A stretch of 64,000 nucleotides of DNA, taken from Dehalococcoidales bacterium (GTDB taxonomy: Bacteria; Chloroflexota; Dehalococcoidia; Dehalococcoidales; Fen-1064). The translations under genes were made by a program, and so were the position numbers. The stretch is taken from positions 456,623 through 520,622 of the forward strand of contig CP070842.1 in the NCBI GenBank assembly GCA_020342155.1, given 5' to 3'. Of this stretch, positions 1 through 64,000 are shown in pieces (the stretch's first letter is position 1; the number at the start of each line of letters is the position of its first letter). Below the pieces are notes generated by a model. That model did no database searches. It was given only the letters and a program-made list of their open reading frames with translations, and was not told the origin of the DNA.

Positions 1-58
1 TATACACATCGCTGGATAAACATCCCGATGCTCGTCTAGTAGATAAACGTTCCTTTTT
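1..58. repeat. Left arm of a 58-bp perfect inverted repeat
   Basis: These bases are the exact reverse complement of 3419–3476. The left arm touches the window edge, so the repeat may be longer. Identity stops sharply on the inner side. The two genes between the arms converge, so each arm lies upstream of one of them. No transposase lies between the arms. Confidence 0.9.
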
Positions 59-104
59 CCACTTTGACTTTTCACGTTCTCGGTGCTATCCTTTGCACAC
101 GATA
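52..104 (+). promoter_or_regulatory. Shared-family promoter, copy A (upstream of the LRR lipoprotein)
   Basis: The -35 is TTGACT (64–69), the spacer is 17 bp, and the -10 is TATCCT (87–92), placing the transcription start near 99, about 43 bases before the LRR start codon. The spacer and flanks closely match four other upstream regions in this window (14995–15047, 16503–16553, 16817–16870, 17183–17225). The conservation exceeds what sigma-70 recognition alone needs. Confidence 0.7.
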
Positions 105-141
105 TGTCCACTCCACCTGAAATTAAATGAGGAGGTGGGTG

Positions 142-936
142 ATGTATCGCAGTATCATTTTCGCTCTGTTAGTCATTCTCTTATTATGTGGTACTCTAGT
201 AGCATGTGGCCCCAAAGAAATCACTCTCACCGACCCTAATCTTGAGGCAGCCATAAGGGAAGCCATTGATAAACCTGAAGGTGCTATTCTTACTTCTGAC
301 CTTAAAGGACTAACCTCTCTTGACGTTTCGGGAAGAAGTATCAACGACCTCAACGGATTAGAACATTGCACCAATCTCACTAACCTCTCCCTTTGGTGGA
401 ACCAGATAAGCGACATTTCACCGCTGGCTGCACTGACCAACCTGACCACCCTCTACCTTTGGGATAACCAGATAAGCGACATTTCACCACTAGCTTCCTT
501 AACTAACCTGACTCAACTCTTGTTTGGCGAAAACCAGATAAGCGACATCTCACCACTGGCTTCATTAACCAACCTGACTCAACTCTTGCTTGGCGAAAAC
601 CAGATAAGTGACATCTCGCCACTGGCTTCACTAACTAACCTGACTGCGCTCGGGCTTGACGAAAATCAGATAAGCGACATCTCACCACTGGCTTCATTAA
701 CCAACCTGACCGAACTCGCGCTTGGGGAAAACCAGATAAGCGACATCTCACCACTGGCTTCATTAACCAACCTGACTCAGCTCGCGCTTAATGAAAACCA
801 GATAGGTGACATCTCACCACTAACTTCATTGACTAACCTGATTGTGCTATACATTTCTGGTAATCCCCTCAATGAGACCTCAATAAGTATCTATATTCCT
901 CAGCTTGAAGAAAGAGGAGTAGAGGTTGAGCGGTGA
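142..936 (+). CDS. Leucine-rich-repeat lipoprotein (internalin-like)
   Basis: This is a predicted surface lipoprotein. The N-terminus has a hydrophobic stretch ending in LVACG, a lipobox whose cysteine would be lipidated. From about residue 55 it consists of LRRs, including seven 22-residue units with the core NQISDISPL, as in the SDS22/internalin type. The start at 142 is chosen over the in-frame ATG at 127 because GGAGGTG (131–137) is correctly spaced from it. LRR domains usually bind proteins; the partner here is unknown. It sits just inside the left inverted repeat and behind a shared-family promoter. Confidence 0.85.
   Translation: MYRSIIFALLVILLLCGTLVACGPKEITLTDPNLEAAIREAIDKPEGAILTSDLKGLTSLDVSGRSINDLNGLEHCTNLTNLSLWWNQISDISPLAALTNLTTLYLWDNQISDISPLASLTNLTQLLFGENQISDISPLASLTNLTQLLLGENQISDISPLASLTNLTALGLDENQISDISPLASLTNLTELALGENQISDISPLASLTNLTQLALNENQIGDISPLTSLTNLIVLYISGNPLNETSISIYIPQLEERGVEVER
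400..861 (+). repeat. Seven tandem 66-bp coding repeats in the LRR gene
   Basis: Seven consecutive 66-bp units each encode one LRR beginning NQI(S/G)DIS. The central units (roughly 466–795) are almost identical at DNA level, including synonymous positions. That suggests recent slippage, unequal crossover or gene conversion, so copy number may vary between strains. Confidence 0.85.
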
Positions 937-1155
937 TATCCTATTCAATTGTTAAGGTGCTACTGCATATATAAAAACGGTCCTTTGAAATATTATTGTC
1001 TCAGGTCCAACACTTAGGCACAGAAATCAGCGGACCTTTCTATAAAGCGGCGACAAACCGTCTAGAAAATGCGAGAGCAGCGTAACAAAATACTAAAGTG
1101 TTGGATCGACTACGTTTCCAGACGAATTCTGCTAGCTCATGCGATTTCAATCCGC

Positions 1156-3192
1156 CTACCGGACAACAACCCGTACTCTGCCAATGTTCTGGATTCGCGC
1201 GAATCTGGTTTGAAAGTCGCCCTGCCGATGCGAAGCGACCCGCAATGCCGGAAAGTATGTACCGGGGTCTGAGAAGGCATAGGTTGTCTTGAATGTCATG
1301 CGAGTAAACGAAGAGTTAGTATAGTCAAACTTCTCTCTGAGCGGATAGTCGCCAGCACCCTCGAAGTCCCAGTGAGCAGCTACTACCGTACCAGCACCCG
1401 GCGGCACTTCGATCATGGCGGTAAACTCGACGGTTTCGCCAACCGCGACATCTGCTCGTTCATTGTCATTCACTTTTACAGTAACTACCGGCTGGATGCC
1501 CTTACGCTCCGCAGCTGTTGGCGGTACTATCACCTGGCCATCTACTACCTTATAGGTAGTGCTCTCAGGTGGTGCCAATCCTTTCTCGACCCAGTCACTC
1601 AGGTCACGCAGTGCTTGTTGCAGGACACCCATGTAATTGATGATGCGGGTTGTAATTACGGGTCGGGGATCACCCGGACCAACCCACGGTCCCGTATGCA
1701 TGGCATTGTCGACGAAATAGAGCCTGTATTGGTCGTCGAGACGCTGTCCCAGTTTTTCCTGTACAAGATTACGGTACCAGTCCGCTTGCCAGGGGTAAGC
1801 GGCCTCGTCCATAAGGCACTGGACCACGATTATTTTCCCTGCAAACCGACCGTTCTGTATGGAGCCGGTGCCACCCCCGAAGCGCGGACCTATCAATGGA
1901 CGCTGAGGGTATATCGGTTGGCCGGCTGCTTTGAACTGGTCCCAGACGTAGAAGTCAGGTGAAGGGACCTGGTGGCGGTGATATGTCTGGGAGGCAAGAT
2001 ACACCGAGTTATCGACCATCACCTCGTCGCCGGCCTTGATGCTTTTTAGAGCCTGGAAGTGCTCCTCGCCGAACCCGATCGTCAGCATGTCGTTCATCAC
2101 TCCGGAAATATAGAAAACGTGCCCTGCGGCCCCACCGCTCTTTAAGATAATAGTGATTCCCTGGAGATTACCCTCCGGTATACTCTCTAGCTGGATAGCC
2201 GCCGGCATCTCCTCCTGGCTGTCAGCAAGTCTCGCCGGCATCGATATCTGCAAACCCATTGCGGCAGCTTCCTTTGACATCACCACTTTACTGATGGTCG
2301 TATTGTGCTGGATACGGGTACGCAGGAGGGACTCGGGAGGATTAGCGCCGAGATAGCCCGGAACCGTCCAGAAGTCATTGAAATAATCGGGGTCATACTT
2401 CATCATATTGTCAAAGAACATGGAGAAGACACCCGTGTAGCCACGTGCGATTCTTTCGAAGTTGAACCATGCCCGTGGCGGAAACCCCATGCGGGTGACC
2501 TCGGCAAGCGCTTCACACTCTTCAATATTCAATCCGGCATACACGTCTCCGCTGCCACCTGGCTCCAGTGCGTCAACTATGGTGGGAAACTTGTCGCGCA
2601 GAATTCTTATGGCATGGGCCTGCACCGTGAACAAGCTGGGAAGACCAATGCCTGTTCCGTGAACGAATGGCACCGCGCCGTCCCAGACACCGGGGCTGTT
2701 CTCCATACAAGCCATGGTCTTAAAGGCCCCGCCGCTACCACCGTAAACATAACCATAAGGACGGTGCGCGCCGTACATCTCTGCGGCCATCACCCGTGAG
2801 TATTTGGCCACCGCGGTGCTGGCCCGATAGCCGGGGATGGTAGGATCATCGCCAGGGAACATGACCGTCCGACCTTGGTTAGACTCCACGAGGTAAGCGC
2901 CGCTGTCTATGGCGGAGGGAAGCGTATCAGGTATCATCATACCTTGCATTGCAGGCCTAAGTGCAGCAGTCTCTATACCCGAAACCGCCATGAGTGGTTG
3001 GAAGAACCGTCCCTCGTAGCGTTCAGGTGGCGGAAAGTAGAAGGAGAACCGACAATCAGTGTCTTTGAACCCGCCATGTATATAACGACAGCCAACCGGC
3101 TCGACTCGCCACTCGTCGATGTCCACATACGGCTTATCATACAGCGAATCCCTTGACCCGGCAGGTCCACCCTTCGCGCTCATCTCATCCAT
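1156..3192 (-). CDS. Large alpha/beta-hydrolase-like protein with C-terminal PKD-like domain
   Basis: The 678-residue product has a nucleophile-elbow motif GGSGGA near residue 150, as in serine alpha/beta hydrolases, and HTGPW near residue 500 that could carry the catalytic histidine. The last ~110 residues (TVKVNDNERADVAVGETVEF onward, with a WDFEG motif) resemble an Ig/PKD-like beta-sandwich. No signal peptide is evident. The ATG at 3192 is preferred because AAAGGAG lies 7 bases before it; the longer frame opens with TTG at 3210 on top of that site. The substrate is not recognisable; esterase or tannase-like activity is only a guess. Confidence 0.65.
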   Translation of the reverse strand: MDEMSAKGGPAGSRDSLYDKPYVDIDEWRVEPVGCRYIHGGFKDTDCRFSFYFPPPERYEGRFFQPLMAVSGIETAALRPAMQGMMIPDTLPSAIDSGAYLVESNQGRTVMFPGDDPTIPGYRASTAVAKYSRVMAAEMYGAHRPYGYVYGGSGGAFKTMACMENSPGVWDGAVPFVHGTGIGLPSLFTVQAHAIRILRDKFPTIVDALEPGGSGDVYAGLNIEECEALAEVTRMGFPPRAWFNFERIARGYTGVFSMFFDNMMKYDPDYFNDFWTVPGYLGANPPESLLRTRIQHNTTISKVVMSKEAAAMGLQISMPARLADSQEEMPAAIQLESIPEGNLQGITIILKSGGAAGHVFYISGVMNDMLTIGFGEEHFQALKSIKAGDEVMVDNSVYLASQTYHRHQVPSPDFYVWDQFKAAGQPIYPQRPLIGPRFGGGTGSIQNGRFAGKIIVVQCLMDEAAYPWQADWYRNLVQEKLGQRLDDQYRLYFVDNAMHTGPWVGPGDPRPVITTRIINYMGVLQQALRDLSDWVEKGLAPPESTTYKVVDGQVIVPPTAAERKGIQPVVTVKVNDNERADVAVGETVEFTAMIEVPPGAGTVVAAHWDFEGAGDYPLREKFDYTNSSFTRMTFKTTYAFSDPGTYFPALRVASHRQGDFQTRFARIQNIGRVRVVVR

Positions 3193-3638
3193 TCCATTTC
3201 TCCTTTTCAATATAACTGATTAAATAAGTCTAAAACATGTGAAATTTCACCGATTACGCTGTACGATTGCTGCACAACAAACTGTATAACAGGCTCGTTA
3301 ACACTGGTGTCTTTGTAAAATGTTACTCTCGAATACATTGAGCTATTTTAGCATACTTATTTGTTTTTAGCGTGCAAATGCCTTTTCATATAGGTAGGTG
3401 TGTGCTGTGGGCTTGCGAAAAAAGGAACGTTTATCTACTAGACGAGCATCGGGATGTTTATCCAGCGATGTGTATAAATATTTGATTCCGTTTGACTTTC
3501 CTATAAGATGATAGAGTGAGAAAGGAAGGCTTTTATTACTTGCCGGGACCTCGAAACAGCCATCGGGACGTCTTCTTACAGTCCTTTCTGACTAGTCACA
3601 ACAAAATCTTGGTTATTACCCAAACTTGATTAATTAAT
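3193..3638. other. Intergenic region with the right inverted-repeat arm
   Basis: This 446-bp AT-rich stretch holds the 5' leader of the hydrolase gene and the right inverted-repeat arm (3419–3476). No coding frame, tRNA or clear terminator is seen. No convincing -35/-10 pair was found for the hydrolase. Confidence 0.6.
3419..3476. repeat. Right arm of the 58-bp perfect inverted repeat
   Basis: Exact reverse complement of positions 1–58. On its inner side the match ends at the run of A residues near 3418, just where copy A of the shared promoter begins in the left arm. The promoter itself is therefore not duplicated here. Confidence 0.9.
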
Positions 3639-4733
3639 TCAACTCACTTGTTTCTCCGCGAAATCGCCAGCCCATAGTATCTTATATTTTTCTCCCTGGT
3701 ATGCCTTAACCATCAGTACTACCCATAGAACGAAGCCTAAGATACAAATGATAACACGGAAAAAGCCACCAAAGACAGGCATCCAAGATAAAACGGTACC
3801 GGCTACAGAAAGTACACCAAAAACAACTATTGACTGCAGCGCATGGAAACGGATGAATTTACTATCCTTCTCCAAAATAAAGAATATTATTCCTGTTATC
3901 CACCCAACAACGTAACAAAGTACGCCGGCAACATTTGGCTCAATTCCTACGCTTGTTTTTTCTTTTACTTGGTTCATTACCTCTGGTCCTACTATTGGTT
4001 TTTCACCTTCCTCGTCTGCTAATACAGGTACCTCAGGGGGTTTTGAGGGTACAGCACGCCTCCCTCTCACTGCAAGGTAAATCATCAATATGCTAATAAA
4101 TAGTCCCACTGTCCCCGCAACAAGAAGTCCCACACCAACCCCAAATAGCAGGGGGATCTTTGCCCCGAATACTATATCTATATCAACACCGGCAGACCCA
4201 TCATCATTCATAAGCACTAGCGAATAGCTACCTGCTTCAAGCTCCCACTCAAGAACCTGAGTTCCGGCACCATGAGCTGATTCGGTCCAGAAGGTTTGTG
4301 AAGTGGGGGCTACGGGCACCATATTTCCGGGGTGATTGCGATAATCAACGCTAAGGGGGTATATGTGAAATCTTGTCATTTCATCATATTCAACGCTGTC
4401 TAAATAGGTATTAATGTCTGACTCTCTGGCTACTCCTATGAATATCTGATTAGAGGGTTCATTGTTTGAGCCTTCTACCTTAAAGGTGACCAGATCGCCC
4501 AAATCCCATCCCCATCCCCAATCCCATGCCACATCTACATCGATATCAGCGGGTCCGGTAACAATGGCATAGGAATCCTTCTCAATCTGAATGGTCCTTG
4601 TGGTATAATACCCTTCGCTATCTTTAATCGTATTATCCGCCCAGAGTAATGCCCCTCCGCCCATTAGTAGACTAATTGATATCAGTAGTCCGATGATTCC
4701 GAGAATCAGGAGTATTATTCTTCCTACACTCAT
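3639..4733 (-). CDS. Membrane protein with C-terminal DUF4870 domain
   Basis: The 364-residue protein has an N-terminal transmembrane segment (about 5–30), an extracytoplasmic region of ~160 residues rich in Trp, Asp and beta-type sequence, a second membrane segment (about 195–222), a short linker, and a C-terminal block of three hydrophobic segments typical of DUF4870 (FIRFHALQS signature). AGGAGG lies just before the ATG. DUF4870/Tic20-like domains are membrane modules of unknown function. The gene is a monocistron with its own promoter at 4833–4861. Confidence 0.75.
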   Translation of the reverse strand: MSVGRIILLILGIIGLLISISLLMGGGALLWADNTIKDSEGYYTTRTIQIEKDSYAIVTGPADIDVDVAWDWGWGWDLGDLVTFKVEGSNNEPSNQIFIGVARESDINTYLDSVEYDEMTRFHIYPLSVDYRNHPGNMVPVAPTSQTFWTESAHGAGTQVLEWELEAGSYSLVLMNDDGSAGVDIDIVFGAKIPLLFGVGVGLLVAGTVGLFISILMIYLAVRGRRAVPSKPPEVPVLADEEGEKPIVGPEVMNQVKEKTSVGIEPNVAGVLCYVVGWITGIIFFILEKDSKFIRFHALQSIVVFGVLSVAGTVLSWMPVFGGFFRVIICILGFVLWVVLMVKAYQGEKYKILWAGDFAEKQVS

Positions 4734-4832
4734 AGGGAAACCTCCTAGTTGATCTCTATTATTTATCAGGATTCTATATCTGGTACTTCGGGCATACCGT
4801 GTCGAATGCCCCTGTGCTGAATCGGTGACCTC

Positions 4833-4861
4833 AGTCTAGAGGTAAACCCTGGTGGTGTCAA
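4833..4861 (-). promoter_or_regulatory. Sigma-70-type promoter for the DUF4870 gene
   Basis: On the minus strand a TTGACA -35 (4861–4856) is followed by a 17-bp spacer and a TAGACT -10 (4838–4833). This would give a leader of about 95 bases before the start at 4733. Confidence 0.5.
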
Positions 4862-5070
4862 ACTGCACGAGGTCTCACCTCAGTTGTAGATAATCACCGT
4901 ATGGCGAAACAAACAAAGGGTTCTTTTTCTAGGGTCTTGCAGGGGGATGGGGCCCTTGCTGGCGAAATTCTGTATCCTGTACGGTAATTCCTAAAGCACA
5001 AGACAGATCTGTTAGTGCTGGGAGCTCTGGTCTCTAAAATGGTATGATAAACCAAGGAGACCTGAATACA

Positions 5071-5760
5071 ATGACAAAGCAAGCACAGGTAATAGTGTTT
5101 ATCCCGCATCCTGACGATGCCGAATCTCGCATGGCCGGTACGGTGGCCCGCTGGGCACGTGAAGGGAAGGATATCATCTACGCGGTCTGTACCAATGGTG
5201 ATAAGGGTACCAGTGACCCTGACATGGAGCCAGAAGAACTGGCCAAAGTCCGGGAGAAGGAACAGCTGGCTGCTGCCGAAGTATTAGGGGTAAGAGAAGT
5301 GGAGTTTCTGCGTTATCCAGACCAGACACTGGAGGACACACCTGAGTTGCGAAAAGATATGGTGCGTTTGATAAGGAAATATCGACTCGAGACGGTGGTG
5401 ACTGTTGACCCTTACCGGGGGTATCTTGACCACAGAGACCACCGAATGACGGCACAAGTGACGCTGGATGCTGTCTATCCGTATGCTGCGAGCACTCACT
5501 CTTATCCTGATTTACTCGAACAGGGTCTGCAACCTCACAGGATAAAAGAGGTGCTGTTCTGCGGTACGTCAGACCCGAATTATTACATCGATATTACTGA
5601 CACTATAGATATTAAGATTGCCGCCTTGCGTTGCCACAAGAGTCAGGTAGGGGACAGGCCTGAGATGTCTGAACGGATGAAACAGCGGGCCAGGATGTCA
5701 GCCGAAGGGCAGGACTATGAGCTGGCCGAGGCTTTTCACCGGGAAGTGATGCAATGGTAG
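5071..5760 (+). CDS. PIG-L/LmbE family deacetylase
   Basis: A 229-residue member of the zinc-dependent N-acetyl sugar deacetylase family (LmbE, MshB, BshB, PIG-L). The PHPDDAE motif at residues 12–18 and HRDHR at 121–125 supply the expected zinc ligands (H13, D16, H124). The ATG at 5071 follows AAGGAG; the longer frame from 5044 starts upstream of that site. The substrate is probably an N-acetylglucosaminyl compound but cannot be read from sequence. A decayed copy of codons 17–37 lies at 10083–10145. A good terminator follows the gene. Confidence 0.88.
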   Translation: MTKQAQVIVFIPHPDDAESRMAGTVARWAREGKDIIYAVCTNGDKGTSDPDMEPEELAKVREKEQLAAAEVLGVREVEFLRYPDQTLEDTPELRKDMVRLIRKYRLETVVTVDPYRGYLDHRDHRMTAQVTLDAVYPYAASTHSYPDLLEQGLQPHRIKEVLFCGTSDPNYYIDITDTIDIKIAALRCHKSQVGDRPEMSERMKQRARMSAEGQDYELAEAFHREVMQW

Positions 5761-5820
5761 CTCTTGGAGGGGTATGGTGGTCTCCACCGGGGAAAGGGGA
5801 TCACTATTAGCGTAGAGTTT

Positions 5821-5854
5821 AAGAGAGGATGTCCAGCCCTCTCTTTTCTTTTTC
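5821..5854 (+). terminator. Intrinsic terminator after the PIG-L deacetylase
   Basis: An 8-bp stem AAGAGAGG/CCTCTCTT with a 9-base loop is followed by TTCTTTTT. Confidence 0.8.
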
Positions 5855-5869
5855 GCGGGGGCTTGTTAT

Positions 5870-5897
5870 CCCCCTCTCCTTGATTAAGGAGAGGGGG
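5870..5897. repeat. Strong 12-bp-stem hairpin
   Basis: CCCCCTCTCCTT pairs perfectly with AAGGAGAGGGGG around a GATT loop. There is no T-tract on either side, so it is not a classical terminator. It resembles one of the hairpins inside the large intergenic repeats at 18.7 and 61.2 kb. Confidence 0.7.
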
Positions 5898-5933
5898 GAG
5901 GAAAAAGAAAAGATTTTACTTTTAAGCTCGAAC

Positions 5934-6222
5934 GAGCAGTCATAAGCATCTCACTAGGATAATTGTCTTAATAATATTCGCTCTCGCTTCTGAACCCATT
6001 GTCCCCACAGGTCATAAAATCACTCGTATATTACCCCGAATGTACGGCAATTTGAAACATTCCTGACCCCTGAATTCAAATGTTTAGACATTTCAGGCAG
6101 GTCAAGTTTAGCCGCATAGTTACCAACCCTAAGTCAGCAGACCCTTCTCTAAATTCTGGACAAGTAGGATAATCTCAGGTAACAAACCTGACTAAAGTAC
6201 CATTACTTTACTATTACACAGG
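5934..6222 (+). repeat. Duplicated ~290-bp leader, copy 1
   Basis: It aligns collinearly with 8019–8304. Strongly conserved blocks include GAGCAGTCATAAGCATCTCA, GTCATAAAATCACTCGTATA, a CGAATGT..CG.CAATTTG..A block, and CTGACTAA near the 3' end. It ends about 60 bases before the start of the first gene of the locus. The two copies probably carry common promoter and regulator sites or a structured leader RNA. Confidence 0.8.
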
Positions 6223-6279
6223 ACATATACATAAGTACTGCTTTTAGATGAGAATTTCTATTCACAAGGAGAGGTTATC

Positions 6280-6576
6280 GTGACAGGAGATGGAATGGAA
6301 TCAACCACAGCAATTCATGAAGAACTGGACCAGGTTGTCGCCCAAGTAGAGCTAGAGGACTACCTTGCAATAGCATCCCGGGTCATGGAGATATACGAGA
6401 TGTTTGATAAGGCTGATGCTGTAGGGCCGGATTACGGTCAAGGTTATCAAGATGGATTCTGGGCAGCGCGTAAGCTCGATGCTGAATATCAGCTGGCTAA
6501 AATGGAATCTGTAAAAGAGAAAATCTCGCTTTTTTTAAAAAAGGAGCGATACCGGATACTATCTGGGCAGAACTGA
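6280..6576 (+). CDS. Small acidic protein of the archaellum-type locus (Y-G-GF-RKL motif)
   Basis: No family is recognised for this 98-residue, helical-looking soluble protein. A segment with Y52, G55, G59-F60 and R64-K65-L66 recurs with identical spacing in the next gene's product (Y16, G19, G23-F24, R28-K29-L30). Translation starts at GTG, supported by AAGGAGAG 7 bases upstream. It is first in the series after leader copy 1 and probably co-transcribed with the next three genes. Confidence 0.7.
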   Translation: MTGDGMESTTAIHEELDQVVAQVELEDYLAIASRVMEIYEMFDKADAVGPDYGQGYQDGFWAARKLDAEYQLAKMESVKEKISLFLKKERYRILSGQN

Positions 6577-6589
6577 ACGAGATACTACA

Positions 6590-6808
6590 ATGTGGATAAG
6601 TAGTGAAAAATACCATGACGATATCAGTGTCGCCTATACAAAAGGGCTTGAGCAGGGCTTCGAGTTATCACGGAAGTTAAAACAAATTCGTGAGCGAAAT
6701 AAACAAGAGCCTTCTCCACAGCTTGATTTGTATCAAGCGGAAGAAACGTCGCTATTGCTGCAGCAACTGGTTGATATTGCCGAACGTAAAGGGATCAAAT
6801 TGAAATGA
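6590..6808 (+). CDS. Small protein paralogous in motif to the preceding one
   Basis: A 72-residue charged, soluble, helical protein with no recognised family. It shares the Y..G...GF...RKL core with the product of 6280–6576. It starts 13 bases after that gene without a clear Shine-Dalgarno, which suggests translational coupling, and overlaps the next gene by four bases (ATGA). It may be a small structural or regulatory partner of the FlaH-like ATPase downstream; that role is inferred only from position. Confidence 0.65.
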   Translation: MWISSEKYHDDISVAYTKGLEQGFELSRKLKQIRERNKQEPSPQLDLYQAEETSLLLQQLVDIAERKGIKLK

Positions 6809-7065
6809 ACTGGCTAAGAGGTAGTTGTCCCTCGTGCAGAATTGAACATTATGGTTGGGCACTGATGAACTCATGCCATCAACGATGTAGCTTGTGTGGA
6901 GCCCAGCTCATAATTCAAGGAAGCCAGCTTCTTCTCAATGGCGTAGAATTCTCGCACAACCGTAGAACAGACATTGATATAATAGCCGGTCAATCTTACC
7001 TAACGAATAATACATGCGATATTACGCAATTTCGGATTTTATCTAATGCATGGTGTCCGGAATAG
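6805..7065 (+). CDS. Small zinc-ribbon-like protein
   Basis: The 86-residue product has CPSC at residues 8–11 followed by further cysteines near residues 24, 28 and 31 (CHQRCSLC), a pattern that could bind zinc. The C-terminal half has no recognised domain. It overlaps the preceding gene by ATGA, so translation is probably coupled, and lies 61 bases before the FlaH-like gene. Function unknown. Confidence 0.6.
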   Translation: MNWLRGSCPSCRIEHYGWALMNSCHQRCSLCGAQLIIQGSQLLLNGVEFSHNRRTDIDIIAGQSYLTNNTCDITQFRILSNAWCPE

Positions 7066-7126
7066 ATCGGCTAATATAATCAGACCGAGGCATAATCTAT
7101 AAATTCATTGTATTAGGAGAGTTCAT

Positions 7127-7834
7127 ATGGAAGAGATGTCGAGATATATCGGCCTAATATCTACTGGAAATGATGAGCTTGACAAGAAAATGGGGGGAGG
7201 GATACCACCCAACTCCCTTAGCCTGATAGAGGGTCAGCCGGATTCTGGTAAATCTGTCCTGTCACAGCAGATGATATGGGGTTCTCTCAAAAACGGATAC
7301 AAGGTAGCCATCTTCACAACGGAGAACTCCGTAAAGAGCCTCATCACACAGATGAAGAGCCTGAATCTTAGCATCCTAGATCAATACCTACTTTCCAAAC
7401 TACGTATCTATCCAATTGATGCCAAGAAATCAGCAGGTAGCATGAATACTGGATTAATTCCCATAATCCAAAATTGTGCCTTGGAAGGCTTTAACCTGGT
7501 GATTGTTGATTCTATCACTTACTATGCTACCCATATCGGTATTGTTGACCTGATTACCTTTTTCGAGGACATGAAGGCTCTGACCAGTAAAGGAGTGAGT
7601 ATCATGTGCAGCGTTCACTCCTATGCCTTTGATGAGGGTACACTTATCAGAATAGGAGCCATGTGTGATGCTCACCTGAGGCTACGCACTGAGACCATGG
7701 GGACCAAGTTGGCAAAAATGCTGGAAGTAGCCAAGATACGCGGCGCTACTCAGAAAACAGGCAATGTAGTCACGTTTGACGTCGAACCAAATTGGGGCAT
7801 CAAGGTTATACCATATGTTAAGGCGAGAGCCTAG
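7127..7834 (+). CDS. FlaH/ArlH-like KaiC-family ATPase
   Basis: The 235-residue protein is a single RecA/KaiC-type domain with Walker A GQPDSGKS (36–43) and Walker B LVIVDS (124–129), the layout and length of archaellum protein FlaH (ArlH). In archaea FlaH forms a ring at the archaellum motor base and works with the FlaI ATPase and FlaJ membrane platform. TTAGGAGAG precedes the ATG. The two archaellin-like genes 0.9 kb downstream support this over a circadian KaiC or RadA role. FlaI, FlaJ, FlaF/G and the prepilin peptidase are not in this window. Confidence 0.8.
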   Translation: MEEMSRYIGLISTGNDELDKKMGGGIPPNSLSLIEGQPDSGKSVLSQQMIWGSLKNGYKVAIFTTENSVKSLITQMKSLNLSILDQYLLSKLRIYPIDAKKSAGSMNTGLIPIIQNCALEGFNLVIVDSITYYATHIGIVDLITFFEDMKALTSKGVSIMCSVHSYAFDEGTLIRIGAMCDAHLRLRTETMGTKLAKMLEVAKIRGATQKTGNVVTFDVEPNWGIKVIPYVKARA

Positions 7835-8386
7835 AAACAGCTACGCTTCTCTAATGCTTAGATAAGGTATTCACCCTCAGATAGTATATGAACGGTTAGA
7901 TCATGTTGAGAGTGGGAGAAAACTGTAAGACCTGAATTATCATGTGTCAACCTCACTCTAGTTTACTTTCCCCAAATGGTAATCGAACAAAGGAACGTTC
8001 TTGCCTCGAAATTCCAGTGAGCAGTCATAAGCATCTCACTAGATAATTGTCTTATAATATCCGCTCTCACTTCTAAATCCCTTATATCCATGGGTCATAA
8101 AATCACTCGTATATTTCTCCGAATGTGCGACAATTTGGAACATTACTGACACCCACATTCAAATCTTTAGACACTTTGGATGACCCGGATTTATTTACTT
8201 AGCCACCAATATTAAGTCGGAGGACCCTTTTTCCATCTTGGATATGTAGGATAATATCATATAACTATCCTGACTAACGCCCCGTTACTTTTCTACCATG
8301 TGGATTACAAAATAAAGAGATCTTAATCATAAAAGTGCTTTAATATGCTTTAATAGTTGAATTTGTAAATAAGGTGCTGCATAGAT
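7835..8386. other. 552-bp intergenic region within the archaellum-type locus
   Basis: It contains leader copy 2 (8019–8304). The first ~180 bases show no feature I can name. Apart from the leader there is no coding frame, and no convincing terminator follows the FlaH-like gene. Confidence 0.6.
8019..8304 (+). repeat. Duplicated ~290-bp leader, copy 2
   Basis: Diverged direct copy of 5934–6222, with small indels and scattered substitutions. It ends about 80 bases before the HTH gene. Its position before the second half of the locus matches copy 1 before the first half. Confidence 0.8.
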
Positions 8387-8611
8387 ATGGATTTAGACGG
8401 GCAAGTAATAATGACAACTGGTGAGGTCGCTGACTTCCTCAAGATACATATCGGTTCTGTCAGGAAGTGGAGTCGCACCGGTATACTCAAAGGATACCGC
8501 TTGGGTGACCGTGGCGACTGGAGATACCTGAGTGGGGACGTACTTGCCTTTTTACAAGGAAATAATAGACCACCAACGGAAGTAGTTGATGTTGGGATAA
8601 AAGAGCGTTAG
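8387..8611 (+). CDS. Excisionase/MerR-type HTH DNA-binding protein
   Basis: A 74-residue protein made of one winged-helix module of the HTH_17/excisionase type: MTTGEVADFLKIHIGSVRKW, then a turn and the wing strand GDWRYLSGDVLAFLQ. Such proteins are DNA-architectural factors or small regulators. With no integrase nearby and archaellin genes directly downstream, a local transcription regulator is more likely than a phage excisionase. AAGGTG lies upstream at rather long spacing. Confidence 0.75.
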   Translation: MDLDGQVIMTTGEVADFLKIHIGSVRKWSRTGILKGYRLGDRGDWRYLSGDVLAFLQGNNRPPTEVVDVGIKER

Positions 8612-8689
8612 TACATGCGTTACCAACTCTACCAGACAGAGTGAAGACAAAAGGTACATAAACTTTCTAATCGGCTAAAGGAATACTAA

Positions 8690-9292
8690 ATGTTAAAGAA
8701 AATTTACCGGAATGAAAGAGGCATAACCGGACTCGAGACCGCAATTATCCTGATTGCGTTCGTTGTAGTAGCCTCGGTATTCGCCTATACGGTACTGTCA
8801 GCCGGCATATTCTCCTCTCAGAAAGGAAAGGAGGCTATCTACTCAGGTCTGGCAGAAGTCAGGGCGGCACTATCTCTAAAGAGCAGCATTGTGGCTGAAG
8901 ACACTGATGCCGATGACGACGTTGACCAGCTGGTATTCGTCGTTGCTGTAGCACTGGAGGGTGAGGCAATCGACTTTGCCATACCGACCGACGCCGACAC
9001 CGATGGTATAGCTGACGACAGCAGTCCTAACGTCGTTGTCATCTCGTATTCTGACGAGACACAACGTATCGATGATATTAATTGGAGTTTCACACCTCTT
9101 GGCAAGGATGATGGCGACTCCCTGCTGGAGCCGGGAGAACAGTTTGCAATTACGATTGACCTGAGTGCCATGGATGGTGATATCGTCACTTATACCACAT
9201 TCATGATCGAGATCAAACCACCAAACGGCAGCGTGCTTATGATAGAGAAGACGATCGGAGGGGTTGTCGACGACATCATGATTCTCAACTAG
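8690..9292 (+). CDS. Archaellin-like (class III signal peptide) pilin 1
   Basis: The 200-residue product begins with a short basic leader (KKIYRNERG) and then ITGLETAIILIAFVVVASVF, the hallmark of archaeal flagellins and related type IV pilins; a FlaK/PilD-type peptidase would cut after G11. The remainder is an acidic beta-rich domain with an Asp-rich stretch (DTDADDDVDQ) that might bind metal. AAAGGA precedes the ATG. Its first ~55 residues are nearly identical to those of the next gene's product, so the two probably co-assemble in one filament. Archaella have been reported in Chloroflexota. Confidence 0.85.
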   Translation: MLKKIYRNERGITGLETAIILIAFVVVASVFAYTVLSAGIFSSQKGKEAIYSGLAEVRAALSLKSSIVAEDTDADDDVDQLVFVVAVALEGEAIDFAIPTDADTDGIADDSSPNVVVISYSDETQRIDDINWSFTPLGKDDGDSLLEPGEQFAITIDLSAMDGDIVTYTTFMIEIKPPNGSVLMIEKTIGGVVDDIMILN

Positions 9293-9340
9293 GAGAAGGG
9301 CTAGTGACGCTGCAATTGAGGTCTACCAAAGGAGATATCA

Positions 9341-10015
9341 ATGCTGAGGATAATAATGATAATGCATCGGAATGAGAGAGGTATTACCGGGCTTGAGACT
9401 GCTATTATCCTGATTGCGTTCGTGGTAGTTGCCTCAGTGTTTGCTTATACCGTGCTGTCCGCCGGTATATTCTCATCTCAAAAAGCGAAGGAAGCAATCT
9501 ACTCCGGTTTGGACGAGGCAACGTCCTCCATGGAGCCAAGGGGAGGCATGACGGCTTATTCGGGCACGGTTGGAGCCACCGAGACCGTAGTTAAGTTATC
9601 TTTCACCGTAACGACAGCCCTGCCCGGTTACGCTGCAGACCTTACTCCTCCTTATACTGCCAGTGATACTGATTTAACAGCCAGCGGCATGGAGAATGTC
9701 TGCTTGATCTCATATATCGATGATAAACAGCTAATTCTGGATGCCGCCTGGACAGTGGATTTCATCGGTAAGAATAACGGTGACTACTTGCTTGACGCTG
9801 ATGAGCAGGCGGTAATAACAGTCTGGCTGGCAGACTATACGGCTTCATCATATACCACAGGTACTGATGAAACCGATCCATTCATTGATGCCGAAGCCGA
9901 CATGCTCAAGTTATACGATACGTTTACTCTTGAAGTTCGTGGTGAGAAAGGCGCTGTCCTGTGCATGGAGCGCACCGTACCCGGGCGGATCGATGTGGTA
10001 ATGAATCTTAATTAG
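9341..10015 (+). CDS. Archaellin-like pilin 2
   Basis: A 224-residue paralogue of the preceding protein. The leader ends in HRNERG and the hydrophobic assembly helix ITGLETAIILIAFVVV is identical, while the surface domain has diverged and is longer. The DNA of the conserved region carries many synonymous differences from the first copy, so the duplication is old and the helix is under selection. AAAGGAGA precedes the ATG. It could be the major or a minor subunit; sequence alone does not say. Confidence 0.85.
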   Translation: MLRIIMIMHRNERGITGLETAIILIAFVVVASVFAYTVLSAGIFSSQKAKEAIYSGLDEATSSMEPRGGMTAYSGTVGATETVVKLSFTVTTALPGYAADLTPPYTASDTDLTASGMENVCLISYIDDKQLILDAAWTVDFIGKNNGDYLLDADEQAVITVWLADYTASSYTTGTDETDPFIDAEADMLKLYDTFTLEVRGEKGAVLCMERTVPGRIDVVMNLN

Positions 10016-10082
10016 ATTTAGAAAAGGAAGATTTTTCTAGGTGTTGCGGGGGGTGGGGGTTCCTCTTTCAGTTATAAAATTT

Positions 10083-10145
10083 GCCGAATCTCGTAGGTCT
10101 GGTACGGTGGCACACTAGGCACGTGAATGGAAGGATATCATAGTA
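10083..10145 (+). pseudogene. Decayed fragment of a PIG-L deacetylase gene
   Basis: This stretch aligns with 5119–5181, codons 17–37 of the intact PIG-L gene, at roughly 80–85% identity. In the matching frame the tryptophan codon of the intact gene is a TAG stop. Just upstream, 10032–10060 resembles 4923–4951 from the region before the intact gene (TTTTTCTAGG..TTGC.GGGG), with about 145 bases between the two blocks missing. It is a remnant left by duplication or rearrangement around the archaellum-type locus. Confidence 0.75.
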
Positions 10146-10147
10146 GG

Positions 10148-11332
10148 TCAATCTCGAGGGGCGTTAATAGTAAGGCTATCCCCGGCATAACTGTTTTTGA
10201 TGACGACCTCTTCGTCCAGTTCGATGCCAAGACCTGGCTTGGTCGGAGGTATAATAAAGCCATTCTCCCATTGGATTGGTTCTTTCAGAATATCAGTGTA
10301 AAAGCCTCCCCAGGTTTCGATACTCTCTTGTATCAAGAAGTTGGGGCTGCATGTGTCTAGCTGTATATTGGCAGCGGCTTCAATCGGACCACAATATAAG
10401 TGTGGCGCAATATGTGCATAATACGCCTCAGCCATCCCGGCAATTTTCTTGGCCTCTAGTATTCCTCCGACTCGTCCGAGGGCCATCTGCAGAATCGCAG
10501 CGGCTTGTTTTTCAAGTAACTCTCGAAACTCGTATTTTGTCGTCAGCCGCTCGCCCGAGGCGATTGGAATACTGGTAGCTCGAGCGACTCTAGCCATCTC
10601 GTCTCTATTCTCTGGGGGTACCGGTTCCTCGAACCAGAGTGGGTCAAATTTCTCAAGCCTTTTAGCCAACCTTATGGCACTGGAAGTGGTCATCTGCCCA
10701 TGTGTCCCCACAAGTATGTCACAGCTAGTACCGACAGCCTCCCGAATACTATTAACAACCATCTCCGCAGTATGAAGTGCCTCGAGGGAGACTTGTACGG
10801 GGCTAGCAGGCATCGTAGGCTCAACAGGATCAATCTTTATAGCAGTAAATCCCTGCTTAATGTACTCAGCTGCCCTCGATGCGGCACGTTCCGGATCAGT
10901 GAACAGGTTGCGTGGCGTAGGGTCATCGGGGGCGGGGTAAAGGTACGTATAAGAGCGGAGTTTTTCGTGAAACTGTCCTCCGAGCAGGTTGTAGATTGGC
11001 TGGTTAAGTGCCTTACCGATGATGTCCCAGCAGGCCATTTCAAAGGCGCTGATTACACCCATCATTGTCAGGTCTGGATGCTGACTATAACCTCTGGAAT
11101 AGAGTGTTCGCCACATCTTTTCAATCTTGAATGGGTCAGAGTCGATGATAAACCTTTCACCGACATCTTCAATCAGGCGTACCGTGGCGTGCGGGTGAAA
11201 GGGTACTCCATAAGCCTCCCCGAAGCCTTCTACGCCATCATCTGTGACCAGTTTGAGGAATACCCAATTGTTTCCCCCTTTATCCGGAACAGGATTACCT
11301 ACTACATACGTCTTGATATCCGCTATCTTCAA
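10148..11332 (-). CDS. Mandelate racemase/muconate-lactonizing enzyme family dehydratase
   Basis: A 394-residue enolase-superfamily enzyme with an N-terminal capping domain and TIM barrel. Visible active-site motifs are AIKID, FEEP and SGERL, plus IAPHLY with the barrel-end histidine. The set resembles galactonate/rhamnonate-type acid sugar dehydratases, which remove water from sugar acids using Mg2+. The substrate cannot be assigned. The start is TTG at 11332, supported by GAGGG upstream. An SDR gene lies 43 bases upstream on the same strand, so the two probably act together in acid-sugar breakdown. Confidence 0.8.
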   Translation of the reverse strand: MKIADIKTYVVGNPVPDKGGNNWVFLKLVTDDGVEGFGEAYGVPFHPHATVRLIEDVGERFIIDSDPFKIEKMWRTLYSRGYSQHPDLTMMGVISAFEMACWDIIGKALNQPIYNLLGGQFHEKLRSYTYLYPAPDDPTPRNLFTDPERAASRAAEYIKQGFTAIKIDPVEPTMPASPVQVSLEALHTAEMVVNSIREAVGTSCDILVGTHGQMTTSSAIRLAKRLEKFDPLWFEEPVPPENRDEMARVARATSIPIASGERLTTKYEFRELLEKQAAAILQMALGRVGGILEAKKIAGMAEAYYAHIAPHLYCGPIEAAANIQLDTCSPNFLIQESIETWGGFYTDILKEPIQWENGFIIPPTKPGLGIELDEEVVIKNSYAGDSLTINAPRD

Positions 11333-11375
11333 GTTGATTATCCCTCGTAATTACAGTAGTCGTTTATCTACATAT

Positions 11376-12161
11376 CTATACCAGAAAACTGCCACCATCT
11401 ATTAGAATAGTCTCACCGGTCAGGTAGCTTGAGGCGTCGGATGCCAGGTATATCATGGCACCAGCTACCTCATCGGGCTGTCCGATATGCCCCACCGGTA
11501 TTCTTTTGGCAACCTCCGCCTTCTCCTTTTTCATCTGCTCCTCCGAGACGTCGAACCAGTGGGAGTCGTAGATGCGGGTCTCTACCGCACCCGGCGCAAT
11601 ACAGTTAACCCGGATGTTGTACTGTGCCAGCTCTACGGCCATGACCTTGGTCACCATGACAACCGCTGCTTTACTGATAGAGTAAGCCCCGACATGGTAC
11701 TCCGGTTTATAGGCATCTATCGAGGCGACATTGATGATTTTACCGCCGCCGTGCTCTTTCATTACTCTGCTTGCTGCCTGGCTGAGGAAGAACAGCCCCT
11801 TTAGGTTGAGGTTCATCACCACATCCCAGGCCCTTTCCTCCAGGTCCAGTGACGAAGCCAGCACCGGGCTGGTGCCGGCGTTGTTGACCAGGATATCAAT
11901 CGTGCCGAACTCGCCCACTACTGTCTTGACCAGTTCCTGTATCTGGTCCATCCGCCCGACATGACAGGCTACCGGTAGAGATTTAACTCCCAGCCCCCTT
12001 ATCTCTTCGGCTACCAGTTCCAGGTCGGGTAGCTTCCGGCTGGTCACCACTACGTTAGCACCGGCGTTGGCAAATCCCAGCGCTGTGGCTTTACCAATAC
12101 CCCGGCTGGCACCGGTCACCAGGGCTACTTTACCCTCAAGTGAGAATCGCGATAAATCCAT
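11376..12161 (-). CDS. Short-chain dehydrogenase/reductase (FabG-like)
   Basis: A 261-residue classical SDR: the cofactor motif TGASRGIG near residue 17, NNAGT in the middle, and the YSISK catalytic pair near residue 158. The length and C-terminal IDGGSFLV are typical of FabG/gluconate-dehydrogenase-type members, which oxidise or reduce hydroxyl groups using NAD(P)H. GGAGAG precedes the ATG. Proximity to the enolase-family dehydratase suggests sugar-acid metabolism rather than fatty acid synthesis. Confidence 0.85.
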   Translation of the reverse strand: MDLSRFSLEGKVALVTGASRGIGKATALGFANAGANVVVTSRKLPDLELVAEEIRGLGVKSLPVACHVGRMDQIQELVKTVVGEFGTIDILVNNAGTSPVLASSLDLEERAWDVVMNLNLKGLFFLSQAASRVMKEHGGGKIINVASIDAYKPEYHVGAYSISKAAVVMVTKVMAVELAQYNIRVNCIAPGAVETRIYDSHWFDVSEEQMKKEKAEVAKRIPVGHIGQPDEVAGAMIYLASDASSYLTGETILIDGGSFLV

Positions 12162-12284
12162 GCTATGCTCTCCTTATATCTATTCTTAGCTGCCTTACAA
12201 GAGTGGGCTGACATACGCTGCGAGCTGGTACATGTCAATCATAGCATACTATGGCCAGATGTGTGTTGACCATAGCAGGAAGGG

Positions 12285-13271
12285 CTAGGCCAGATGGCAG
12301 GCGACCTCATGTCCCTCCGAACCGATTTCCCTTAGGTCTGGTATTGCTTGACTACATCTCTCGATAGCGACGTTGCATCTCGGATGGAAGCGGCATCCGG
12401 AGGGCGGATTAATTGGACTCGGAGGATCACCGGGAAGCAGGAGTATCCTGCGGTCACGCTCGGCCGGGTCGGGGACTGGTACCGCTGATAGTAACGCTTT
12501 GGTGTAGGGGTGAAGCGCATTACCGAAGAGCTCATCGGTCTCGGCTGTCTCAACAATTATACCCAGGTACATCACAGCGACGCGGTGACTGATTCTCCGT
12601 ACCAGAGCGAGGTCGTGAGCAATGAAAAGGTAGGTGAGTTGACGCCAGTTACGGAGCCAGGTAAGTAGTTCAATGAGCTGGGCCTGGATGGAGACGTCCA
12701 GCTGTGCCAGTGGGTTGTCGCAGACAATGAAGCTCGGTCTCAGGGTTAATGCTCGTGCCAGCTCAATGCGTTGTCGCTGGCCGCCGCTGAACTCACTGGG
12801 ATAGCGTTCGGTCATATCCGCTTCGAGCCCTACCATAACTAGCATTTCACGGGCCCTGTCATCAAGCTCCTCTTTGCTGGCCAGTTTATGAATCTGGAGT
12901 GGCTCGGCGATTATCTTGCCGACCTTCATGCCGGGGTCCAGCGAGGAATAGGGATTTTCGAACATCATCTGCATATGTTGCCGCATTTTTCGCAGTTCTC
13001 CGGCGTTGAGTTTGCTGAGGTCGGCGCCATCGAAGTATACGCTTCCGCTGGTGGGCTTTAGCAGCTGGAGTATCGAGCGCCCGAGCGTAGTCTTGCCACA
13101 GCCGCTTTCGCCGATAAGCCCCAGGGTCTCGCCCCTCTTTATGTGAAAGCTGACACCGGCTACCGCTTTAAGGTCAGCCACCTTCTTCTGTAAAACACCG
13201 GCCCTTACCGGGAAGTAAGTGTGCAGGTTATCGACTACTACCAGTGGTTCGTCTTTCGTTTCCATTAGCAT
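12285..13271 (-). CDS. OppF/DppF-type ABC transporter ATPase with altered Walker B
   Basis: The 328-residue protein has Walker A GESGCGKTT, signature SGGQRQRIELARAL, an H-loop histidine (IAHD) and the C-terminal oligopeptide-transporter extension (NPPSGCRFHPRC). The Walker B region reads VCDNPLAQLD where the family has DEP, so the catalytic glutamate is asparagine. No OppA, B, C or D gene lies nearby. The ATG at 13271 is chosen because AAAGGA precedes it; the frame runs further upstream without a start signal. It may pair with a distant OppD, or hydrolyse ATP poorly. Confidence 0.85.
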   Translation of the reverse strand: MLMETKDEPLVVVDNLHTYFPVRAGVLQKKVADLKAVAGVSFHIKRGETLGLIGESGCGKTTLGRSILQLLKPTSGSVYFDGADLSKLNAGELRKMRQHMQMMFENPYSSLDPGMKVGKIIAEPLQIHKLASKEELDDRAREMLVMVGLEADMTERYPSEFSGGQRQRIELARALTLRPSFIVCDNPLAQLDVSIQAQLIELLTWLRNWRQLTYLFIAHDLALVRRISHRVAVMYLGIIVETAETDELFGNALHPYTKALLSAVPVPDPAERDRRILLLPGDPPSPINPPSGCRFHPRCNVAIERCSQAIPDLREIGSEGHEVACHLA

Positions 13272-13287
13272 GATTCCTTTGTTGATA

Positions 13288-13488
13288 TCAACCCTGTTGT
13301 GGCCCGCGGGAGATAAAGGTCCGGATACGGCGTTCGAATACACTGCGTGCCAGGAGGACCCGGCGCTGGCAACCCTGGCACCTGATGCCGATGTCTACCC
13401 CGAGCCTGACTACCTGCCATTGGTCACTGCCACAGGGGTGCTTCTTCTTGAGGCGGATCACGTCTCCCAGCCTTATCTCGGTGACCAT
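13288..13488 (-). CDS. DUF951 family small protein
   Basis: A 66-residue protein matching DUF951: DVIRLKKKHPCG near the start, W-VVRLG-DIGIRC-GC in the middle, then an R-rich tail (LARSVFERRI). The three cysteines could bind metal. DUF951 proteins are widespread in Firmicutes and Chloroflexota and have no established function. It lies 3 bases after pyrF and 16 bases before the OppF-like gene, so the three probably form one transcript. Confidence 0.85.
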   Translation of the reverse strand: MVTEIRLGDVIRLKKKHPCGSDQWQVVRLGVDIGIRCQGCQRRVLLARSVFERRIRTFISRGPQQG

Positions 13489-13491
13489 TGG

Positions 13492-14313
13492 CTAACCTGT
13501 TGTATGTCCAGAGCGGTGCTGGTTAATCTCGTCACGCAATGCTGCGGCGGCCTGACGGGCGGCTTTGTCGAAGTCCTTCCCGGTGGAGGCGTACAGAATC
13601 TGACGTGACGAGTTTATAATCATGCCTCGCCCATTGGCGTCAATCCCGTAGCGGACTGCTAGGGCGAGGTCACCACCCTGAGCGCCGACACCCGGTACCA
13701 GAAGGGGCAGTTCTGGGTGTTGCCGCCGGATGGTGTCCAGCTCCTCGGGGTAGGTCGCCCCGATGACCAAGCCGATGTTACCGTGGGTGTTCCAGGTGCT
13801 GGCTTTGAGGGCGACAATCTCGTACAAAGTACGGTAGCCATCCCCGTACTGGCAGAGGAGCTCCTGGAAGTCGCTTGAGCCGGCGTTGGATGTCCGGCAG
13901 AGGATGAATACCCCATTATCCTGATAGGAAATGAAAGGCTCCACCGAATCGAAGCCCAGGTACGGATTCACCGTGGCCGCATCAAAGCCGTAGATATCGA
14001 AGATGGCTTTGGCGTAGGCGGCGGCGGTATTTCCGATATCCCCCCGCTTGGCATCGGCAATCACCGGAATCTCGGCGGGTATTTGCTGCAGTGTCTCTTT
14101 CAGGGCGTCCCACCCCTCGTCCCCCAGGGCCTCGTAGAAGGCAAGGTTGGGCTTGTAGGCGCATACCAGGTCGGAGGTAGCCTCGATTATTGCCTTGTTA
14201 AAATCGGATACGCTGATACCCTCAGGCATCCGCTTGGGGTCGGTATCGAGGCCGACACATACTAGGCTATTGCTACGCTGCATCGCCCTTTCCAGCCTCT
14301 CGGTGAACTTCAT
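13492..14313 (-). CDS. pyrF: Orotidine-5'-phosphate decarboxylase
   Basis: The 273-residue protein matches the longer (type 2) OMP decarboxylase family, which makes UMP in pyrimidine synthesis. The catalytic motif region reads VIADAKRGDIGNTA, with FVCVGLDTD-like sequence at the N-terminus (SLVCVGLDTDP) and VPGVGAQGG for phosphate binding. AGGAGG precedes the ATG. No other pyr gene lies nearby; the downstream neighbours are DUF951 and OppF-like. Confidence 0.93.
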   Translation of the reverse strand: MKFTERLERAMQRSNSLVCVGLDTDPKRMPEGISVSDFNKAIIEATSDLVCAYKPNLAFYEALGDEGWDALKETLQQIPAEIPVIADAKRGDIGNTAAAYAKAIFDIYGFDAATVNPYLGFDSVEPFISYQDNGVFILCRTSNAGSSDFQELLCQYGDGYRTLYEIVALKASTWNTHGNIGLVIGATYPEELDTIRRQHPELPLLVPGVGAQGGDLALAVRYGIDANGRGMIINSSRQILYASTGKDFDKAARQAAAALRDEINQHRSGHTTG

Positions 14314-14486
14314 GCTGTCCTCCTCATCGGGTCTGTGCCGGCGTACCTGATGATAGCAGCCCTGCCGGGTAGCGTCAAGGATGATGGTATGGTGATTGGG
14401 GGATTTGAGGAGAAAGGAGCCTTCTTATACAGGCACAGGTACAGTACTAGTAATAACCACAGTTGATTATTGTAATCCAAGTAGTT

Positions 14487-14978
14487 TTATAGTTTGGGAT
14501 TACGATTTACCTGAACTCTAATCTCACCGTGCCAGCCCAATTTCCCGAATAATTTTTCAGGTTCTGGGTGCGTTTGGTGTTTTTTATTTCCAAATGTATA
14601 GTATTTTTGCAGAGTGCCTTTTGGAATTATCACATAATGTAATGCGTGGCTAAAACCAGCAACACGTCCATCATGTTGAATATGCTCAGGAACATATGTT
14701 ACTAAGAGTTCGTCATTTTGAATAGCTTGAAACCATCTGGGTTCATCAAAAACACTATCTGCTAAAAGGAAATCATCATGGTGTACGATAGGTAACCTTG
14801 GTGGTCGGGTTAAAATAGGAGATTCTACAAGTAAATATCCGTAGAGTTTGAATAAACTCTTGGCCTTAACCTTATTGCCGGAAACTATTTTTGTCCCAGC
14901 CCTATCAAATTCCAGTACATGAAACACATGACCGACGATATCAATCCATTTTCTATGCTTACCTATCTCCTGTGCCAT
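14487..14978 (-). CDS. Hypothetical protein (shared-promoter group)
   Basis: A 163-residue soluble protein with no family I recognise. It is rich in aromatic and basic residues and has no signal peptide or membrane segment. The ATG at 14978 is supported by GGAGGTG five bases upstream; the frame continues to 15092 but there runs through shared-family promoter copy B, so the longer version is unlikely. It begins about 30 bases after the -10 of that promoter. Confidence 0.65.
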   Translation of the reverse strand: MAQEIGKHRKWIDIVGHVFHVLEFDRAGTKIVSGNKVKAKSLFKLYGYLLVESPILTRPPRLPIVHHDDFLLADSVFDEPRWFQAIQNDELLVTYVPEHIQHDGRVAGFSHALHYVIIPKGTLQKYYTFGNKKHQTHPEPEKLFGKLGWHGEIRVQVNRNPKL

Positions 14979-14994
14979 TACTGCACCTCCATTG

Positions 14995-15047
14995 CTATCG
15001 TGTGCAAAGGGTAGCACCGTGAACGTAGAAAGTCCAAGTGGGGGGAG
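14995..15047 (-). promoter_or_regulatory. Shared-family promoter, copy B
   Basis: On the minus strand: -35 TGGACT (15036–15031), a 17-bp spacer TTCTACGTTCACGGTGC, -10 TACCCT (15013–15008). The spacer is identical to that of copy C except for one base. It lies directly before the 163-residue hypothetical gene. Confidence 0.7.
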
Positions 15048-15116
15048 GAACCTAGCCCTGGCGTTACCCGTATCGTGTCTTGCGAGCACCACTTTCAGGT
15101 GTATTCCTTGGATCTC

Positions 15117-16433
15117 TTAAGGAGCTACCTGCATTAAGAAGTCCCGCACTGCTGCTTCATACGAGTCAGGTGCTGTATTCCAGGCGCAGTTGTGACGGGC
15201 ACCTTCCACTATGACGTAAGTCACGATATCTGACCTAGCTTCCGCCAGAGCGTCACTTGTCGTTATCGGAACCTTTATGTCAGCGTCACCATGGAATAGG
15301 AGGATTGGGCTTGAGAGTCTATCAGTGCGTTTCAGGTAGTTCAGGGCTTCCCAATGTATCCCGAACCGATAGCTGGAGACAGCCTGCCCGATTGCTGATA
15401 TGAATACTGGATAACCTTTCTGGCTTGCCCCCAAATCGACAGTGGCGCTGAAGTTCATCATAGGAGCATCGAGAATGACTCCGCTGACATTATCAGCAAT
15501 AGGCGAATCACAAAGGAACTTCGCGATGATGGCTCCCCCCATACTATACCCTGCAAGTACAACCTGGTCCGCCCCGTGATCGAGGGCGTAGGTGACAGCG
15601 TATTCCAGGTCTTCATACTCAGTCTGTCCATACCGGTAGAAACCGTCCTTGTCAGATGGCACACCTTCGTCGTTCCGGTAGGTGATCACCATAAAAGGAT
15701 ACCCCATCTCAGCCATTGTGGGGACCATGCGTAAGGCCTGGCCTCTCTCAGCTCCCTTGCCATGCACAAAGATGACCCATGTAGGATCTGTTCCATTCAC
15801 CAGCCAGGCGGGGAAATCACCAACAGGTGATGAGTAGGAGACTTCCTGGAAGGGTATTCCGAAGGCTTGTAACGGATCACCCGCGAAAGCCCAACTGTCC
15901 AGCCGCACCAATTCTCCCTCGTTAAGACCGCCACTTATCGGCATGTATTCTCGGACAACCCTATCCTCGGTAATCTCCACGATCTTTCCCACCTGATCAT
16001 ACCCTCTGGACCATTCAAGCCCCCAAGTACCGTCTCTGGTCCATGGACCATCAGCCTCGGCATCGCTGGTGGGATAAAGTGTCACGTAACCTTCCTGAAT
16101 GTCACCTACCTGTAGATCGTATTCGGGAGGTGTGTAATCGGGCACGAGGGCCCCATCCTTCAACACGTCGGAGAAGTACCAACCAACCCCCCACAGTATG
16201 GTCGTTACAAAGATGCTCACTCCCAGGTAAGAGTATCCCAACACGCGTATCGCTTTCATCCTCGGAGCTCTGAACCTCAGGACAAGAAATATAAGAGGTA
16301 CGGGCACGAGTAACCACAGTATCATCAGGTAATGGGTGGTACCCAGGCTCAGAGCCATTATACTGTTTGCTAATGCCACGATTCCGAAAAAAGCAAAGCA
16401 AACAACCAACGCCATAATTCGCCAGACACTCAT
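15117..16433 (-). CDS. Membrane-anchored alpha/beta hydrolase
   Basis: The 438-residue protein has two or three N-terminal membrane segments (to about residue 90), then a periplasm-facing or extracellular domain. The catalytic part starts near residue 215 (WVIFVHGKG), has the nucleophile elbow GYSMGG near residue 295, an aspartate in LLFHGDADIKVP, and a histidine in GARHNC. This is the serine hydrolase set of BAAT/dienelactone-hydrolase-like peptidases and esterases. The substrate is unknown. AGGAGG precedes the ATG; promoter copy C lies about 80 bases upstream. Confidence 0.8.
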   Translation of the reverse strand: MSVWRIMALVVCFAFFGIVALANSIMALSLGTTHYLMILWLLVPVPLIFLVLRFRAPRMKAIRVLGYSYLGVSIFVTTILWGVGWYFSDVLKDGALVPDYTPPEYDLQVGDIQEGYVTLYPTSDAEADGPWTRDGTWGLEWSRGYDQVGKIVEITEDRVVREYMPISGGLNEGELVRLDSWAFAGDPLQAFGIPFQEVSYSSPVGDFPAWLVNGTDPTWVIFVHGKGAERGQALRMVPTMAEMGYPFMVITYRNDEGVPSDKDGFYRYGQTEYEDLEYAVTYALDHGADQVVLAGYSMGGAIIAKFLCDSPIADNVSGVILDAPMMNFSATVDLGASQKGYPVFISAIGQAVSSYRFGIHWEALNYLKRTDRLSSPILLFHGDADIKVPITTSDALAEARSDIVTYVIVEGARHNCAWNTAPDSYEAAVRDFLMQVAP

Positions 16434-16502
16434 GCCTCCCCTCCTTTTATCTACAATTTCTACCTAAGTGAGGTTTAACATGCCCGATATAAGCACAGCT
16501 TA

Positions 16503-16553
16503 TATCGTCTGCACAGGATAGCACCGTGAACGTAGGAAGTCAATATGGAGAAA
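16503..16553 (-). promoter_or_regulatory. Shared-family promoter, copy C
   Basis: On the minus strand: -35 TTGACT (16543–16538), 17-bp spacer TCCTACGTTCACGGTGC, -10 TATCCT (16520–16515). It precedes the membrane-anchored hydrolase. Confidence 0.7.
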
Positions 16554-16562
16554 ACGGACTTC

Positions 16563-16781
16563 TTACTCTTTCCGGAACGCCTTCCAGAACCGCCATAATG
16601 CAACAGCCAGAACGATTACACTAAAAAAGAGAAGAGAGAATCGCCATATAATATTACCTAATAGAGCCCAGGATTCTTCTCCTCCAGTAAACCTATCGCA
16701 AGTACGAAGTAGACTCAAAGCTATAACAAGAGAGATGCAACCTAATCCTGTTAGAATTGCTGTTCCTATATACTTTGACAT
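16563..16781 (-). CDS. Small two-segment membrane protein
   Basis: A 72-residue protein with two hydrophobic segments (about 7–25 and 43–63) and a basic C-terminus (WRFWKAFRKE). No family is recognised. The ATG at 16781 is chosen over TTG codons just upstream. Reality is supported by the degenerate shared-family promoter (copy D) about 50 bases upstream. Its neighbours in this group are also membrane proteins or small proteins. Confidence 0.55.
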   Translation of the reverse strand: MSKYIGTAILTGLGCISLVIALSLLRTCDRFTGGEESWALLGNIIWRFSLLFFSVIVLAVALWRFWKAFRKE

Positions 16782-16816
16782 CAACAACCCCTATTTTTCT
16801 GTAGAGGTAGTGGACA

Positions 16817-16870
16817 TGTCATGTGCCGAGGACAGCATCGTAAGTGTAGAAAATTAGAGTGGAGAAAGGA
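16817..16870 (-). promoter_or_regulatory. Shared-family promoter, copy D (degenerate)
   Basis: It aligns with the other four copies over about 50 bases, but the -10 reads TGTCCT (16834–16829) and the -35 region has decayed (CTAATT). The outer flank GTGGAGAAAGGA, as read on the plus strand, is retained. Confidence 0.5.
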
Positions 16871-16910
16871 ACAATAATTACTGTCATAGCTGCTTGACAA
16901 TGACTGGTAA

Positions 16911-17117
16911 CTACCTGGCAGTAGTTCTTGATTGTATTTCGTTTTCCAGGTCGTCAAACAAACTGCATATAGTCCTCTGACCGGTCGTACCCCACCCCTG
17001 CTCTCTTTTTCCCATTGTACGGGGGTCCACATAGAAGTAGTTTTTACAATCCCTGCAGTAGTCGGACTCACCATACTCACAGACACGCCATCTTGCTACC
17101 GCCTCAATCAAGTCCAT
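16911..17117 (-). CDS. Small cysteine-containing hypothetical protein
   Basis: A 68-residue protein with C13, then C21-x2-C24 and a further cysteine near residue 51, so a small metal site is possible. No family is recognised. GAGGGT lies 8 bases before the ATG, and promoter copy E lies about 75 bases upstream. Together these make it more likely real than its length suggests. Confidence 0.5.
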   Translation of the reverse strand: MDLIEAVARWRVCEYGESDYCRDCKNYFYVDPRTMGKREQGWGTTGQRTICSLFDDLENEIQSRTTAR

Positions 17118-17182
17118 AAAACTACCCTCGTTCTATTATTTCTGTTTACGACGGACTCCGCCTCTTCAGTTGACATAGGTGG

Positions 17183-17225
17183 AGTGTGCACAGGGTAGCA
17201 TTGTGAACGTAGAAAGTCAATGTGT
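17183..17225 (-). promoter_or_regulatory. Shared-family promoter, copy E
   Basis: On the minus strand: -35 TTGACT (17220–17215), 17-bp spacer TTCTACGTTCACAATGC, -10 TACCCT (17197–17192). It precedes the 68-residue Cys-containing gene and lies back to back with the leader of the alcohol dehydrogenase gene. Confidence 0.7.
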
Positions 17226-17313
17226 TATGATACGAAGGTATTTGGCAGATTCCGTTCATTTCCTGCCAGATAGTTAGCATCAGTCAGAAAAATTTCTCGG
17301 GAGGGAGCAAACA

Positions 17314-18591
17314 ATGGCTCTGGAATCGGTAGTTAGACTGGACTCGGTCAGCATTAAGTATGGTCCAGGGGCAACACGTGAAGTCGGATATGACATGGGA
17401 GAACTCGGTGCAAAAAGGGTAATGGTTGTGACAGACCCCAATCTGGTGGATAAAGGGCCGGTGAAGGTGACTCTCAAAGCACTGGAGGACGCAGGACTGG
17501 AGCCGGTCTTGTACGGTAGTACCCGCATAGAGCCTACAGACGCTTCCCTGAAGGAAGCTATTGACTATGCCGTGAGGGGGGAGTTCGATGGTTTCGTAGC
17601 GGTGGGGGGAGGGTCAAGTATGGATACAGCTAAGGTCGCTAATCTTTACTCGACCTATCCGGCAGATTTCCCTACCTATGTCAACGCTCCTATCGGCAAA
17701 GGGACTCCCGTACCCGGCCCCCTCAAGCCGCTGGTCTGTATTCCTACCACCGCCGGGACCGGAAGTGAAACAACCGGAGTGGCCGTATTCGACCTGGTGG
17801 AGATGCATGCTAAGACCGGGATTGCCCATCGTTACCTGCGGCCAACGATAGGTATAGTTGACCCGAACAATACGCGAACACTGCCTGGGATGATAGCAGC
17901 GTGTACAGGCTTTGATGTTCTGGCTCATGCTCTGGAGTCCTTCACAGCCATACCTTACAACCAGCGTCAGGCACCCGAAAATCCATTACTGAGGTCTGCC
18001 TATCAGGGCTCAAACCCGGTGAGTGATGTCTGGGCGGTCAGAGCAATTGAGATGGCAAGTAGTAATATCGTTCGGGTAGTCAGTAACCCCACAGATGAGG
18101 ATGCTCGCAGCCAGATGATTATGGCGGCCACCTTCGCCGGCATTAGCTTTGGTGCCGCAGGCACTCATCTTGGTCATGGCATGTCCTATCCTGTGTCTGG
18201 GATGGTGCGTGGCTTCATACCTGAAGGGTATCCTCCGAACCACCCAATCATTCCACACGGGATGGCTGTCATTCTCCTTGCTCCATCTGTTTTTCGCTTT
18301 ACGGCTCCTACTAATCCTGAACGGCACCTGGAAGCCGCTCGACTTATGGGGGCGGATACCGTTAACTCCAGAATGGAGGACGCAGGGAATATACTTGCTG
18401 ACGCAATAATCTCTTTAATGAAAGAAACAGGGATGCCCAATGGCCTGGCGGCTGTCGGTTTTACGGCAGCGGATGTGGACAAGCTGGTTGAGGGCACGTT
18501 GCCCCAGCAGCGTGTGACCAGACTGTCACCCAGGCCGTTTACGCCTGAGGACCTGAGACAGATGTTCCTTGATTCACAAACATGCTGGTGA
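17314..18591 (+). CDS. Iron-dependent hydroxyacid-oxoacid transhydrogenase-like dehydrogenase
   Basis: A 425-residue type III (iron) alcohol dehydrogenase. GGGSSMDTAK near residue 95 binds NAD, and the metal ligands fall in GFDVLAHALESF and GMSYPVSG/PHGMAV. The insertion NPLLRSAYQGSNPVSDVWA is characteristic of hydroxyacid-oxoacid transhydrogenase (ADHFE1/HOT), which couples oxidation of 4-hydroxybutyrate to reduction of 2-oxoglutarate. A plain butanol or 4-hydroxybutyrate dehydrogenase role remains possible. GGGAGG lies before the ATG. Confidence 0.85.
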   Translation: MALESVVRLDSVSIKYGPGATREVGYDMGELGAKRVMVVTDPNLVDKGPVKVTLKALEDAGLEPVLYGSTRIEPTDASLKEAIDYAVRGEFDGFVAVGGGSSMDTAKVANLYSTYPADFPTYVNAPIGKGTPVPGPLKPLVCIPTTAGTGSETTGVAVFDLVEMHAKTGIAHRYLRPTIGIVDPNNTRTLPGMIAACTGFDVLAHALESFTAIPYNQRQAPENPLLRSAYQGSNPVSDVWAVRAIEMASSNIVRVVSNPTDEDARSQMIMAATFAGISFGAAGTHLGHGMSYPVSGMVRGFIPEGYPPNHPIIPHGMAVILLAPSVFRFTAPTNPERHLEAARLMGADTVNSRMEDAGNILADAIISLMKETGMPNGLAAVGFTAADVDKLVEGTLPQQRVTRLSPRPFTPEDLRQMFLDSQTCW

Positions 18592-19103
18592 GAAATGAAG
18601 GGCTGGCTGAACTAAGCGTCAGAAATGGGCGTGAGGCGTTTATGAGTCCTTTCATCTGTTCACTCGACCGAAAGTAAAATCAAGGGGGGACACCCCCTTG
18701 AAATCCCCCGCCAAGAGGGGTGAAACCCCTCTGGACTCCCCAAAACGATGAGAGGGCAGTCTTCAGACAGCGGTCGTTCGCACCTTAAAGAGAGCTGGAA
18801 ACCGGGAGCGTAAATGCTCTTCGCTGTGGACAGAGCCTACAAGCACTGTTGGGGGGAGTTAAAGAGGGGCACAGCCCCTCTTTGTATATCTTCCCCTTCC
18901 CCTCTGGGTAAGGGGATAAAGGGGATGGGGCCGTCACCACCAAACAGGGGCGACGCAAGTTAGATAATGTCGAAGTGTCCCCAATTATATGAGTGAGTAT
19001 AGTAAATTGACTTAACTGACGGACTGAACTAATATTTAGCTGAGAACTGGGAATAACCAGATAATTCAAATAAAAAGGAGTAATTAAACAGAAAGGGAAA
19101 TAG
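18592..19103. other. 512-bp intergenic region holding a hairpin-rich repeat
   Basis: Most of it is the first copy of the large intergenic repeat (18661–18980). The remainder is AT-rich leader before the DUF2284 gene. Frames read through the repeat are artefacts of its palindromes. Confidence 0.7.
18661..18980. repeat. Hairpin-rich intergenic repeat, copy 1
   Basis: It shares order and sequence with 61130–61510. Landmarks are CAAGGGGG/CCCCCTTG (18681–18700), the arm pair CCAAGAGGGG/CCCCTCTGG, a GGTCGTTCGCACCTTA block, a 10-bp perfect stem AAAGAGGGGC/GCCCCTCTTT (18861–18883), CCTTCCCC...GGGGATGGGGCC, and AATGTC near the end. No coding capacity or terminal target duplication is evident. Confidence 0.75.
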
Positions 19104-19757
19104 GTGCCAGAAGATAAGGGAGTAGTGCGACCGTTTCCCAGCGAAGTTAGTGAGGAAACCCTCAAGGCAGACCTTGAGAGGTACCGGCAGAAAGCCTTGG
19201 AGCTTGGTGCTAGCGATGCTGTAGTGATACCGGCCCAATGGGTTGAGGTAGACGAGCGAGTACGGCTCAAGTGTGCAATACCGCCCTGTCCTAACTACCG
19301 CCGATGTGGTAATTGCCCACCACACACTCCGGAACCGGAGTTCATGCGCCAGGCATTGAGCCGGTATAGCTGGGTGATTCTGTTTAAGACCAATGTTCCC
19401 GCCGAGGATTTCGCTGATGTTTCCCGTTACTATCCTCATGGTAGGCAGCATCAGCGACAGACTGGCGAGATTGCGGCTCGCCTTGAGGTTCTAGCCTTTG
19501 CCGATGGTTACCGCTTTGCTCTGGGTCTGGGTGCCGGAGGTTGTCGGGACACCATGTGTAACGGTGAGCTCTGCCAGATGCTGGACAGTGGCCGCTGCCC
19601 CCACATATTGATGGCCCGTCCCTCAATGGAGGCAGTCGGTATCGATGTGACCGACCTAGTCAACCGGGTGGGCTGGACAATGTATCCTATTTACCGCACG
19701 ATGAACTCTTCTACAGTTCCCTGTGGTATTTCAGTAGGTATGGTCTTTATTCACTAG
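19104..19757 (+). CDS. DUF2284 predicted metal-binding protein
   Basis: The 217-residue protein has the DUF2284 cysteine pattern: C-x5-C-x5-C-x2-C (IPPCPNYRRCGNCPPHTP), then CRDTMCNGELCQMLDSGRCPH, and a late PCG. These could bind an iron-sulfur cluster or zinc. The family is common in anaerobes and has no proven function. The start is GTG at 19104. A 54-residue small gene follows 81 bases downstream. Confidence 0.8.
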   Translation: MPEDKGVVRPFPSEVSEETLKADLERYRQKALELGASDAVVIPAQWVEVDERVRLKCAIPPCPNYRRCGNCPPHTPEPEFMRQALSRYSWVILFKTNVPAEDFADVSRYYPHGRQHQRQTGEIAARLEVLAFADGYRFALGLGAGGCRDTMCNGELCQMLDSGRCPHILMARPSMEAVGIDVTDLVNRVGWTMYPIYRTMNSSTVPCGISVGMVFIH

Positions 19758-19838
19758 CAGTGGAGTTTATCTATCTTGGGTTAAGTTCCTCCACTGGCAT
19801 CTGATGGCACCGGCGGCCCACAGTGAAAGGAGCTACTA

Positions 19839-20003
19839 ATGGCTAAGGATATCGTGGACCTACTAGAAAGCTACATTCCGGCAGATAACCCGAAGAAATG
19901 GGCAAAGCTGGCTAGCACAGTTGAGTCTCGCCGACTCGAGCTTTTACTCCTCAGGGAGATACTGCTTGAGTTACGGATAATGAACCAGGCAAGGCAGGCT
20001 TAG
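19839..20003 (+). CDS. Small helical protein before lysA
   Basis: A 54-residue frame starting MAKDIVDLLE and ending LRIMNQARQA, too short for most gene finders. AAAGGAG lies 6 bases before the ATG, and the product reads as one amphipathic helix-turn-helix rich in Leu, Glu and Arg. It lies 50 bases before lysA on the same strand. No family is recognised; a small regulator or complex subunit is possible. Confidence 0.55.
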   Translation: MAKDIVDLLESYIPADNPKKWAKLASTVESRRLELLLLREILLELRIMNQARQA

Positions 20004-20054
20004 CCCTATGCACCCTCATGTTCTGTACTTTATTACACAGGAGTACGATTGCTG

Positions 20055-21362
20055 ATGATGTCCAGACTCCCATTATTTCCCTCGACAGGTGAAGTGAATG
20101 ACCGCGGTCATCTTGTTATCGGCGGCTGTGATGTTGTTGACCTGGCCGCCGAGTTCGGCACGCCCCTTTATCTTTTCGATGAGACCAGCCTGCGCGACAA
20201 GTGCCGCGAGTTCAAAGACGCGTTCGGCAGTCGCTATGCTGATATAACCGTTGTCTACTCCTGCAAGGCCTTCACTAATAAATCCCATCTGCTTCTTGTG
20301 AACGAAGAGGGAGTAGGATTGGATGTTGTCTCTGGTGGGGAGCTCGGTATTGCCCACTCGGTTGACTTCCCGATGGAGCAGGTCTATTTCAGTGGCAACA
20401 ATAAGTCGCGTGAGGAGCTCAGGCAGAGTCTGGAGTTGGGGCTGGGTCGAGTGGTAGTCGACAATTTCCATGAACTCAAGATGCTGGGTGAGTTGGTCAA
20501 CGAGATGGGCTGCACGCAGGATATCCTGCTGCGACTGTCTCCAGCGGTGGACCCGCACACCCATAAGTATATTACTACCGGCAATATCGATAGTAAGTTT
20601 GGTATTCCCCTTGTTCTGGGTGAGGATGCCGTGGTGGAGGCCATGTCAATGCCTGGGTTAAACCTGCTTGGCCTGCATTTCCATATTGGTTCCCTTATCT
20701 TTGAGGTTGAACCATATCAGGAATCTATAAAGAACCTGCTTGGCCTAGCGGCTGAGATGAAGCGGAAACACGGATTTGAACTCAAGGAGCTGGATATCGG
20801 TGGTGGTTTTGCCGTGCAGTATACCCTGGATGCCCCGGCACCGCCCGTCTCTTTTTATGCTGAAGCAATTACGTCCACCATTATCGCCGGTTGCCGGGAA
20901 CTCGGGTTGAAGCTGCCGCGCCTCGTAGTCGAGCCAGGCAGATCAATGGTGGCACGGGCCGGCCTGGCGGTATATACCGCCGGAGTGGTTAAGGACATCC
21001 CGAACGTCAGGCGTTACGTCTCCGTCGACGGCGGTATGGCGGACAACATCCGCCCTGCCCTATATCAGGCACGACATGAGGCGGTTGTGGCCAACAAAAT
21101 GCCTGAGTCGGAAACAGGTAAGGTTACCATCGCCGGTAAGTTTTGCGAATCAGGTGACATACTTATCTGGGACATTGGCCTGCCTCCGATAGTCGCCGGT
21201 GATATTATCGCTGTACCGGGCTGTGGTGCTTTCTGCCTTACAGAGGCGATGAACTATAACGCTTCGTTCAAACCGCCGGTAGTGATGGTCAGGGAAGGTA
21301 AGGCGCGGCTTATCCGGCGCCGGGAGACACTGGAAGACCTGACCCGGTGCGACGTAGTTTAG
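20055..21362 (+). CDS. lysA: Diaminopimelate decarboxylase
   Basis: A PLP-dependent fold-type III decarboxylase of about 435 residues that makes L-lysine from meso-diaminopimelate. It shows the PLP lysine in VVYSCKAF, HFHIGS, the glycine-rich GGGF phosphate site, EPGRS, and C-terminal CESGD with the partner cysteine. The start is uncertain: AGGAG suits a TTG at 20049 (spacing 5) or the ATG at 20055 (spacing 11). dapB, asd and dapA lie in a separate operon at 45.7–48.4 kb. Confidence 0.92.
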   Translation: MMSRLPLFPSTGEVNDRGHLVIGGCDVVDLAAEFGTPLYLFDETSLRDKCREFKDAFGSRYADITVVYSCKAFTNKSHLLLVNEEGVGLDVVSGGELGIAHSVDFPMEQVYFSGNNKSREELRQSLELGLGRVVVDNFHELKMLGELVNEMGCTQDILLRLSPAVDPHTHKYITTGNIDSKFGIPLVLGEDAVVEAMSMPGLNLLGLHFHIGSLIFEVEPYQESIKNLLGLAAEMKRKHGFELKELDIGGGFAVQYTLDAPAPPVSFYAEAITSTIIAGCRELGLKLPRLVVEPGRSMVARAGLAVYTAGVVKDIPNVRRYVSVDGGMADNIRPALYQARHEAVVANKMPESETGKVTIAGKFCESGDILIWDIGLPPIVAGDIIAVPGCGAFCLTEAMNYNASFKPPVVMVREGKARLIRRRETLEDLTRCDVV

Positions 21363-21386
21363 AGGTTGCTTGGAGGGGATGCTTTG

Positions 21387-22433
21387 GTGTGGGATGTAGT
21401 CGGGCAGACTAGGGCGATTTCTCTGCTTCAACGTAGTCTGGAGGCGGGGTCACTGTCGCATGCCTATCTTCTGGTAGGCCCCGCTCACGTCGGTAAGATG
21501 ACATTGGCACTGGACCTGGCGAAAGCGGTGAACTGCGAGAGTGCGGAATCGCCCTGTGGTGAATGTGCTGCCTGTCAGAGAATTGCCGAGGGCAAGCACT
21601 CCGATATTCAGGTGATTGACCTGGGGAGCGGTGATGGCAATTCAACCGAATCCGAAGCCAGAGTAAAAATCAGTGTCGAGCAGATTGAACAGATGCAACA
21701 CTCGGCCTTCCTGCCGCCCTTTGAGGGCAGGTGTAAGGTGTTCGTCCTTGATGGTGCCGAGTTCTTCTCGCTTGGTGCCGCCAACCGTCTACTCAAGACC
21801 CTCGAAGAGCCGGTGGGTGGGGTGGTCTTCATACTGTTGACTGTCAACGAGAAACTGTTACCAACAACGATTGTTTCCCGCTGCCAGCGAATAGAGTTGG
21901 CGCCACTTGGTACTGCTGAGGTCGAGGCGGCACTCACCAGTCGGTGGGGCGTCGAGTCGGATAAGGCAAGGTTATTATCTCGGTTGGCCAACGGCTGCCT
22001 GGGATGGGCGGTATCGGCTGCCCGGGATGGGCAGTTGCTCCAGCATCGGGCTGAGGTGCTGGACAAATTGCTTGAAATCACCGATGCTGGTTATGAGCAG
22101 CGTTTCCAGTATGTTGCTGAGCTGGCTGGCAGGTTCAGCCAGAACCGAAGGGCGGTTCTGGGAATTCTGCAGTTGTGGCTGGACTGGTGGCGTGACCTGC
22201 TGCTGGTTAAACTTGGCTGCAGTGACGCTATTACAAATGTTGACCGTTCCACCCAGCTGGATAGGACAACCAAGAGCTATACACTGACCCAGATAAGGGT
22301 ATTTATTGAGAATATTCGGGCAGCCGGGGACCAGCTCCAGCTTAATGCCAATCCGCAGCTGGCGCTGGAGGTGCTGATGCTAGGTGTCCCTGAGAAAAAT
22401 ATAACAAAAGGCCCGGTGCCTGGTGTGAGGTAA
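21387..22433 (+). CDS. holB: DNA polymerase III delta-prime subunit
   Basis: A clamp-loader AAA+ protein of about 348 residues. VGPAHVGKM is an altered P-loop, as expected for delta-prime, which does not hydrolyse ATP. The four-cysteine zinc module CESAESPCGECAACQ is present, followed by LLKTLEEP and the SRC motif (VSRCQRI). The start is taken as GTG at 21387, 8 bases after GGAGGGG. It is followed directly by the PSP1 gene, the arrangement seen in many Gram-positives (holB–ricT). Confidence 0.88.
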   Translation: MWDVVGQTRAISLLQRSLEAGSLSHAYLLVGPAHVGKMTLALDLAKAVNCESAESPCGECAACQRIAEGKHSDIQVIDLGSGDGNSTESEARVKISVEQIEQMQHSAFLPPFEGRCKVFVLDGAEFFSLGAANRLLKTLEEPVGGVVFILLTVNEKLLPTTIVSRCQRIELAPLGTAEVEAALTSRWGVESDKARLLSRLANGCLGWAVSAARDGQLLQHRAEVLDKLLEITDAGYEQRFQYVAELAGRFSQNRRAVLGILQLWLDWWRDLLLVKLGCSDAITNVDRSTQLDRTTKSYTLTQIRVFIENIRAAGDQLQLNANPQLALEVLMLGVPEKNITKGPVPGVR

Positions 22434-22436
22434 GTG

Positions 22437-23363
22437 ATGACTGAGGTTGTTGGAGTACGATTCAAAAGGGCTGGTAGGATATACTATTTTGACCCGGCCG
22501 ATGTGGACTTTGAGTTAGGTGACTACGTGGTGGTCGAGACCGCTCGTGGACTTGAGGTGGGGCAGGTTGCGATTGCCCCGAAGGATGTGCCGGAAAGCGA
22601 TATTGCAAAGCCGTTAAAGCCAGTGGTACGCAAGGCGGAACCTACCGAGTTGAATTACGCCGAGCAGTTCGAGGAGAAGGAGAGGGAGGCACTGGAGATA
22701 TGCGGTGAGTTAATCGCCGAAATGGACCTTCCAATGAAGCTCCTCTCTGCCGAATATGGTCTTGATGGCAAGCACCTCACCTTCTATTTCAGTGCCGCAG
22801 AGAGGGTCGACTTCCGGCAACTGGTCCGGGAGCTGGCCGGGCGCTTTAAGGTGCGAGTTGAACTGAGACAAGTGGGTGCCAGAGATGAGACCAAGCTTCT
22901 GGGTGGTTTTGGCCGCTGCGGTCGTGGCCTGTGCTGTGCCAATTTTCTGTCCGAATTTGCTCCCATCTCCATCAGGATGGCTAAGGAGCAGAGTCTGCCT
23001 CTCAACCCGATGAAAATATCCGGCCTTTGCGGTCGCTTGCTGTGCTGCCTTGCCTATGAGAACGAGCAGTACCGCGAGATGCAAGAGAAAATGCCCAAAG
23101 AGGGTCAGAAAATAACCACGGCTACGGGAACGGCCCGGGTGGTCGGGAGTAACCTGATTAAAGAGACTGTGCTGATTGAGTTGGAAAGTAAGGTCGTTGT
23201 TGAACTGCCTCTCAATGAGGTTGTGTTTGGCGAGGGCAAGACCGAGGCCAGTGCTGAAACCGAAGCCGAGGCCGAGGCCGAAGTCGAAGAGCCAGTAGAG
23301 ACCAGTACTGAGACAAAACCCTCTCCACCCAGGTCGGGGCGGAGGCGTGGTAAGAACAAGTGA
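22437..23363 (+). CDS. PSP1-domain protein (RicT/YaaT-like)
   Basis: The 308-residue protein contains the PSP1 domain (about 1–220) with CGRCGRGLCC and LCGRLLCCLAYE cysteine clusters, which in the B. subtilis homologue RicT take part in an iron-sulfur complex (RicAFT) affecting RNA processing and development. The C-terminal ~50 residues are an acidic Glu/Ala tail ending in a basic patch (RSGRRRGKNK). The ATG at 22437 follows the holB stop by 3 bases, so translation is coupled. Confidence 0.85.
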   Translation: MTEVVGVRFKRAGRIYYFDPADVDFELGDYVVVETARGLEVGQVAIAPKDVPESDIAKPLKPVVRKAEPTELNYAEQFEEKEREALEICGELIAEMDLPMKLLSAEYGLDGKHLTFYFSAAERVDFRQLVRELAGRFKVRVELRQVGARDETKLLGGFGRCGRGLCCANFLSEFAPISIRMAKEQSLPLNPMKISGLCGRLLCCLAYENEQYREMQEKMPKEGQKITTATGTARVVGSNLIKETVLIELESKVVVELPLNEVVFGEGKTEASAETEAEAEAEVEEPVETSTETKPSPPRSGRRRGKNK

Positions 23364-23375
23364 CCCACCCCGTGC

Positions 23376-23897
23376 TCAGTGGGGAAGGTATCTTTGCCAC
23401 TCCTCTCGGGCTTCCACGTAGTGGCGGGGTATGTACGAGAAGCGGTAGTCTCGTGGTGTGGTTGGGGAACGGCGCAGCTTCATGCCAGCTTCTTCGGGTG
23501 TCTTGCCGGCCTTGCGCCGGTTGCAGGAGACACAGGCGCTGACCAGGTTCTCCCAGGTATGCGGACCACCGCGGTATCTTGGGATGACATGGTCGAGGGT
23601 AAGGTGCCGTGTCTCCTTGCCACAGTACTGGCACGAATAGTTGTCACGACTGAATACCTCGAGCCGACTGAGCTTTCTCCCGGTGTGGAAGGGTCGTTTA
23701 ACTAGGTAGGGAAGCCGGATTACCGAAGGTACCTGGAAGTCACTGTGAGCCGTGTGGATATATCCGACTCCGTCTTCAAGCATCTCAGCCTTGCTCTGGT
23801 AAAGCAATACCACCGCCCGCCGGGCCCGGCAGACGTTAAGTGGTTCGTAGTTCTGGTTTAACACCAGTACAGGAAGGTTGAGTACAGACACAGTCAT
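23376..23897 (-). CDS. HNH endonuclease
   Basis: The 173-residue protein has a C-terminal HNH domain with paired zinc-binding cysteines (CQYCGKE... and CVSCNRRK) and the DHVIPRYRGG core. The N-terminal half (ARRAVVLLYQSKAEML) is typical of a chromosomal HNH family found in Chloroflexota, Actinobacteria and Cyanobacteria. GGAG precedes the ATG. It faces the PSP1 gene tail to tail. There is no restriction methyltransferase or phage gene nearby, so a repair or recombination role is more likely than restriction. Confidence 0.85.
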   Translation of the reverse strand: MTVSVLNLPVLVLNQNYEPLNVCRARRAVVLLYQSKAEMLEDGVGYIHTAHSDFQVPSVIRLPYLVKRPFHTGRKLSRLEVFSRDNYSCQYCGKETRHLTLDHVIPRYRGGPHTWENLVSACVSCNRRKAGKTPEEAGMKLRRSPTTPRDYRFSYIPRHYVEAREEWQRYLPH

Positions 23898-23966
23898 TCT
23901 CCATTTCTGAGCAAGCCTATTTTACTACGGATGCCGTGACTGTGCAAATTAGGTGGGGGAATGACG

Positions 23967-25349
23967 TTAACGGCCCCTACTAGGGCGGCGGGGAACTCTT
24001 TTCTGGCCGGCAAAGTAATCCGGGGCTTCGATGTGGAACAGCATGCTTAGTTTCTGGTCTACAAAGCGAGTCATTATTCGGCTGTCTATTTCATCAGCGG
24101 AGCAGTTGGTTGTAATCACGGTTGCCAGCCGGGCGTTGTAGCGATGATTGATTACCTGGTAGAGCTTTTCCTGCGCCCAGGGTGTGGTTGTCTGTGCTCC
24201 CAGGTCATCGAGGACGAGCAAAGGGGCATTCTTGACACTCTCGAAAAGCTGGTCGTAGGAGACCTTGCTGTCCGGGCTGAAGGTGGAACGCAGGTGATCG
24301 AGGAAGTCGGGGATAACAATGAACAGAGCCGGCTTTCCTTGTTGGTAGCGGTAGTTGACAATGGCGGCAGCCAGGTGGGTCTTGCCGCAGCCATTAACAC
24401 CTTGAAACACCAGCCATCCCTCTGGTTCTTTGGCGAAGTCCACTGCTAAACGATAGGCCTTCTCCAGGTTCTGGCGCTCGTCTGACGGAAGGTTATCGCG
24501 TTTCCAGACGAAGTTATCAAAGGTCATCTCCTTCTGTAGTTCAAATTCAGGTGCCCAACCCCAGTTGGATAGTGCCGAAGGTCTGGAGCCGGTTAGTTGT
24601 ACCTGGCAGAAGTCGGAATCTGCCAGGCGAGTGCGCATTCTCTCTTCGAGCTCTTCAATTGGGGCGATTGTCACTATTACGGTGGGGAGACGGTTGGTGA
24701 AGCGGTGGTTCAACAACTGCTCCATTTTCTCTCTTGCCCAGGGGGTAGCCGACTGAGCGCCGAAATCGTCCAGCACCAATAGCGGTGTATTGCGTACCTG
24801 CTCGAAGAACTCGTCGTAGGGCAGGTCACTATTTGGGTTGAAGCTGGAGCGGAGGTGGTCGAGGAGGTCGGGGGTGGTGATGTAGAAGGCGGGGTGATTG
24901 TCGGCAACGCGACGGTTGGCAATCGCCGCTGCCAGGTGAGTCTTGCCGCTACCGCTGGGACCAGCCAGTACCAGCCAGCCGAAAGGTCGACTGGCGAATT
25001 CGAGGCCAGCCTCATAGGCGCGAGCAAACCGCTGCCTGTCAACGGAGTCATTGTCCCGACCTTCGGCGACCAGGTTGTCAAAGGTGAGACGGGTCAGAGG
25101 GCCGAGGTTGCTGTAGCTTTGTAGATGGGAATGGCGTTTCCCCTCTGAGTCCTGCTTGGTGCAGCGGCAGGGGACTACCCGGCCGTAGTCCGGCTTGCCG
25201 TCTGGCAGTAGGGGATGAACGAACCTCGCCCCCTTGCAGATGGAGCATGGCTCCGGCTCTTCAGCTTCCACGTCAGTGTCTGCGTCTGCCTGTGTCCCGG
25301 CCACGTTTTGCATGGGTTGTCTTTTTAATATCTCGCTGATATGCTCCAT
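23967..25349 (-). CDS. Tandem-domain DnaC/DnaI-type helicase loader
   Basis: The 460-residue protein has an N-terminal zinc module (C35, C38, C61, C63) and two complete DnaC-type AAA+ domains. The first has Walker A GPSGSGKT (130–137) and Walker B LLVLDDFG (190–197); the second has GVNGCGKT (317–324) and LLVLDDLG (377–384). Domain 2 keeps the sensor-1 asparagine (ITTN), while domain 1 has VTIA there. Ordinary loaders have one AAA+ domain. It lies downstream of dnaD and dnaB genes, which supports a role loading the DnaB helicase. Confidence 0.85.
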   Translation of the reverse strand: MEHISEILKRQPMQNVAGTQADADTDVEAEEPEPCSICKGARFVHPLLPDGKPDYGRVVPCRCTKQDSEGKRHSHLQSYSNLGPLTRLTFDNLVAEGRDNDSVDRQRFARAYEAGLEFASRPFGWLVLAGPSGSGKTHLAAAIANRRVADNHPAFYITTPDLLDHLRSSFNPNSDLPYDEFFEQVRNTPLLVLDDFGAQSATPWAREKMEQLLNHRFTNRLPTVIVTIAPIEELEERMRTRLADSDFCQVQLTGSRPSALSNWGWAPEFELQKEMTFDNFVWKRDNLPSDERQNLEKAYRLAVDFAKEPEGWLVFQGVNGCGKTHLAAAIVNYRYQQGKPALFIVIPDFLDHLRSTFSPDSKVSYDQLFESVKNAPLLVLDDLGAQTTTPWAQEKLYQVINHRYNARLATVITTNCSADEIDSRIMTRFVDQKLSMLFHIEAPDYFAGQKRVPRRPSRGR

Positions 25350-25355
25350 TTTATT

Positions 25356-26069
25356 TTAGCGCTGGAACATGTGTCCATATTTCTGTTTGTTGTACTTGTC
25401 CGAGTTCGCTTGTCCGGCACCCCGTCTGCTTGTTTCATTACTTCTGCCCTCGTTTGCCCAGCGTTCCAGAATACGGGCTATATACCGCCAGCTCCGCTTG
25501 TTTAGGTTGACCGCTTCCCCAATGGCGTCCTTAATCCATGCTTCCGGATAGAGCTTCTCTGCCTCGCGTAGTTCCTCGGCGATCATCGGGGTCAACATGC
25601 CGATGTTCTGCTCGTACAGGGTAAAGATGTTAGGTGTCTCCTCCAACCCGGTTTCAGCGGTTGGCCTGGCAGCTTTCAGTCCGTTGATGGCAAACTCCCC
25701 GTTCTGAATTCTGGTCGCAGCCCGCCTGTCGGACTCGCTATTAAGGAAATAGACCTCCTCCGGTTTGCTGTCTCTACTGAGGGATAAACGGAGTACTGTC
25801 CCACGCTCAATTGCCATGTCGAGACCACGACGCAGCTCTACCGCTGGTTTTCCTTCCTGCCCGAGATTGGCCACAAGACCTGCATCACTCAGTAACTCGT
25901 CGTAGGTGACAAAACGCGGATAGCCGCGTTTGCGATACAACGCTGCAAAGAGGTGCAGGGTGACCTTCAGCTCGGTGATGTCGCTGATTTGCGGCATCAG
26001 ACTGCTGAGGAAGAGGTTGGGGACCGGCGTGAACTCCATCCTTGCCGGGAAGCCATTAAACTCACTCAT
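25356..26069 (-). CDS. DnaD-domain replication initiation protein
   Basis: The 237-residue protein has an N-terminal winged-helix part and a C-terminal DnaD-like domain (NIFTLYEQNIG...MIAEELREAEKLYP...WRYIARILERW). In B. subtilis DnaD acts at the origin in DnaB-type helicase loading with DnaI. It overlaps the dnaB helicase gene by ATGA and is followed after 6 bases by the tandem loader, so all three are likely co-translated. No phage genes are nearby. Confidence 0.85.
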   Translation of the reverse strand: MSEFNGFPARMEFTPVPNLFLSSLMPQISDITELKVTLHLFAALYRKRGYPRFVTYDELLSDAGLVANLGQEGKPAVELRRGLDMAIERGTVLRLSLSRDSKPEEVYFLNSESDRRAATRIQNGEFAINGLKAARPTAETGLEETPNIFTLYEQNIGMLTPMIAEELREAEKLYPEAWIKDAIGEAVNLNKRSWRYIARILERWANEGRSNETSRRGAGQANSDKYNKQKYGHMFQR

Positions 26070-27442
26070 AGCAGGGTTGGTTCCTGGCTGGCAATATTCT
26101 CAAACTTGGCCATTCTCGGGACAAAACGCAGGCTCAATTCTCCGGTTGGGCCGTTACGGTGCTTGGCGATTATCACTTGGGCAATGCCCTCGGGGTATTC
26201 TTCTTCAGGATGCTGGATTCGCCACTCGTCTTCGGTGTAATAATAATCATCCCGGTAGATGAATGTTACGATATCAGAATCCTGCTCAATGCTGCCACTC
26301 TCACGTAAGTCGGCGAGCTGAGGTCGGTGGGAGGCCCGCCATTCTACGGCCCGGCTGAGCTGGGATACCGCAATCACCGGTACATTGAGCTCACGGGCTA
26401 GCGCTTTTAGTGAGCGGGAAATGTAACTTATTTCCTGGACCCGGTTCTCGCCCCGAATGCCTTCTCCCTGCATTAGTTGCAGGTAATCGATGATAATGAG
26501 GTCGATACCGCGCTCGTAGTAGAGTCGCCTCGCCTTGCTACGCATTTCTACAACCCGGAGCATCGGCGAATCATCAAGGTATATCGGTGTCTCAGAGAGG
26601 ATACCGATAGCGTTCATCAGCTTTCTCTCGTCCGATTCAGTCTGGTGCTCGAAGCGGAGTTTCCTTAAATTAACGCCTGATTCACTGGACAGCAGACGTT
26701 GAACCAGCGAATCACGTGACATCTCCAGGCTGAACAGTGCAACACAGGCGCCCTGTTCCACGGCGGCATTCCGGGCAATGTTGAGTGCCAGGCTGGTCTT
26801 GCCCATGCTGGGTCGGCCGGCGATGATTATCAGGTCGGAGCGTTGAAAGCCATCGAGGAACTCGTCGAGGCCGATAAAGCCCGACATCACCTGGGCGACC
26901 GGTCGCTGGCCCTCGATTTCTTCCACCGGGGGTGTTTCAAAATACCTGTCAAGTACCTGCTTGATATGGACAAAATCAATCGAGCCGCGGGCACTACGAA
27001 GCTGGTATAGGGCTTCCTCCGCCCGGCTCAGGGCGGCATTAACGTCCGGGTCAGCCTGATAGCCGATATCGGAGATTCTCTCGGCGGCGACGATAAGCTG
27101 ACGCATTATCGAAAGTCGATAGACAATTCGGGCGTAGTGCTCGATATCAAGCGATGTCGGGACGATGGATATCAGGTGAGAGAGGTAGGCAACCCCGCCA
27201 CACGTCTCCAGGCTTCCCAGCCTTTCCAGTTCCTGGGCAACCGTTATTTGATTGATTGCCTCGTCACGCTCGTAGAGAAAACGACAGGCGCGGTATATTA
27301 CCCGGTTCGGCTCACTGTAGAAGTCCTCAGGCCGAAGCGTGGTGGCTATCTCGTAGATGGCCTTGCCATCTATCAGCAGCGAGCCGCTGACGGCCTCCTC
27401 GGCATTGATATCATGTGGTGGCAGCTGTTGGCTGTTTACCAC
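26066..27442 (-). CDS. dnaB: Replicative DNA helicase DnaB
   Basis: The 458-residue hexameric 5'-3' helicase has an N-terminal DnaG-binding domain (NAEEAVSGSLLID) and a RecA-type C-terminal domain with Walker A GRPSMGKT, Walker B IIIDYLQLM and the arginine/loop region SQLSRAVEWR. No intein is present. Translation starts at GTG 27442, 7 bases after GGAG. It lies directly after rplI, the conserved bacterial rplI–dnaB arrangement. Confidence 0.95.
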   Translation of the reverse strand: MVNSQQLPPHDINAEEAVSGSLLIDGKAIYEIATTLRPEDFYSEPNRVIYRACRFLYERDEAINQITVAQELERLGSLETCGGVAYLSHLISIVPTSLDIEHYARIVYRLSIMRQLIVAAERISDIGYQADPDVNAALSRAEEALYQLRSARGSIDFVHIKQVLDRYFETPPVEEIEGQRPVAQVMSGFIGLDEFLDGFQRSDLIIIAGRPSMGKTSLALNIARNAAVEQGACVALFSLEMSRDSLVQRLLSSESGVNLRKLRFEHQTESDERKLMNAIGILSETPIYLDDSPMLRVVEMRSKARRLYYERGIDLIIIDYLQLMQGEGIRGENRVQEISYISRSLKALARELNVPVIAVSQLSRAVEWRASHRPQLADLRESGSIEQDSDIVTFIYRDDYYYTEDEWRIQHPEEEYPEGIAQVIIAKHRNGPTGELSLRFVPRMAKFENIASQEPTLL

Positions 27443-27456
27443 GACTGGCTCCTTCG

Positions 27457-27909
27457 TTAGGATTCTTCTTCGGTTACTGTCACTATAATTTTGGGTACTA
27501 TATCCTTGGTCAACCTGATGGTCACTTCATGGCTTCCCAGCTCACGTATAGGGTCTTCAAGCTCAATCTTACGTTTGTCGACGATTATGCCAAAGTCTTT
27601 TTCAAGCTCGGCGATAATGTCGCCGGTCGTAATCGAGCCGTAGAGGCGGTCATTCGCCCCGACCCGTGCCGTGATAGCAATCTCTTTACCGTCCAGCTGG
27701 CTGGCCAACTCCATCATTTCCGCCTCATTCTGGGCAGCCTGGCGAGCCCCAGCCCTGACCTTTGCCTCGATAGCGTTCATCATCTTGGGGTCGGCCTGGG
27801 CTGCCAGTTTCTTTGGTATTAAAAAGTTTCTGCCGTAGCCGTCGGCCACCTCTTTCATCTCCCCGGCCCGGGCCACATTGGGCACATCCTGTAAGAAAAT
27901 AACCTTCAT
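27457..27909 (-). CDS. rplI: 50S ribosomal protein L9
   Basis: The 150-residue product has the L9 signature GEMKEVADGYGRNFLIPKKLA and a long central helix joining the two RNA-binding domains. The ATG at 27909 (MKVIFLQDV) is used because the family starts there and GAGGG precedes it; the frame extends upstream without support. It is followed 14 bases later by dnaB. Confidence 0.93.
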   Translation of the reverse strand: MKVIFLQDVPNVARAGEMKEVADGYGRNFLIPKKLAAQADPKMMNAIEAKVRAGARQAAQNEAEMMELASQLDGKEIAITARVGANDRLYGSITTGDIIAELEKDFGIIVDKRKIELEDPIRELGSHEVTIRLTKDIVPKIIVTVTEEES

Positions 27910-28003
27910 AAGTTCTGCCCTCTTCCTCTCCAATACTGGTGCCATTATAATGCACCTGTTAGCTAAGGGGTCAAGTGACTTATCTAAAGACTTATTAAAA
28001 AAA

Positions 28004-28927
28004 TCAGGTCAGGTATTTATCGGCGTAGATGGCGGCGGTGGCCCCGTCACCGGCGGCGGTTATCGCCTGCCGGGCGGAATTTTGGCGAATGTCCCCGGCG
28101 GCGAAAACGCCGGCGACCTTGGTCTCCATTTTCTCATTGGTAATGATGTGGCCAATCTCGTCCAGAGGCAGGAGACCCTTCAGATAGTCCGTATCCGGCC
28201 GAAAGCCGATAGATACGAATACCCCGGCTACCTCTAAGTCCGAATACTGGTCGGTTTTTACATTGCGCAGCCTGAGGCTCTGGACGAAGTCCTTGCCCTC
28301 GATTTTCTCGACGACGCTATCCCAGGCGAAATCAATTTTCGGTTCAGCGAAGGCCTTCTCCTGTAAAATCCTGGTGGCGCGTAGCTGGTTCCGACGATGG
28401 ACTACCGTTACCTTCGAGGAGAACTTGGCAAGGTGCAGGGCTTCGGTAATAGCGGCGTCGCCACCGCCGGCAACAGCTACCAGCTGGTCCTGAAAGAAAG
28501 CGGCATCACAGGTGGCACAGTACGATACCCCCTTGCCGGTGAACTCCTCCTCTCCGGGGATGTCCAGTTTCTGGCGACTCGAGCCACCAGCCAGAATCAC
28601 TGCCATGGCGGTGAAGTCACCCTCGGTGGTCTTTACCACTCTCCGGTCGCCCTGAAGCTCAAGCCTGGTAACCTCGGCGAGGATAGTTTCCAGCCCGAAT
28701 CTAGTTGCCTGGTCGTGCAGCCGCTGGCCGAGGTCAATACCAGAGATACCTTCGGGGAAGCCGGGAAAGTTTTCCACCTGCTCGGCATTGGTTATCTGGC
28801 CGCCAACCAGCCCTCTCTCGATGAGCAGGCTGGAGAGCCTGGCCCGCGACGTGTAGAGCCCGGCGGTCAATCCAGCGGGTCCACCACCGATAATAATGAT
28901 ATCGTGAGTGGAACTTTCTCCTGGCAT
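28004..28927 (-). CDS. trxB: Thioredoxin reductase
   Basis: The 307-residue FAD/NADPH flavoenzyme has an N-terminal FAD motif GGGPAGLTAGLY, the redox-active pair CATC in SYCATCDAAF, the NADPH motif GGGDAA, and a C-terminal FAD motif FAAGDIRQ. It reduces thioredoxin-fold partners, and a likely partner is encoded directly upstream; the two genes overlap (TAATG). Confidence 0.93.
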   Translation of the reverse strand: MPGESSTHDIIIIGGGPAGLTAGLYTSRARLSSLLIERGLVGGQITNAEQVENFPGFPEGISGIDLGQRLHDQATRFGLETILAEVTRLELQGDRRVVKTTEGDFTAMAVILAGGSSRQKLDIPGEEEFTGKGVSYCATCDAAFFQDQLVAVAGGGDAAITEALHLAKFSSKVTVVHRRNQLRATRILQEKAFAEPKIDFAWDSVVEKIEGKDFVQSLRLRNVKTDQYSDLEVAGVFVSIGFRPDTDYLKGLLPLDEIGHIITNEKMETKVAGVFAAGDIRQNSARQAITAAGDGATAAIYADKYLT

Positions 28928-29259
28928 TAGGCCCCCATCTCTATTTCTGCTTCAATAGCGTCAATTATCTGGCGGGTATCAAACTGCCCGGCTACCCTGA
29001 GCTGTCCATTAATCAGCAGTAGCGGTACGGAGAGGCTTCTTTCCCTGATTGTCTGTTGCCACCGTGCTATCGCGTGGTCGGGAATAGTCCGGGACAGGTC
29101 AACGTATTCTAGCTGCATTTCCTCGCCAAACCGACTCCTGATTTGTCGGCTGGCCAGGTTGATGGCTTCCGGTGATGACCAGTCTGTCCCGCAGGCGGCG
29201 TCACAATCCCTGCGGCTGGTGTCGTCGATGATTTTGATATCAACGGTGGCTTCGGTCAA
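28927..29259 (-). CDS. Thioredoxin-fold protein (DUF1462/YuzD-like)
   Basis: The 110-residue protein looks like a small thioredoxin fold: an N-terminal strand, a cysteine pair, SSPEAINLASRQIRSRF helix, YVDL strand, then the cis-proline-like SVPLLLING and a final helix. The cysteines are C19 and C23 (CDAAC), a CxxxC rather than the usual CxxC. The start is TTG at 29259, with AGGGTAGGT upstream. Coupling to trxB suggests it is a reductase substrate. It could also be a damaged or specialised glutaredoxin. Confidence 0.65.
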   Translation of the reverse strand: MTEATVDIKIIDDTSRRDCDAACGTDWSSPEAINLASRQIRSRFGEEMQLEYVDLSRTIPDHAIARWQQTIRERSLSVPLLLINGQLRVAGQFDTRQIIDAIEAEIEMGA

Positions 29260-29262
29260 GAC

Positions 29263-30330
29263 CTACCCTGCCTCCTCTCCATCCTCGGCTGATTCTGTCC
29301 TTCGGGTGGAGTCGGCGGTACTGTATTCTCGAATTATCTGGCAGACATTACGGTCGACACTCTGCTTGGCAAGACCGATGGCGTTCCTGATTGCCTTTGC
29401 CTGACTCCGCCCATGTGCAATGATAACATCGCCATTGACACCAAGGAGACATGCTCCCCCTGATTCACGGTAGTCTATCCGCTTGATTAAAGAGCCGAGA
29501 CCAGTATCGAACACCTGGTGGCGTGATTCCATACGCTGGCTGCCGGCGAATACCTGGCCGACGTTACGTAATTTAAGGAAAGTATCACCCAGTGCCTCGA
29601 GTGTCTTGAGCACGATATTTCCGGTAAAGCCGTCGGTGACGATGACATCGGCAATTCCCCGGACGATGCCGTGTCCCTCAACGTTCCCGACGAAATTGAG
29701 GTTTGATTCCTTGAGAAGACTGTGTGTCTCCCGTGTCAGGCGATTGCCTTTGCTTTCCTCCGCGCCATTGCTGAGCAGGGCAATCCGTGGCGATTGGATA
29801 CCCAAGACCTCTCTGGTATAAATAGCCCCCAGGTGGGCAAACTGGACCAGGTGCCCGGGGCGGCAGTTGGCGTTAGCGCCAGCATCAATCAGTAATACTG
29901 GGGCAGCGGTATTTACACTGATGATACTGCCAATGGCCGGACGCTCAATTCCCTCGATTCTGCCCAGATCGGCCAGTGCCGAGTAGAGTACTGCGCCAGT
30001 ATTGCCAGCCGATACGAAAGCGGATGCTTCTCCCGTTCTGACGAGATTGATGCCGACCGCGATCGATGAGTCTGGTTTACTCTGTACCGCTTCGATTGGT
30101 GATTCGTTGTCCTCGATTACCTGGCTTGCGTCTACGATGGTCATTTCCAACTTCTTCAGGTAGCGGCTGGCCTGTACATAGAGAATGTCCTTCCTGCCTA
30201 CCAGGGTGATGTTAACGTTATAGTCCTGGGCTGCCTTTACGGCTCCCTTCACTATTTCATGGGGGGCATATTCCCCACCGGCAGCATCAATAGCAATATT
30301 AGCAATATTAGCGATATTGGCACTATTCAT
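29263..30330 (-). CDS. plsX: Phosphate acyltransferase PlsX
   Basis: The 355-residue enzyme converts acyl-ACP to acyl-phosphate for membrane phospholipid synthesis. Family motifs include IAIDAAGGEYAPHEIVKGA, SAGNTGA and DGFTGNIVLKT. About ten extra residues precede the normal start; they are encoded by a 9-bp near-repeat giving ANIANIANIA. The ATG overlaps the stop of the upstream activase gene (ATGA). The usual neighbours fabH/fabD/acpP are not in this window. Confidence 0.93.
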   Translation of the reverse strand: MNSANIANIANIAIDAAGGEYAPHEIVKGAVKAAQDYNVNITLVGRKDILYVQASRYLKKLEMTIVDASQVIEDNESPIEAVQSKPDSSIAVGINLVRTGEASAFVSAGNTGAVLYSALADLGRIEGIERPAIGSIISVNTAAPVLLIDAGANANCRPGHLVQFAHLGAIYTREVLGIQSPRIALLSNGAEESKGNRLTRETHSLLKESNLNFVGNVEGHGIVRGIADVIVTDGFTGNIVLKTLEALGDTFLKLRNVGQVFAGSQRMESRHQVFDTGLGSLIKRIDYRESGGACLLGVNGDVIIAHGRSQAKAIRNAIGLAKQSVDRNVCQIIREYSTADSTRRTESAEDGEEAG

Positions 30331-31319
30331 TTGCTTTCCTCGCTAGGGTGCAACTGGGTGCCTGGAACCCTTTCCCACATATCACAGCGGCCTCCCCAGC
30401 GGGCGAGTGTCTGGCCGTCATGGGAAATCTCGGCTACCTCGCAGCGATTGGGGCAGGCCTTACATTCGAATGAGGAGGCACGATATTTCACCTCGCTCTG
30501 CTCGAAGCCCTTGAACTGACTGATTATATCACTGGTCGCCGTCTCTTCGTGCACCATCAGGGCGGCCCCGATGGCGCCCATGACCTCGTGGTGTATTGGG
30601 ACGATGACATCGGTGTCAAGCTCTTCTCGGAACGCGCGGACGATTGCCTCGTTGAAGGCCACCCCACCCTGAAAGATGATGGGGGATTCGAGTTCCTTGC
30701 CCAATCCTACGTTGCCCAGGTAGTTACGCACCAGCGCCTGGCATAGACCATAGAGGATGTCCTCGACGCGGTATCCCATCTGCTGTTTGTGAACCATATC
30801 CGATTCGGCAAAAACGGTGCAGCGTCCGGCGATACGCACCGGTGCCTGGCTTGTGAGCGCCTGCTGGCTCAACTCCTGGATGCTCATGTCGAGTCGTAAT
30901 GCCTGGTGGTCAAGAAAGCTGCCTGTGCCGGCAGCGCAGACGGTATTCATAGCGAAATCAATTGCGATGCCATCACGGACAACCGTTAACTTACTGTCCT
31001 GCCCACCGATTTCGATAATAGTCTGGACATCCGGGTAGTAATGCAGGGCGGCCACGGCGTGAGTGGTAATCTCATTTTTGACGAGGTCAGCGCCAACAAT
31101 AACCCCAGCCAGATAACGGGCACTCCCCGTGGTGGCCACGCCGCTGATGTCGACGTCTGGCGGTAGCTGCTCCTTGATTTCTCGCAATCCCTGCTGCACG
31201 GCGTCAATCGGTCTGCCCTGAGTCAGCAGATAGACGTAGCTGATGAGCTCGTCACTCTCGTCGAGCAGGGCCAGCTTAGTGGTCACAGAACCGACATCAA
31301 TACCAAGGTAAGTTCTCAT
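30327..31319 (-). CDS. 2-hydroxyacyl-CoA dehydratase activase (BcrAD/BadFG family)
   Basis: The 330-residue protein has the ASKHA ATPase fold (GIDVGSVTTK, EIGGQDSK) and the cluster-binding cysteines in NTVCAAGTGSFLD and AGRCTVFAESD. Such activases use ATP to inject electrons into 2-hydroxyacyl-CoA dehydratases or benzoyl-CoA-type reductases. A C-terminal extension with C-x2-C-x3-C (CKACPNRC) is not part of the minimal activase and may carry a metal site. It is coupled to plsX downstream and follows two related genes upstream. Confidence 0.88.
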   Translation of the reverse strand: MRTYLGIDVGSVTTKLALLDESDELISYVYLLTQGRPIDAVQQGLREIKEQLPPDVDISGVATTGSARYLAGVIVGADLVKNEITTHAVAALHYYPDVQTIIEIGGQDSKLTVVRDGIAIDFAMNTVCAAGTGSFLDHQALRLDMSIQELSQQALTSQAPVRIAGRCTVFAESDMVHKQQMGYRVEDILYGLCQALVRNYLGNVGLGKELESPIIFQGGVAFNEAIVRAFREELDTDVIVPIHHEVMGAIGAALMVHEETATSDIISQFKGFEQSEVKYRASSFECKACPNRCEVAEISHDGQTLARWGGRCDMWERVPGTQLHPSEESK

Positions 31320-31338
31320 TGTTATTCGCTGATTCTCC

Positions 31339-32436
31339 CTAGGCAGTCACTCTCAGTACGTTATTCTGTTTCCGACGCTTTCTCTCCAGCAAATCGACAA
31401 AGGCTTCCAACCTGGTCAGTACGCCGGCTTTAGCTATCTGCTCATCGCAGAGTATCGTCAGCACCGGTATTTGTTCCTTGGTTGAAGGCATGATATTCTC
31501 AGCGATTATCTCCGGCATACAGGTAAAGGGTGCCAGATGGATAAGTCCGTCATACTCTTTGGCGTGGAGTACCTTCTCTCCGACTGATTCCCAGCCGTCA
31601 CCACCGATATCCCGTTTCAAGTAAGGGCGGGCTGCCTTATGAATCCGGCTTTTTTCGTTTATACCAAAAGGATTAAGGAAGTAGCTGAACTTGGTCCATC
31701 CTGAAATATAAGTTGCTCGCCTGACTTCCACTCCGAGCTTACCCAATTCACGTTCGATGTCAAAGCTGGAGAACGGCTCCAGCACAACGTAAAACTCCCC
31801 AGTTATACCAACAACGAGCGGACGGGCTTGCTTATTTTTCACTACCTCGTTTAATTGCCTGAGGTAGTCTGCTTTAGTCCTTTTCAAGGTATCATAATCA
31901 TCGGTATTGTCAATAGCGTGGACTGCTTTTGCATACAACTGGTTGGCTGTACCCTGCACCAGCTCCACGGGACGAACCTTCTGTGTCATTTGCTCTATTT
32001 GGTCGACAGTACTCAGTTTGGCCAGAGCGAAACGAAAGGCAGACAGAATCCGGTGCCAGGGGGCATTGTTTGATACGCGTTTTAGCATGTCCATTGCGCC
32101 GAAGAATTTACGGTCCGAGACTCCTATCTGGATGACTTCGAAATCATACCCCAGATTGTGGAGTATCTGCTCCTGGACGCGCGTATAGTATCCCAGGCGG
32201 CAGATACCATAGCCACCAGGCATTAGCACCGCGTTGGCTCCCATTTCTGCGGATTCTATCATGTTACCGAGGGTCATCTTAAAGGGGATACACAGCCCTT
32301 CGGGGGAATACCTCGAACCCAGAGAGAGGGTACGCTGGCTGTTGACCGGGGGAATGACATAATCAATGCCCAGCCGCTGGAACATGGCCTTGAGGGGTAT
32401 GTATAGATGACCCATATGGGGTATGCTCACACGCAT
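31339..32436 (-). CDS. Acyl-CoA dehydratase activase-related protein (DUF2229/COG3580-like) 1
   Basis: The 365-residue protein resembles the C-terminal half of the large activase-related proteins: IPHMGHLYIPLKAMF, then CIPFKMTLGN with a conserved cysteine, and CRLGYY and CMPEI later, which may ligate an iron-sulfur cluster. It is paralogous to the next gene upstream; both end in T-RLEAF-D-(I/L)-R. Its start overlaps that gene by 10 bases. Function is presumably as a dehydratase D-type component or a cluster-handling partner of the activase. Confidence 0.75.
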   Translation of the reverse strand: MRVSIPHMGHLYIPLKAMFQRLGIDYVIPPVNSQRTLSLGSRYSPEGLCIPFKMTLGNMIESAEMGANAVLMPGGYGICRLGYYTRVQEQILHNLGYDFEVIQIGVSDRKFFGAMDMLKRVSNNAPWHRILSAFRFALAKLSTVDQIEQMTQKVRPVELVQGTANQLYAKAVHAIDNTDDYDTLKRTKADYLRQLNEVVKNKQARPLVVGITGEFYVVLEPFSSFDIERELGKLGVEVRRATYISGWTKFSYFLNPFGINEKSRIHKAARPYLKRDIGGDGWESVGEKVLHAKEYDGLIHLAPFTCMPEIIAENIMPSTKEQIPVLTILCDEQIAKAGVLTRLEAFVDLLERKRRKQNNVLRVTA

Positions 32437-33434
32437 ATTGCCTTACCTCTCTGTTTCCGCCGGTGAATCATGTCCATAAATGCCTCGAGCCGGGTAATGA
32501 CACCTGTCTCGGAGGTGTGTTCCTCGAGGGTAAGGCACATGAAAGGGGTGGTCTTTTGCCTGGTAGCCTGCCGGTGAATCATGTCCATCATTAGCGAGTC
32601 CGGTCCGCAGCCGAATGCCATGATTCCAATGATACCATCAGTGTTGTTTTCCAGAAAGTGCCCGCCGGCACCGACAACTTCTTCCTCGTATGTCCAGTAG
32701 GCTTGGCCCGCCAGCTTGTTCACAGATGCTTCGATTGTATCACCGGCGAGCATTTCCGGGGTCACTACCATGGCGTTATATTGGTGCAGGCGATTAATAA
32801 TCTGATAGTTAATGTGCTCATCGTAGAGCAGATAGGCGTGCCCGATGAGGCCAATAGTGGTCCGGGGTACTCTCGGGCTTTCTGGAGTTATCTCCGGTCC
32901 TGCTGGTAGCTTACCTGTAATCTCTTCCATCGCCTGTGGTGGGGTCAGTTCACGGTGATACATCAATTCGCGATAGTCCAGAAATGCCTGCCAGGCGGCC
33001 GTAGCTGCTTCCCTGACCTTGAGTGGGTTCCAGGTGAATTGTCGTCCCAGCCGGTAGATATCCTGGTAGAGCCGTCTTTTCCCTAGGTTGATATTAATCT
33101 CTATTTCCAGTATCAGCGGTGCTTCGGGGACGACTGCCCGAGTCATATCAGGCAGGCCGAGAAATTTTGAACAGTTGTAGGTCTTGCTCTTGAGACTGCG
33201 GACTACCGGGATAAATATACGGTCGCACTTCTCCACCAGGGAGACCGTGTGTCCCACAAAGACCTTTACCGGCAGACAGGTATCTGCGACAACACGGGCA
33301 GCACCTTCGGCCAGCGTCTTCCGGGTGGTCGGTGGCGAAACCACTACCTCTGCTCCTAGATACTCGAAGAAGGTCTTCCACATAGGGTAGTACTGGTAGT
33401 AGAGTAATGCCCGGGGAATGCCTACCGTGGTCAT
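32427..33434 (-). CDS. Acyl-CoA dehydratase activase-related protein (DUF2229-like) 2
   Basis: A 335-residue paralogue of the preceding protein, with VGIPRALLYYQYYPMWKTFF at the N-terminus, CLPVKVFVGH, YNCSKFLG and GCGPDSLMMD, each with a cysteine or acidic residue suited to an iron-sulfur site. It overlaps the M20 gene by ATGA and the next gene by 10 bases. In many anaerobes activase and DUF2229 regions are fused in one protein of over 1,000 residues; here they appear as three separate genes. Confidence 0.75.
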   Translation of the reverse strand: MTTVGIPRALLYYQYYPMWKTFFEYLGAEVVVSPPTTRKTLAEGAARVVADTCLPVKVFVGHTVSLVEKCDRIFIPVVRSLKSKTYNCSKFLGLPDMTRAVVPEAPLILEIEININLGKRRLYQDIYRLGRQFTWNPLKVREAATAAWQAFLDYRELMYHRELTPPQAMEEITGKLPAGPEITPESPRVPRTTIGLIGHAYLLYDEHINYQIINRLHQYNAMVVTPEMLAGDTIEASVNKLAGQAYWTYEEEVVGAGGHFLENNTDGIIGIMAFGCGPDSLMMDMIHRQATRQKTTPFMCLTLEEHTSETGVITRLEAFMDMIHRRKQRGKAICV

Positions 33435-34600
33435 TGTCCTCCTTTGAACTCTCCCTTCACTTCAGCCAGTGTCTCCGGACTGGCCAGCAGGTCTACAACC
33501 ACCATCGACAGCGTCTTGGCGGCGTCACAGAGACCGTCGATAGCTGCTTCAGAAGTAACGGCGTTAGCAAATTCGGGAGAGTGCAGCAGTGTCCCTCTGG
33601 GCGCGACGGCTACGTTGGCGTGGATGGTGGGTACTATCTGGCTGACATTACCCATATCGGTACTGCCAAAGCCACCACTATCAGGTAGGTCAACAGAGCG
33701 CCCGAGTGATTTCATATTGTCGACGAATAGCCGGGCGAGCGTCAGGTTGTTTCGCATTGGGGCATAACGTACGGCATCCCATTTGTACTTCAACCTGGCA
33801 CCGGTGGCGCCGGCAGCTCCCTTGAAGCAGTTAACGACCTTTTTCTTCAGTTCTTCGAGATAGTCATCTTCTTCGGCACGGACGATAAACTCGCCAGCGC
33901 TGTGATCGGGAACAACATTAGACACCTGTCCGCCATCGGTGATTATACCGTGGATACGGGCGCTGCTCTTGATGTGCTGGCGTAGTGAGTTGATAGCAGT
34001 GAAGGACTGTATCATGGCTTCGAGGGCGTTAATCCCCTTTTCAGGTCGTGCAGCGGCATGAGCTGCCTGGCCGAAGAACTCGATATAAAGGTTCTGGCAG
34101 GCAAGAGCGCTGGTAGTGGCGGTATTGCCGGTCCCGGAGTGCACCATCATGGCGACATCTACGTCGCTGAATGCCCCCCTTTTTACCATGATTGCCTTAC
34201 CGGCATAAAGCTCCTCGGCTGGTGTACCAATGACGGTAACACAACCCGGAAACTGGTCGATAGCTAGCTTAGCAGCCACAGCCGCCCCGGTAGAGATGTT
34301 ACCGCTGATGTTGTGGCCACAAGCGTGACCGACACCGGGCAGGGCATCATATTCAGCAATGAGCGCAATTACAGGCCGTCCCTTACCATAGCTCGCCCGG
34401 AAGGCCGTCGGTAGTCGGCAAATGCCCCGTTTCACGGAAAAGCTATTTTCCTCAAGGAACTGGGTCAGCCAGGCGGCTGCCTTGACCTCCTGGAAACCCG
34501 GTTCAGGATTATCGTGGATTTTCCGGGCAAGCTCACTGAGCCGTTGTCGATTGACATCTACCTGCTCAGTGACGGCGGCCTTCAGCTTCTCTATGTCCAC
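33431..34600 (-). CDS. M20-family amidohydrolase (AbgB/peptidase M20D-like)
   Basis: A ~389-residue metallo-amidohydrolase. ARKIHDNPEPGFQE near the start, AGHACGHNI with metal ligands, GTPAEE with the catalytic glutamate, MMVHSG, and GSTDMGNVS identify the M20D group that includes p-aminobenzoyl-glutamate hydrolase and indole-acetyl-amino acid hydrolases. GTG at 34600 is favoured because GAGGGG lies just before it; GTG at 34612 is the alternative. It heads the minus-strand train leading to the dehydratase-activase genes. Confidence 0.85.
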   Translation of the reverse strand: MDIEKLKAAVTEQVDVNRQRLSELARKIHDNPEPGFQEVKAAAWLTQFLEENSFSVKRGICRLPTAFRASYGKGRPVIALIAEYDALPGVGHACGHNISGNISTGAAVAAKLAIDQFPGCVTVIGTPAEELYAGKAIMVKRGAFSDVDVAMMVHSGTGNTATTSALACQNLYIEFFGQAAHAAARPEKGINALEAMIQSFTAINSLRQHIKSSARIHGIITDGGQVSNVVPDHSAGEFIVRAEEDDYLEELKKKVVNCFKGAAGATGARLKYKWDAVRYAPMRNNLTLARLFVDNMKSLGRSVDLPDSGGFGSTDMGNVSQIVPTIHANVAVAPRGTLLHSPEFANAVTSEAAIDGLCDAAKTLSMVVVDLLASPETLAEVKGEFKGGQ

Positions 34601-34788
34601 ACTTCCCCTCACCTGATGAATGATAACCCCAACCCGGGTATAATAGACATAATACTAGTGGGGATAGATAACGAAGGAGTTCCCCGCATATTAACTCCCT
34701 AGTTATAGCATTATAGCCTAGTGTCGCCGTGATTTCTAGGTTCAGGAGGAAGCATGTGTCACCTATCTGTCTGAGCGAGCACTACAAC

Positions 34789-34817
34789 TTGCATCTCGGC
34801 CCTGTTTGTGATATACT
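34789..34817 (+). promoter_or_regulatory. Consensus sigma-70 promoter of the nusA operon
   Basis: TTGCAT (34789–34794), a 17-bp spacer, and TATACT (34812–34817). Transcription would begin at about 34824, directly at the base of the terminator hairpin. Confidence 0.8.
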
Positions 34818-34825
34818 TTTGTACT

Positions 34826-34855
34826 AACAAGTGGGTCTTGTCCCACTTGTTTTTC
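34826..34855 (+). terminator. Intrinsic terminator/attenuator in the nusA leader
   Basis: A perfect 10-bp stem AACAAGTGGG/CCCACTTGTT with a 6-base loop, followed by TTTC, lies within the first ~30 transcribed bases and 36 bases before the nusA start. Because it sits between promoter and gene, it probably sets read-through into the operon. NusA itself stimulates such terminators, so feedback control is plausible. Confidence 0.7.
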
Positions 34856-34890
34856 TTGGTGGAAGAAATAAAGGGGAGGCCTAGCTGAAA

Positions 34891-36387
34891 ATGAAAAGCG
34901 AGTTTCTACTCGCTATTACACAGCTCTCGGCTGAGAAAAGGCTTCCGAGAGAAGTGGTCCTTTCTGCGGTAGAGTCGGCGCTGGTTTCGGCCTACCGGAA
35001 GGACAATTTTGCCCCCAACCAGAATATTGAGGTCAAGATTAATCCCAATACGGGAGCGGTCGAGGTGTGGGCTGAAAAAATTGCCGTTGAGAAGCCGACT
35101 GATGAGCGTTGTGAGATATCGCTGGAGGAGGCTCGGCGTGTCAATCCAGATGTGCAACTGGATGAACCGGTAATGGTGGAGGCTACCCCGGCCAACGCTG
35201 GACGAATTGCCGCTCAGACAGCTAAACAGGTTATTCTACAGCGCCTCCATGAGGCCGAACACAGTGCCATCTTCGAGGAATACGCGGGTAAAGAAGGCGA
35301 TATTGTTAACGGGGTAGTGCAGCGGGTCGAACCGAGGCAGGTCCTGGTTGACCTGGGCAGGGTAGAGACGATACTCCCCTCTGCTGAGCAGATGCCTAAT
35401 GAGCGTTATCGGGTTGGCCAGCGGATAAAAGTCCTGCTCCTTGAGGTGGTTCGTACCAATAAGGGACCGCGGGTTATCGTGTCCCGTTCGCACCCTGAGT
35501 TGGTTCGCCGTCTCTTTGAGATGGAGGTCCCCGAGGTCTTCAGCGGTGCCGTGGAGATTAAGTCGGTCGCCAGGGAGGCGGGGTACCGGAGCAAGGTGGC
35601 CGTCGCTGCCCGGCAGGAAGGTATTGATCCGGTCGGCTGCTGCGTAGGATTGCGTGGCATTAGAATACAGAACATCGTCAATGAGCTTAGTGGCGAGAAG
35701 ATAGATGTTGTCCTGTGGAATCCTAACGTCGCCACTTTCATCGCTAGTGCCCTCAGTCCTGCCCAGATACTCCAGGTGGAGCTGAACGAGGAAGAGGGTG
35801 TGGCAACGGTAGTCGTTCCTGACAGGCAGCTTTCTCTAGCTATTGGGAAAGAGGGACAGAACGCCAGACTGTCGGCGAAGCTGGCCGGCTGGCGGATTGA
35901 CATTAAGTCCGCCTCCGTATTTGAGGAGGAACAGGCGGCGCTTGCGAGAGAAAGGACGGAGCAGGCAGTGACCGAGGAAGCGGCAGAGGAGGAATCCGAG
36001 ATTCTGCCGGAGACCGTGGCCGAGACTCAACTTGAGGCTAAGGCCCAGCTCGAAGCTGAAGAAGAAGTTGCGGTTGTCGAGGTACTCCCTGCCGAGATAC
36101 CGGTTGAGCTAGAGATACCGGAGTCAGAGGCCGTTGATGAGGCTGAAGAGGAACCAGTTACCGAGGAAATTGAAGAGATTGTCCAGCCGGTGTCTTTTGA
36201 GATGCCGGCTTTTCCCGAAAAGTCTGAGTTGCGGTTCGCCGAGGATATTGCCGGGTTTGGTCCCAAGGCATCCAAGAAAAAGAGGAAGAAGAAGGGTGGC
36301 CAGACCAAAGAAGTGGATGGTGAAGGTCTACGACTGAGGAATGCACGCCGACAGGAGGTATCGTCAGGTGACGAAGACGAATACTGA
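34891..36387 (+). CDS. nusA: Transcription termination/antitermination factor NusA
   Basis: The 498-residue protein has the N-terminal RNA-polymerase-binding domain, an S1 domain (about 130–200, [21 protein letters not shown]), and two KH domains (…[19 protein letters not shown]…; [15 protein letters not shown]). After about residue 345 comes a long Glu/Val-rich acidic tail ending in a lysine block (KKKRKKKGG), not part of the core family. The usual rimP gene is absent upstream. GGGGAGG precedes the ATG. The operon continues into ylxR-infB-rbfA-truB. Confidence 0.95.
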
Positions 36388-36679
36388 ACACCGCCATCTT
36401 CGAGTCAAGAGTTTGCCGCAACGGACCTGCTTGGCCTGTCGCCAGGTGAAGGCTAAACAGGAATTGGTACGTTTGGTGCGGCTGGCTGATGGTAGTGTGG
36501 AGGTTGACCCTGGCGGTAAGACGTCGGGTCGTGGTGCTTATCTGTGTGTAGTGTCTGAATGCTGGGAGGTTGGCCTGAAGGGCGACCGAGTAGAGCGTGT
36601 TTTGCGCACTGTACTTACCCAGGCTAACCGGGGACAGCTTGTCGACTACGGTAAAGATATCCTGCGAGGGGTCGGCTAG
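36368..36679 (+). CDS. ylxR: YlxR/RnpM family RNA-binding protein
   Basis: A 103-residue protein with the DUF448 signature [20 protein letters not shown] and GRGAYLC. The B. subtilis homologue binds RNase P RNA. The GTG at 36368 lies 8 bases after AGGAGG, inside the end of nusA; the ATG at 36341 lacks that support. Its stop overlaps the infB start (TAGTG). The position between nusA and infB is conserved across many bacteria. Confidence 0.88.
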
Positions 36680-38520
36680 TGGTGAGTTCGGGCAAACAAG
36701 GTGATGTCAAGCCTGTGACCGAGCGAAGCAGCGACAGCGCGTCGTCACAAAAGGTGCGCGTGGTCGATATTCCTCCTGCTCTGAGTGTCAAGCAGTTGGC
36801 CGAGCTATTACAGGCTAGCCCGGTGGATACTATCAAGCGACTGATGAGGCGGGGTGTGATGGCGAACGTCAATCAGGTGATTGACTACGAATCGGCTGCC
36901 GTTATTGCGGTGGATTATGGCTGTCAACCACGGCTGCAACCCGGGACGGGTAAAAAATCGAGCCGTATCACCGAGGCCAGGAAGAAACGGCAGATGCAAC
37001 AGGCTGCGGGACAGAGCGGTCTACAGCCGCGCCCACCAGTTGTTACCATCATGGGACACGTTAATCATGGTAAAACTAGGCTGCTCGATGCCATCAGGCA
37101 GACTAATGTGATGGACCAGGAGGCCGGCGGAATCACCCAACACATTGGAGCCTATCAGGTGGAAGTTAACGGTGAAAAGATTACGTTTCTGGATACTCCG
37201 GGTCATGAGGCCTTTACAGCGATGAGGGCCCGTGGTGCTCAGGTGACTGACATCACGATTCTGGTGGTCGCTGCCGATGACGGGGTTATGCCTCAGACTC
37301 TGGAGGCGATTGACCATGCCAGGGCGGCCGGGGTACCGATTATGGTCGCTATTAATAAGATTGACAAGACAGATGCCAACCCGGACCTAGTGAAGCAACA
37401 ATTGGTAGATGCCGGTCTCCTTATCGAGGAATGGGGAGGAGACATTGTCTGCGTGCAAATCTCGGCAAGAGAGAAACTGGGGATTGATGAGCTTCTGGAG
37501 AACCTCATGGTTGTCGCCGAGATGGAAGACCTGAAGGCAGACCCGTCACGCCCGGCAGAAGGGGTGGCTATTGAAGCGGAGATGGACAAGACACAAGGGC
37601 CGTTGTGCACCGTTCTCGTCCATTCTGGCACACTCAAGTTGAGTGATGTGGTAGTTGTCGGTGAGACCATGGGTCGGCTGAAGGCCATGTTTAATGATGC
37701 CGGTAAGCGGGTGAAGCGCGCTGGCCCCTCTGATCCGGTAGTGCTGCTTGGCCTGAATACTGTACCTCAGGTCGGTGACCTGATGACGGCAGTCCCTGAC
37801 GAACGCCAGGCGCAGTCTATGATTGCCAAGCGTAAGGAAGAGGTGGAGAAAGAGAGAGCTGTTCCCAAGGGAGTGAGCCTGAGCAATGTCTTTGACCAGG
37901 TTAGTTCCGGTCGGGTGAAGGAGCTCAATATTATCCTCAAGGCTGATGTCCAGGGGAGTATCGAGCCGATAAAGACCTCTCTGGAACAGATACCAGAAGA
38001 GGGCGTCAAAGTCAGGGTTATCCATAGCGGCACCGGCAACGTCACCGAGAGTGACGTAATGCTGGCCATCGCTTCCAAGGGGGTCATTGTCGGTTTCAAT
38101 ACGGCTTCGGAAACAGGTGCGCGGCGCCTAGCCGAACTCGAAGGTATCAGTATCCGCTACTACGACGTAATCTATGCTCTGATAGATGATGTCACCAAGG
38201 CGCTTAAGGGTATGCTGGAGCCAACCCTGGTCGAGGTTATTGAAGGCCGGGCTGAAGTGCGGGAAGTGTTTCCGGCAGGCAAGCGGATTAAAGTGGCTGG
38301 TGTCTATGTAACCGAGGGTCAAGTGACACGGGGCAGTTCCGTACGAGTATTGCGCCAGGGAGAAGTGATATACGAGTCCGTTATCAATAGCCTGCGGCGC
38401 TTCAAGGATGACGTCAGGGAAGTCGCTACTGGCTTTGAATGCGGCATCGGCGTTCAGGGTTATAATGATTTCGAGGTTGGTGATATCCTGGAGTCCTTCC
38501 GTAGTGAGGAAGCTGCCTAG
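36679..38520 (+). CDS. infB: Translation initiation factor IF-2
   Basis: A 613-residue GTPase with a short N-terminal region and the IF-2 core. The G1 motif reads GHVNHGKT (126–133), with asparagine where most IF-2 proteins have aspartate; G3 is DTPGHEAF and G4 is NKID. The C-terminal domains that bind fMet-tRNA are complete. Start is GTG at 36679, overlapping the ylxR stop; GTG at 36682 is also possible. Length fits the short IF-2 forms of Gram-positives and Chloroflexota. Confidence 0.95.
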
Positions 38521-38529
38521 GAAAGAGCC

Positions 38530-38910
38530 ATGGCATATCATATTGAGCGGGTAAACAGTCTTATCCGCCAGGAGATAAGCGAGTTACTACGATGTCAGGT
38601 CAAAGACCCGCGACTTGACACTTTCATTACGGTGACCGCAGTCGATACCTCCTCCGACATGAGGCATGCCAAGGTGTTCGTCAGTCGGCTGGGAGGGCAA
38701 GAAGATAAGCATAAGACTTTGGGAGTGCTTGCTTCGGCTGCTGGGTTCTTCCGCAGGGAGCTGGCGGCACGCCTCAAGCTAAGGCGTGTCCCCGAGCTGA
38801 ATTTTCAGTGGGACGATTCCCTTGAGCGTGGAGACCGCCTCCTTCAGCTGATTGACCGGGTCACTGAGGATGAAGACCATAGAGGGCGTCCGTTTCTCCC
38901 AAAGGACTGA
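38530..38910 (+). CDS. rbfA: Ribosome-binding factor A
   Basis: The 126-residue KH-type protein assists late maturation of the 30S subunit and 16S 5' end. VNSLIRQEISELLRCQVKDPRL and LKLRRVPELNFQWDDSLERG are typical. AGGAAAG precedes the ATG, 9 bases after the infB stop. Members are usually 110–130 residues, so the gene is complete. Confidence 0.93.
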   Translation: MAYHIERVNSLIRQEISELLRCQVKDPRLDTFITVTAVDTSSDMRHAKVFVSRLGGQEDKHKTLGVLASAAGFFRRELAARLKLRRVPELNFQWDDSLERGDRLLQLIDRVTEDEDHRGRPFLPKD

Positions 38911-38965
38911 GCCGAGATTTGGTAGCCTAGCGTGATTTCCTCCCGGATTGGAGGCTTATCTGGTC

Positions 38966-39877
38966 GTGGATGGCATACTGAATATCAACAAACCCCGTGG
39001 AAAGACTTCTTTTAGTATCGTTGCCGCAGTACGCAGACTGAGTGGGGAGAAGCGTGTCGGGCATGCTGGCACGCTTGACCCGGAGGCCACCGGTGTCCTG
39101 CCGGTCTGCCTTGGTAAAGCAACACGGATTATAGAGTTCCTCATGGATACCACAAAGGCTTACCGTGCTGAAGTCGAGTTAGGTGTGGACACGGATACCT
39201 ACGATGCCACCGGTACGGTTGTGCAACGGGGGGATGTTTCCGGCATAAATCGAGAGCAGGTTGAGACGGCCCTGGGTTCCTTCAGGGGCCGAATACTACA
39301 GACCCCGCCAATGTACAGTGCTGTCAAGCAGCAGGGACGGCCCCTTTACGAAATAGCGCGGGCCGGTAAAACGGTTGAGCGAAAAAAACGGTCGGTTGAT
39401 GTTCACAGCCTGGAACTGAAAACCTGGCAAACGCCGGTAGCAACGCTTGAAGTGGTCTGTGGTAAAGGCACCTACATTCGCTCGCTGGCGCATGACCTCG
39501 GGCAGGCACTTGGCTGTGGTGCCATGCTTCGGGACCTGGTTCGCTTGAGGTGTGGTCTCTTTGAGATTGAAAACTCGGTCACTTTACCGGAGCTTGAGGA
39601 AGCTTTTCACCAGGGACGCTGGCAGGAATACCTTTACTCTATCGATAACGTGCTTTCGCACTGGGAAGCTGTAACGGTCAGTAACGAAACGGCGTGGGCT
39701 ATTAGAAACGGACAGTCAGTGGAGATAGGGAGTGACGCCAAGTTCAGTAAGGAGTCGTTATCGGCATTATCTGCTGACAGTCATTGTCGTGCCTATACCA
39801 GTGATGGCTGTCTGCTGGCCTTGTTGCGTTTCGAACCAGAGCTAGGGCGTTGGCAGCCTGACAAGGTCTTCCAGTAG
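38966..39877 (+). CDS. truB: tRNA pseudouridine-55 synthase
   Basis: A ~303-residue enzyme that makes pseudouridine at tRNA position 55. The catalytic aspartate lies in HAGTLDPEATGVL; KPRGKTSF at the start and GTYIRSLAHDLG complete the fold signature, and the C-terminal part is PUA-like. The start is unclear: GTG at 38966 (VDGILNINKP) fits the family, with TTGGAGG 12 bases upstream. It ends the nusA operon. Confidence 0.92.
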   Translation: MDGILNINKPRGKTSFSIVAAVRRLSGEKRVGHAGTLDPEATGVLPVCLGKATRIIEFLMDTTKAYRAEVELGVDTDTYDATGTVVQRGDVSGINREQVETALGSFRGRILQTPPMYSAVKQQGRPLYEIARAGKTVERKKRSVDVHSLELKTWQTPVATLEVVCGKGTYIRSLAHDLGQALGCGAMLRDLVRLRCGLFEIENSVTLPELEEAFHQGRWQEYLYSIDNVLSHWEAVTVSNETAWAIRNGQSVEIGSDAKFSKESLSALSADSHCRAYTSDGCLLALLRFEPELGRWQPDKVFQ

Positions 39878-39910
39878 TCCATCAGGTTCTGGTCTTGGCG
39901 AGAACAGGGC

Positions 39911-39939
39911 TTGACAGTGTAGCTACGATATGATAGTTA
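39911..39939 (+). promoter_or_regulatory. Probable promoter for the glycosyltransferase–phospholipid pair
   Basis: TTGACA (39911–39916), 17-bp spacer, TAGTTA (39934–39939). A leader of about 165 bases follows, containing a weak 8-bp-stem hairpin (39990–40012). Confidence 0.45.
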
Positions 39940-40112
39940 TATAGGGTTGTTGCCTTCTGGAAAGGGGTCTACTGTCGGGAGTTACCAAGATACCTTTTCT
40001 TTATAAAGGTATTATGGATAATTGGTGGCACTCTTTTCGGAGAGGGTAGCATGAGGTCAGTATCGGCATAATACTGGCGGTACCGGATACCGAGACGAGG
40101 TCCGGGTTACTG

Positions 40113-41255
40113 ATGAAAATAGCATTGGTTGCTCCTTATGATTTCGCTCATCCGGGTGGGGTGACCAATCACATCTCCGCTCTGGAACGACAGTATACCC
40201 AGATGGGGCACGATGTGAGGGTAATTGCTCCGGCATCCAGGCCAATTCAGGAGTTCGGTGATAGATTTATCCCCATCGGCAGACCTTGGCCTATACCCAG
40301 TAGTGAGTCGATAATTCGTGTCCCTATCTCGCTACATCTTGCCCCGGCTATAAAAGAGGTAGTCGCCAGAGAGAAGTTTGAGCTTATCCACCTTCATGAG
40401 CCGTTTATGCCGATGCTATGCAGTGCGGTGCTCCGTTTTTCGGATGCCGTCAACGTGGGGACCTTTCATGCGGCCGAGGGCAAACCCGGTTATAACTGGG
40501 GAAAACCTATCAGTACCTGGCTGATTCGTCGGCGATTGCACAAGCTCCACGGTAAGATTGTCGTGTCACAGGCGGCCCTGTCCTACCATAGCCGGTATAT
40601 CCCGGGACCATTTGAGATTATCCCTAACGGCGTTGACACGGAACGCTTCACTGACGATGTGGAGCCGCTTGAGCAGTATTTAGACAGCAAGAAGAATATC
40701 CTATTCGTCAGTCGACTTGAGTTCCGTAAAGGTCTGAATTACCTGCTTAATGCATTTCTGCTGGTGAAGCGTGAGATGCCTGATGTGAGGTTGATCGTCG
40801 TCGGTCGCGGAACCAGGCTGCGTCGGAGATACGAGCGGTGGGTCAGAAAGGTCGGCCTGGAGGATGTCGTGTTTGTTGGCTTCGCGTCTTATCAGGACTT
40901 GCCCCGGTATTATAAGACAGCCGACATTTTTTCTGTTCCAGCGACAGGCCGTGAAAGCCAGGGGCTTATCCTACTTGAGGCAATGGCGACCGGCACGCCG
41001 GTTGTGACAACCAGCATACCGGGTTATGCCGGTGTTGTAGATCATGGTGAGGATGGTCTACTGGTTCCACCACGCAACTACCAAGAGTTATCTCAGGCTT
41101 TACTTACACTATTAAATGACGAAAAACTCCGGCAGCAGATGGGAGCTAGGGGAAAGGTCAAATCAAAGGATTACGATTGGAAGGTCGTTAGCCGTAGGTT
41201 GATGGATTTCTATCAGAGGACAATCGACCGGGTTCGGGGAAGTAGCAGTCAATGA
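40113..41255 (+). CDS. GT4 glycosyltransferase (PimA-like)
   Basis: A 380-residue GT-B fold transferase. The N-terminal domain begins MKIALVAPYDFAHPGGVTNH, like PimA mannosyltransferases; the C-terminal donor-binding domain has FVSRLEFRKGLNYLL and the E-x7-E motif in GRESQGLILLEAMATGTPVV. It overlaps the next gene, a CDP-alcohol phosphotransferase, by ATGA. In Actinobacteria PimA mannosylates phosphatidylinositol, so this enzyme probably glycosylates the lipid made by its partner. Confidence 0.82.
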   Translation: MKIALVAPYDFAHPGGVTNHISALERQYTQMGHDVRVIAPASRPIQEFGDRFIPIGRPWPIPSSESIIRVPISLHLAPAIKEVVAREKFELIHLHEPFMPMLCSAVLRFSDAVNVGTFHAAEGKPGYNWGKPISTWLIRRRLHKLHGKIVVSQAALSYHSRYIPGPFEIIPNGVDTERFTDDVEPLEQYLDSKKNILFVSRLEFRKGLNYLLNAFLLVKREMPDVRLIVVGRGTRLRRRYERWVRKVGLEDVVFVGFASYQDLPRYYKTADIFSVPATGRESQGLILLEAMATGTPVVTTSIPGYAGVVDHGEDGLLVPPRNYQELSQALLTLLNDEKLRQQMGARGKVKSKDYDWKVVSRRLMDFYQRTIDRVRGSSSQ

Positions 41256-41851
41256 CAACTTTAGCCAGTGTCCGTAAGAATCTGGCTTTCTACCTTACTC
41301 AGCCGGTGGTTCGTCTGCTGGCCAGGACTGGAATAACACCCAATACGGTAACCTGGCTCGGATTTCTCATAGCTATCGGAGCCGGGGTGTTGGCTGGTAT
41401 CGGACACCCGTTCGTCGCCGGATTTGTCGTGCTGGTGGGTGGTTTCTTTGATATTATTGACGGAGCCCTGGCACGCCATACAGGTAGTACTTCCCGTTTC
41501 GGTGCCATCCTTGACTCCACCCTTGATCGTGCTGGTGAGGCTGTGGTGCTGCTTGGTCTTCTCGTTTTTTATACGCTTGAGCAGTCCACCGCTGGGGTTG
41601 TAGTAGTTGGTGTTGTCTGGCTGATGTCGTTGCTGGTAAGCTATATCCGGGCCAGGGCCGAAGCGATGGGGCTTGAGTGTGAGGTCGGTATTTTTACACG
41701 TGCCGAGAGGGTCGTTCTTCTGGCATTGGGCTTGCTGCTCAGCCAGGTTGGCGAGGCTCTACTGATTATCCTGTCAGTCATTGCCGCGCTTAGTTTTATC
41801 ACTGTCGTTCAGCGGCTGCGTAATGTCTGGCGTCAAACAAAAACTGGATAA
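41252..41851 (+). CDS. CDP-alcohol phosphatidyltransferase (phosphatidylinositol-phosphate-synthase-like)
   Basis: A 199-residue integral membrane enzyme of about six segments, with the full catalytic motif D67..D70-G-x2-A-R-x8-G-x3-D88-x3-D92. The family joins CDP-diacylglycerol to an alcohol. The N-terminus and pairing with a PimA-like glycosyltransferase favour inositol phosphate as the acceptor rather than glycerol phosphate, though PgsA activity cannot be excluded. It starts within the end of the preceding gene and lies 12 bases before purA. Confidence 0.82.
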   Translation: MTTLASVRKNLAFYLTQPVVRLLARTGITPNTVTWLGFLIAIGAGVLAGIGHPFVAGFVVLVGGFFDIIDGALARHTGSTSRFGAILDSTLDRAGEAVVLLGLLVFYTLEQSTAGVVVVGVVWLMSLLVSYIRARAEAMGLECEVGIFTRAERVVLLALGLLLSQVGEALLIILSVIAALSFITVVQRLRNVWRQTKTG

Positions 41852-41863
41852 AGGGAGAGGACA

Positions 41864-43147
41864 ATGTCGGTTGTTGCTGTTGTCGGAGGCCAGTGGGGTG
41901 ACGAGGGGAAGGGTAAGATTGTTGATATGCTGTCGGAGAAGTCGGACATGGTGGTCCGTTTCTCTGGAGGAGACAACGCCGGTCACACCGTGGTTAATCC
42001 CTTGGGTGAGTTCGCCCTGAGACTGGTCCCTTCCGGAATCTTCTATCCACAGGTCACCTGTATCATGGGTAATGGCGTGGTAATCAACCCGGCTGTATTG
42101 TTGGCGGAGATGGATTCACTTAGGCAGCGTGGCATTGACCTTTCACGTTTATACATCAGTGATCGTGCCAATCTGATAATGCCATACCATCTGGTGATTG
42201 AGGGTCTTGAGGAGGAGGCCCGGGGTGGCAGAGCTATCGGCACTACCCGCAAGGGTATCGGCCCCGCATTTTCCGACAAGATAGCCAGAGTAGGAATCAG
42301 GGCTGGGGACCTGCTGGATAGGGAGGCTTTTCGTGAACGTCTGGAACATATCCTTGAATACAAGAATGCCATTATCACCAAGGTCTTCGGAGCCGAGCCG
42401 TTATCATTGGATGATATTTTCAAGGAATATTGTGAATACGGAGAGCGTCTGGCACCGCGTATCCGCGAAACAACCCTGATGATAGCCGAAGCACTGGAGC
42501 GTGGTAATAAGGTGTTGATGGAGGGTGCCCAGGGAGCGCTCCTTGACCCAGATTTCGGTACCTATCCCTTTGCCACCTCGTCTTCACCACTGGCAGGGGA
42601 AGCCTCCATCGGCGCCGGTTTCGGGCCGACCCGCATAAACTACGTGCTGGGAATATATAAGGCTTACTGCTCCCGGGTGGGCGCTGGTCCCTTTCCCACC
42701 GAAATGGAAAAGGAGACCGGTAACATGATTCGAGAGCGGGCTTATGAATACGGCGTTGTCAGCGGCCGTCCCCGCAGCTGTGGTTGGTTCGATGCCGTGG
42801 TAGCTCGCTTCACCCAGCGGATAAATGGCTGCACCGGTCTGGCAATTACCCGTCTTGACATTCTCGATGTCCTGCCCAGTCTGAAAATATGTACCGGCTA
42901 TGAGCTGGACGGTGCAATAATCGACAACTTCCCGGCCAGTTTGGCCGTTCTGGCAAGGTGTCGGCCAGTTTATGAAGAACTACCGGGATGGCAGGTCCCT
43001 ACCTCCGATATCAGGCAGTTCGAGCAGCTACCGCCGGAGGCACGGCAGTATGTTGCCCGTATTGAGGAGCTTCTCTCCTGTCCGGCAGACATCATCTCCG
43101 TGGGTTCGGCACGTGAGCAGACCATCATTCGCCGTGCCATCATGTGA
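41864..43147 (+). CDS. purA: Adenylosuccinate synthetase
   Basis: The 427-residue GTP-dependent enzyme catalyses the first step from IMP to AMP. GGQWGDEGKGK (GTP and catalytic Asp), GGDNAGHTV, TTRKGIGPAF and EGAQGALLD are all intact. GGGAGAGG precedes the ATG. Full length for the family. Confidence 0.95.
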   Translation: MSVVAVVGGQWGDEGKGKIVDMLSEKSDMVVRFSGGDNAGHTVVNPLGEFALRLVPSGIFYPQVTCIMGNGVVINPAVLLAEMDSLRQRGIDLSRLYISDRANLIMPYHLVIEGLEEEARGGRAIGTTRKGIGPAFSDKIARVGIRAGDLLDREAFRERLEHILEYKNAIITKVFGAEPLSLDDIFKEYCEYGERLAPRIRETTLMIAEALERGNKVLMEGAQGALLDPDFGTYPFATSSSPLAGEASIGAGFGPTRINYVLGIYKAYCSRVGAGPFPTEMEKETGNMIRERAYEYGVVSGRPRSCGWFDAVVARFTQRINGCTGLAITRLDILDVLPSLKICTGYELDGAIIDNFPASLAVLARCRPVYEELPGWQVPTSDIRQFEQLPPEARQYVARIEELLSCPADIISVGSAREQTIIRRAIM

Positions 43148-43154
43148 CCAGCTG

Positions 43155-43610
43155 CTAGAAATAGCGGCGGAACCCGTGGGCTTCGGCCTGGAAACCAAGT
43201 CCACCATAGAACCGGTGTGCGCCCCGCCGCCTCTTATTACTGCTCAACTGGATTTCATAGCATCCAGCTTCCCGGGCACGGGTAATAGCGTATTCCATCA
43301 ATTGTCTACCCACACCCCGCCTCCGGTGCTTTTGGGTAACGATGATATTCTCGACAACGGCCCATGGTGAGGCACCATGAGACAGGTTTGGTACGATAAG
43401 CAGTACCACACTCCCGATAACCTCACCTTCATCCTCGGCAACTAGGAGCTCGTGATCGGGCATGGCCTTAATCTGTTCATAGACCTGTAGATATTCTTTT
43501 AGAGAGAGATTCCGCTTCTGTTCTATTTCCGAGGTGGTTATGACCAGCTCGCGGTAGAGGTCGAGGACACGCGGAATGTCTTTCTCAGTGGCTGCCCTGA
43601 TGATAGCCAT
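43155..43610 (-). CDS. GNAT family N-acetyltransferase
   Basis: The 151-residue protein has the acetyl-CoA pyrophosphate-binding motif QKHRRRGVGRQLM near residue 95 and the later GCYEIQLSSNKRRRGAHRFYGGLGF. The acceptor substrate is unknown; PhnO/aminoglycoside-like small-molecule acetylation is common for this length. AGGAG precedes the ATG. It faces purA tail to tail. Confidence 0.88.
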   Translation of the reverse strand: MAIIRAATEKDIPRVLDLYRELVITTSEIEQKRNLSLKEYLQVYEQIKAMPDHELLVAEDEGEVIGSVVLLIVPNLSHGASPWAVVENIIVTQKHRRRGVGRQLMEYAITRAREAGCYEIQLSSNKRRRGAHRFYGGLGFQAEAHGFRRYF

Positions 43611-43783
43611 GTTTTCTCCTGCTATGAGGGCTGGTCGAGTCTATAATTTCTCCTGGTCAGGTAGTCCCCCAATATCTTTGATGAGATTATAACTAAAGGT
43701 AGAGATACGAGCAACCTGACCGTCGTGAACTTACTCCCCAGGAAAGAGGCTCCTCTTCAATTACCTCTCAGGAATCTCTTCAG

Positions 43784-43806
43784 CACCGGTAGACACAAAA
43801 CCGGTG
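43784..43806. terminator. Weak hairpin between convergent or spaced genes
   Basis: CACCGGT and ACCGGTG pair around a 9-base loop, followed on the plus strand by TTCGATTTT. It could end plus-strand read-through from purA. The match to a classical terminator is modest. Confidence 0.35.
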
Positions 43807-43844
43807 TTCGATTTTAATGGCCGTCTTGGTTTCCATTTTCAGCC

Positions 43845-44057
43845 CTACTTCTTCAATTCGGCAATGTGTTCTTCCAGCCCTTTAGCTTCTGCCTTGAGAG
43901 AACCGAGGTACTCTTCAAGCTGAGCAACGGTCTCTTCCTTGGTGAAAAAACGCCGATGTCCGAGGCCTCCCGCACAGCAACCTTGTTGATGATGCCCTCC
44001 ACCACGCGGGGCGTGGTGTGCTTGATGTCCGCAGCCGTGTTCATTTGTGTGACACAT
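43845..44057 (-). CDS. His/Cys-rich small protein (DUF5320-like)
   Basis: A 70-residue protein whose first ~35 residues are rich in His, Cys and Gly (MCHTNEHGCGHQAHH...HHQQGCC) and whose last ~30 form a predicted coiled helix (VAQLEEYLGSLKAEAKGLEEHI). This layout fits small metal-binding proteins of the DUF5320 type from anaerobes. AGGAGGAG precedes the ATG. An ArsR-family gene and a 14-bp palindrome lie directly upstream, which suggests metal-responsive expression. Confidence 0.75.
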   Translation of the reverse strand: MCHTNEHGCGHQAHHAPRGGGHHQQGCCAGGLGHRRFFTKEETVAQLEEYLGSLKAEAKGLEEHIAELKK

Positions 44058-44191
44058 CTTTCTCCTCCTAATATATAAGTGATTGCTAATACATTAATCG
44101 TAGACCCACTGGCACTACTAGTCAAGTCGGTTGGGGGACCTTTATATTAGTTTAGGGTGGGGTTGGACAGCTTATTAGTTCTCTGCTTCAG

Positions 44192-44225
44192 GATATATAA
44201 GTATATTAGCGTATACTTATATATC
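44192..44225. promoter_or_regulatory. 14-6-14 perfect palindrome between arsR-type gene and His-rich gene
   Basis: GATATATAAGTATA is followed by TTAGCG and then its exact reverse complement. It lies 42 bases after the arsR-type stop and about 135 bases before the His-rich gene. The AT-rich half-sites resemble SmtB/CzrA-type operators. It could alternatively act as a transcript-end hairpin, but it lacks a T-tract. Confidence 0.55.
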
Positions 44226-44267
44226 ACACTCGAAAAAGAGTACTATTTCGGTAGCGAACGGATTTCT

Positions 44268-44576
44268 TTATGTCTTCAGTACCGTCGAAAGAAGGCTCTG
44301 GTATTGTTTCAGAGCTTCCTGGTTCACGAAGTAGTGAACGTTGTGACCGCGTCTTTCTCCCTTAATCAGACCGACACCTTTTAGGACGCGCAGGTGCTGG
44401 GAAACGGCCGACTGAGTCACCCCCAGAAGAGATGCGAGAGCATTGACGCAAAGGGCATCAGGCGTACGCTGTTGACAAAGGAGTTTGAACAGCTTGAGAC
44501 GGGTAGGGTCAGAAAGGGCGGCGAAAAAAGCCGCCTGTTCTTCGGTATTATCCGGGGTTATCCGTGTTGTCGTCAT
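44268..44576 (-). CDS. ArsR/SmtB-family metal-type regulator
   Basis: The 102-residue winged-helix repressor has FFAALSDPTRLKLFKLL, the recognition helix region LLGVTQSAVSQHLRVLK and the wing ERRGHNVHYFV. A cysteine lies in the alpha-3 region (DALCVNALA), where ArsR/CadC proteins bind metal, but the paired cysteine is missing, so the ligand is unclear. It has a near-consensus promoter (44638–44611) and no obvious Shine-Dalgarno. It probably controls the His-rich protein gene downstream. Confidence 0.85.
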   Translation of the reverse strand: MTTTRITPDNTEEQAAFFAALSDPTRLKLFKLLCQQRTPDALCVNALASLLGVTQSAVSQHLRVLKGVGLIKGERRGHNVHYFVNQEALKQYQSLLSTVLKT

Positions 44577-44610
44577 TATTGTTTTAGCCTGCGCTAATAC
44601 GTTTAATTGG

Positions 44611-44638
44611 ATTATAACTCATCGTGCGTATTTGTCAA
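44611..44638 (-). promoter_or_regulatory. Consensus promoter of the arsR-type gene
   Basis: Minus strand: TTGACA (44638–44633), 16-bp spacer, TATAAT (44616–44611), both perfect matches. Hexanucleotides AATACG and CGTATT flank the -10 region as a spaced inverted repeat that could be an operator. Confidence 0.8.
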
Positions 44639-44777
44639 GCACAAATGAGCGTTGGGTCGTCTGTCATGTCCAGTTGTGCCTGTGGAGGGATTAGTCCCTG
44701 GCATCCCTTCTATACATTTCAGAAAGAGTTGTTTCAATTCAGCGAAACGAAAGTCAGCCGCTGCCAAGGTACAGCCC

Positions 44778-45590
44778 CTATTTCTTCCCAAACTTAAACA
44801 AGACACTTTTATTGGTTATTCTAATTTCGCCGATTTTTTTAATAACTGATTCTAAATAACTACTGAAATCAATATAATTACTAACTAATACATTTAGTTG
44901 TTCCATTGAATAACATGATGCCAGATATAATATTAACGGCTCGGTTTTCTTGATAACAATGTCATTCTGATAGATGTCACTGTTTGCAACCCTAAAATAA
45001 TCGGATAGAATATTTTCACCATTTTCCAGGTTGAAGTTCTGGATAGTCTGGGTATTATCAAATAGTAGACTATTATTAAACTCACTGACAATATCAATAA
45101 GCTCGTAAAGATTCCTGGTACTTAACGTGGAAGCGTAGGCAAATCCATTACCTGTCAATAAACTGTCTATTTCAGAAAATACCTTTTGCTTGCTTTCTAT
45201 GTGGTATAACATGTGATTGGCAATAATCATCTGAAAGCTGTTATCTTTGAGTGGGACCTGACAGGCGTCGATAACCTCGAACTCGAACTGGTGATGGTGT
45301 CTTCCTAATGCTTCTCGCGCAGCATCAACCATGCCCTGGGAATTATCTGATAAGATAATGCGTGCATTTTCAGGTACTCTGTGAATATTCTTTTTCCATA
45401 AAATACCGTTGCCACATCCGAGTTCCAGGACTCTTGCCACGTTGTCAAAATCCAGATTATCAAATACCCATTCATGCCAGTTATTCTTGCGTTCGCAGAA
45501 ATCATAGATCTGTATGCGGGCATTCAATCTATTTTCATTTGAATATTGGTTAGTAGAAAATTGTCTGATTCTTTCCAGCGTCGAATCCAT
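44778..45590 (-). CDS. SAM-dependent methyltransferase
   Basis: The 270-residue class I methyltransferase has motif I VLELGCGNGILW near residue 55, an acidic motif II (IILSDNSQGM), and IIANHMLYHI. The acceptor is unknown. The coding sequence is clearly AT-richer than its neighbours and uses A/T-ending codons, which suggests horizontal acquisition. The ATG lacks a good Shine-Dalgarno. It stands alone between the arsR pair and the dapA terminator. Confidence 0.82.
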   Translation of the reverse strand: MDSTLERIRQFSTNQYSNENRLNARIQIYDFCERKNNWHEWVFDNLDFDNVARVLELGCGNGILWKKNIHRVPENARIILSDNSQGMVDAAREALGRHHHQFEFEVIDACQVPLKDNSFQMIIANHMLYHIESKQKVFSEIDSLLTGNGFAYASTLSTRNLYELIDIVSEFNNSLLFDNTQTIQNFNLENGENILSDYFRVANSDIYQNDIVIKKTEPLILYLASCYSMEQLNVLVSNYIDFSSYLESVIKKIGEIRITNKSVLFKFGKK

Positions 45591-45677
45591 AGTGTACTTT
45601 CTCGGCTATGCGTCTTTAGCTTGTATGGGAACCTATCTGTGCTTATTAGCGTAAAGAGAAGGGAATTGTGTAAGAAG

Positions 45678-45700
45678 AAGAGGGGCCTCAGGCCCCTCTT
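45678..45700 (-). terminator. Intrinsic terminator of the rpsO–dapA operon
   Basis: A perfect 10-bp stem AAGAGGGGCC/GGCCCCTCTT with a 3-base loop lies 12 bases after dapA. On the minus strand it is followed by CTTCTTAC, moderately T-rich. Confidence 0.8.
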
Positions 45701-45711
45701 GGTTCACTCTG

Positions 45712-46602
45712 CTACACCTTGAGGTCAATTTCGTAGTTCTTTAGCGTATCTCTGATTGTACTTGCCGATTTCTCATCCGCTTCGGTGAGTGGCAGGCGTG
45801 GTTTGCCCACCCTGAAGCCGATGTGGTTGAGGGCGTACTTCACCGGGGCTGGGCTGGGTGCGCAAAACATCGCGTTCACCAGCGGGACAAGGTTGCGGTG
45901 AATGGCCGCTGCCTCGGCAGTCTTACTGCTGAGCAACAGGTCCATCATCTGTTTATATTGTTTCCCGACGAGATGGGTGGTGACGGCGATAACGCCGTAG
46001 CCTCCCAGCGTCATGATGGAGAAGGTATCGTTATCGTTACCGCTCCAGATGAAGAAGCCTTCCCTGGTCTGGCTGATAGTCTTGGCTACGTGTTCCATAT
46101 TGCCACTGGCCTCTTTCACCCCGATGATATTCTCTATCTGGCTCAGCCTGGCCATGGTCTCCGGCTCCATGTTGATGACCACGCGTGAAGGGATATTATA
46201 CATAATGATGGGTAGACTGGTGCTCTCGGCGATGGCCTTGAAGTGCTGGTAGATGCCTTCCTGATTAGGCTTGTTATAGTAAGGAACGACCGAAAGACAG
46301 GCATCAACCCCGATTTTCTCCGCCCCCTCGGTTGCTTCTACCGCCTCGGCGGTACTGTTGCTGCCGGTGTAGGCAACAATGTCTCCCCGGTCACCGACGA
46401 CCGATTTCACTTCTTCAAAAAGGCGTAGCTCTTCCTCCCAGGTCAGCGTCGGCGCTTCCCCGGTAGTAGCGGCTACCACCAGGCCGTCGCTACCCGAGTC
46501 GAGCAGGGCCGATGCCAGCTTCTTCGCCTGTTCGTAGTCAACCTCTCCCTTCTCGTCGAAGGGGGTTACCATGGCTGTCAGTAATCGTCCCGGCACTTTC
46601 AT
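45712..46602 (-). CDS. dapA: 4-hydroxy-tetrahydrodipicolinate synthase
   Basis: The 296-residue Schiff-base aldolase condenses pyruvate with aspartate semialdehyde. TTGEAPTLTWEE, YYNKP and IGVKEASGN with the catalytic lysine are intact. GGAGG precedes the ATG. It lies 4 bases after asd, whose product is its substrate. Confidence 0.94.
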   Translation of the reverse strand: MKVPGRLLTAMVTPFDEKGEVDYEQAKKLASALLDSGSDGLVVAATTGEAPTLTWEEELRLFEEVKSVVGDRGDIVAYTGSNSTAEAVEATEGAEKIGVDACLSVVPYYNKPNQEGIYQHFKAIAESTSLPIIMYNIPSRVVINMEPETMARLSQIENIIGVKEASGNMEHVAKTISQTREGFFIWSGNDNDTFSIMTLGGYGVIAVTTHLVGKQYKQMMDLLLSSKTAEAAAIHRNLVPLVNAMFCAPSPAPVKYALNHIGFRVGKPRLPLTEADEKSASTIRDTLKNYEIDLKV

Positions 46603-46606
46603 TTCC

Positions 46607-47635
46607 TTAACCTCCAGAGGACAGGCAACCTTGCTTTATGACCTCTTCGGCAATCTGCACCGCGTTCAGAGCAGCGCCCTTACGCAAATTATCGGCCACT
46701 ACCCACATCGCCAGACCATTAGCATGGGAGGCATCCTGCCGGATGCGTCCGACGAAAACATCATCTGTTCTCGCAGACTGCCAGGCTGTCGGGTAGAGAC
46801 TGACCGAGTTATCATCCAGCACCTTGACCCCTGGAGCCCGGGCGAGAATCTGCCGGGCCTCGTCAGGCGTCATCGGGTGGGAGAACTCCACATGCACCGC
46901 TTCGCTATGGCCAATGAACACCGGCACCCGCACACAGGTGGCTGAGACAGCGATAGTGTCGGCGTGCATTATTTTCCTAGTCTCCTCCAACATCTTCCAC
47001 TCTTCTTTGGTGTAGTCATTGTCAAGAAAGACGTCTATCTCCGGTAGTACGTTGAAGGCTATCTGGTGGGGGAAGACGTGAGGTACGGTCGGCTCGCCCC
47101 CCAGTACCTGTCTGGCCTGTGTCGTCAGCTCCTCCAATGCCGCGGCACCGCCCACGCCGGACACTGACTGGTAGGTATCGACGATGATACGCTTGATAGG
47201 ATTGACCTTGTGGAGCGGGTACAGGGCTACCACCATCTGAATCGTTGAGCAATTAGGATTGGCAATAATGCCCTTGTGCCATTTACAGTCCTCCGGGTTG
47301 ATTTCGGGCACCACCAGAGGCACAGCTTTCTCCATTCTCCAGGCAGAACTGTTATCGATAACCACGGCCCCCGCCTTCGCCGCTATCGGGGCGAAGTGGC
47401 GGCTGGTATCACCTCCTGCTGAGAAGAGGGCGATGTCAATACCCTCGAAGGACTCGGGAACGGTCTCCTCGACCTCTATTTCCTGGTGGCGGACAAAAAG
47501 CTTCCTGCCAGCGGAACGGTCCGATGCCAGCAGCTTTACCGATAACATCGGGAAGTCACGCTGTTCCAGTACATTGATAAACTCTTGTCCAACAAGTCCG
47601 GTGGCGCCAACAATGGCCACCCGGTATTCACTCAT
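46607..47635 (-). CDS. asd: Aspartate-semialdehyde dehydrogenase
   Basis: The 342-residue enzyme has the NADP site GATGLVGQEF, the catalytic cysteine in NPNCSTIQ, the phosphate-binding SVSGVGGAA, and the histidine of VFIGHSEAVH. It reduces aspartyl phosphate for lysine, threonine and methionine synthesis. AGGAGA precedes the ATG. It lies between dapB and dapA in one transcript. Confidence 0.94.
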   Translation of the reverse strand: MSEYRVAIVGATGLVGQEFINVLEQRDFPMLSVKLLASDRSAGRKLFVRHQEIEVEETVPESFEGIDIALFSAGGDTSRHFAPIAAKAGAVVIDNSSAWRMEKAVPLVVPEINPEDCKWHKGIIANPNCSTIQMVVALYPLHKVNPIKRIIVDTYQSVSGVGGAAALEELTTQARQVLGGEPTVPHVFPHQIAFNVLPEIDVFLDNDYTKEEWKMLEETRKIMHADTIAVSATCVRVPVFIGHSEAVHVEFSHPMTPDEARQILARAPGVKVLDDNSVSLYPTAWQSARTDDVFVGRIRQDASHANGLAMWVVADNLRKGAALNAVQIAEEVIKQGCLSSGG

Positions 47636-47643
47636 GGTGTCTC

Positions 47644-48435
47644 CTATAGGTCTAGTAGAGCAGGTAAGTCGCGTGTCAGTCCCTTTCGTTTCACTACCTC
47701 TTTTACTGCCAGGATAATACCCGGCATGAAAGCCTCGCGGCTAATCTGGTCGTGCCTTATCCTCAGTGTCTGCCCGGCTGCTCCGAAGATTACCTCCTGG
47801 TGTGCCATCAGACCGGGCAATCGTACACTGTGGATGGCGATACCATCGGTGGTCTCGCCCCGGCTCTCGGCCTCGTTATTTGATGCCGGCGGCTGCAAGA
47901 ACGCTTTTCCCCGCGCTTCAGCCATCTCCTTGGCAGTTAACCGAGATGTCCCCGATGGAGCGTCTGCTTTTTTATCATGATGGAGCTCGATAATCTCAGC
48001 GTAGTCAAGGTATGGGGCGGCCATCTTGGCCAGGTGCATCATCAGCACCGCTCCCAGGGCGAAGTTGGGTGCCACTACGGCACCGACCCCACTAGCCTGC
48101 ACCAGCCGGTCGATTTCATCGAGGTCCTCGGGGCTGAATCCAGTAGCACCGATTACTAGATTAACGCCCTTCTCGGTGGCAAGACGTGCTGCCGACATGG
48201 CGGCTGCGGCGGTACTGAAATCTACCAGGACATCGGGCTGCGTCTCGGTCAGAATCTGGTTCAGGTCGGTGGAGAGGGGTATGCTTTTCGAGCCACCGGG
48301 CAGCACCAGTGAGTCTGTTGTTACGGCTAACTCCGTAGCCCCAACAATCTCTGTTTCTGGTTCCTGGCAGAGGGCACTAACTACCTCTTTCCCCATTCTG
48401 CCCAGCGCCCCCTGGACAACTACTCGTATCTTCAT
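47644..48435 (-). CDS. dapB: 4-hydroxy-tetrahydrodipicolinate reductase
   Basis: A 263-residue enzyme with the Rossmann motif VQGALGRMGKEV, GTTG-like IGATGFS, and the catalytic ELHHDKKADAPSGT. The ATG at 48435 is preceded by AGGAG; the frame runs 56 codons further upstream through the end of pnp, which is not supported. It follows pnp by 16 bases. Confidence 0.94.
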   Translation of the reverse strand: MKIRVVVQGALGRMGKEVVSALCQEPETEIVGATELAVTTDSLVLPGGSKSIPLSTDLNQILTETQPDVLVDFSTAAAAMSAARLATEKGVNLVIGATGFSPEDLDEIDRLVQASGVGAVVAPNFALGAVLMMHLAKMAAPYLDYAEIIELHHDKKADAPSGTSRLTAKEMAEARGKAFLQPPASNNEAESRGETTDGIAIHSVRLPGLMAHQEVIFGAAGQTLRIRHDQISREAFMPGIILAVKEVVKRKGLTRDLPALLDL

Positions 48436-48451
48436 GGGCGGACTCCTGTGT

Positions 48452-50668
48452 CTAACGCTGCCAGCGGTCCTTGGCCACTTGGTGGCGCTTAGGGGGGCGA
48501 TTGTCTCGATTGCGGGGTGGGTAATTTCGAGAAGGTGATGGTCCGTGACCGCCTTCGGTCGTATGCGACGCTTTTTCAAAGACGGCCTTTCGTGACAGTC
48601 CAATTTTGCCGTCTTCGTTCTTGATTACCTTTACCGTGATTTCGTCACCGACCTTGACTTCGTCTTCGATGTTGGGTACCCGATAGTTGGCCAGTTCACT
48701 GATGTGGACCATGCCTTCTTTACCGGGTAGAATCTCGACAAAGGCGCCGAAGCTAAGCAGGCGGGTCACTTTTCCGGTGTAGATACTGCCGACCTCCACT
48801 TCCTTGGTCAGGTTTTCAATTATCTCTATGGCGCGGTTGGCAGCCGCCTCATCCGTGGCGCCGATGATGACGAGGCCGCTGTCGTCGATATCGACCGTTG
48901 TCTTGGTCTCATCAATGATTGACCGGATTGTCTTACCGCCCGGGCCGATGACAGTACCGATCTTGTCGGTGCTGACTTGTATCTTGTACATGCGCGGTGC
49001 GTAACGGCTGACCTCAGTTCGGCTGGTGCTTATCGTCTTCTGCATGGTATCGAGGATGAAGAGGCGGGCAGGTCGAGCCTGATTCAGTGTCGATTTAACG
49101 ATATCCAGACTGATACCGTGTAGTTTCGTGTCCATCTGCAACGCGGTGATACCCTCGGTTGTCCCGGCTACCTTGAAGTCCATATCACCGTAGGCATCCT
49201 CGATCCCTTCGAGGTCGGTCAGGACAACGTAACGGCCGTCCTTATTGGTGACTAGTCCCATGGCTATCCCGGCAACCGCTCTGGTGACCGGTATTCCGGT
49301 ATCCATCAGTGACATACTACTGGCGCACACACTGGCCATGGAGGTGCTGCCGTTGGAGCTGAGGACCTCCGAAACGAGACGGATTGTGTAGGGAAAGTCT
49401 TCGTCTCTGGGTAGGACCGGCAGCAGGGCTCGCTCGGCTAGGGCACCGTGACCGATTTCGCGGCGGCCCGGACCGCCAACCCGTTTCACTTCACCGGTAG
49501 AAAACGGCGGGAAATTATAATGGTGGATAAAACGCTTTGAATCCTCAATCCCCAGACCATCAAGCATCTGTTCTTTCTTGACAGACCCCAGCGTGGCAAT
49601 CGTTAGTACCTGAGTAAGACCGCGACTGAACAGGGCGGAACCGTGGGTACGTGGCAGGAGTCCGGCTTCGCAGTGCAGGGGGCGTACCTCATCCAGGCCC
49701 CGTCCGCCGGGGCGCTGTTCTCGGTCTAGTATATTACTCCTAATGCCAGCCTTCATTACCTCTTCAAAGGCGGCCAGTAGCTCTTCTAGGGGGAACTGTT
49801 CCCCGAACTGGTCGACAATCTCTGCCTTGAGTTCAGAGAGCGCCTGCTCCCGATGCGGTTTCTCTGGCTGGTACAGGGCTTGGTCAAGCCTGGTATCCAG
49901 GACTGGCAAGATGGCGGCGGTAACCTCGGGGCTGACCTTAATGCCAGCCGGGACCTCCTCCTTGGGCTTGCCGCAGGTCTGCTGGAGCTCTTCCTGAATT
50001 CGAATAATAGCCTGGTTGGCCTCGTGACCGAATTCTACCGCTCGGAGCACGATTTCCTCGGAAATCTCGCTGGCTCCGGCTTCTACCATGACGACGGCGT
50101 CTTTGGTACTGGCGACGATAAGGTCGAGCTTGGAACCTTCCAGTTCGATTAGGGTCGGGTTCAATACCAGTTCATTGTTGATATAGCCAACGTGAACGGC
50201 ACCAACCGGGCCGGCGAACGGAACCTCGGACATCGACATGACGGCGGAGCTGCCGATAAGGGCCAGTATATCGGGCTCGTTTTCCTGGTCAGCCGAAAGG
50301 ACAGTAATAATAAGCTGGATATCCCGTCGCCATTTTTTGGGTAGGAGAGGGCGTAGTGGTCGGTCGGTAAGTCGGCTGGTCAGGGTTGCTTCCTGACTGG
50401 GGCGGCCCTCTCGCCGGATAAAGCCGCCGGGAATCTTGCCGGCGGCATAGAGTCTCTCCTCATAATCAATGGTTAGTGGCAGGAAGTCGACGCCTTCCCT
50501 AGGCTGGTCGGCAACGCAGCCGGTGACCAGAACAACGGTCTCACCATAGGTGACGGTTACTGCTCCATCTGCCTGGGTAGCCAGCTTCCCGGTTTCGATT
50601 ACTAGTTTTCTACCACCAACCTCACACTCAAATATTTGGGTTGCTAACAAAAGTTCATGCCTCCTCAT
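48452..50668 (-). CDS. pnp: Polynucleotide phosphorylase
   Basis: A ~738-residue trimeric 3'-5' exoribonuclease with two RNase PH domains, a KH domain (IGTVIGPGGKTIRSI) and an S1 domain (IYTGKVTRLLSFGAFVEILPGKEG), then a basic tail. Two starts are plausible: ATG at 50668, or TTG at 50650, which has an ideal AGGAGG 9 bases upstream and matches where the family usually begins. It follows rpsO by 7 bases, as in many bacteria, and continues into dapB. Confidence 0.94.
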   Translation of the reverse strand: MRRHELLLATQIFECEVGGRKLVIETGKLATQADGAVTVTYGETVVLVTGCVADQPREGVDFLPLTIDYEERLYAAGKIPGGFIRREGRPSQEATLTSRLTDRPLRPLLPKKWRRDIQLIITVLSADQENEPDILALIGSSAVMSMSEVPFAGPVGAVHVGYINNELVLNPTLIELEGSKLDLIVASTKDAVVMVEAGASEISEEIVLRAVEFGHEANQAIIRIQEELQQTCGKPKEEVPAGIKVSPEVTAAILPVLDTRLDQALYQPEKPHREQALSELKAEIVDQFGEQFPLEELLAAFEEVMKAGIRSNILDREQRPGGRGLDEVRPLHCEAGLLPRTHGSALFSRGLTQVLTIATLGSVKKEQMLDGLGIEDSKRFIHHYNFPPFSTGEVKRVGGPGRREIGHGALAERALLPVLPRDEDFPYTIRLVSEVLSSNGSTSMASVCASSMSLMDTGIPVTRAVAGIAMGLVTNKDGRYVVLTDLEGIEDAYGDMDFKVAGTTEGITALQMDTKLHGISLDIVKSTLNQARPARLFILDTMQKTISTSRTEVSRYAPRMYKIQVSTDKIGTVIGPGGKTIRSIIDETKTTVDIDDSGLVIIGATDEAAANRAIEIIENLTKEVEVGSIYTGKVTRLLSFGAFVEILPGKEGMVHISELANYRVPNIEDEVKVGDEITVKVIKNEDGKIGLSRKAVFEKASHTTEGGHGPSPSRNYPPRNRDNRPPKRHQVAKDRWQR

Positions 50669-50675
50669 GCCGGAC

Positions 50676-50939
50676 CTACTTGCGTAGACCAAGGCTCTTG
50701 ATCAGCTTGTGGTACCGGCCAACATCCTCCTTACTGAGATAGGAGAGAAGTCTTCTTCTCTGTATTACTAATTTGAGCAGACCACGTTGCGTACCGTAGT
50801 CGTGCCGATTGGCCACCATATGCCCCGTCAGCTGGTTTATCCTCTCGGTAAGCAGGGCTACCTGAACCTCGGTTGACCCGGTATCGCCTTCGTGTTGCTC
50901 GTAATCTCTAATAATTTCTTGTTTTTTCGTTTTGTCCAA
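50676..50939 (-). CDS. rpsO: 30S ribosomal protein S15
   Basis: The 87-residue protein has [21 protein letters not shown] and [16 protein letters not shown]. It starts with TTG at 50939, 6 bases after AGGAG. A promoter lies upstream at 50980–51009. S15 genes are commonly autoregulated through their leader RNA; I could not identify the structure here. Confidence 0.94.
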
Positions 50940-50979
50940 ACTGTACTCCTGTGGGTTATGTCCTGTTTCAGGTCAATTG

Positions 50980-51009
50980 ATTATAACATAGTGTCGACAT
51001 AACTGTAAA
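50980..51009 (-). promoter_or_regulatory. Promoter of the rpsO–pnp–dapB–asd–dapA operon
   Basis: Minus strand: TTTACA (51009–51004), 18-bp spacer, TATAAT (50985–50980). The leader before rpsO is about 35 bases. Confidence 0.6.
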
Positions 51010-51022
51010 CGGCGTTCCGACC

Positions 51023-51051
51023 TTGACAGCTTACACGATTCCGTGTATTAT
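51023..51051 (+). promoter_or_regulatory. Promoter of the macrodomain gene
   Basis: TTGACA (51023–51028), 17-bp spacer, TATTAT (51046–51051). It is divergent from the rpsO promoter, 13 bases away. Confidence 0.65.
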
Positions 51052-51105
51052 TTCGGTTGGTACTGAAAAGGGAATTCCGAGAAATCTTTGTGTGGAGGGT
51101 GGATA

Positions 51106-51630
51106 CTGGTCAGAATTGAGGTTCGTCAGGGAGATATCACTCAGATTGCGGTTGATGCGGTGGTGAACGCCGCCAATGACCAGCTGTGGATGGGTGGTGG
51201 TGTCGCCGGTGCCCTGAAACGCTCCGGTGGCCGTGAGATAGAGGTGGAGGCAATGTCGAAAGGCCCGATACCGGTGGGAGAAGCGGTCGCTACCACCGCC
51301 GGTAATTTGCCGGCCAGGTATGTTATTCATGCAGCCGTGATGGGACAGGACCTGCGGACCGACGCTGAGAAAATACGGCAGGCGACGAGGAACAGCCTTA
51401 TCCGTGCCGACGAGCTTAGTATCAGAACCATCGCTTTTCCTGCCCTGGGTACCGGGGTGGGTGGTTTTCCTCTCGGTGAGTGCGCTCGTATAATGATTGA
51501 TGAAGTCATGCAGTATTCAGTTGGGGGGAGTGCTCTGGAGAGAGTGGTCTTTGTCCTCTTTGACGAGCCTGCTTTCAGGGCTTTCCGGCACGAACTGGGC
51601 AGCCGGACTGGTCAGCCGGAGACATTGTAA
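51106..51630 (+). CDS. Macrodomain protein (ADP-ribose/O-acetyl-ADP-ribose hydrolase-like)
   Basis: The ~174-residue macrodomain has QGDITQIAVDAVVNAAND, the GGGVAGAL loop and GTGVGGFPLG, as in YmdB/MacroD-type ADP-ribose binders that cleave O-acetyl-ADP-ribose or ADP-ribosyl groups. The start is odd: GGAGGG (51094–51099) points to a CTG at 51106, exactly where the domain begins; the only standard start further up is TTG at 51088, with no ribosome site. A strong promoter lies 55 bases upstream. Confidence 0.82.
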   Translation: MVRIEVRQGDITQIAVDAVVNAANDQLWMGGGVAGALKRSGGREIEVEAMSKGPIPVGEAVATTAGNLPARYVIHAAVMGQDLRTDAEKIRQATRNSLIRADELSIRTIAFPALGTGVGGFPLGECARIMIDEVMQYSVGGSALERVVFVLFDEPAFRAFRHELGSRTGQPETL

Positions 51631-51762
51631 TCTTGGGTTAGGCCCTGGCGCTTTGGTATGGAGGGATTGGTAGCAAACCGCCAGTAGCTGTCATAGCCGA
51701 GTAAATTGGGCTATACTTATTGGTGATTATCTAACGGGTAACAAATAATACGGAGGTTGGAC

Positions 51763-52521
51763 ATGTCGGTTGATTTTGAAAAAGAAGGTAGGTTTGCCAT
51801 TATCACGATGAACCGTCCCGAGAAGTTGAACGCGATCAACGCCGAGCAGGGTCGGGCGATGAACGAGGCTCTGTTAAGATTCCGTGATGACCCTGAGCTC
51901 TGGGTGGCCATCATCACCGGTGCCGGCGACAGGGCATTTTCCGCCGGGGCTGATATTACGGGTTTTCTTGACAGGCAGCCTGGAGCGAGAGATGACAGGG
52001 CGGAGCGGGTGCGTGGTGACAACATATGGAAACCGTTGATTGCGGCCATACATGGCTACTGTCTCGGTGGGGGTTTGGAGCTTGCCCTGACCTGTGATAT
52101 CAGAATAGCTGCCGACAATTCTCGTCTGGGTCTACCGGAGATAAAGGTGGGTGTGATAGCCGGTGGCGGAGGTGTCAGTAGATTACCCAGGTTTATTCCC
52201 AGGGCTATCGCATCCGAGATGATACTCACGGGCAAACAAATAGATGCCCAGGAGGCATATCGTATCGGTCTGGTGAATGAGGTTGTATCGCGGGACCGGC
52301 TGATGCCGGCTGCGAAACAATGGGCCGAGACTATCTGTGAAGCGGGGCCTTTACAGGTCAGGGCGGCCAAAGAGGGACTTATCAGGGGTTACGACTTAAC
52401 CATAGCGGAGTCCGATCAACTGGTGAGGGACCTGGCGGCTTCTCTCAGGGGCACCGAAGATGCCAGAGAAGGAGCCCGGGCTTTTGTCGAGAAGCGGAAG
52501 CCTGACTGGAAGGGGAAGTAG
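51763..52521 (+). CDS. Enoyl-CoA hydratase/isomerase family protein
   Basis: A 252-residue crotonase-fold enzyme. The oxyanion-hole regions are AFSAGADITGF and HGYCLGGGLELALTCDI; the catalytic glutamates expected for hydratases fall in LGLPEIKVGVIAGGGGV, where one position is E and the other is less clear, so exact chemistry is open. GGAGG precedes the ATG at 51763. It lies 59 bases before a DUF2851 gene on the same strand. Confidence 0.85.
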   Translation: MSVDFEKEGRFAIITMNRPEKLNAINAEQGRAMNEALLRFRDDPELWVAIITGAGDRAFSAGADITGFLDRQPGARDDRAERVRGDNIWKPLIAAIHGYCLGGGLELALTCDIRIAADNSRLGLPEIKVGVIAGGGGVSRLPRFIPRAIASEMILTGKQIDAQEAYRIGLVNEVVSRDRLMPAAKQWAETICEAGPLQVRAAKEGLIRGYDLTIAESDQLVRDLAASLRGTEDAREGARAFVEKRKPDWKGK

Positions 52522-52579
52522 CTTCGTCGCACGGAATATGGGTGGTTGCTGGGGAGAGATTGGCCGGGGAGCGAGGATA

Positions 52580-53923
52580 ATGATCAAGCTGTTGGAGAAA
52601 GACGTTGTCGCTGCCTGGCAGAGTCAGGTGCAGAATGGTACGGTGCTGACCACCGAGCAGGGTGAACCGGTAGAGATTGTCTATCCGGGGAGGCATAATG
52701 ATGGGTGGGGGGCGGACTTCCAGGACGCGGTCATCGCTACCGGTGGTCGGTTGAAGAAGGGGGATATCGAGGTCCACGTCAGATCGAGTGATTGGAAGTT
52801 GCATCGACATCACCTTGACCCTGCCTACAACCGGGTAGTCCTGCATGTGGTGTGGCATGATGACGAGATCACCACCAGTCTTTGTGATGGCAGTACGGTT
52901 CCGGTGCTTGCCCTGAATGCTAATAAACTAGCTCTGGTAGAAGGCCGTTCAACTGCGTTACATCCCCCGGCACCGCCCACGCCGTGTGCAGGAGGTATCT
53001 CAGGTAAGACTGCGGAGGTGCTGGCGGATTTCCTCGACCAGGCTGGTGATGAGCGCTTCCTCGCCAAGGCTACCGGATTTCAGACTGACCTGATGCAGAT
53101 AAGCGCCAGCCAGTCACTTTACCGGGGTATGATGGGTGCCCTGGGTTACTCTCGAAACAAGGGTCCCTTTCTTGAGCTGGCGGAAAGGCTGCCGCTTGCG
53201 ACACTGGAAGCGGTAGCTAGCGAGGCTACCTCGGATGAAGAATGCCTTGTCCAATTGCAGGTCCGGCTGCTGGGTACCGCCGGGCTGCTGCCTGCACAGA
53301 GAGGCAGCACGTACCGTCAGGATATACCTGCTCACCGATATGTTAAAAGCATCGAAAGACTTTGGTCTTTATACTGTGACGGTCGTGAGATGTCATCGAA
53401 TGTGTGGCATCTGTCCTGCACGAGACCGTACAACTCGCCACTGCGCCGTCTGGTGGCAATGAGCTATCTGGTTACCCGTTACCGGAATGAGGGGCTAATG
53501 TCTGGGCTCTGTAGTAATTGTGCTGGGTTTTTCGTGTCTTGCCGGGACTGGCACCGGCTCGAAGAAGGTTTAATAGTAACGGCCGATGGCTACTGGGCAT
53601 GCCATTTCGATTTTGGCGTGGACAACCAGACAGCGAGCCCGACCATTCTTGGTAAAGGCCGGGCGTCCGATATCATCGTCAATGTTCTCCTGCCCTTCAC
53701 ATATGCTTGGAGTAAGTCTGACGGTAGGCCGGAGCTAGCCATCGCGGTACGGGATATATACCGGCAGTATCCGAAACTATCAGACAATGCCTTGGTGAGA
53801 CACATGATGTCCCAGCTGGGGATAGGACGTCGCATTGTCAACTCGGCCCGGCGGCAGCAGGGACTGCTGCACATCTACCAGACTCTGTGTACACAGGGTT
53901 GCTGTGATCGCTGTTGCCTGTAG
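52580..53923 (+). CDS. DUF2851 family protein
   Basis: A ~447-residue protein matching DUF2851: an N-terminal block with IVYPGRHNDGWGADFQDAVIATGG and GDIEVHVRSSDWKLHRHHLDPAYNRVVLHVVW, and a C-terminal region with several Cys/Trp pairs (SGLCSNCAGF, RQQGLLHIYQTLCTQGCCDRC). The N-terminal block has a nuclease-like pattern of acidic and His residues, but the family has no proven function. ATG at 52580 is used; the open frame upstream overlaps the enoyl-CoA hydratase gene. Confidence 0.8.
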   Translation: MIKLLEKDVVAAWQSQVQNGTVLTTEQGEPVEIVYPGRHNDGWGADFQDAVIATGGRLKKGDIEVHVRSSDWKLHRHHLDPAYNRVVLHVVWHDDEITTSLCDGSTVPVLALNANKLALVEGRSTALHPPAPPTPCAGGISGKTAEVLADFLDQAGDERFLAKATGFQTDLMQISASQSLYRGMMGALGYSRNKGPFLELAERLPLATLEAVASEATSDEECLVQLQVRLLGTAGLLPAQRGSTYRQDIPAHRYVKSIERLWSLYCDGREMSSNVWHLSCTRPYNSPLRRLVAMSYLVTRYRNEGLMSGLCSNCAGFFVSCRDWHRLEEGLIVTADGYWACHFDFGVDNQTASPTILGKGRASDIIVNVLLPFTYAWSKSDGRPELAIAVRDIYRQYPKLSDNALVRHMMSQLGIGRRIVNSARRQQGLLHIYQTLCTQGCCDRCCL

Positions 53924-54039
53924 ATAGCAGGCCATGTCGCTTGCTTTTAATTTGTTCACTTGATAGAATGTGCGTACTTGAGTTCAAAATCGGAAAAGAT
54001 ACACTGACCGCTGATCCAAAATGTATCTGGAGGTGCAAC

Positions 54040-54423
54040 TTGAAAGACATGAGTATCATGGAGAAGATCTACTTTATCTCAGCCTGGGTTGTTGCCGGCT
54101 GCCTCGGACTGGCTCTCATCTTGTATGCTGTAGCTATGAGCAACAATGGTTTGGCAGCTTTCGGTGCGGTTTGTGACGCCATATTCCTCGGGATAACCGG
54201 TTGTTTCACCCTGCTTTATCTCTCTAAATGGTTTAGAAATAGCCTTATACTGTTTATCATGGCCTGGGTTGTGGCCGGGCTGGCTCTGTTATCGCTAATC
54301 CTTACAGCCGCTGCCTATTCAGATGGTGCGTACATTGTTGCGACCATATTCTGGCATATCGGTTTCGGTGGATTCTGCACCCTGCATTTACTTCACTTAT
54401 CAGACCGTTTCGCTAAGGTTTAA
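54040..54423 (+). CDS. Four-segment membrane protein
   Basis: A ~127-residue protein with four hydrophobic segments arranged as two similar halves: both begin AWVVAG followed by L-L-L (EKIYFISAWVVAG and LILFIMAWVVAG), so it arose by internal duplication. No family is recognised. A TTG at 54040 lies just after GGAGGTG; an ATG at 54049 is the alternative. A 13-bp-stem hairpin follows the gene. Confidence 0.6.
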   Translation: MKDMSIMEKIYFISAWVVAGCLGLALILYAVAMSNNGLAAFGAVCDAIFLGITGCFTLLYLSKWFRNSLILFIMAWVVAGLALLSLILTAAAYSDGAYIVATIFWHIGFGGFCTLHLLHLSDRFAKV

Positions 54424-54448
54424 TCAGATTAAGCGGGAGTAGGTTCAA

Positions 54449-54483
54449 CATCTGATAACTTACCAGTGAGAAGTTATCAGATG
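54449..54483. terminator. 13-bp perfect hairpin after the membrane protein gene
   Basis: CATCTGATAACTT and its exact complement flank a 9-base loop, 26 bases after the stop codon. There is no T-tract, so it may terminate weakly, stabilise the 3' end, or be a protein-binding site. Confidence 0.45.
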
Positions 54484-54707
54484 ACGATGTAACCAGAAGC
54501 GGAATGGAAGCCTCGAAATATAGACGGGTCTAATTATCATCGTGATATGGACAGTATATTCTCCGAAGATGGATATGCTGTCTGAGATACGGAATCAGTA
54601 TGCCACAAGTGGTAAGTCTGAATACCTACGCGATAAAATGATTTCGTTAGCTCTTGTCTCCGCGAGCAAATGAAGGCGGACTTATTATTGGCAGGTTGCT
54701 GGTTGGT

Positions 54708-55685
54708 TCATGTCAGTCTGAGGTTGGGGATGACGTCCATGTCCAAGCTGTCCGTCTTGCCGGCGCGGAACTGGAAGTAGCCGCAGGCGGCAATCATAGC
54801 AGCGTTATCCGTGCACAGTATCGGCTCGGGGACGAGAACTGGCAGTGGCGATGCCTCGGTCAGGGACTGACGGAGGCGACTATTGGCGGCGACACCGCCG
54901 GCGAGCAGGACCTGCTTGACATGATACTCGCGGGCAACCGCCACCGTTTTCGTCACCAGAACATCCACCACCGCTTCCTGAAAGCTGGCGGCAGCGTCCT
55001 GCGCCGACGTAATCTTGCCATCTTCGACCAGTCTCAGCAGGGCAGTCTTGAGGCCACTGAAGCTGAAGTCGTGGCTACCCCTGAGCCAGGCGCGGGGTAG
55101 CGGGATAGAGACGGTACCTGACCTCGCCGCCCGCTCGATAGCCGGACCACCCGGGTAACCGAGGCCGAGCAGCCGTGATGCCTTGTCGAAGGCCTCCCCG
55201 GCGGCGTCGTCCCTCGTCTGACCCAGCAATACGTAGTCGTGGTGCCCCTTGACCAGCACCAGGTCACTGTGACCTCCGGAAACGATGAGGCAGACCAGTG
55301 GCAGGTCGAGGCTGTCACCAGTGAGCCAGTTGGCGTAAATGTGGCCCTCGAGGTGGTTGACGCCGGTGATTGATAACCCACGACCCAAACTGATTGCCTT
55401 GGCGACATTGACGCCGGTCAGCAGTGAGCCGGCCAGTCCGGGACCTATGGTGACGGCAATGCCGTCCAGGTCATCCCAGGTAACCCTGGCCTCGCTCATC
55501 GCCCGTTCGATGATGGGCATAATGCTCAGGGTGTGCTGCCGCGAAGCGACCTCAGGGACAATACCGCCGTAGCGGGCATGGATATCTACCTGGGAGGCAA
55601 TCTGGTTGGACAGGATTCGGCAGCCGTCCTCGACGACGGCAGCAGCGGTCTCGTCGCAGGAGGTCTCAATCCCGAGGACTTTCAT
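54708..55685 (-). CDS. tsaD: tRNA N6-threonylcarbamoyladenosine synthase subunit TsaD
   Basis: The 325-residue ASKHA protein installs t6A at tRNA position 37. [13 protein letters not shown], the metal-binding [10 protein letters not shown], and [18 protein letters not shown] and TDNAAMIA are intact. A perfect TATAAT (minus strand, 55699–55694) ends only 8 bases before the ATG and no Shine-Dalgarno is present, so the mRNA may be leaderless. tsaB and tsaE are not in this window. Confidence 0.94.
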
Positions 55686-55719
55686 ACGGTTCGATTATAA
55701 CATATGCGGAAAATCTATT

Positions 55720-55748
55720 TTGACACCCCTGAGAGCCGATGTTATCAT
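55720..55748 (+). promoter_or_regulatory. Promoter of the CNNM/HlyC gene
   Basis: TTGACA (55720–55725), 17-bp spacer, TATCAT (55743–55748), about 40 bases before the ATG at 55795. Confidence 0.6.
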
Positions 55749-55794
55749 TGACTAATATATTCACTGAATCCTAGTCACAGAGAGGTGATGCTAA

Positions 55795-57084
55795 ATGTCA
55801 TCCGGCACAGTAATACTGTATCTGGTGCTGCTGTTCATCTGCCTGGTACTGTCGGCTTTTTTCTCCAGCTCGGAAACCGCCTTTATCTCACTACGGCGGG
55901 TGAGGTTACGGCATGCCGTCAATACCAAGGAGAAGGGTGCAGAACGGGTTGCCCGTCTAGTAGAGAAACCTGAGAGGCTGCTATCTACTATCCTGCTGGG
56001 TAACAATCTGGTAAATACTGCTGCTGCCGCCCTGGCTACGGCCCTGGCGGTTTCGCAATGGGGGCAGGATCAAGGGGTTATAATTGCTACTGCTAGTGTG
56101 ACGGTCGTGCTGCTGATATTCACCGAGACCACCCCGAAGACAATAGCCACCCACCACGCCGCCGGACTTTCCCGGGCATTTGTCCGGCCAATCGAGTGGT
56201 TTTCCTGGCTGTTCAGCCCCCTTATCTGGGTGTTGAGCTGGATTGCCTCCGGATTCAGCCGGCTGGTGGGGGGTGGGCCAACGTATCGGTCTCTAGCGGG
56301 TGAGGAGGAAATCCGCATGATGATATCGGTAGGACGCAGCGAGGGGGAGGTCGAGGAAAGTGAGGCCGAAATGCTGCACAAGGTCTTCGAGTTTGGTGAC
56401 CGACCGGTCCGGGAGGTCATGGTGCCGCGGCCTGAGGTGGTGTGCATCGAGCAGGGCTCCAAGGTCTCAGACTTCCTGGCCCTCTATGCTGAGTCGCCCT
56501 TATCCCGTTTCCCGGTCTTTCAGGAGAATATGGACAACGTTATCGGCATCCTTTCCATAAAGGATGTGCTTATGGCCCAGGCCAGGGGTACCATAAGTAC
56601 GGAGAGTATTATTGACGATTTACTCCGTCCCGCTTATTTCACCCCGGAGACGAAACGCGTCGGGGAACTCTTTGCTGAGATGCGTGATAAAAACTATCGG
56701 GTGTGCGTGGTGGTTGACGAGTTTGGCGGTACTGCTGGCATCGTCAGTCTCAGTCGACTGATGGAGGAGGTGGTCGGACCCGTTGGAGATGAACTGGCGG
56801 CGGTGGAAAAGGACTTCGAGGCGATCAATGCCTATACCTTTGAGGTTGACGGTGGCATGCGTATCGAGGAAGCCAATGAGGAGATGGAACTGGGGCTTCC
56901 TGAAGATGACGACTACGAGACAGTGGCCGGTTTCATCCTGCATCTTCTGGGGCGAATACCCGAGCTTAACGAGCAACTTCGATATAAGGGTCTGAAAATA
57001 ATCATCACCGATATGCGGGGAGTTAAGATTGAGAAAGTCCTGGTGACCAAGGAGGGATATGCAGCGTCTTCGAATCAGGTTTAG
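55795..57084 (+). CDS. CNNM/CorC-type transporter (DUF21-CBS-CorC)
   Basis: A 429-residue protein with an N-terminal DUF21 membrane domain of about four segments (FFSSSETAF, LLGNNLVNTAAAA), a pair of CBS domains (about 205–325: VMVPRPEVVCIEQG; VVDEFGGTAGIV), and a C-terminal CorC_HlyC domain (ending VAGFILHLLGRIPE). Such proteins export magnesium or other divalent cations under nucleotide control; older annotations call them haemolysins. GAGGTGA precedes the ATG. The stop overlaps the next gene by 26 bases. Confidence 0.88.
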   Translation: MSSGTVILYLVLLFICLVLSAFFSSSETAFISLRRVRLRHAVNTKEKGAERVARLVEKPERLLSTILLGNNLVNTAAAALATALAVSQWGQDQGVIIATASVTVVLLIFTETTPKTIATHHAAGLSRAFVRPIEWFSWLFSPLIWVLSWIASGFSRLVGGGPTYRSLAGEEEIRMMISVGRSEGEVEESEAEMLHKVFEFGDRPVREVMVPRPEVVCIEQGSKVSDFLALYAESPLSRFPVFQENMDNVIGILSIKDVLMAQARGTISTESIIDDLLRPAYFTPETKRVGELFAEMRDKNYRVCVVVDEFGGTAGIVSLSRLMEEVVGPVGDELAAVEKDFEAINAYTFEVDGGMRIEEANEEMELGLPEDDDYETVAGFILHLLGRIPELNEQLRYKGLKIIITDMRGVKIEKVLVTKEGYAASSNQV

Positions 57085-57727
57085 CCGGAGTGAGGAGCTG
57101 AAGTTTATCTCACATTTGGACATAATCCGGCTATGGGAAAGGGCACTCCGTCGTGCTCGTATTTCGCTGGCTTATTCCGAAGGGTTCAGCCCCCACCCAC
57201 GGATATCGCTGGCAGCCCCATTGTCAGTGGGTATAACCAGTGATGTCGAGTTGATGGATATCGTGCTTACCGGTCAGGTCTCGCCACACTGGTTCACGTC
57301 TGCCGTAAACCAGCGGCTACCATCGGGCATGAGGGTACTGGAGGTCTACCCAATTGCTCCGGGAATACCTTCGCTGCAATCACAGGTCCGCTTTGCCGAG
57401 TATGAAGTTGATATCGAAACCGACCACGGTACCGAGGAAATCGAAGCGGCTATTTCTGGTTTGCTGTCACTGGAGCGTCTGCCGTGGTATCACATGAGGG
57501 ATACCGGGCGACGGAGCTATGACCTGAGGGCTTTGATTGATGATATCTGGCTGACGGGATGGAATGGCTTACATTGCACTATCGGCATGAAATTACGTTG
57601 CGATAACAGCGGCTCGGGCAGACCGGAGCAGGTCGCCACTGCTCTGGGCTTTAACGAATACCCTGTGTCAATCCGGCGTATCAGGCTCATTCTCAGTACC
57701 CGGAAGCAGGTCCAGATACGAGGTTAA
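57059..57727 (+). CDS. DUF2344 radical-SAM-linked protein
   Basis: A 222-residue protein of the TIGR03936/DUF2344 family: RIRFSRSEELKFISHLDIIRLWERALRRA and YSEGFSPHPRISLAAPLSVGI. These are normally encoded beside, or fused to, a radical SAM B12-type enzyme and may act in tRNA or ribosome modification. No radical SAM gene is adjacent here; the neighbours are a CNNM gene and tilS. GGAGG precedes the ATG, inside the end of the CNNM gene. Confidence 0.85.
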   Translation: MQRLRIRFSRSEELKFISHLDIIRLWERALRRARISLAYSEGFSPHPRISLAAPLSVGITSDVELMDIVLTGQVSPHWFTSAVNQRLPSGMRVLEVYPIAPGIPSLQSQVRFAEYEVDIETDHGTEEIEAAISGLLSLERLPWYHMRDTGRRSYDLRALIDDIWLTGWNGLHCTIGMKLRCDNSGSGRPEQVATALGFNEYPVSIRRIRLILSTRKQVQIRG

Positions 57728-57800
57728 GTCCTGTCCTACCTGTGCCGTAGCCCCTGCACAGGTGTGCCGGGTGTTGAGCATAACCTACCGAAGTGTCGAG

Positions 57801-59252
57801 ATGAGTAAGAGGTTGAAACATCAGCAGTCTCTTGAACGGAGAGTGCTCCACTTCATTGGTCGGCATCACCTGGTGACAGACAAGACCCCGCTGGTGGTGG
57901 CGGTATCTGGTGGCCAGGACTCTGTTTGCCTCCTTCATGTACTTATCGAGTTGAAGGAGGAATTAGGGGTGGAACTGTATGTGGCCCACCTTGATCACCA
58001 GATCCGTGGTGCTGAGTCCAGAGCAGATGCTCGCTACGTTACTAACCTGGCTCACCGCCTTAATATCCCCGCTACCATTGAACAGCGTGATGTCCAGAGT
58101 TACCACGCCGAACGAGGCGCCTCGCTGGAGGAGTCCGCCCGCGAGGTCCGCTATACTTTCCTGGCCGAGATTGCCAGGTCCATCGGTACCGACCGTGTGG
58201 TGGTGGGGCATACGCTCGATGACCATGCTGAGACGGTGTTGATGCACCTTATCCGTGGCACAGGCACCACCGGACTCCGGGGACTGCAACCACTCAACCG
58301 GTGGCAGACTGGCTCTGGCGGCCTCACCGTCATTCGGCCGTTGCTGGAGGTGAACCGTCAGGAGACGGCCGAGTACTGTCAACAGCACCGGCTCCGGCCC
58401 AGAATCGATGCCTCCAACTTTTCACTATCACCCCTGAGAAACCGAATCCGCCACCACCTCCTCCCCTTGCTCCAGGAATACAATCCGCAAATAGTTGATG
58501 CCCTGGTGCGGACGGCCCGCATTGCCGATGATGACCTAGGCTTGCTCGATGAACTTGGTGTCTGTTCTTGGCAGGAGACTGTCCGACGTCAGGGGGACAC
58601 CTTTATTCTGGACAGGGATGGTTTTTCAGCACTGGCAACTGGCCTGCAGAGAAGCCTCCTGCGAAGGGCAATAGGGGAGCTGCTGGGTAGCCTCAAAGAT
58701 GTTGAGGCGCGGCATGTCGAGGAGGTACTGACTGGTCTGACCTTACCGACGGGAAGTCGTCTCAGCCTGCCGGGAGGGCTACTCTTCTCCGTAGACTATA
58801 ACCGGTACTTGCTTGGTTTCGACCAGTCACTGCTCTGCCCCTTTCCTAAGTTGACCGGAGAGTTCACCCTGAAAGTACCCGGCAACACATTACTTCCTGG
58901 TTGGTCTGTTGAGGCGGCCATCATCACACCGGTAGAAATGCAAAAGGAACAAGATAACTTTACTGCCTATTTGTGTTGGGACAGGGTTGGTGACAGAGTG
59001 GTGGTACGCCCTCGTCGGCGTGGCGACCGGTTTCAACCGCTTGGCATGGAGCAGGTAAAAAAGCTCGGTGAATTCATGATTGATGCCCGGGTGCCACGTG
59101 CCTGGCGCCAGAGGGTGCCGGTAGTCTGCTCATCCCAGCATATTCTCTGGGTGGTCGGCTGGCGGATAGATGACAGAGTGAAGGTTACACCCGGTACTGG
59201 CAAAGTACTCCGTCTGCACTTTGAGCGCTTGCCTGATGATGTTTCGTGTTAG
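57801..59252 (+). CDS. tilS: tRNA(Ile)-lysidine synthase
   Basis: A ~483-residue enzyme that converts cytidine 34 of tRNA-Ile2 to lysidine. VAVSGGQDSVCLLH is the PP-loop ATP site; HLDHQIRG, GHTLDDHAETVLMHLIRGTG and R-I-D-x-SN in the recognition region follow, with the C-terminal TilS domain (GDRFQPLGM, VCSSQHILWVVGWRID) complete. The ATG at 57801 is used; the frame starts 13 codons earlier without support. No hpt or ftsH follows as in Firmicutes. Confidence 0.93.
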   Translation: MSKRLKHQQSLERRVLHFIGRHHLVTDKTPLVVAVSGGQDSVCLLHVLIELKEELGVELYVAHLDHQIRGAESRADARYVTNLAHRLNIPATIEQRDVQSYHAERGASLEESAREVRYTFLAEIARSIGTDRVVVGHTLDDHAETVLMHLIRGTGTTGLRGLQPLNRWQTGSGGLTVIRPLLEVNRQETAEYCQQHRLRPRIDASNFSLSPLRNRIRHHLLPLLQEYNPQIVDALVRTARIADDDLGLLDELGVCSWQETVRRQGDTFILDRDGFSALATGLQRSLLRRAIGELLGSLKDVEARHVEEVLTGLTLPTGSRLSLPGGLLFSVDYNRYLLGFDQSLLCPFPKLTGEFTLKVPGNTLLPGWSVEAAIITPVEMQKEQDNFTAYLCWDRVGDRVVVRPRRRGDRFQPLGMEQVKKLGEFMIDARVPRAWRQRVPVVCSSQHILWVVGWRIDDRVKVTPGTGKVLRLHFERLPDDVSC

Positions 59253-59360
59253 GCTGAGTTGTCAGGTTAGAGCGAGTTATTATATTTGCTTGGCAAAAAG
59301 GAGTAATATCTGCTAGACTAATTTATTGAATGTTGAATTATAGATTGGAGGATAGTGTCG

Positions 59361-60065
59361 ATGACGGTGCAGGAAGTCATAGGTCGTGCCAAAGGTGAAG
59401 GTAGAAGCCTGCTTACAGAAATAGAGGCCAAGGAAGTGCTCAAGCAGGCCGGGATAAGCGTCGTGGATACCAAATTGGCCACATCCCGGGATGAAGCGGT
59501 TTCCATCAGCCAGGAGCTTGGCTTCCCGGTTGCATTAAAAATAGCCTCGTCCGATGTCGTGCATAAAAGCGATGCCGGTGGTGTCAAACTGGGCCTGGAA
59601 ACGGCGGAGCAGGTCGGCAAAGCCCATGACGAAATCATGGAAGCTATTAAAAAGGCATATCCTCAGGCGAAAATCCAGGGGGTGTCAGTACAGAAGATGG
59701 CCCGTCCCGGAGTCGAGGTAATCGTCGGTATGTCCAAGGATGCCCAGTTCGGGCCGGTGCTCATGTTTGGCCTTGGCGGCGTTCTGGTGGAAATCCTGAA
59801 AGACGTCTCGTTTCGGATTGTCCCTCTGGTCAAGAGGGACGCTACCGAGATGATTCGGGACATCAAGGGCTACCCGTTATTGGAAGGGTACCGTGGACAG
59901 GAACCTGTTGACGTCGCCAATCTGGAGAGCATGATTCTTAAGGTCTCTGATTTCGTGGAGAAGCATCCTGAGATAAAGGAGCTCGACCTCAATCCTGTCT
60001 TTGCCTATAAGGATGGTGCTGTCGCGGTGGATGCCAGAGTAGTGCTTGAGGACGAGTCCCAGTAA
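59361..60065 (+). CDS. ADP-forming acyl-CoA synthetase, ATP-grasp beta subunit
   Basis: A ~234-residue ATP-grasp domain with GFPVALKIASSDVVHKSDAGGVKLGL, VQKMARPGVEVIVGMSKDAQFGP and GVLVEILKDVSFR, as in the beta subunit of acetate–CoA ligase (ADP-forming), which makes ATP from acyl-CoA in fermenting prokaryotes. The alpha (CoA-binding) subunit is not adjacent. ATG at 59361 lies 10 bases after GGAGG; GTG at 59355 is possible. It would need a distant partner, or belong to a regulatory homologue. Confidence 0.85.
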   Translation: MTVQEVIGRAKGEGRSLLTEIEAKEVLKQAGISVVDTKLATSRDEAVSISQELGFPVALKIASSDVVHKSDAGGVKLGLETAEQVGKAHDEIMEAIKKAYPQAKIQGVSVQKMARPGVEVIVGMSKDAQFGPVLMFGLGGVLVEILKDVSFRIVPLVKRDATEMIRDIKGYPLLEGYRGQEPVDVANLESMILKVSDFVEKHPEIKELDLNPVFAYKDGAVAVDARVVLEDESQ

Positions 60066-60219
60066 CGCCCCAGTCATTTTCTTCAGCCAGCAATCAGGTA
60101 AGGGACCAGTATACTGTAATATATTAATGTGATTATAGGTGCTGGTTCCTTTCTTGTTTGGGAGATTGGACAACTCCCTAGATAGGTGCGATGTGAACCC
60201 TGTCCGTGAGGAGTGACCA

Positions 60220-61062
60220 GTGAATAGAAAGGTTCTCGAACGTTTAAGCTACCACGTAGTCTACGATGAATCAATTGTGGAAGCTATCGAATTTGCGTCC
60301 GGGAACGGTTTTTCCGGCATCCAGGTTGCTGTGGAATCTCCGCATCTATCTTTCGAGAACCTTAGCCTTGCAGATAGGGCTGAGATTCGGCGAAGAGGAG
60401 AAGAACTGGGAATCAGAGTTGTTATTCATGGCCCTGATGATGTCGCCTCTTTACTTGAACCGAGCTCTCAAATCAGAAAAGGTATCCTTGTTTATTATGC
60501 GGATCTATTTACATTTGCCGGTGACATAGGGGCGATTCTTACGACTATTCATATCGGTCATCCCGCAGTTTATCCTACAGATACTGTGCCTGAAATGAGA
60601 TTTTCTGAGGCTGATATCAGATACTATAGAAAAGCGCTCGAAACAAATCTTCAAAGCATCATCGAACTGGCTCGTGGTAGGGGATATATTTGTATCGAAA
60701 ACTATTTACTCGAAGATTTCGTTCTTCAGGTACTAGCAAGGTATTTGACGGAAAGCAAACTTGGTTTATGTTGGGACATAACAAAAACCCATAACAGAGA
60801 TGGTAGCATTAATGAATCATTGCAACATTATATGAAAGAGAACCTCTCTGCTGTCAGACAGGTTCATCTTCATGACCTTGATAGCAAAGGTCGTTCGCAC
60901 CGGGTGGTTGGGACAGGTATTATAGACTTCGGATATTATCTGGAACTCCTTCGTGACATTGATGTATTGGACTACTGTATAGAGGTGAGACCACGAGAAA
61001 AGGCTGTTGAGAGTTTGGAAAATCTGAAAATGATGTCATGGGGAGATACCAACGTGCCATGA
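60220..61062 (+). CDS. Sugar phosphate isomerase/AP-endonuclease-2-like TIM barrel protein
   Basis: A 280-residue TIM barrel with metal-binding positions in LTTIHIGHP, CIENY, CWDITKTHNRDG, VHLHDLDSKGRSHRVVGTG and CIEVRP, the layout of xylose-isomerase-like epimerases and endonuclease IV. Metabolic isomerase and DNA repair members cannot be told apart here; the lack of the full EndoIV helical loops favours a metabolic role. The start is GTG 60220 after TGAGGAG. The gene is AT-richer than its neighbours. Confidence 0.72.
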   Translation: MNRKVLERLSYHVVYDESIVEAIEFASGNGFSGIQVAVESPHLSFENLSLADRAEIRRRGEELGIRVVIHGPDDVASLLEPSSQIRKGILVYYADLFTFAGDIGAILTTIHIGHPAVYPTDTVPEMRFSEADIRYYRKALETNLQSIIELARGRGYICIENYLLEDFVLQVLARYLTESKLGLCWDITKTHNRDGSINESLQHYMKENLSAVRQVHLHDLDSKGRSHRVVGTGIIDFGYYLELLRDIDVLDYCIEVRPREKAVESLENLKMMSWGDTNVP

Positions 61063-61622
61063 GCCATTATAGTATAGACTGGTGACACTGATTTTAGTAA
61101 CCTTCGCTTGGTTCTTGCTCCGCTTCTCCTTACGAATGATGACAAAGCCAAGGGGGACACCCCCTTGAAATCCCCCACCAAGAGAGATTTCACCCCTCTT
61201 GAACACCCCAAAACGGTGTGGGGGTAATTCTTTGGCAGGGGTCGTTCGCACCTTAGAAAGTGCCGCGCTATTCTATCAAGAGCCTGGGCGGTGACTACAA
61301 CTCGAGGATCTAAGAGAGGCGGAACCTTTTAGGTAGCAATCATTGTAAACACCGTTAAAGGGGAGTTGTAGAGGGCGAAGCCCTCTAAGTTTTAAAAAAG
61401 TCCCCTTCCCCGCTGGGGAAGGGGACACCCTGAGGGGTTCTCCCTGAAGGGGAAACAGGGATGGGGCCACCACTACTGAACAGGGCGTGTGAGGCTAATA
61501 ACAGAATGTCAGGATGTCACTAAGCATATGAACGAGTACAGCCATTGACAAGCTTAGGCTAAAGTGTTATAAATGCCTAGTAGTTCTATGTATACGTTAA
61601 CTATAGCGGAGAGGTGACTTAG
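61063..61622. other. 560-bp intergenic region holding the second hairpin-rich repeat
   Basis: It contains copy 2 of the large intergenic repeat (61130–61510) and the leader of the padR gene. No genuine coding frame is seen. Confidence 0.7.
61130..61510. repeat. Hairpin-rich intergenic repeat, copy 2
   Basis: It is collinear with 18661–18980: CAAGGGGG/CCCCCTTG (61149–61167), a CCAAGAG...CCCCTCTTG pair, the GGTCGTTCGCACCTTA block, a stem TAGAGGGC/GCCCTCTA (61369–61387), CCTTCCCC...GGGGAAGGGGA, GGGATGGGGCC and AATGTC. It is about 60 bases longer than copy 1 through an expanded middle and an extra hairpin. Both copies lie between genes on the plus strand and in the same orientation. Confidence 0.75.
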
Positions 61623-61958
61623 ATGGCAGCAAGGCAGGATTTAATCAAAGGCAATATTGATACTCTATTGCTGAGTCTGATAAGTCAGCAGCCGATGTAT
61701 GGATATCAGGTCATGCAGGAGCTTGAGGGAAGGAGCCAGGGTTACTTCAGGTTCAAGGAAGGCACCCTGTATCCGGCGCTTCATCGTCTGGAGAAGTCGG
61801 GTCTGCTACAGGGGAAATGGCAGACACTCTCCAATAGTCGGCAGAGGAGGTACTATAACATCACTGAAAAAGGTTGCCGGATTCTGGTCGAGCAGACAGC
61901 ACAATGGCAGGACTTCTTTGCTGCCATGAACCTGATTTTCCAGCCGGCGAGATCCTGA
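61623..61958 (+). CDS. PadR-family transcriptional regulator
   Basis: The 111-residue winged-helix protein has LLSLISQQPMYGYQVMQEL and FKEGTLYPALHRLEKSGLL, the PadR signature, and a short dimerisation helix. AGAGGTGA precedes the ATG. The next gene encodes a HAAS-domain membrane protein, a standard pairing in which PadR represses its neighbour. Confidence 0.9.
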   Translation: MAARQDLIKGNIDTLLLSLISQQPMYGYQVMQELEGRSQGYFRFKEGTLYPALHRLEKSGLLQGKWQTLSNSRQRRYYNITEKGCRILVEQTAQWQDFFAAMNLIFQPARS

Positions 61959-61973
61959 GCTGAGGTGGTTGAA

Positions 61974-62879
61974 GTGGCAAGCGAAGTGGATGCCTACCTG
62001 AAGGATGTCAAGGACAATCTGAGACTGGACGCTGCTTCTGAGCGGGAGATTATCAGCGAGTTGGAGACACACGCTGAGGAGAGACTCCTGGAGATGAGGG
62101 AAGCGGGATTGTCGGATGAGGAAGCGGCGGAGAAATGTCTCGGGCTGCTGGGTTCTGCCAGACTGGTGGCCCGCCAGATATATGAAGCACATAGTCAGGG
62201 CACCTGGCGGCAGGCCTTACTGGCGGCACTCCCCCACCTCTTCTTTGCGGCGCTGTTCGCCCTCAAGTGGTGGAATATTGGTTGGTTGCCGGTGGTGCTC
62301 GGTGTGGCGGCTGCCACTGCTATTTACGGCTGGTGTCACGGCAAGCCAAACTGGCTTTTCCCCTGGTTGGGTTATTCCATGCTGCCGGTGGTGATTACCG
62401 GTCTGCTCTTGCTGTATCTGCCCATTGGATGGGCCTGGGTTACAATCCTGCTCTATGTCCCGCTGGTAATCTGGTTAATCTGCTACATAACGATTAAGGT
62501 TATTAACAGCGACTGGTTATACAGCGCCCTGATGCTACTGCCGGTGCCAAGCTTGGTCGGGTGGTTTGTGGCGGCCGAGCTGGAGGATAAATTCACCCGC
62601 TTCAACCTGAAACAGTTAAATGAGTTTGCGCCATGGATCGGCCTGAGTTTTCTGGTTCTAGCGTTAACAGTAGCCATGTTTCTCCGGATAAGGCAGCGTC
62701 ATCTCCGGTTAGTGGTGCTGGCTGTATCTGAAGTATTGACTCTGATAATAATTGCCTCGGCCGGCAGTCTCAGCTTTCCTGTCATGCTGGCCTTGGTTTT
62801 CCTGATACTCGCTTCACTGTCGGGTCCGGCTCTCCTCGACCACTGGATGAGACATGGTGGTCGTCCGGCGATTACGTAG
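61974..62879 (+). CDS. HAAS/DUF1700-type membrane protein
   Basis: A ~301-residue protein. The N-terminal ~75 residues form a HAAS-like helical domain (LKDVKDNLRLDAASEREIISELETHAEE...LSDEEAAEKCLGLLGSA), followed by about seven or eight membrane segments. Such proteins are usually partnered with PadR regulators and may sense or respond to envelope stress. GTG at 61974 is used because GAGGTG lies 6 bases upstream; GTG at 61965 is the alternative. It begins 15 bases after padR. Confidence 0.8.
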   Translation: MASEVDAYLKDVKDNLRLDAASEREIISELETHAEERLLEMREAGLSDEEAAEKCLGLLGSARLVARQIYEAHSQGTWRQALLAALPHLFFAALFALKWWNIGWLPVVLGVAAATAIYGWCHGKPNWLFPWLGYSMLPVVITGLLLLYLPIGWAWVTILLYVPLVIWLICYITIKVINSDWLYSALMLLPVPSLVGWFVAAELEDKFTRFNLKQLNEFAPWIGLSFLVLALTVAMFLRIRQRHLRLVVLAVSEVLTLIIIASAGSLSFPVMLALVFLILASLSGPALLDHWMRHGGRPAIT

Positions 62880-62915
62880 CTTCTTGTTGTCCCAAAGAGG
62901 TGTAATCTGCAAAAG

Positions 62916-63764
62916 GTGGCCATTGTTACCGATAGTATCGCCTGTCTCCCCAAGGATCTGGTGGAGCGCTATCATATCAGCGTCATCCCTCTGAATTTCT
63001 ATGCCGGTGGCAAGGTATACAGGGATGGGGTGGACATAACCCCGTCCGGAGCCTATAAACTATTTCTCGACGATCCTAAGGCTTTCAAGACATCGGCGGC
63101 GTCACCGGCGGACTGCATAGAAGCCTATCGTGAGGCCAGCCAGCATGCTGATAACATCTTGTGTGTCACCTTATCAGCCAAACTCAGTGTGATATATGAT
63201 GTTACTCAGAACGCCGCCGAACAAGCTAAGGCTGAATTCCCCGGGACATCGATACAGGTATTGGACTCGCAGACAGCGGCCGCTGCCGAGGGCTTTGTTG
63301 CCCTGGAGGCAGCTCGGGTTGCTGAAGAGGGAAAAGATCTGGGCGAGGTGCTTAAGACTGCCGAGGAGATGAGGGATGAGGTTGATCTTGTGGCCTATAT
63401 GGATACTATCCGCTATATATATCGTTCGGGTCGTATACCAAAAGTGGCGGCTATGGCTGGCTCGATGCTGAATATCAGGCCGATTTTAACATTCTCCTCG
63501 GGGACACCCCATTTTATCGGGGCTGTGAGAAACCGCGAGCGTGGACTGGAGCGATTGATTGAAGAAATAAGGAAAAAGACAGGTAACTCTCTATTGCATG
63601 TTGCTGTGATGCATGTCTATGCTGAGGATCAGGCAGAGATGCTCAAGGAGAGGATATCGTCTGAGTTCGACTGTGCTGAACTGTGGGTGACCGAGTTCAG
63701 TCCCTTGATGGGATATGCCTGTGGTACTGGGACTCTGGGGGTAGCCTTCTACCCCGAAGGCTAG
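62916..63764 (+). CDS. DegV family fatty-acid-binding protein
   Basis: The 282-residue protein has IVTDSIACLPKDL, TSAASPADC, LCVTLSAKLS and GRIPK, the DegV pattern. Family members bind fatty acids; in Firmicutes the FakB proteins present fatty acids to the kinase FakA for phosphorylation, feeding the PlsX/PlsY pathway. plsX lies at 29.3 kb. The start is GTG 62916 with a poor ribosome site. No FakA gene is in view. Confidence 0.88.
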   Translation: MAIVTDSIACLPKDLVERYHISVIPLNFYAGGKVYRDGVDITPSGAYKLFLDDPKAFKTSAASPADCIEAYREASQHADNILCVTLSAKLSVIYDVTQNAAEQAKAEFPGTSIQVLDSQTAAAAEGFVALEAARVAEEGKDLGEVLKTAEEMRDEVDLVAYMDTIRYIYRSGRIPKVAAMAGSMLNIRPILTFSSGTPHFIGAVRNRERGLERLIEEIRKKTGNSLLHVAVMHVYAEDQAEMLKERISSEFDCAELWVTEFSPLMGYACGTGTLGVAFYPEG

Positions 63765-63843
63765 ATATTAAAGGACATTCCTATCGATAAAGAGATATCA
63801 GACTTTTTTCCCTTACCATCTAGTAATATGGGGTAAAAATCAC

Positions 63844-63849
63844 TATAAT
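63844..63849 (+). promoter_or_regulatory. -10 element TATAAT immediately before a GTG start
   Basis: A perfect TATAAT ends 5 bases before the GTG at 63855, so transcription would start at or next to the start codon. No convincing -35 is seen. Confidence 0.45.
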
Positions 63850-63854
63850 ATAGT

Positions 63855-64000
63855 GTGGAAAAAACCCAAGTGGTCTCGGATATCCAACGGTTACTCGAGA
63901 GTCTGGGGGAACTCCCTGAACCGGTGGCAAAACCAGTCCTAGTCGTTGTCAGTGGATTGCCGGGCACGGGGAAGTCCTATTTCAGTGCACGGTTGGCGGA
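63855..64000 (+). CDS. P-loop kinase/ATPase, truncated by the window end
   Basis: The first ~48 codons are present. After a ~28-residue lead (VEKTQVVSDIQRLLESLG) comes LVVVSGLPGTGKSYFSARLA, a Walker A of the AAA_33/zeta-toxin or polynucleotide-kinase-like type. No Shine-Dalgarno is seen before GTG 63855 and a TATAAT lies just upstream, so it may be leaderless. The rest lies outside the window. Confidence 0.6.
   Translation, partial: MEKTQVVSDIQRLLESLGELPEPVAKPVLVVVSGLPGTGKSYFSARLA

Follow-up and report, generated by a model that had tools for sequence, protein, structure and literature searches.

Gene content of the locus

The locus considered here lies within a 64,000-nt stretch of the genome of Dehalococcoidales bacterium (GCA_020342155.1, contig CP070842.1, positions 456,623-520,622 of the forward strand), hereafter termed the window; the genome itself is a single 2.30-Mb contig. 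The open reading frames described in an earlier note on this DNA were all recovered at the same coordinates, and they comprise three small genes (ORF98, ORF72 and ORF86), an ATPase gene, a regulator gene and a pair of archaellin genes, together with two copies of an upstream element (Table 1).

Table 1. Features of the satellite archaellum locus (positions within the window).
Feature	Position	Strand	Description
Upstream element copy A (~280 bp)	5934..6213	+	Precedes small-gene cassette
ORF98	6280..6576	+	Small, predicted all-helical; Y..G...GF..RKL motif
ORF72	6590..6808	+	Small helical protein; motif in common with ORF98
ORF86	6805..7065	+	Zinc-ribbon protein; family spread through Dehalococcoidia
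ArlH2 (FlaH paralogue)	7127..7834	+	KaiC-like ATPase; Walker A GQPDSGKS and Walker B intact
Upstream element copy B	8019..8295	+	Precedes HTH-arlB3-arlB4
HTH_17 (BldC/MerR-like) regulator	8387..8611	+	Paralogue of two HTH genes at canonical cluster
Archaellin ArlB3 (ArlB1-type paralogue)	8690..9292	+	PF01917 2.5e-25; tree; alignment
Archaellin ArlB4 (ArlB2-type paralogue)	9341..10015	+	PF01917 5.8e-17; tree; alignment

The ATPase matches the NCBIfam FlaH family NF004723 above cutoff (E 1e-74), and its top structural match is the FlaH of S. acidocaldarius (4YDS, E 6e-36), with which the Walker A and Walker B motifs align. Against the stricter ArlH equivalog NF052589 it scores 192, just under the cutoff of 215. 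By these sequence criteria the protein is a member of the ArlH family and resembles ArlH more closely than KaiC or RadA. Both archaellins match arch_flag_Nterm above cutoff in addition to PF01917, and the best PDB match of ArlB3 is the group 9i5h/9sie/9sii (E 1.8e-41), of which 9SIE and 9SII are deposited entries for the bacterial archaellum of Litorilinea (PMC12488501). The regulator is recognized as HTH_17 (7e-10), and ORF86 contains a CPxC...CxxC zinc-ribbon pattern along with a weak match to Zn_ribbon_NUD. The earlier identification of archaellum-type genes in a member of the Chloroflexota, accompanied by zinc-ribbon and HTH proteins, is thus borne out. Genes for ArlI, ArlJ, ArlF, ArlG and the prepilin peptidase do not occur within the window locus, which alone is not a complete, stand-alone or stripped-down archaellum.

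A complete archaellum cluster elsewhere in the chromosome

A complete cluster is located 1.37 Mb from the window on the same contig, at about 1833.8-1841.9 kb (locus L017), in the order HTH-arlB1-arlB2-D/E-like-arlG-arlF-arlH-arlI-arlJ, followed by an unknown gene and, further on, a second HTH gene. The arlI (PF00437) and arlJ (PF00482) genes fall at 1838-1841 kb, the two archaellin genes are further members of PF01917, and arlF matches the FlaF family above cutoff (PF22201, 5.9e-07). The ArlG-like gene occupies the expected position with a sub-cutoff PF01917 match. The D/E-like gene encodes 258 aa, has no Pfam match and is assigned by position only. A prepilin peptidase gene (PF01478) is found at 1340179-1340541. 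At the level of the genome, ArlI and ArlJ, PF01917 archaellins with a class III signal peptide, ArlF and ArlG, and a prepilin peptidase are therefore all present.

The earlier note had described an archaellum-type locus in a bacterium and had remarked on its lack of FlaI, FlaJ, FlaF/G and peptidase, proposing a search of the genome for FlaI/FlaJ and the peptidase. That search was successful: the absence holds for the window locus and fails for the genome, and since the full cluster lies elsewhere, it says nothing of a reduced system. A reading of these genes as the archaellum locus itself is not supported.

Three HTH_17 paralogues (L017:7824-8072, L017:16860-17084 and the regulator of the window) flank archaellum genes in this genus and have a near-identical DNA-binding core; archaellum clusters in other genera yielded no such paralogues. 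Downstream of arlH2, a segment of ~105 bp (window 7893-7996) has a 75% match, in reverse orientation, to DNA beside the canonical cluster (L017:18812-18914, minus strand).

Origin of the satellite by duplication

The locus arose as a duplicated block, made up of the HTH gene, arlB3, arlB4 and arlH2, and forms a satellite of the complete cluster. Its core proteins are about 76-79% identical to their canonical counterparts; ArlH2 is 79% identical to ArlH1 of its own genome, and about 51% or less to the proteins of all genomes outside the genus. Phylogenetic trees pair ArlB3 with ArlB1, ArlB4 with ArlB2 and ArlH2 with ArlH1, and each of these clades includes the orthologue from a sister species, Dehalococcoidia bacterium W156. 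These are the two species from which the satellite is known. In W156, it occupies the same site with the same right flank (87% identity over 10044-12187, and 85-88% over the satellite genes), in the order upstream element-HTH-arlB3-arlB4-arlH2. Thus, arlH2 directly follows the archaellin genes in W156, without the three small genes, whereas in the window it precedes the archaellin genes. The shared site and the placement in the trees indicate that the block was duplicated before the two species split.

Between the two species, dN/dS is 0.156 for arlH2, 0.131 for arlB3 and 0.141 for arlB4, as compared with 0.142 and 0.123 for the main archaellins and a tighter 0.045 for ArlH1, each value being drawn from a single pair of short genes. 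By this measure (0.13-0.16) the three core genes of the satellite are under purifying selection, and all satellite reading frames are intact. The HTH gene of the satellite has drifted more than that of the canonical cluster (0.28 versus 0.03). When aligned, all eight archaellins of both species are near-identical through the N-terminal helix and around the cleavage site, while their heads are divergent.

Extra arlH genes also occur as orphans in two other genomes, G005 (L122:8079-8834, minus strand) and G083 (L124:8201-8911, minus strand), with no other recognizable arl gene within ~8 kb. In the tree, the orphan of G005 groups as sister to the canonical ArlH of the same genome, and additional ArlH copies accordingly seem to have originated on more than one occasion.

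The small-gene cassette

The Y..G...GF...RKL motif that the earlier note had reported in ORF98 and ORF72 was recovered by profile-profile comparison, with an hhalign probability of 92% over 32 columns. ORF98 has no match in Pfam, NCBIfam or PHROGs, and none of the small proteins has a convincing match in PHROGs. AlphaFold models, built on three sequences, reached a mean pLDDT of 76 for ORF98 and 79 for ORF72, and a Foldseek search of the PDB with the ORF98 model returned nothing below E 1. ORF86 shares its core with a group of zinc-ribbon small proteins of the Dehalococcoidia (C..CG...GW.L...HQ.C..CG..L), from which ORF86 differs in its divergent tail and in coming after ORF98 and ORF72, genes that do not accompany most of its relatives. 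By profile, this core was found in about 25 of the 393 genomes of the class, mostly ones without ArlH. ORF72 and ORF86 are fast-evolving, with dN/dS values of 0.66 and 0.55, as compared with 0.15 for ORF98.

Homologues of ORF98 number two in W156 and one, distant, in G081, a genome without ArlH; within the family (14 genomes), the gene is limited to the two species with the satellite. ORF72 is matched by homologues in W156, and the host genome has another copy of it (position 2152589), which is paired with a zinc-ribbon gene at 2152.6 kb and has no archaellum genes alongside. The two cassette copies of W156 are at unrelated sites, neither at the satellite nor linked to any arl gene. One, in the order ORF98-72-86 and with 78% nucleotide identity to the window cassette, upstream DNA included, lies between mscL and a coiled-coil gene, and the other is more diverged and lies on a different contig. 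A scan of genome contigs for the cassette yielded these two W156 loci only, and a scan of viral contigs yielded none. At 20 other arlH loci, not one of the three genes was present.

The cassette is, to judge from its distribution, separable from arlH, and it adjoins arlH2 in this species only, an adjacency observed in one assembly. The earlier note had suggested that the small proteins might replace the archaeal FlaC/D/E adaptors or regulate the ATPase. They are not beside arlH2 in W156, they are missing from the 20 other arlH loci, an outcome which the note had itself taken to count against its reading, and the zinc-ribbon family occurs in genomes without ArlH; a role as dedicated FlaH partners is not supported and one as new FlaC/D/E substitutes is consequently unlikely, and one false lead is removed.

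A DivIVA-like coiled-coil gene stands beside both W156 cassettes (L028:7828-8463 and L029:5981-6565, 54% identical to each other), and longer relatives of it occur elsewhere in the genus. It was considered as a partner of the cassette and rejected: the window cassette has no such gene with it, and the match to the DivIVA family of Pfam falls short of the cutoff.

A shared upstream element

The two copies of the upstream element are 77% identical to each other. W156 has two corresponding copies, one before an unlinked cassette and one before the satellite HTH gene; the other W156 cassette is without the element. No further copies were found in the host genome, W156 or G013. The genus has a third species, in which ArlH, ORF98 and the element are all missing. 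The upstream region of the satellite is unrelated to those of the canonical cluster. Predicted RNA folding of the element was no better than that of shuffled sequences (z -0.9) and it has no Rfam match, nor did an Rfam scan of the window and canonical cluster return any; a scan for sigma-70 promoters found fewer sites than in shuffles. A dispersed mobile repeat was also considered and rejected, as each genome has two copies, both of which precede these operons.

The upstream DNA common to the cassette and the satellite operon suggests co-regulation instead of adaptor replacement. The element could represent either regulatory DNA common to both operons or the trace of a former adjacency. It may also mark a site of past recombination, given that the cassette stands directly before arlH2, and arlH2 before the archaellins, unlike the arrangement in W156.

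Proposed role of the satellite

The satellite is best read as an alternative archaellin pair with a matched ArlH, which would feed the canonical motor under separate regulation; a probability of roughly 0.6 is assigned to this reading. In an ancestor of the two species, the HTH gene and archaellin pair at the front of the cluster were copied to a second site along with arlH, but without arlD/E, arlG, arlF, arlI or arlJ. The products ArlB3 and ArlB4 would be cleaved by the PF01478-type prepilin peptidase of the genome, after which the canonical ArlI/ArlJ/F/G motor would assemble them into filaments. They are expected to be compatible with this motor, given how little the archaellins differ in the N-terminal helix and around the cleavage site. 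With an upstream region unlike that of the main cluster, the cell could then alter the composition of its filament, in the manner of ecoparalogous archaellins. ArlH binds ArlI and has been proposed as the gate between assembly and rotation (PMC8978795), and the presence of a second ArlH beside a second set of filament genes suggests a switch module matched to them. Bound to ArlI in place of ArlH1, or mixed with it, ArlH2 would control the switch between assembly and rotation for the filament concerned. The small genes form a separate cassette, possibly switched on with the satellite through the homologous upstream element.

Several other readings of the locus deserve consideration. The satellite could instead be a surplus duplicate in the course of being lost, kept for now as a reservoir for recombination of archaellin variation with the main cluster. 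The drift of its HTH gene and the difference in gene order between the species, including the position of arlH2, indeed hint that the locus may be losing function, the N-terminal regions of the paralogous archaellins are near-identical, and orphan arlH genes without partners are found in some other genomes. Nonetheless, the dN/dS of all three core genes since the species split, the intact reading frames and the retained Walker motifs of ArlH2 speak against decay, and this explanation is regarded as unlikely. Assignment of the two pilins to an ordinary type IV or Tad pilus, a possibility the earlier note had set against its own reading, draws on the other T2SSE/T2SSF gene sets of the host genome and is extremely improbable. 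Both pilins match archaellin-type families only, with no match to N-methyl or Flp-type pilin families; the best solved match is a bacterial archaellum, and the genes adjoin ArlH and were duplicated from the archaellum cluster, such that family and tree results alike contradict it.

Another possibility is that the small genes serve the satellite as true accessories, which would be expressed together with it through the shared element and might, for example, modulate ArlH2. Their adjacency and common direction with arlH2 in the window, the presence of the element, in both genomes, at these sites alone, and the restriction of ORF98 within the family to the satellite-bearing species would fit such a role. 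It is nevertheless a doubtful one, considering the unlinked W156 cassettes, one of them without the element, the 20 arlH loci where the genes are missing, the zinc-ribbon family and distant ORF98 homologue in genomes without ArlH, and the rapid evolution of ORF72 and ORF86. More doubtful again is the specific proposal that they constitute a lineage-specific, co-regulated cassette acting on ArlH2, for instance on its oligomeric or phosphorylation state, to give one motor with a second filament and switch.

Relation to known archaella

Archaella of Chloroflexota have been described from Litorilinea aerophila and 243 genomes, with a second archaellum locus in ten Chloroflexota genomes, incomplete in nine of these (Sivabalasarma et al. 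2025; PMC12488501). The host genome resembles these systems in its archaellins, ArlH, ArlI, ArlJ, ArlF/ArlG and a peptidase outside the cluster. The main text of that study gives no contents for the second loci, whereas the one described here consists of arlB-arlB-arlH and an HTH gene, with an upstream region of its own and the small-gene cassette next to it. Archaella of Chloroflexota and incomplete second loci are therefore already published; the present analysis adds what such a satellite contains, how it arose and which DNA lies upstream of it, along with evidence against the small genes as adaptor replacements.

A second archaellin far from the motor genes is also found in Haloarcula marismortui, whose ecoparalogues FlaA2 and FlaB are encoded on separate replicons (pNG100 and the chromosome, respectively; PMC6528647). 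Use of the second archaellin is condition-dependent in that organism, as is proposed for the satellite; that study mentions no ArlH with the plasmid archaellin, and here two paired archaellin types were duplicated together with a dedicated ArlH. The adjacent pair of divergent archaellins recalls Methanocaldococcus villosus, in whose filament ArlB1 and ArlB2 alternate (PMC8821640), although here a second pair is present at a second locus. The satellite shows a bacterial archaellum, archaeal in origin, that was elaborated by duplicating its filament pair and ArlH regulator under an upstream region of their own. The satellite would allow the interchangeability of ArlH, and filament change like that of haloarchaea, to be tested in bacterial archaella.

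Other duplications were encountered among archaellum genes of related genomes. Seven genomes of the order (L116 G003, L117 G001, L118 G009, L119 G048, L120 G110, L121 G005 and L123 G062) have two adjacent full-length arlI genes, of ~580 aa each with Walker A intact, in the order arlH-arlIa-arlIb-arlJ. A phrase search of the literature found no paper on adjacent arlI duplication. In the tree, the copies fall into two orthologous groups (90/90 and 81/86), and a single, old duplication of the motor gene is suggested. A second and far more distant ArlH-like gene, 28-36% identical to ArlH2, is present at L135 (G094:C48) and in about nine more genomes of family f27, which mostly also have the main archaellum set; at L135 it lies beside weak ArlI-like matches.
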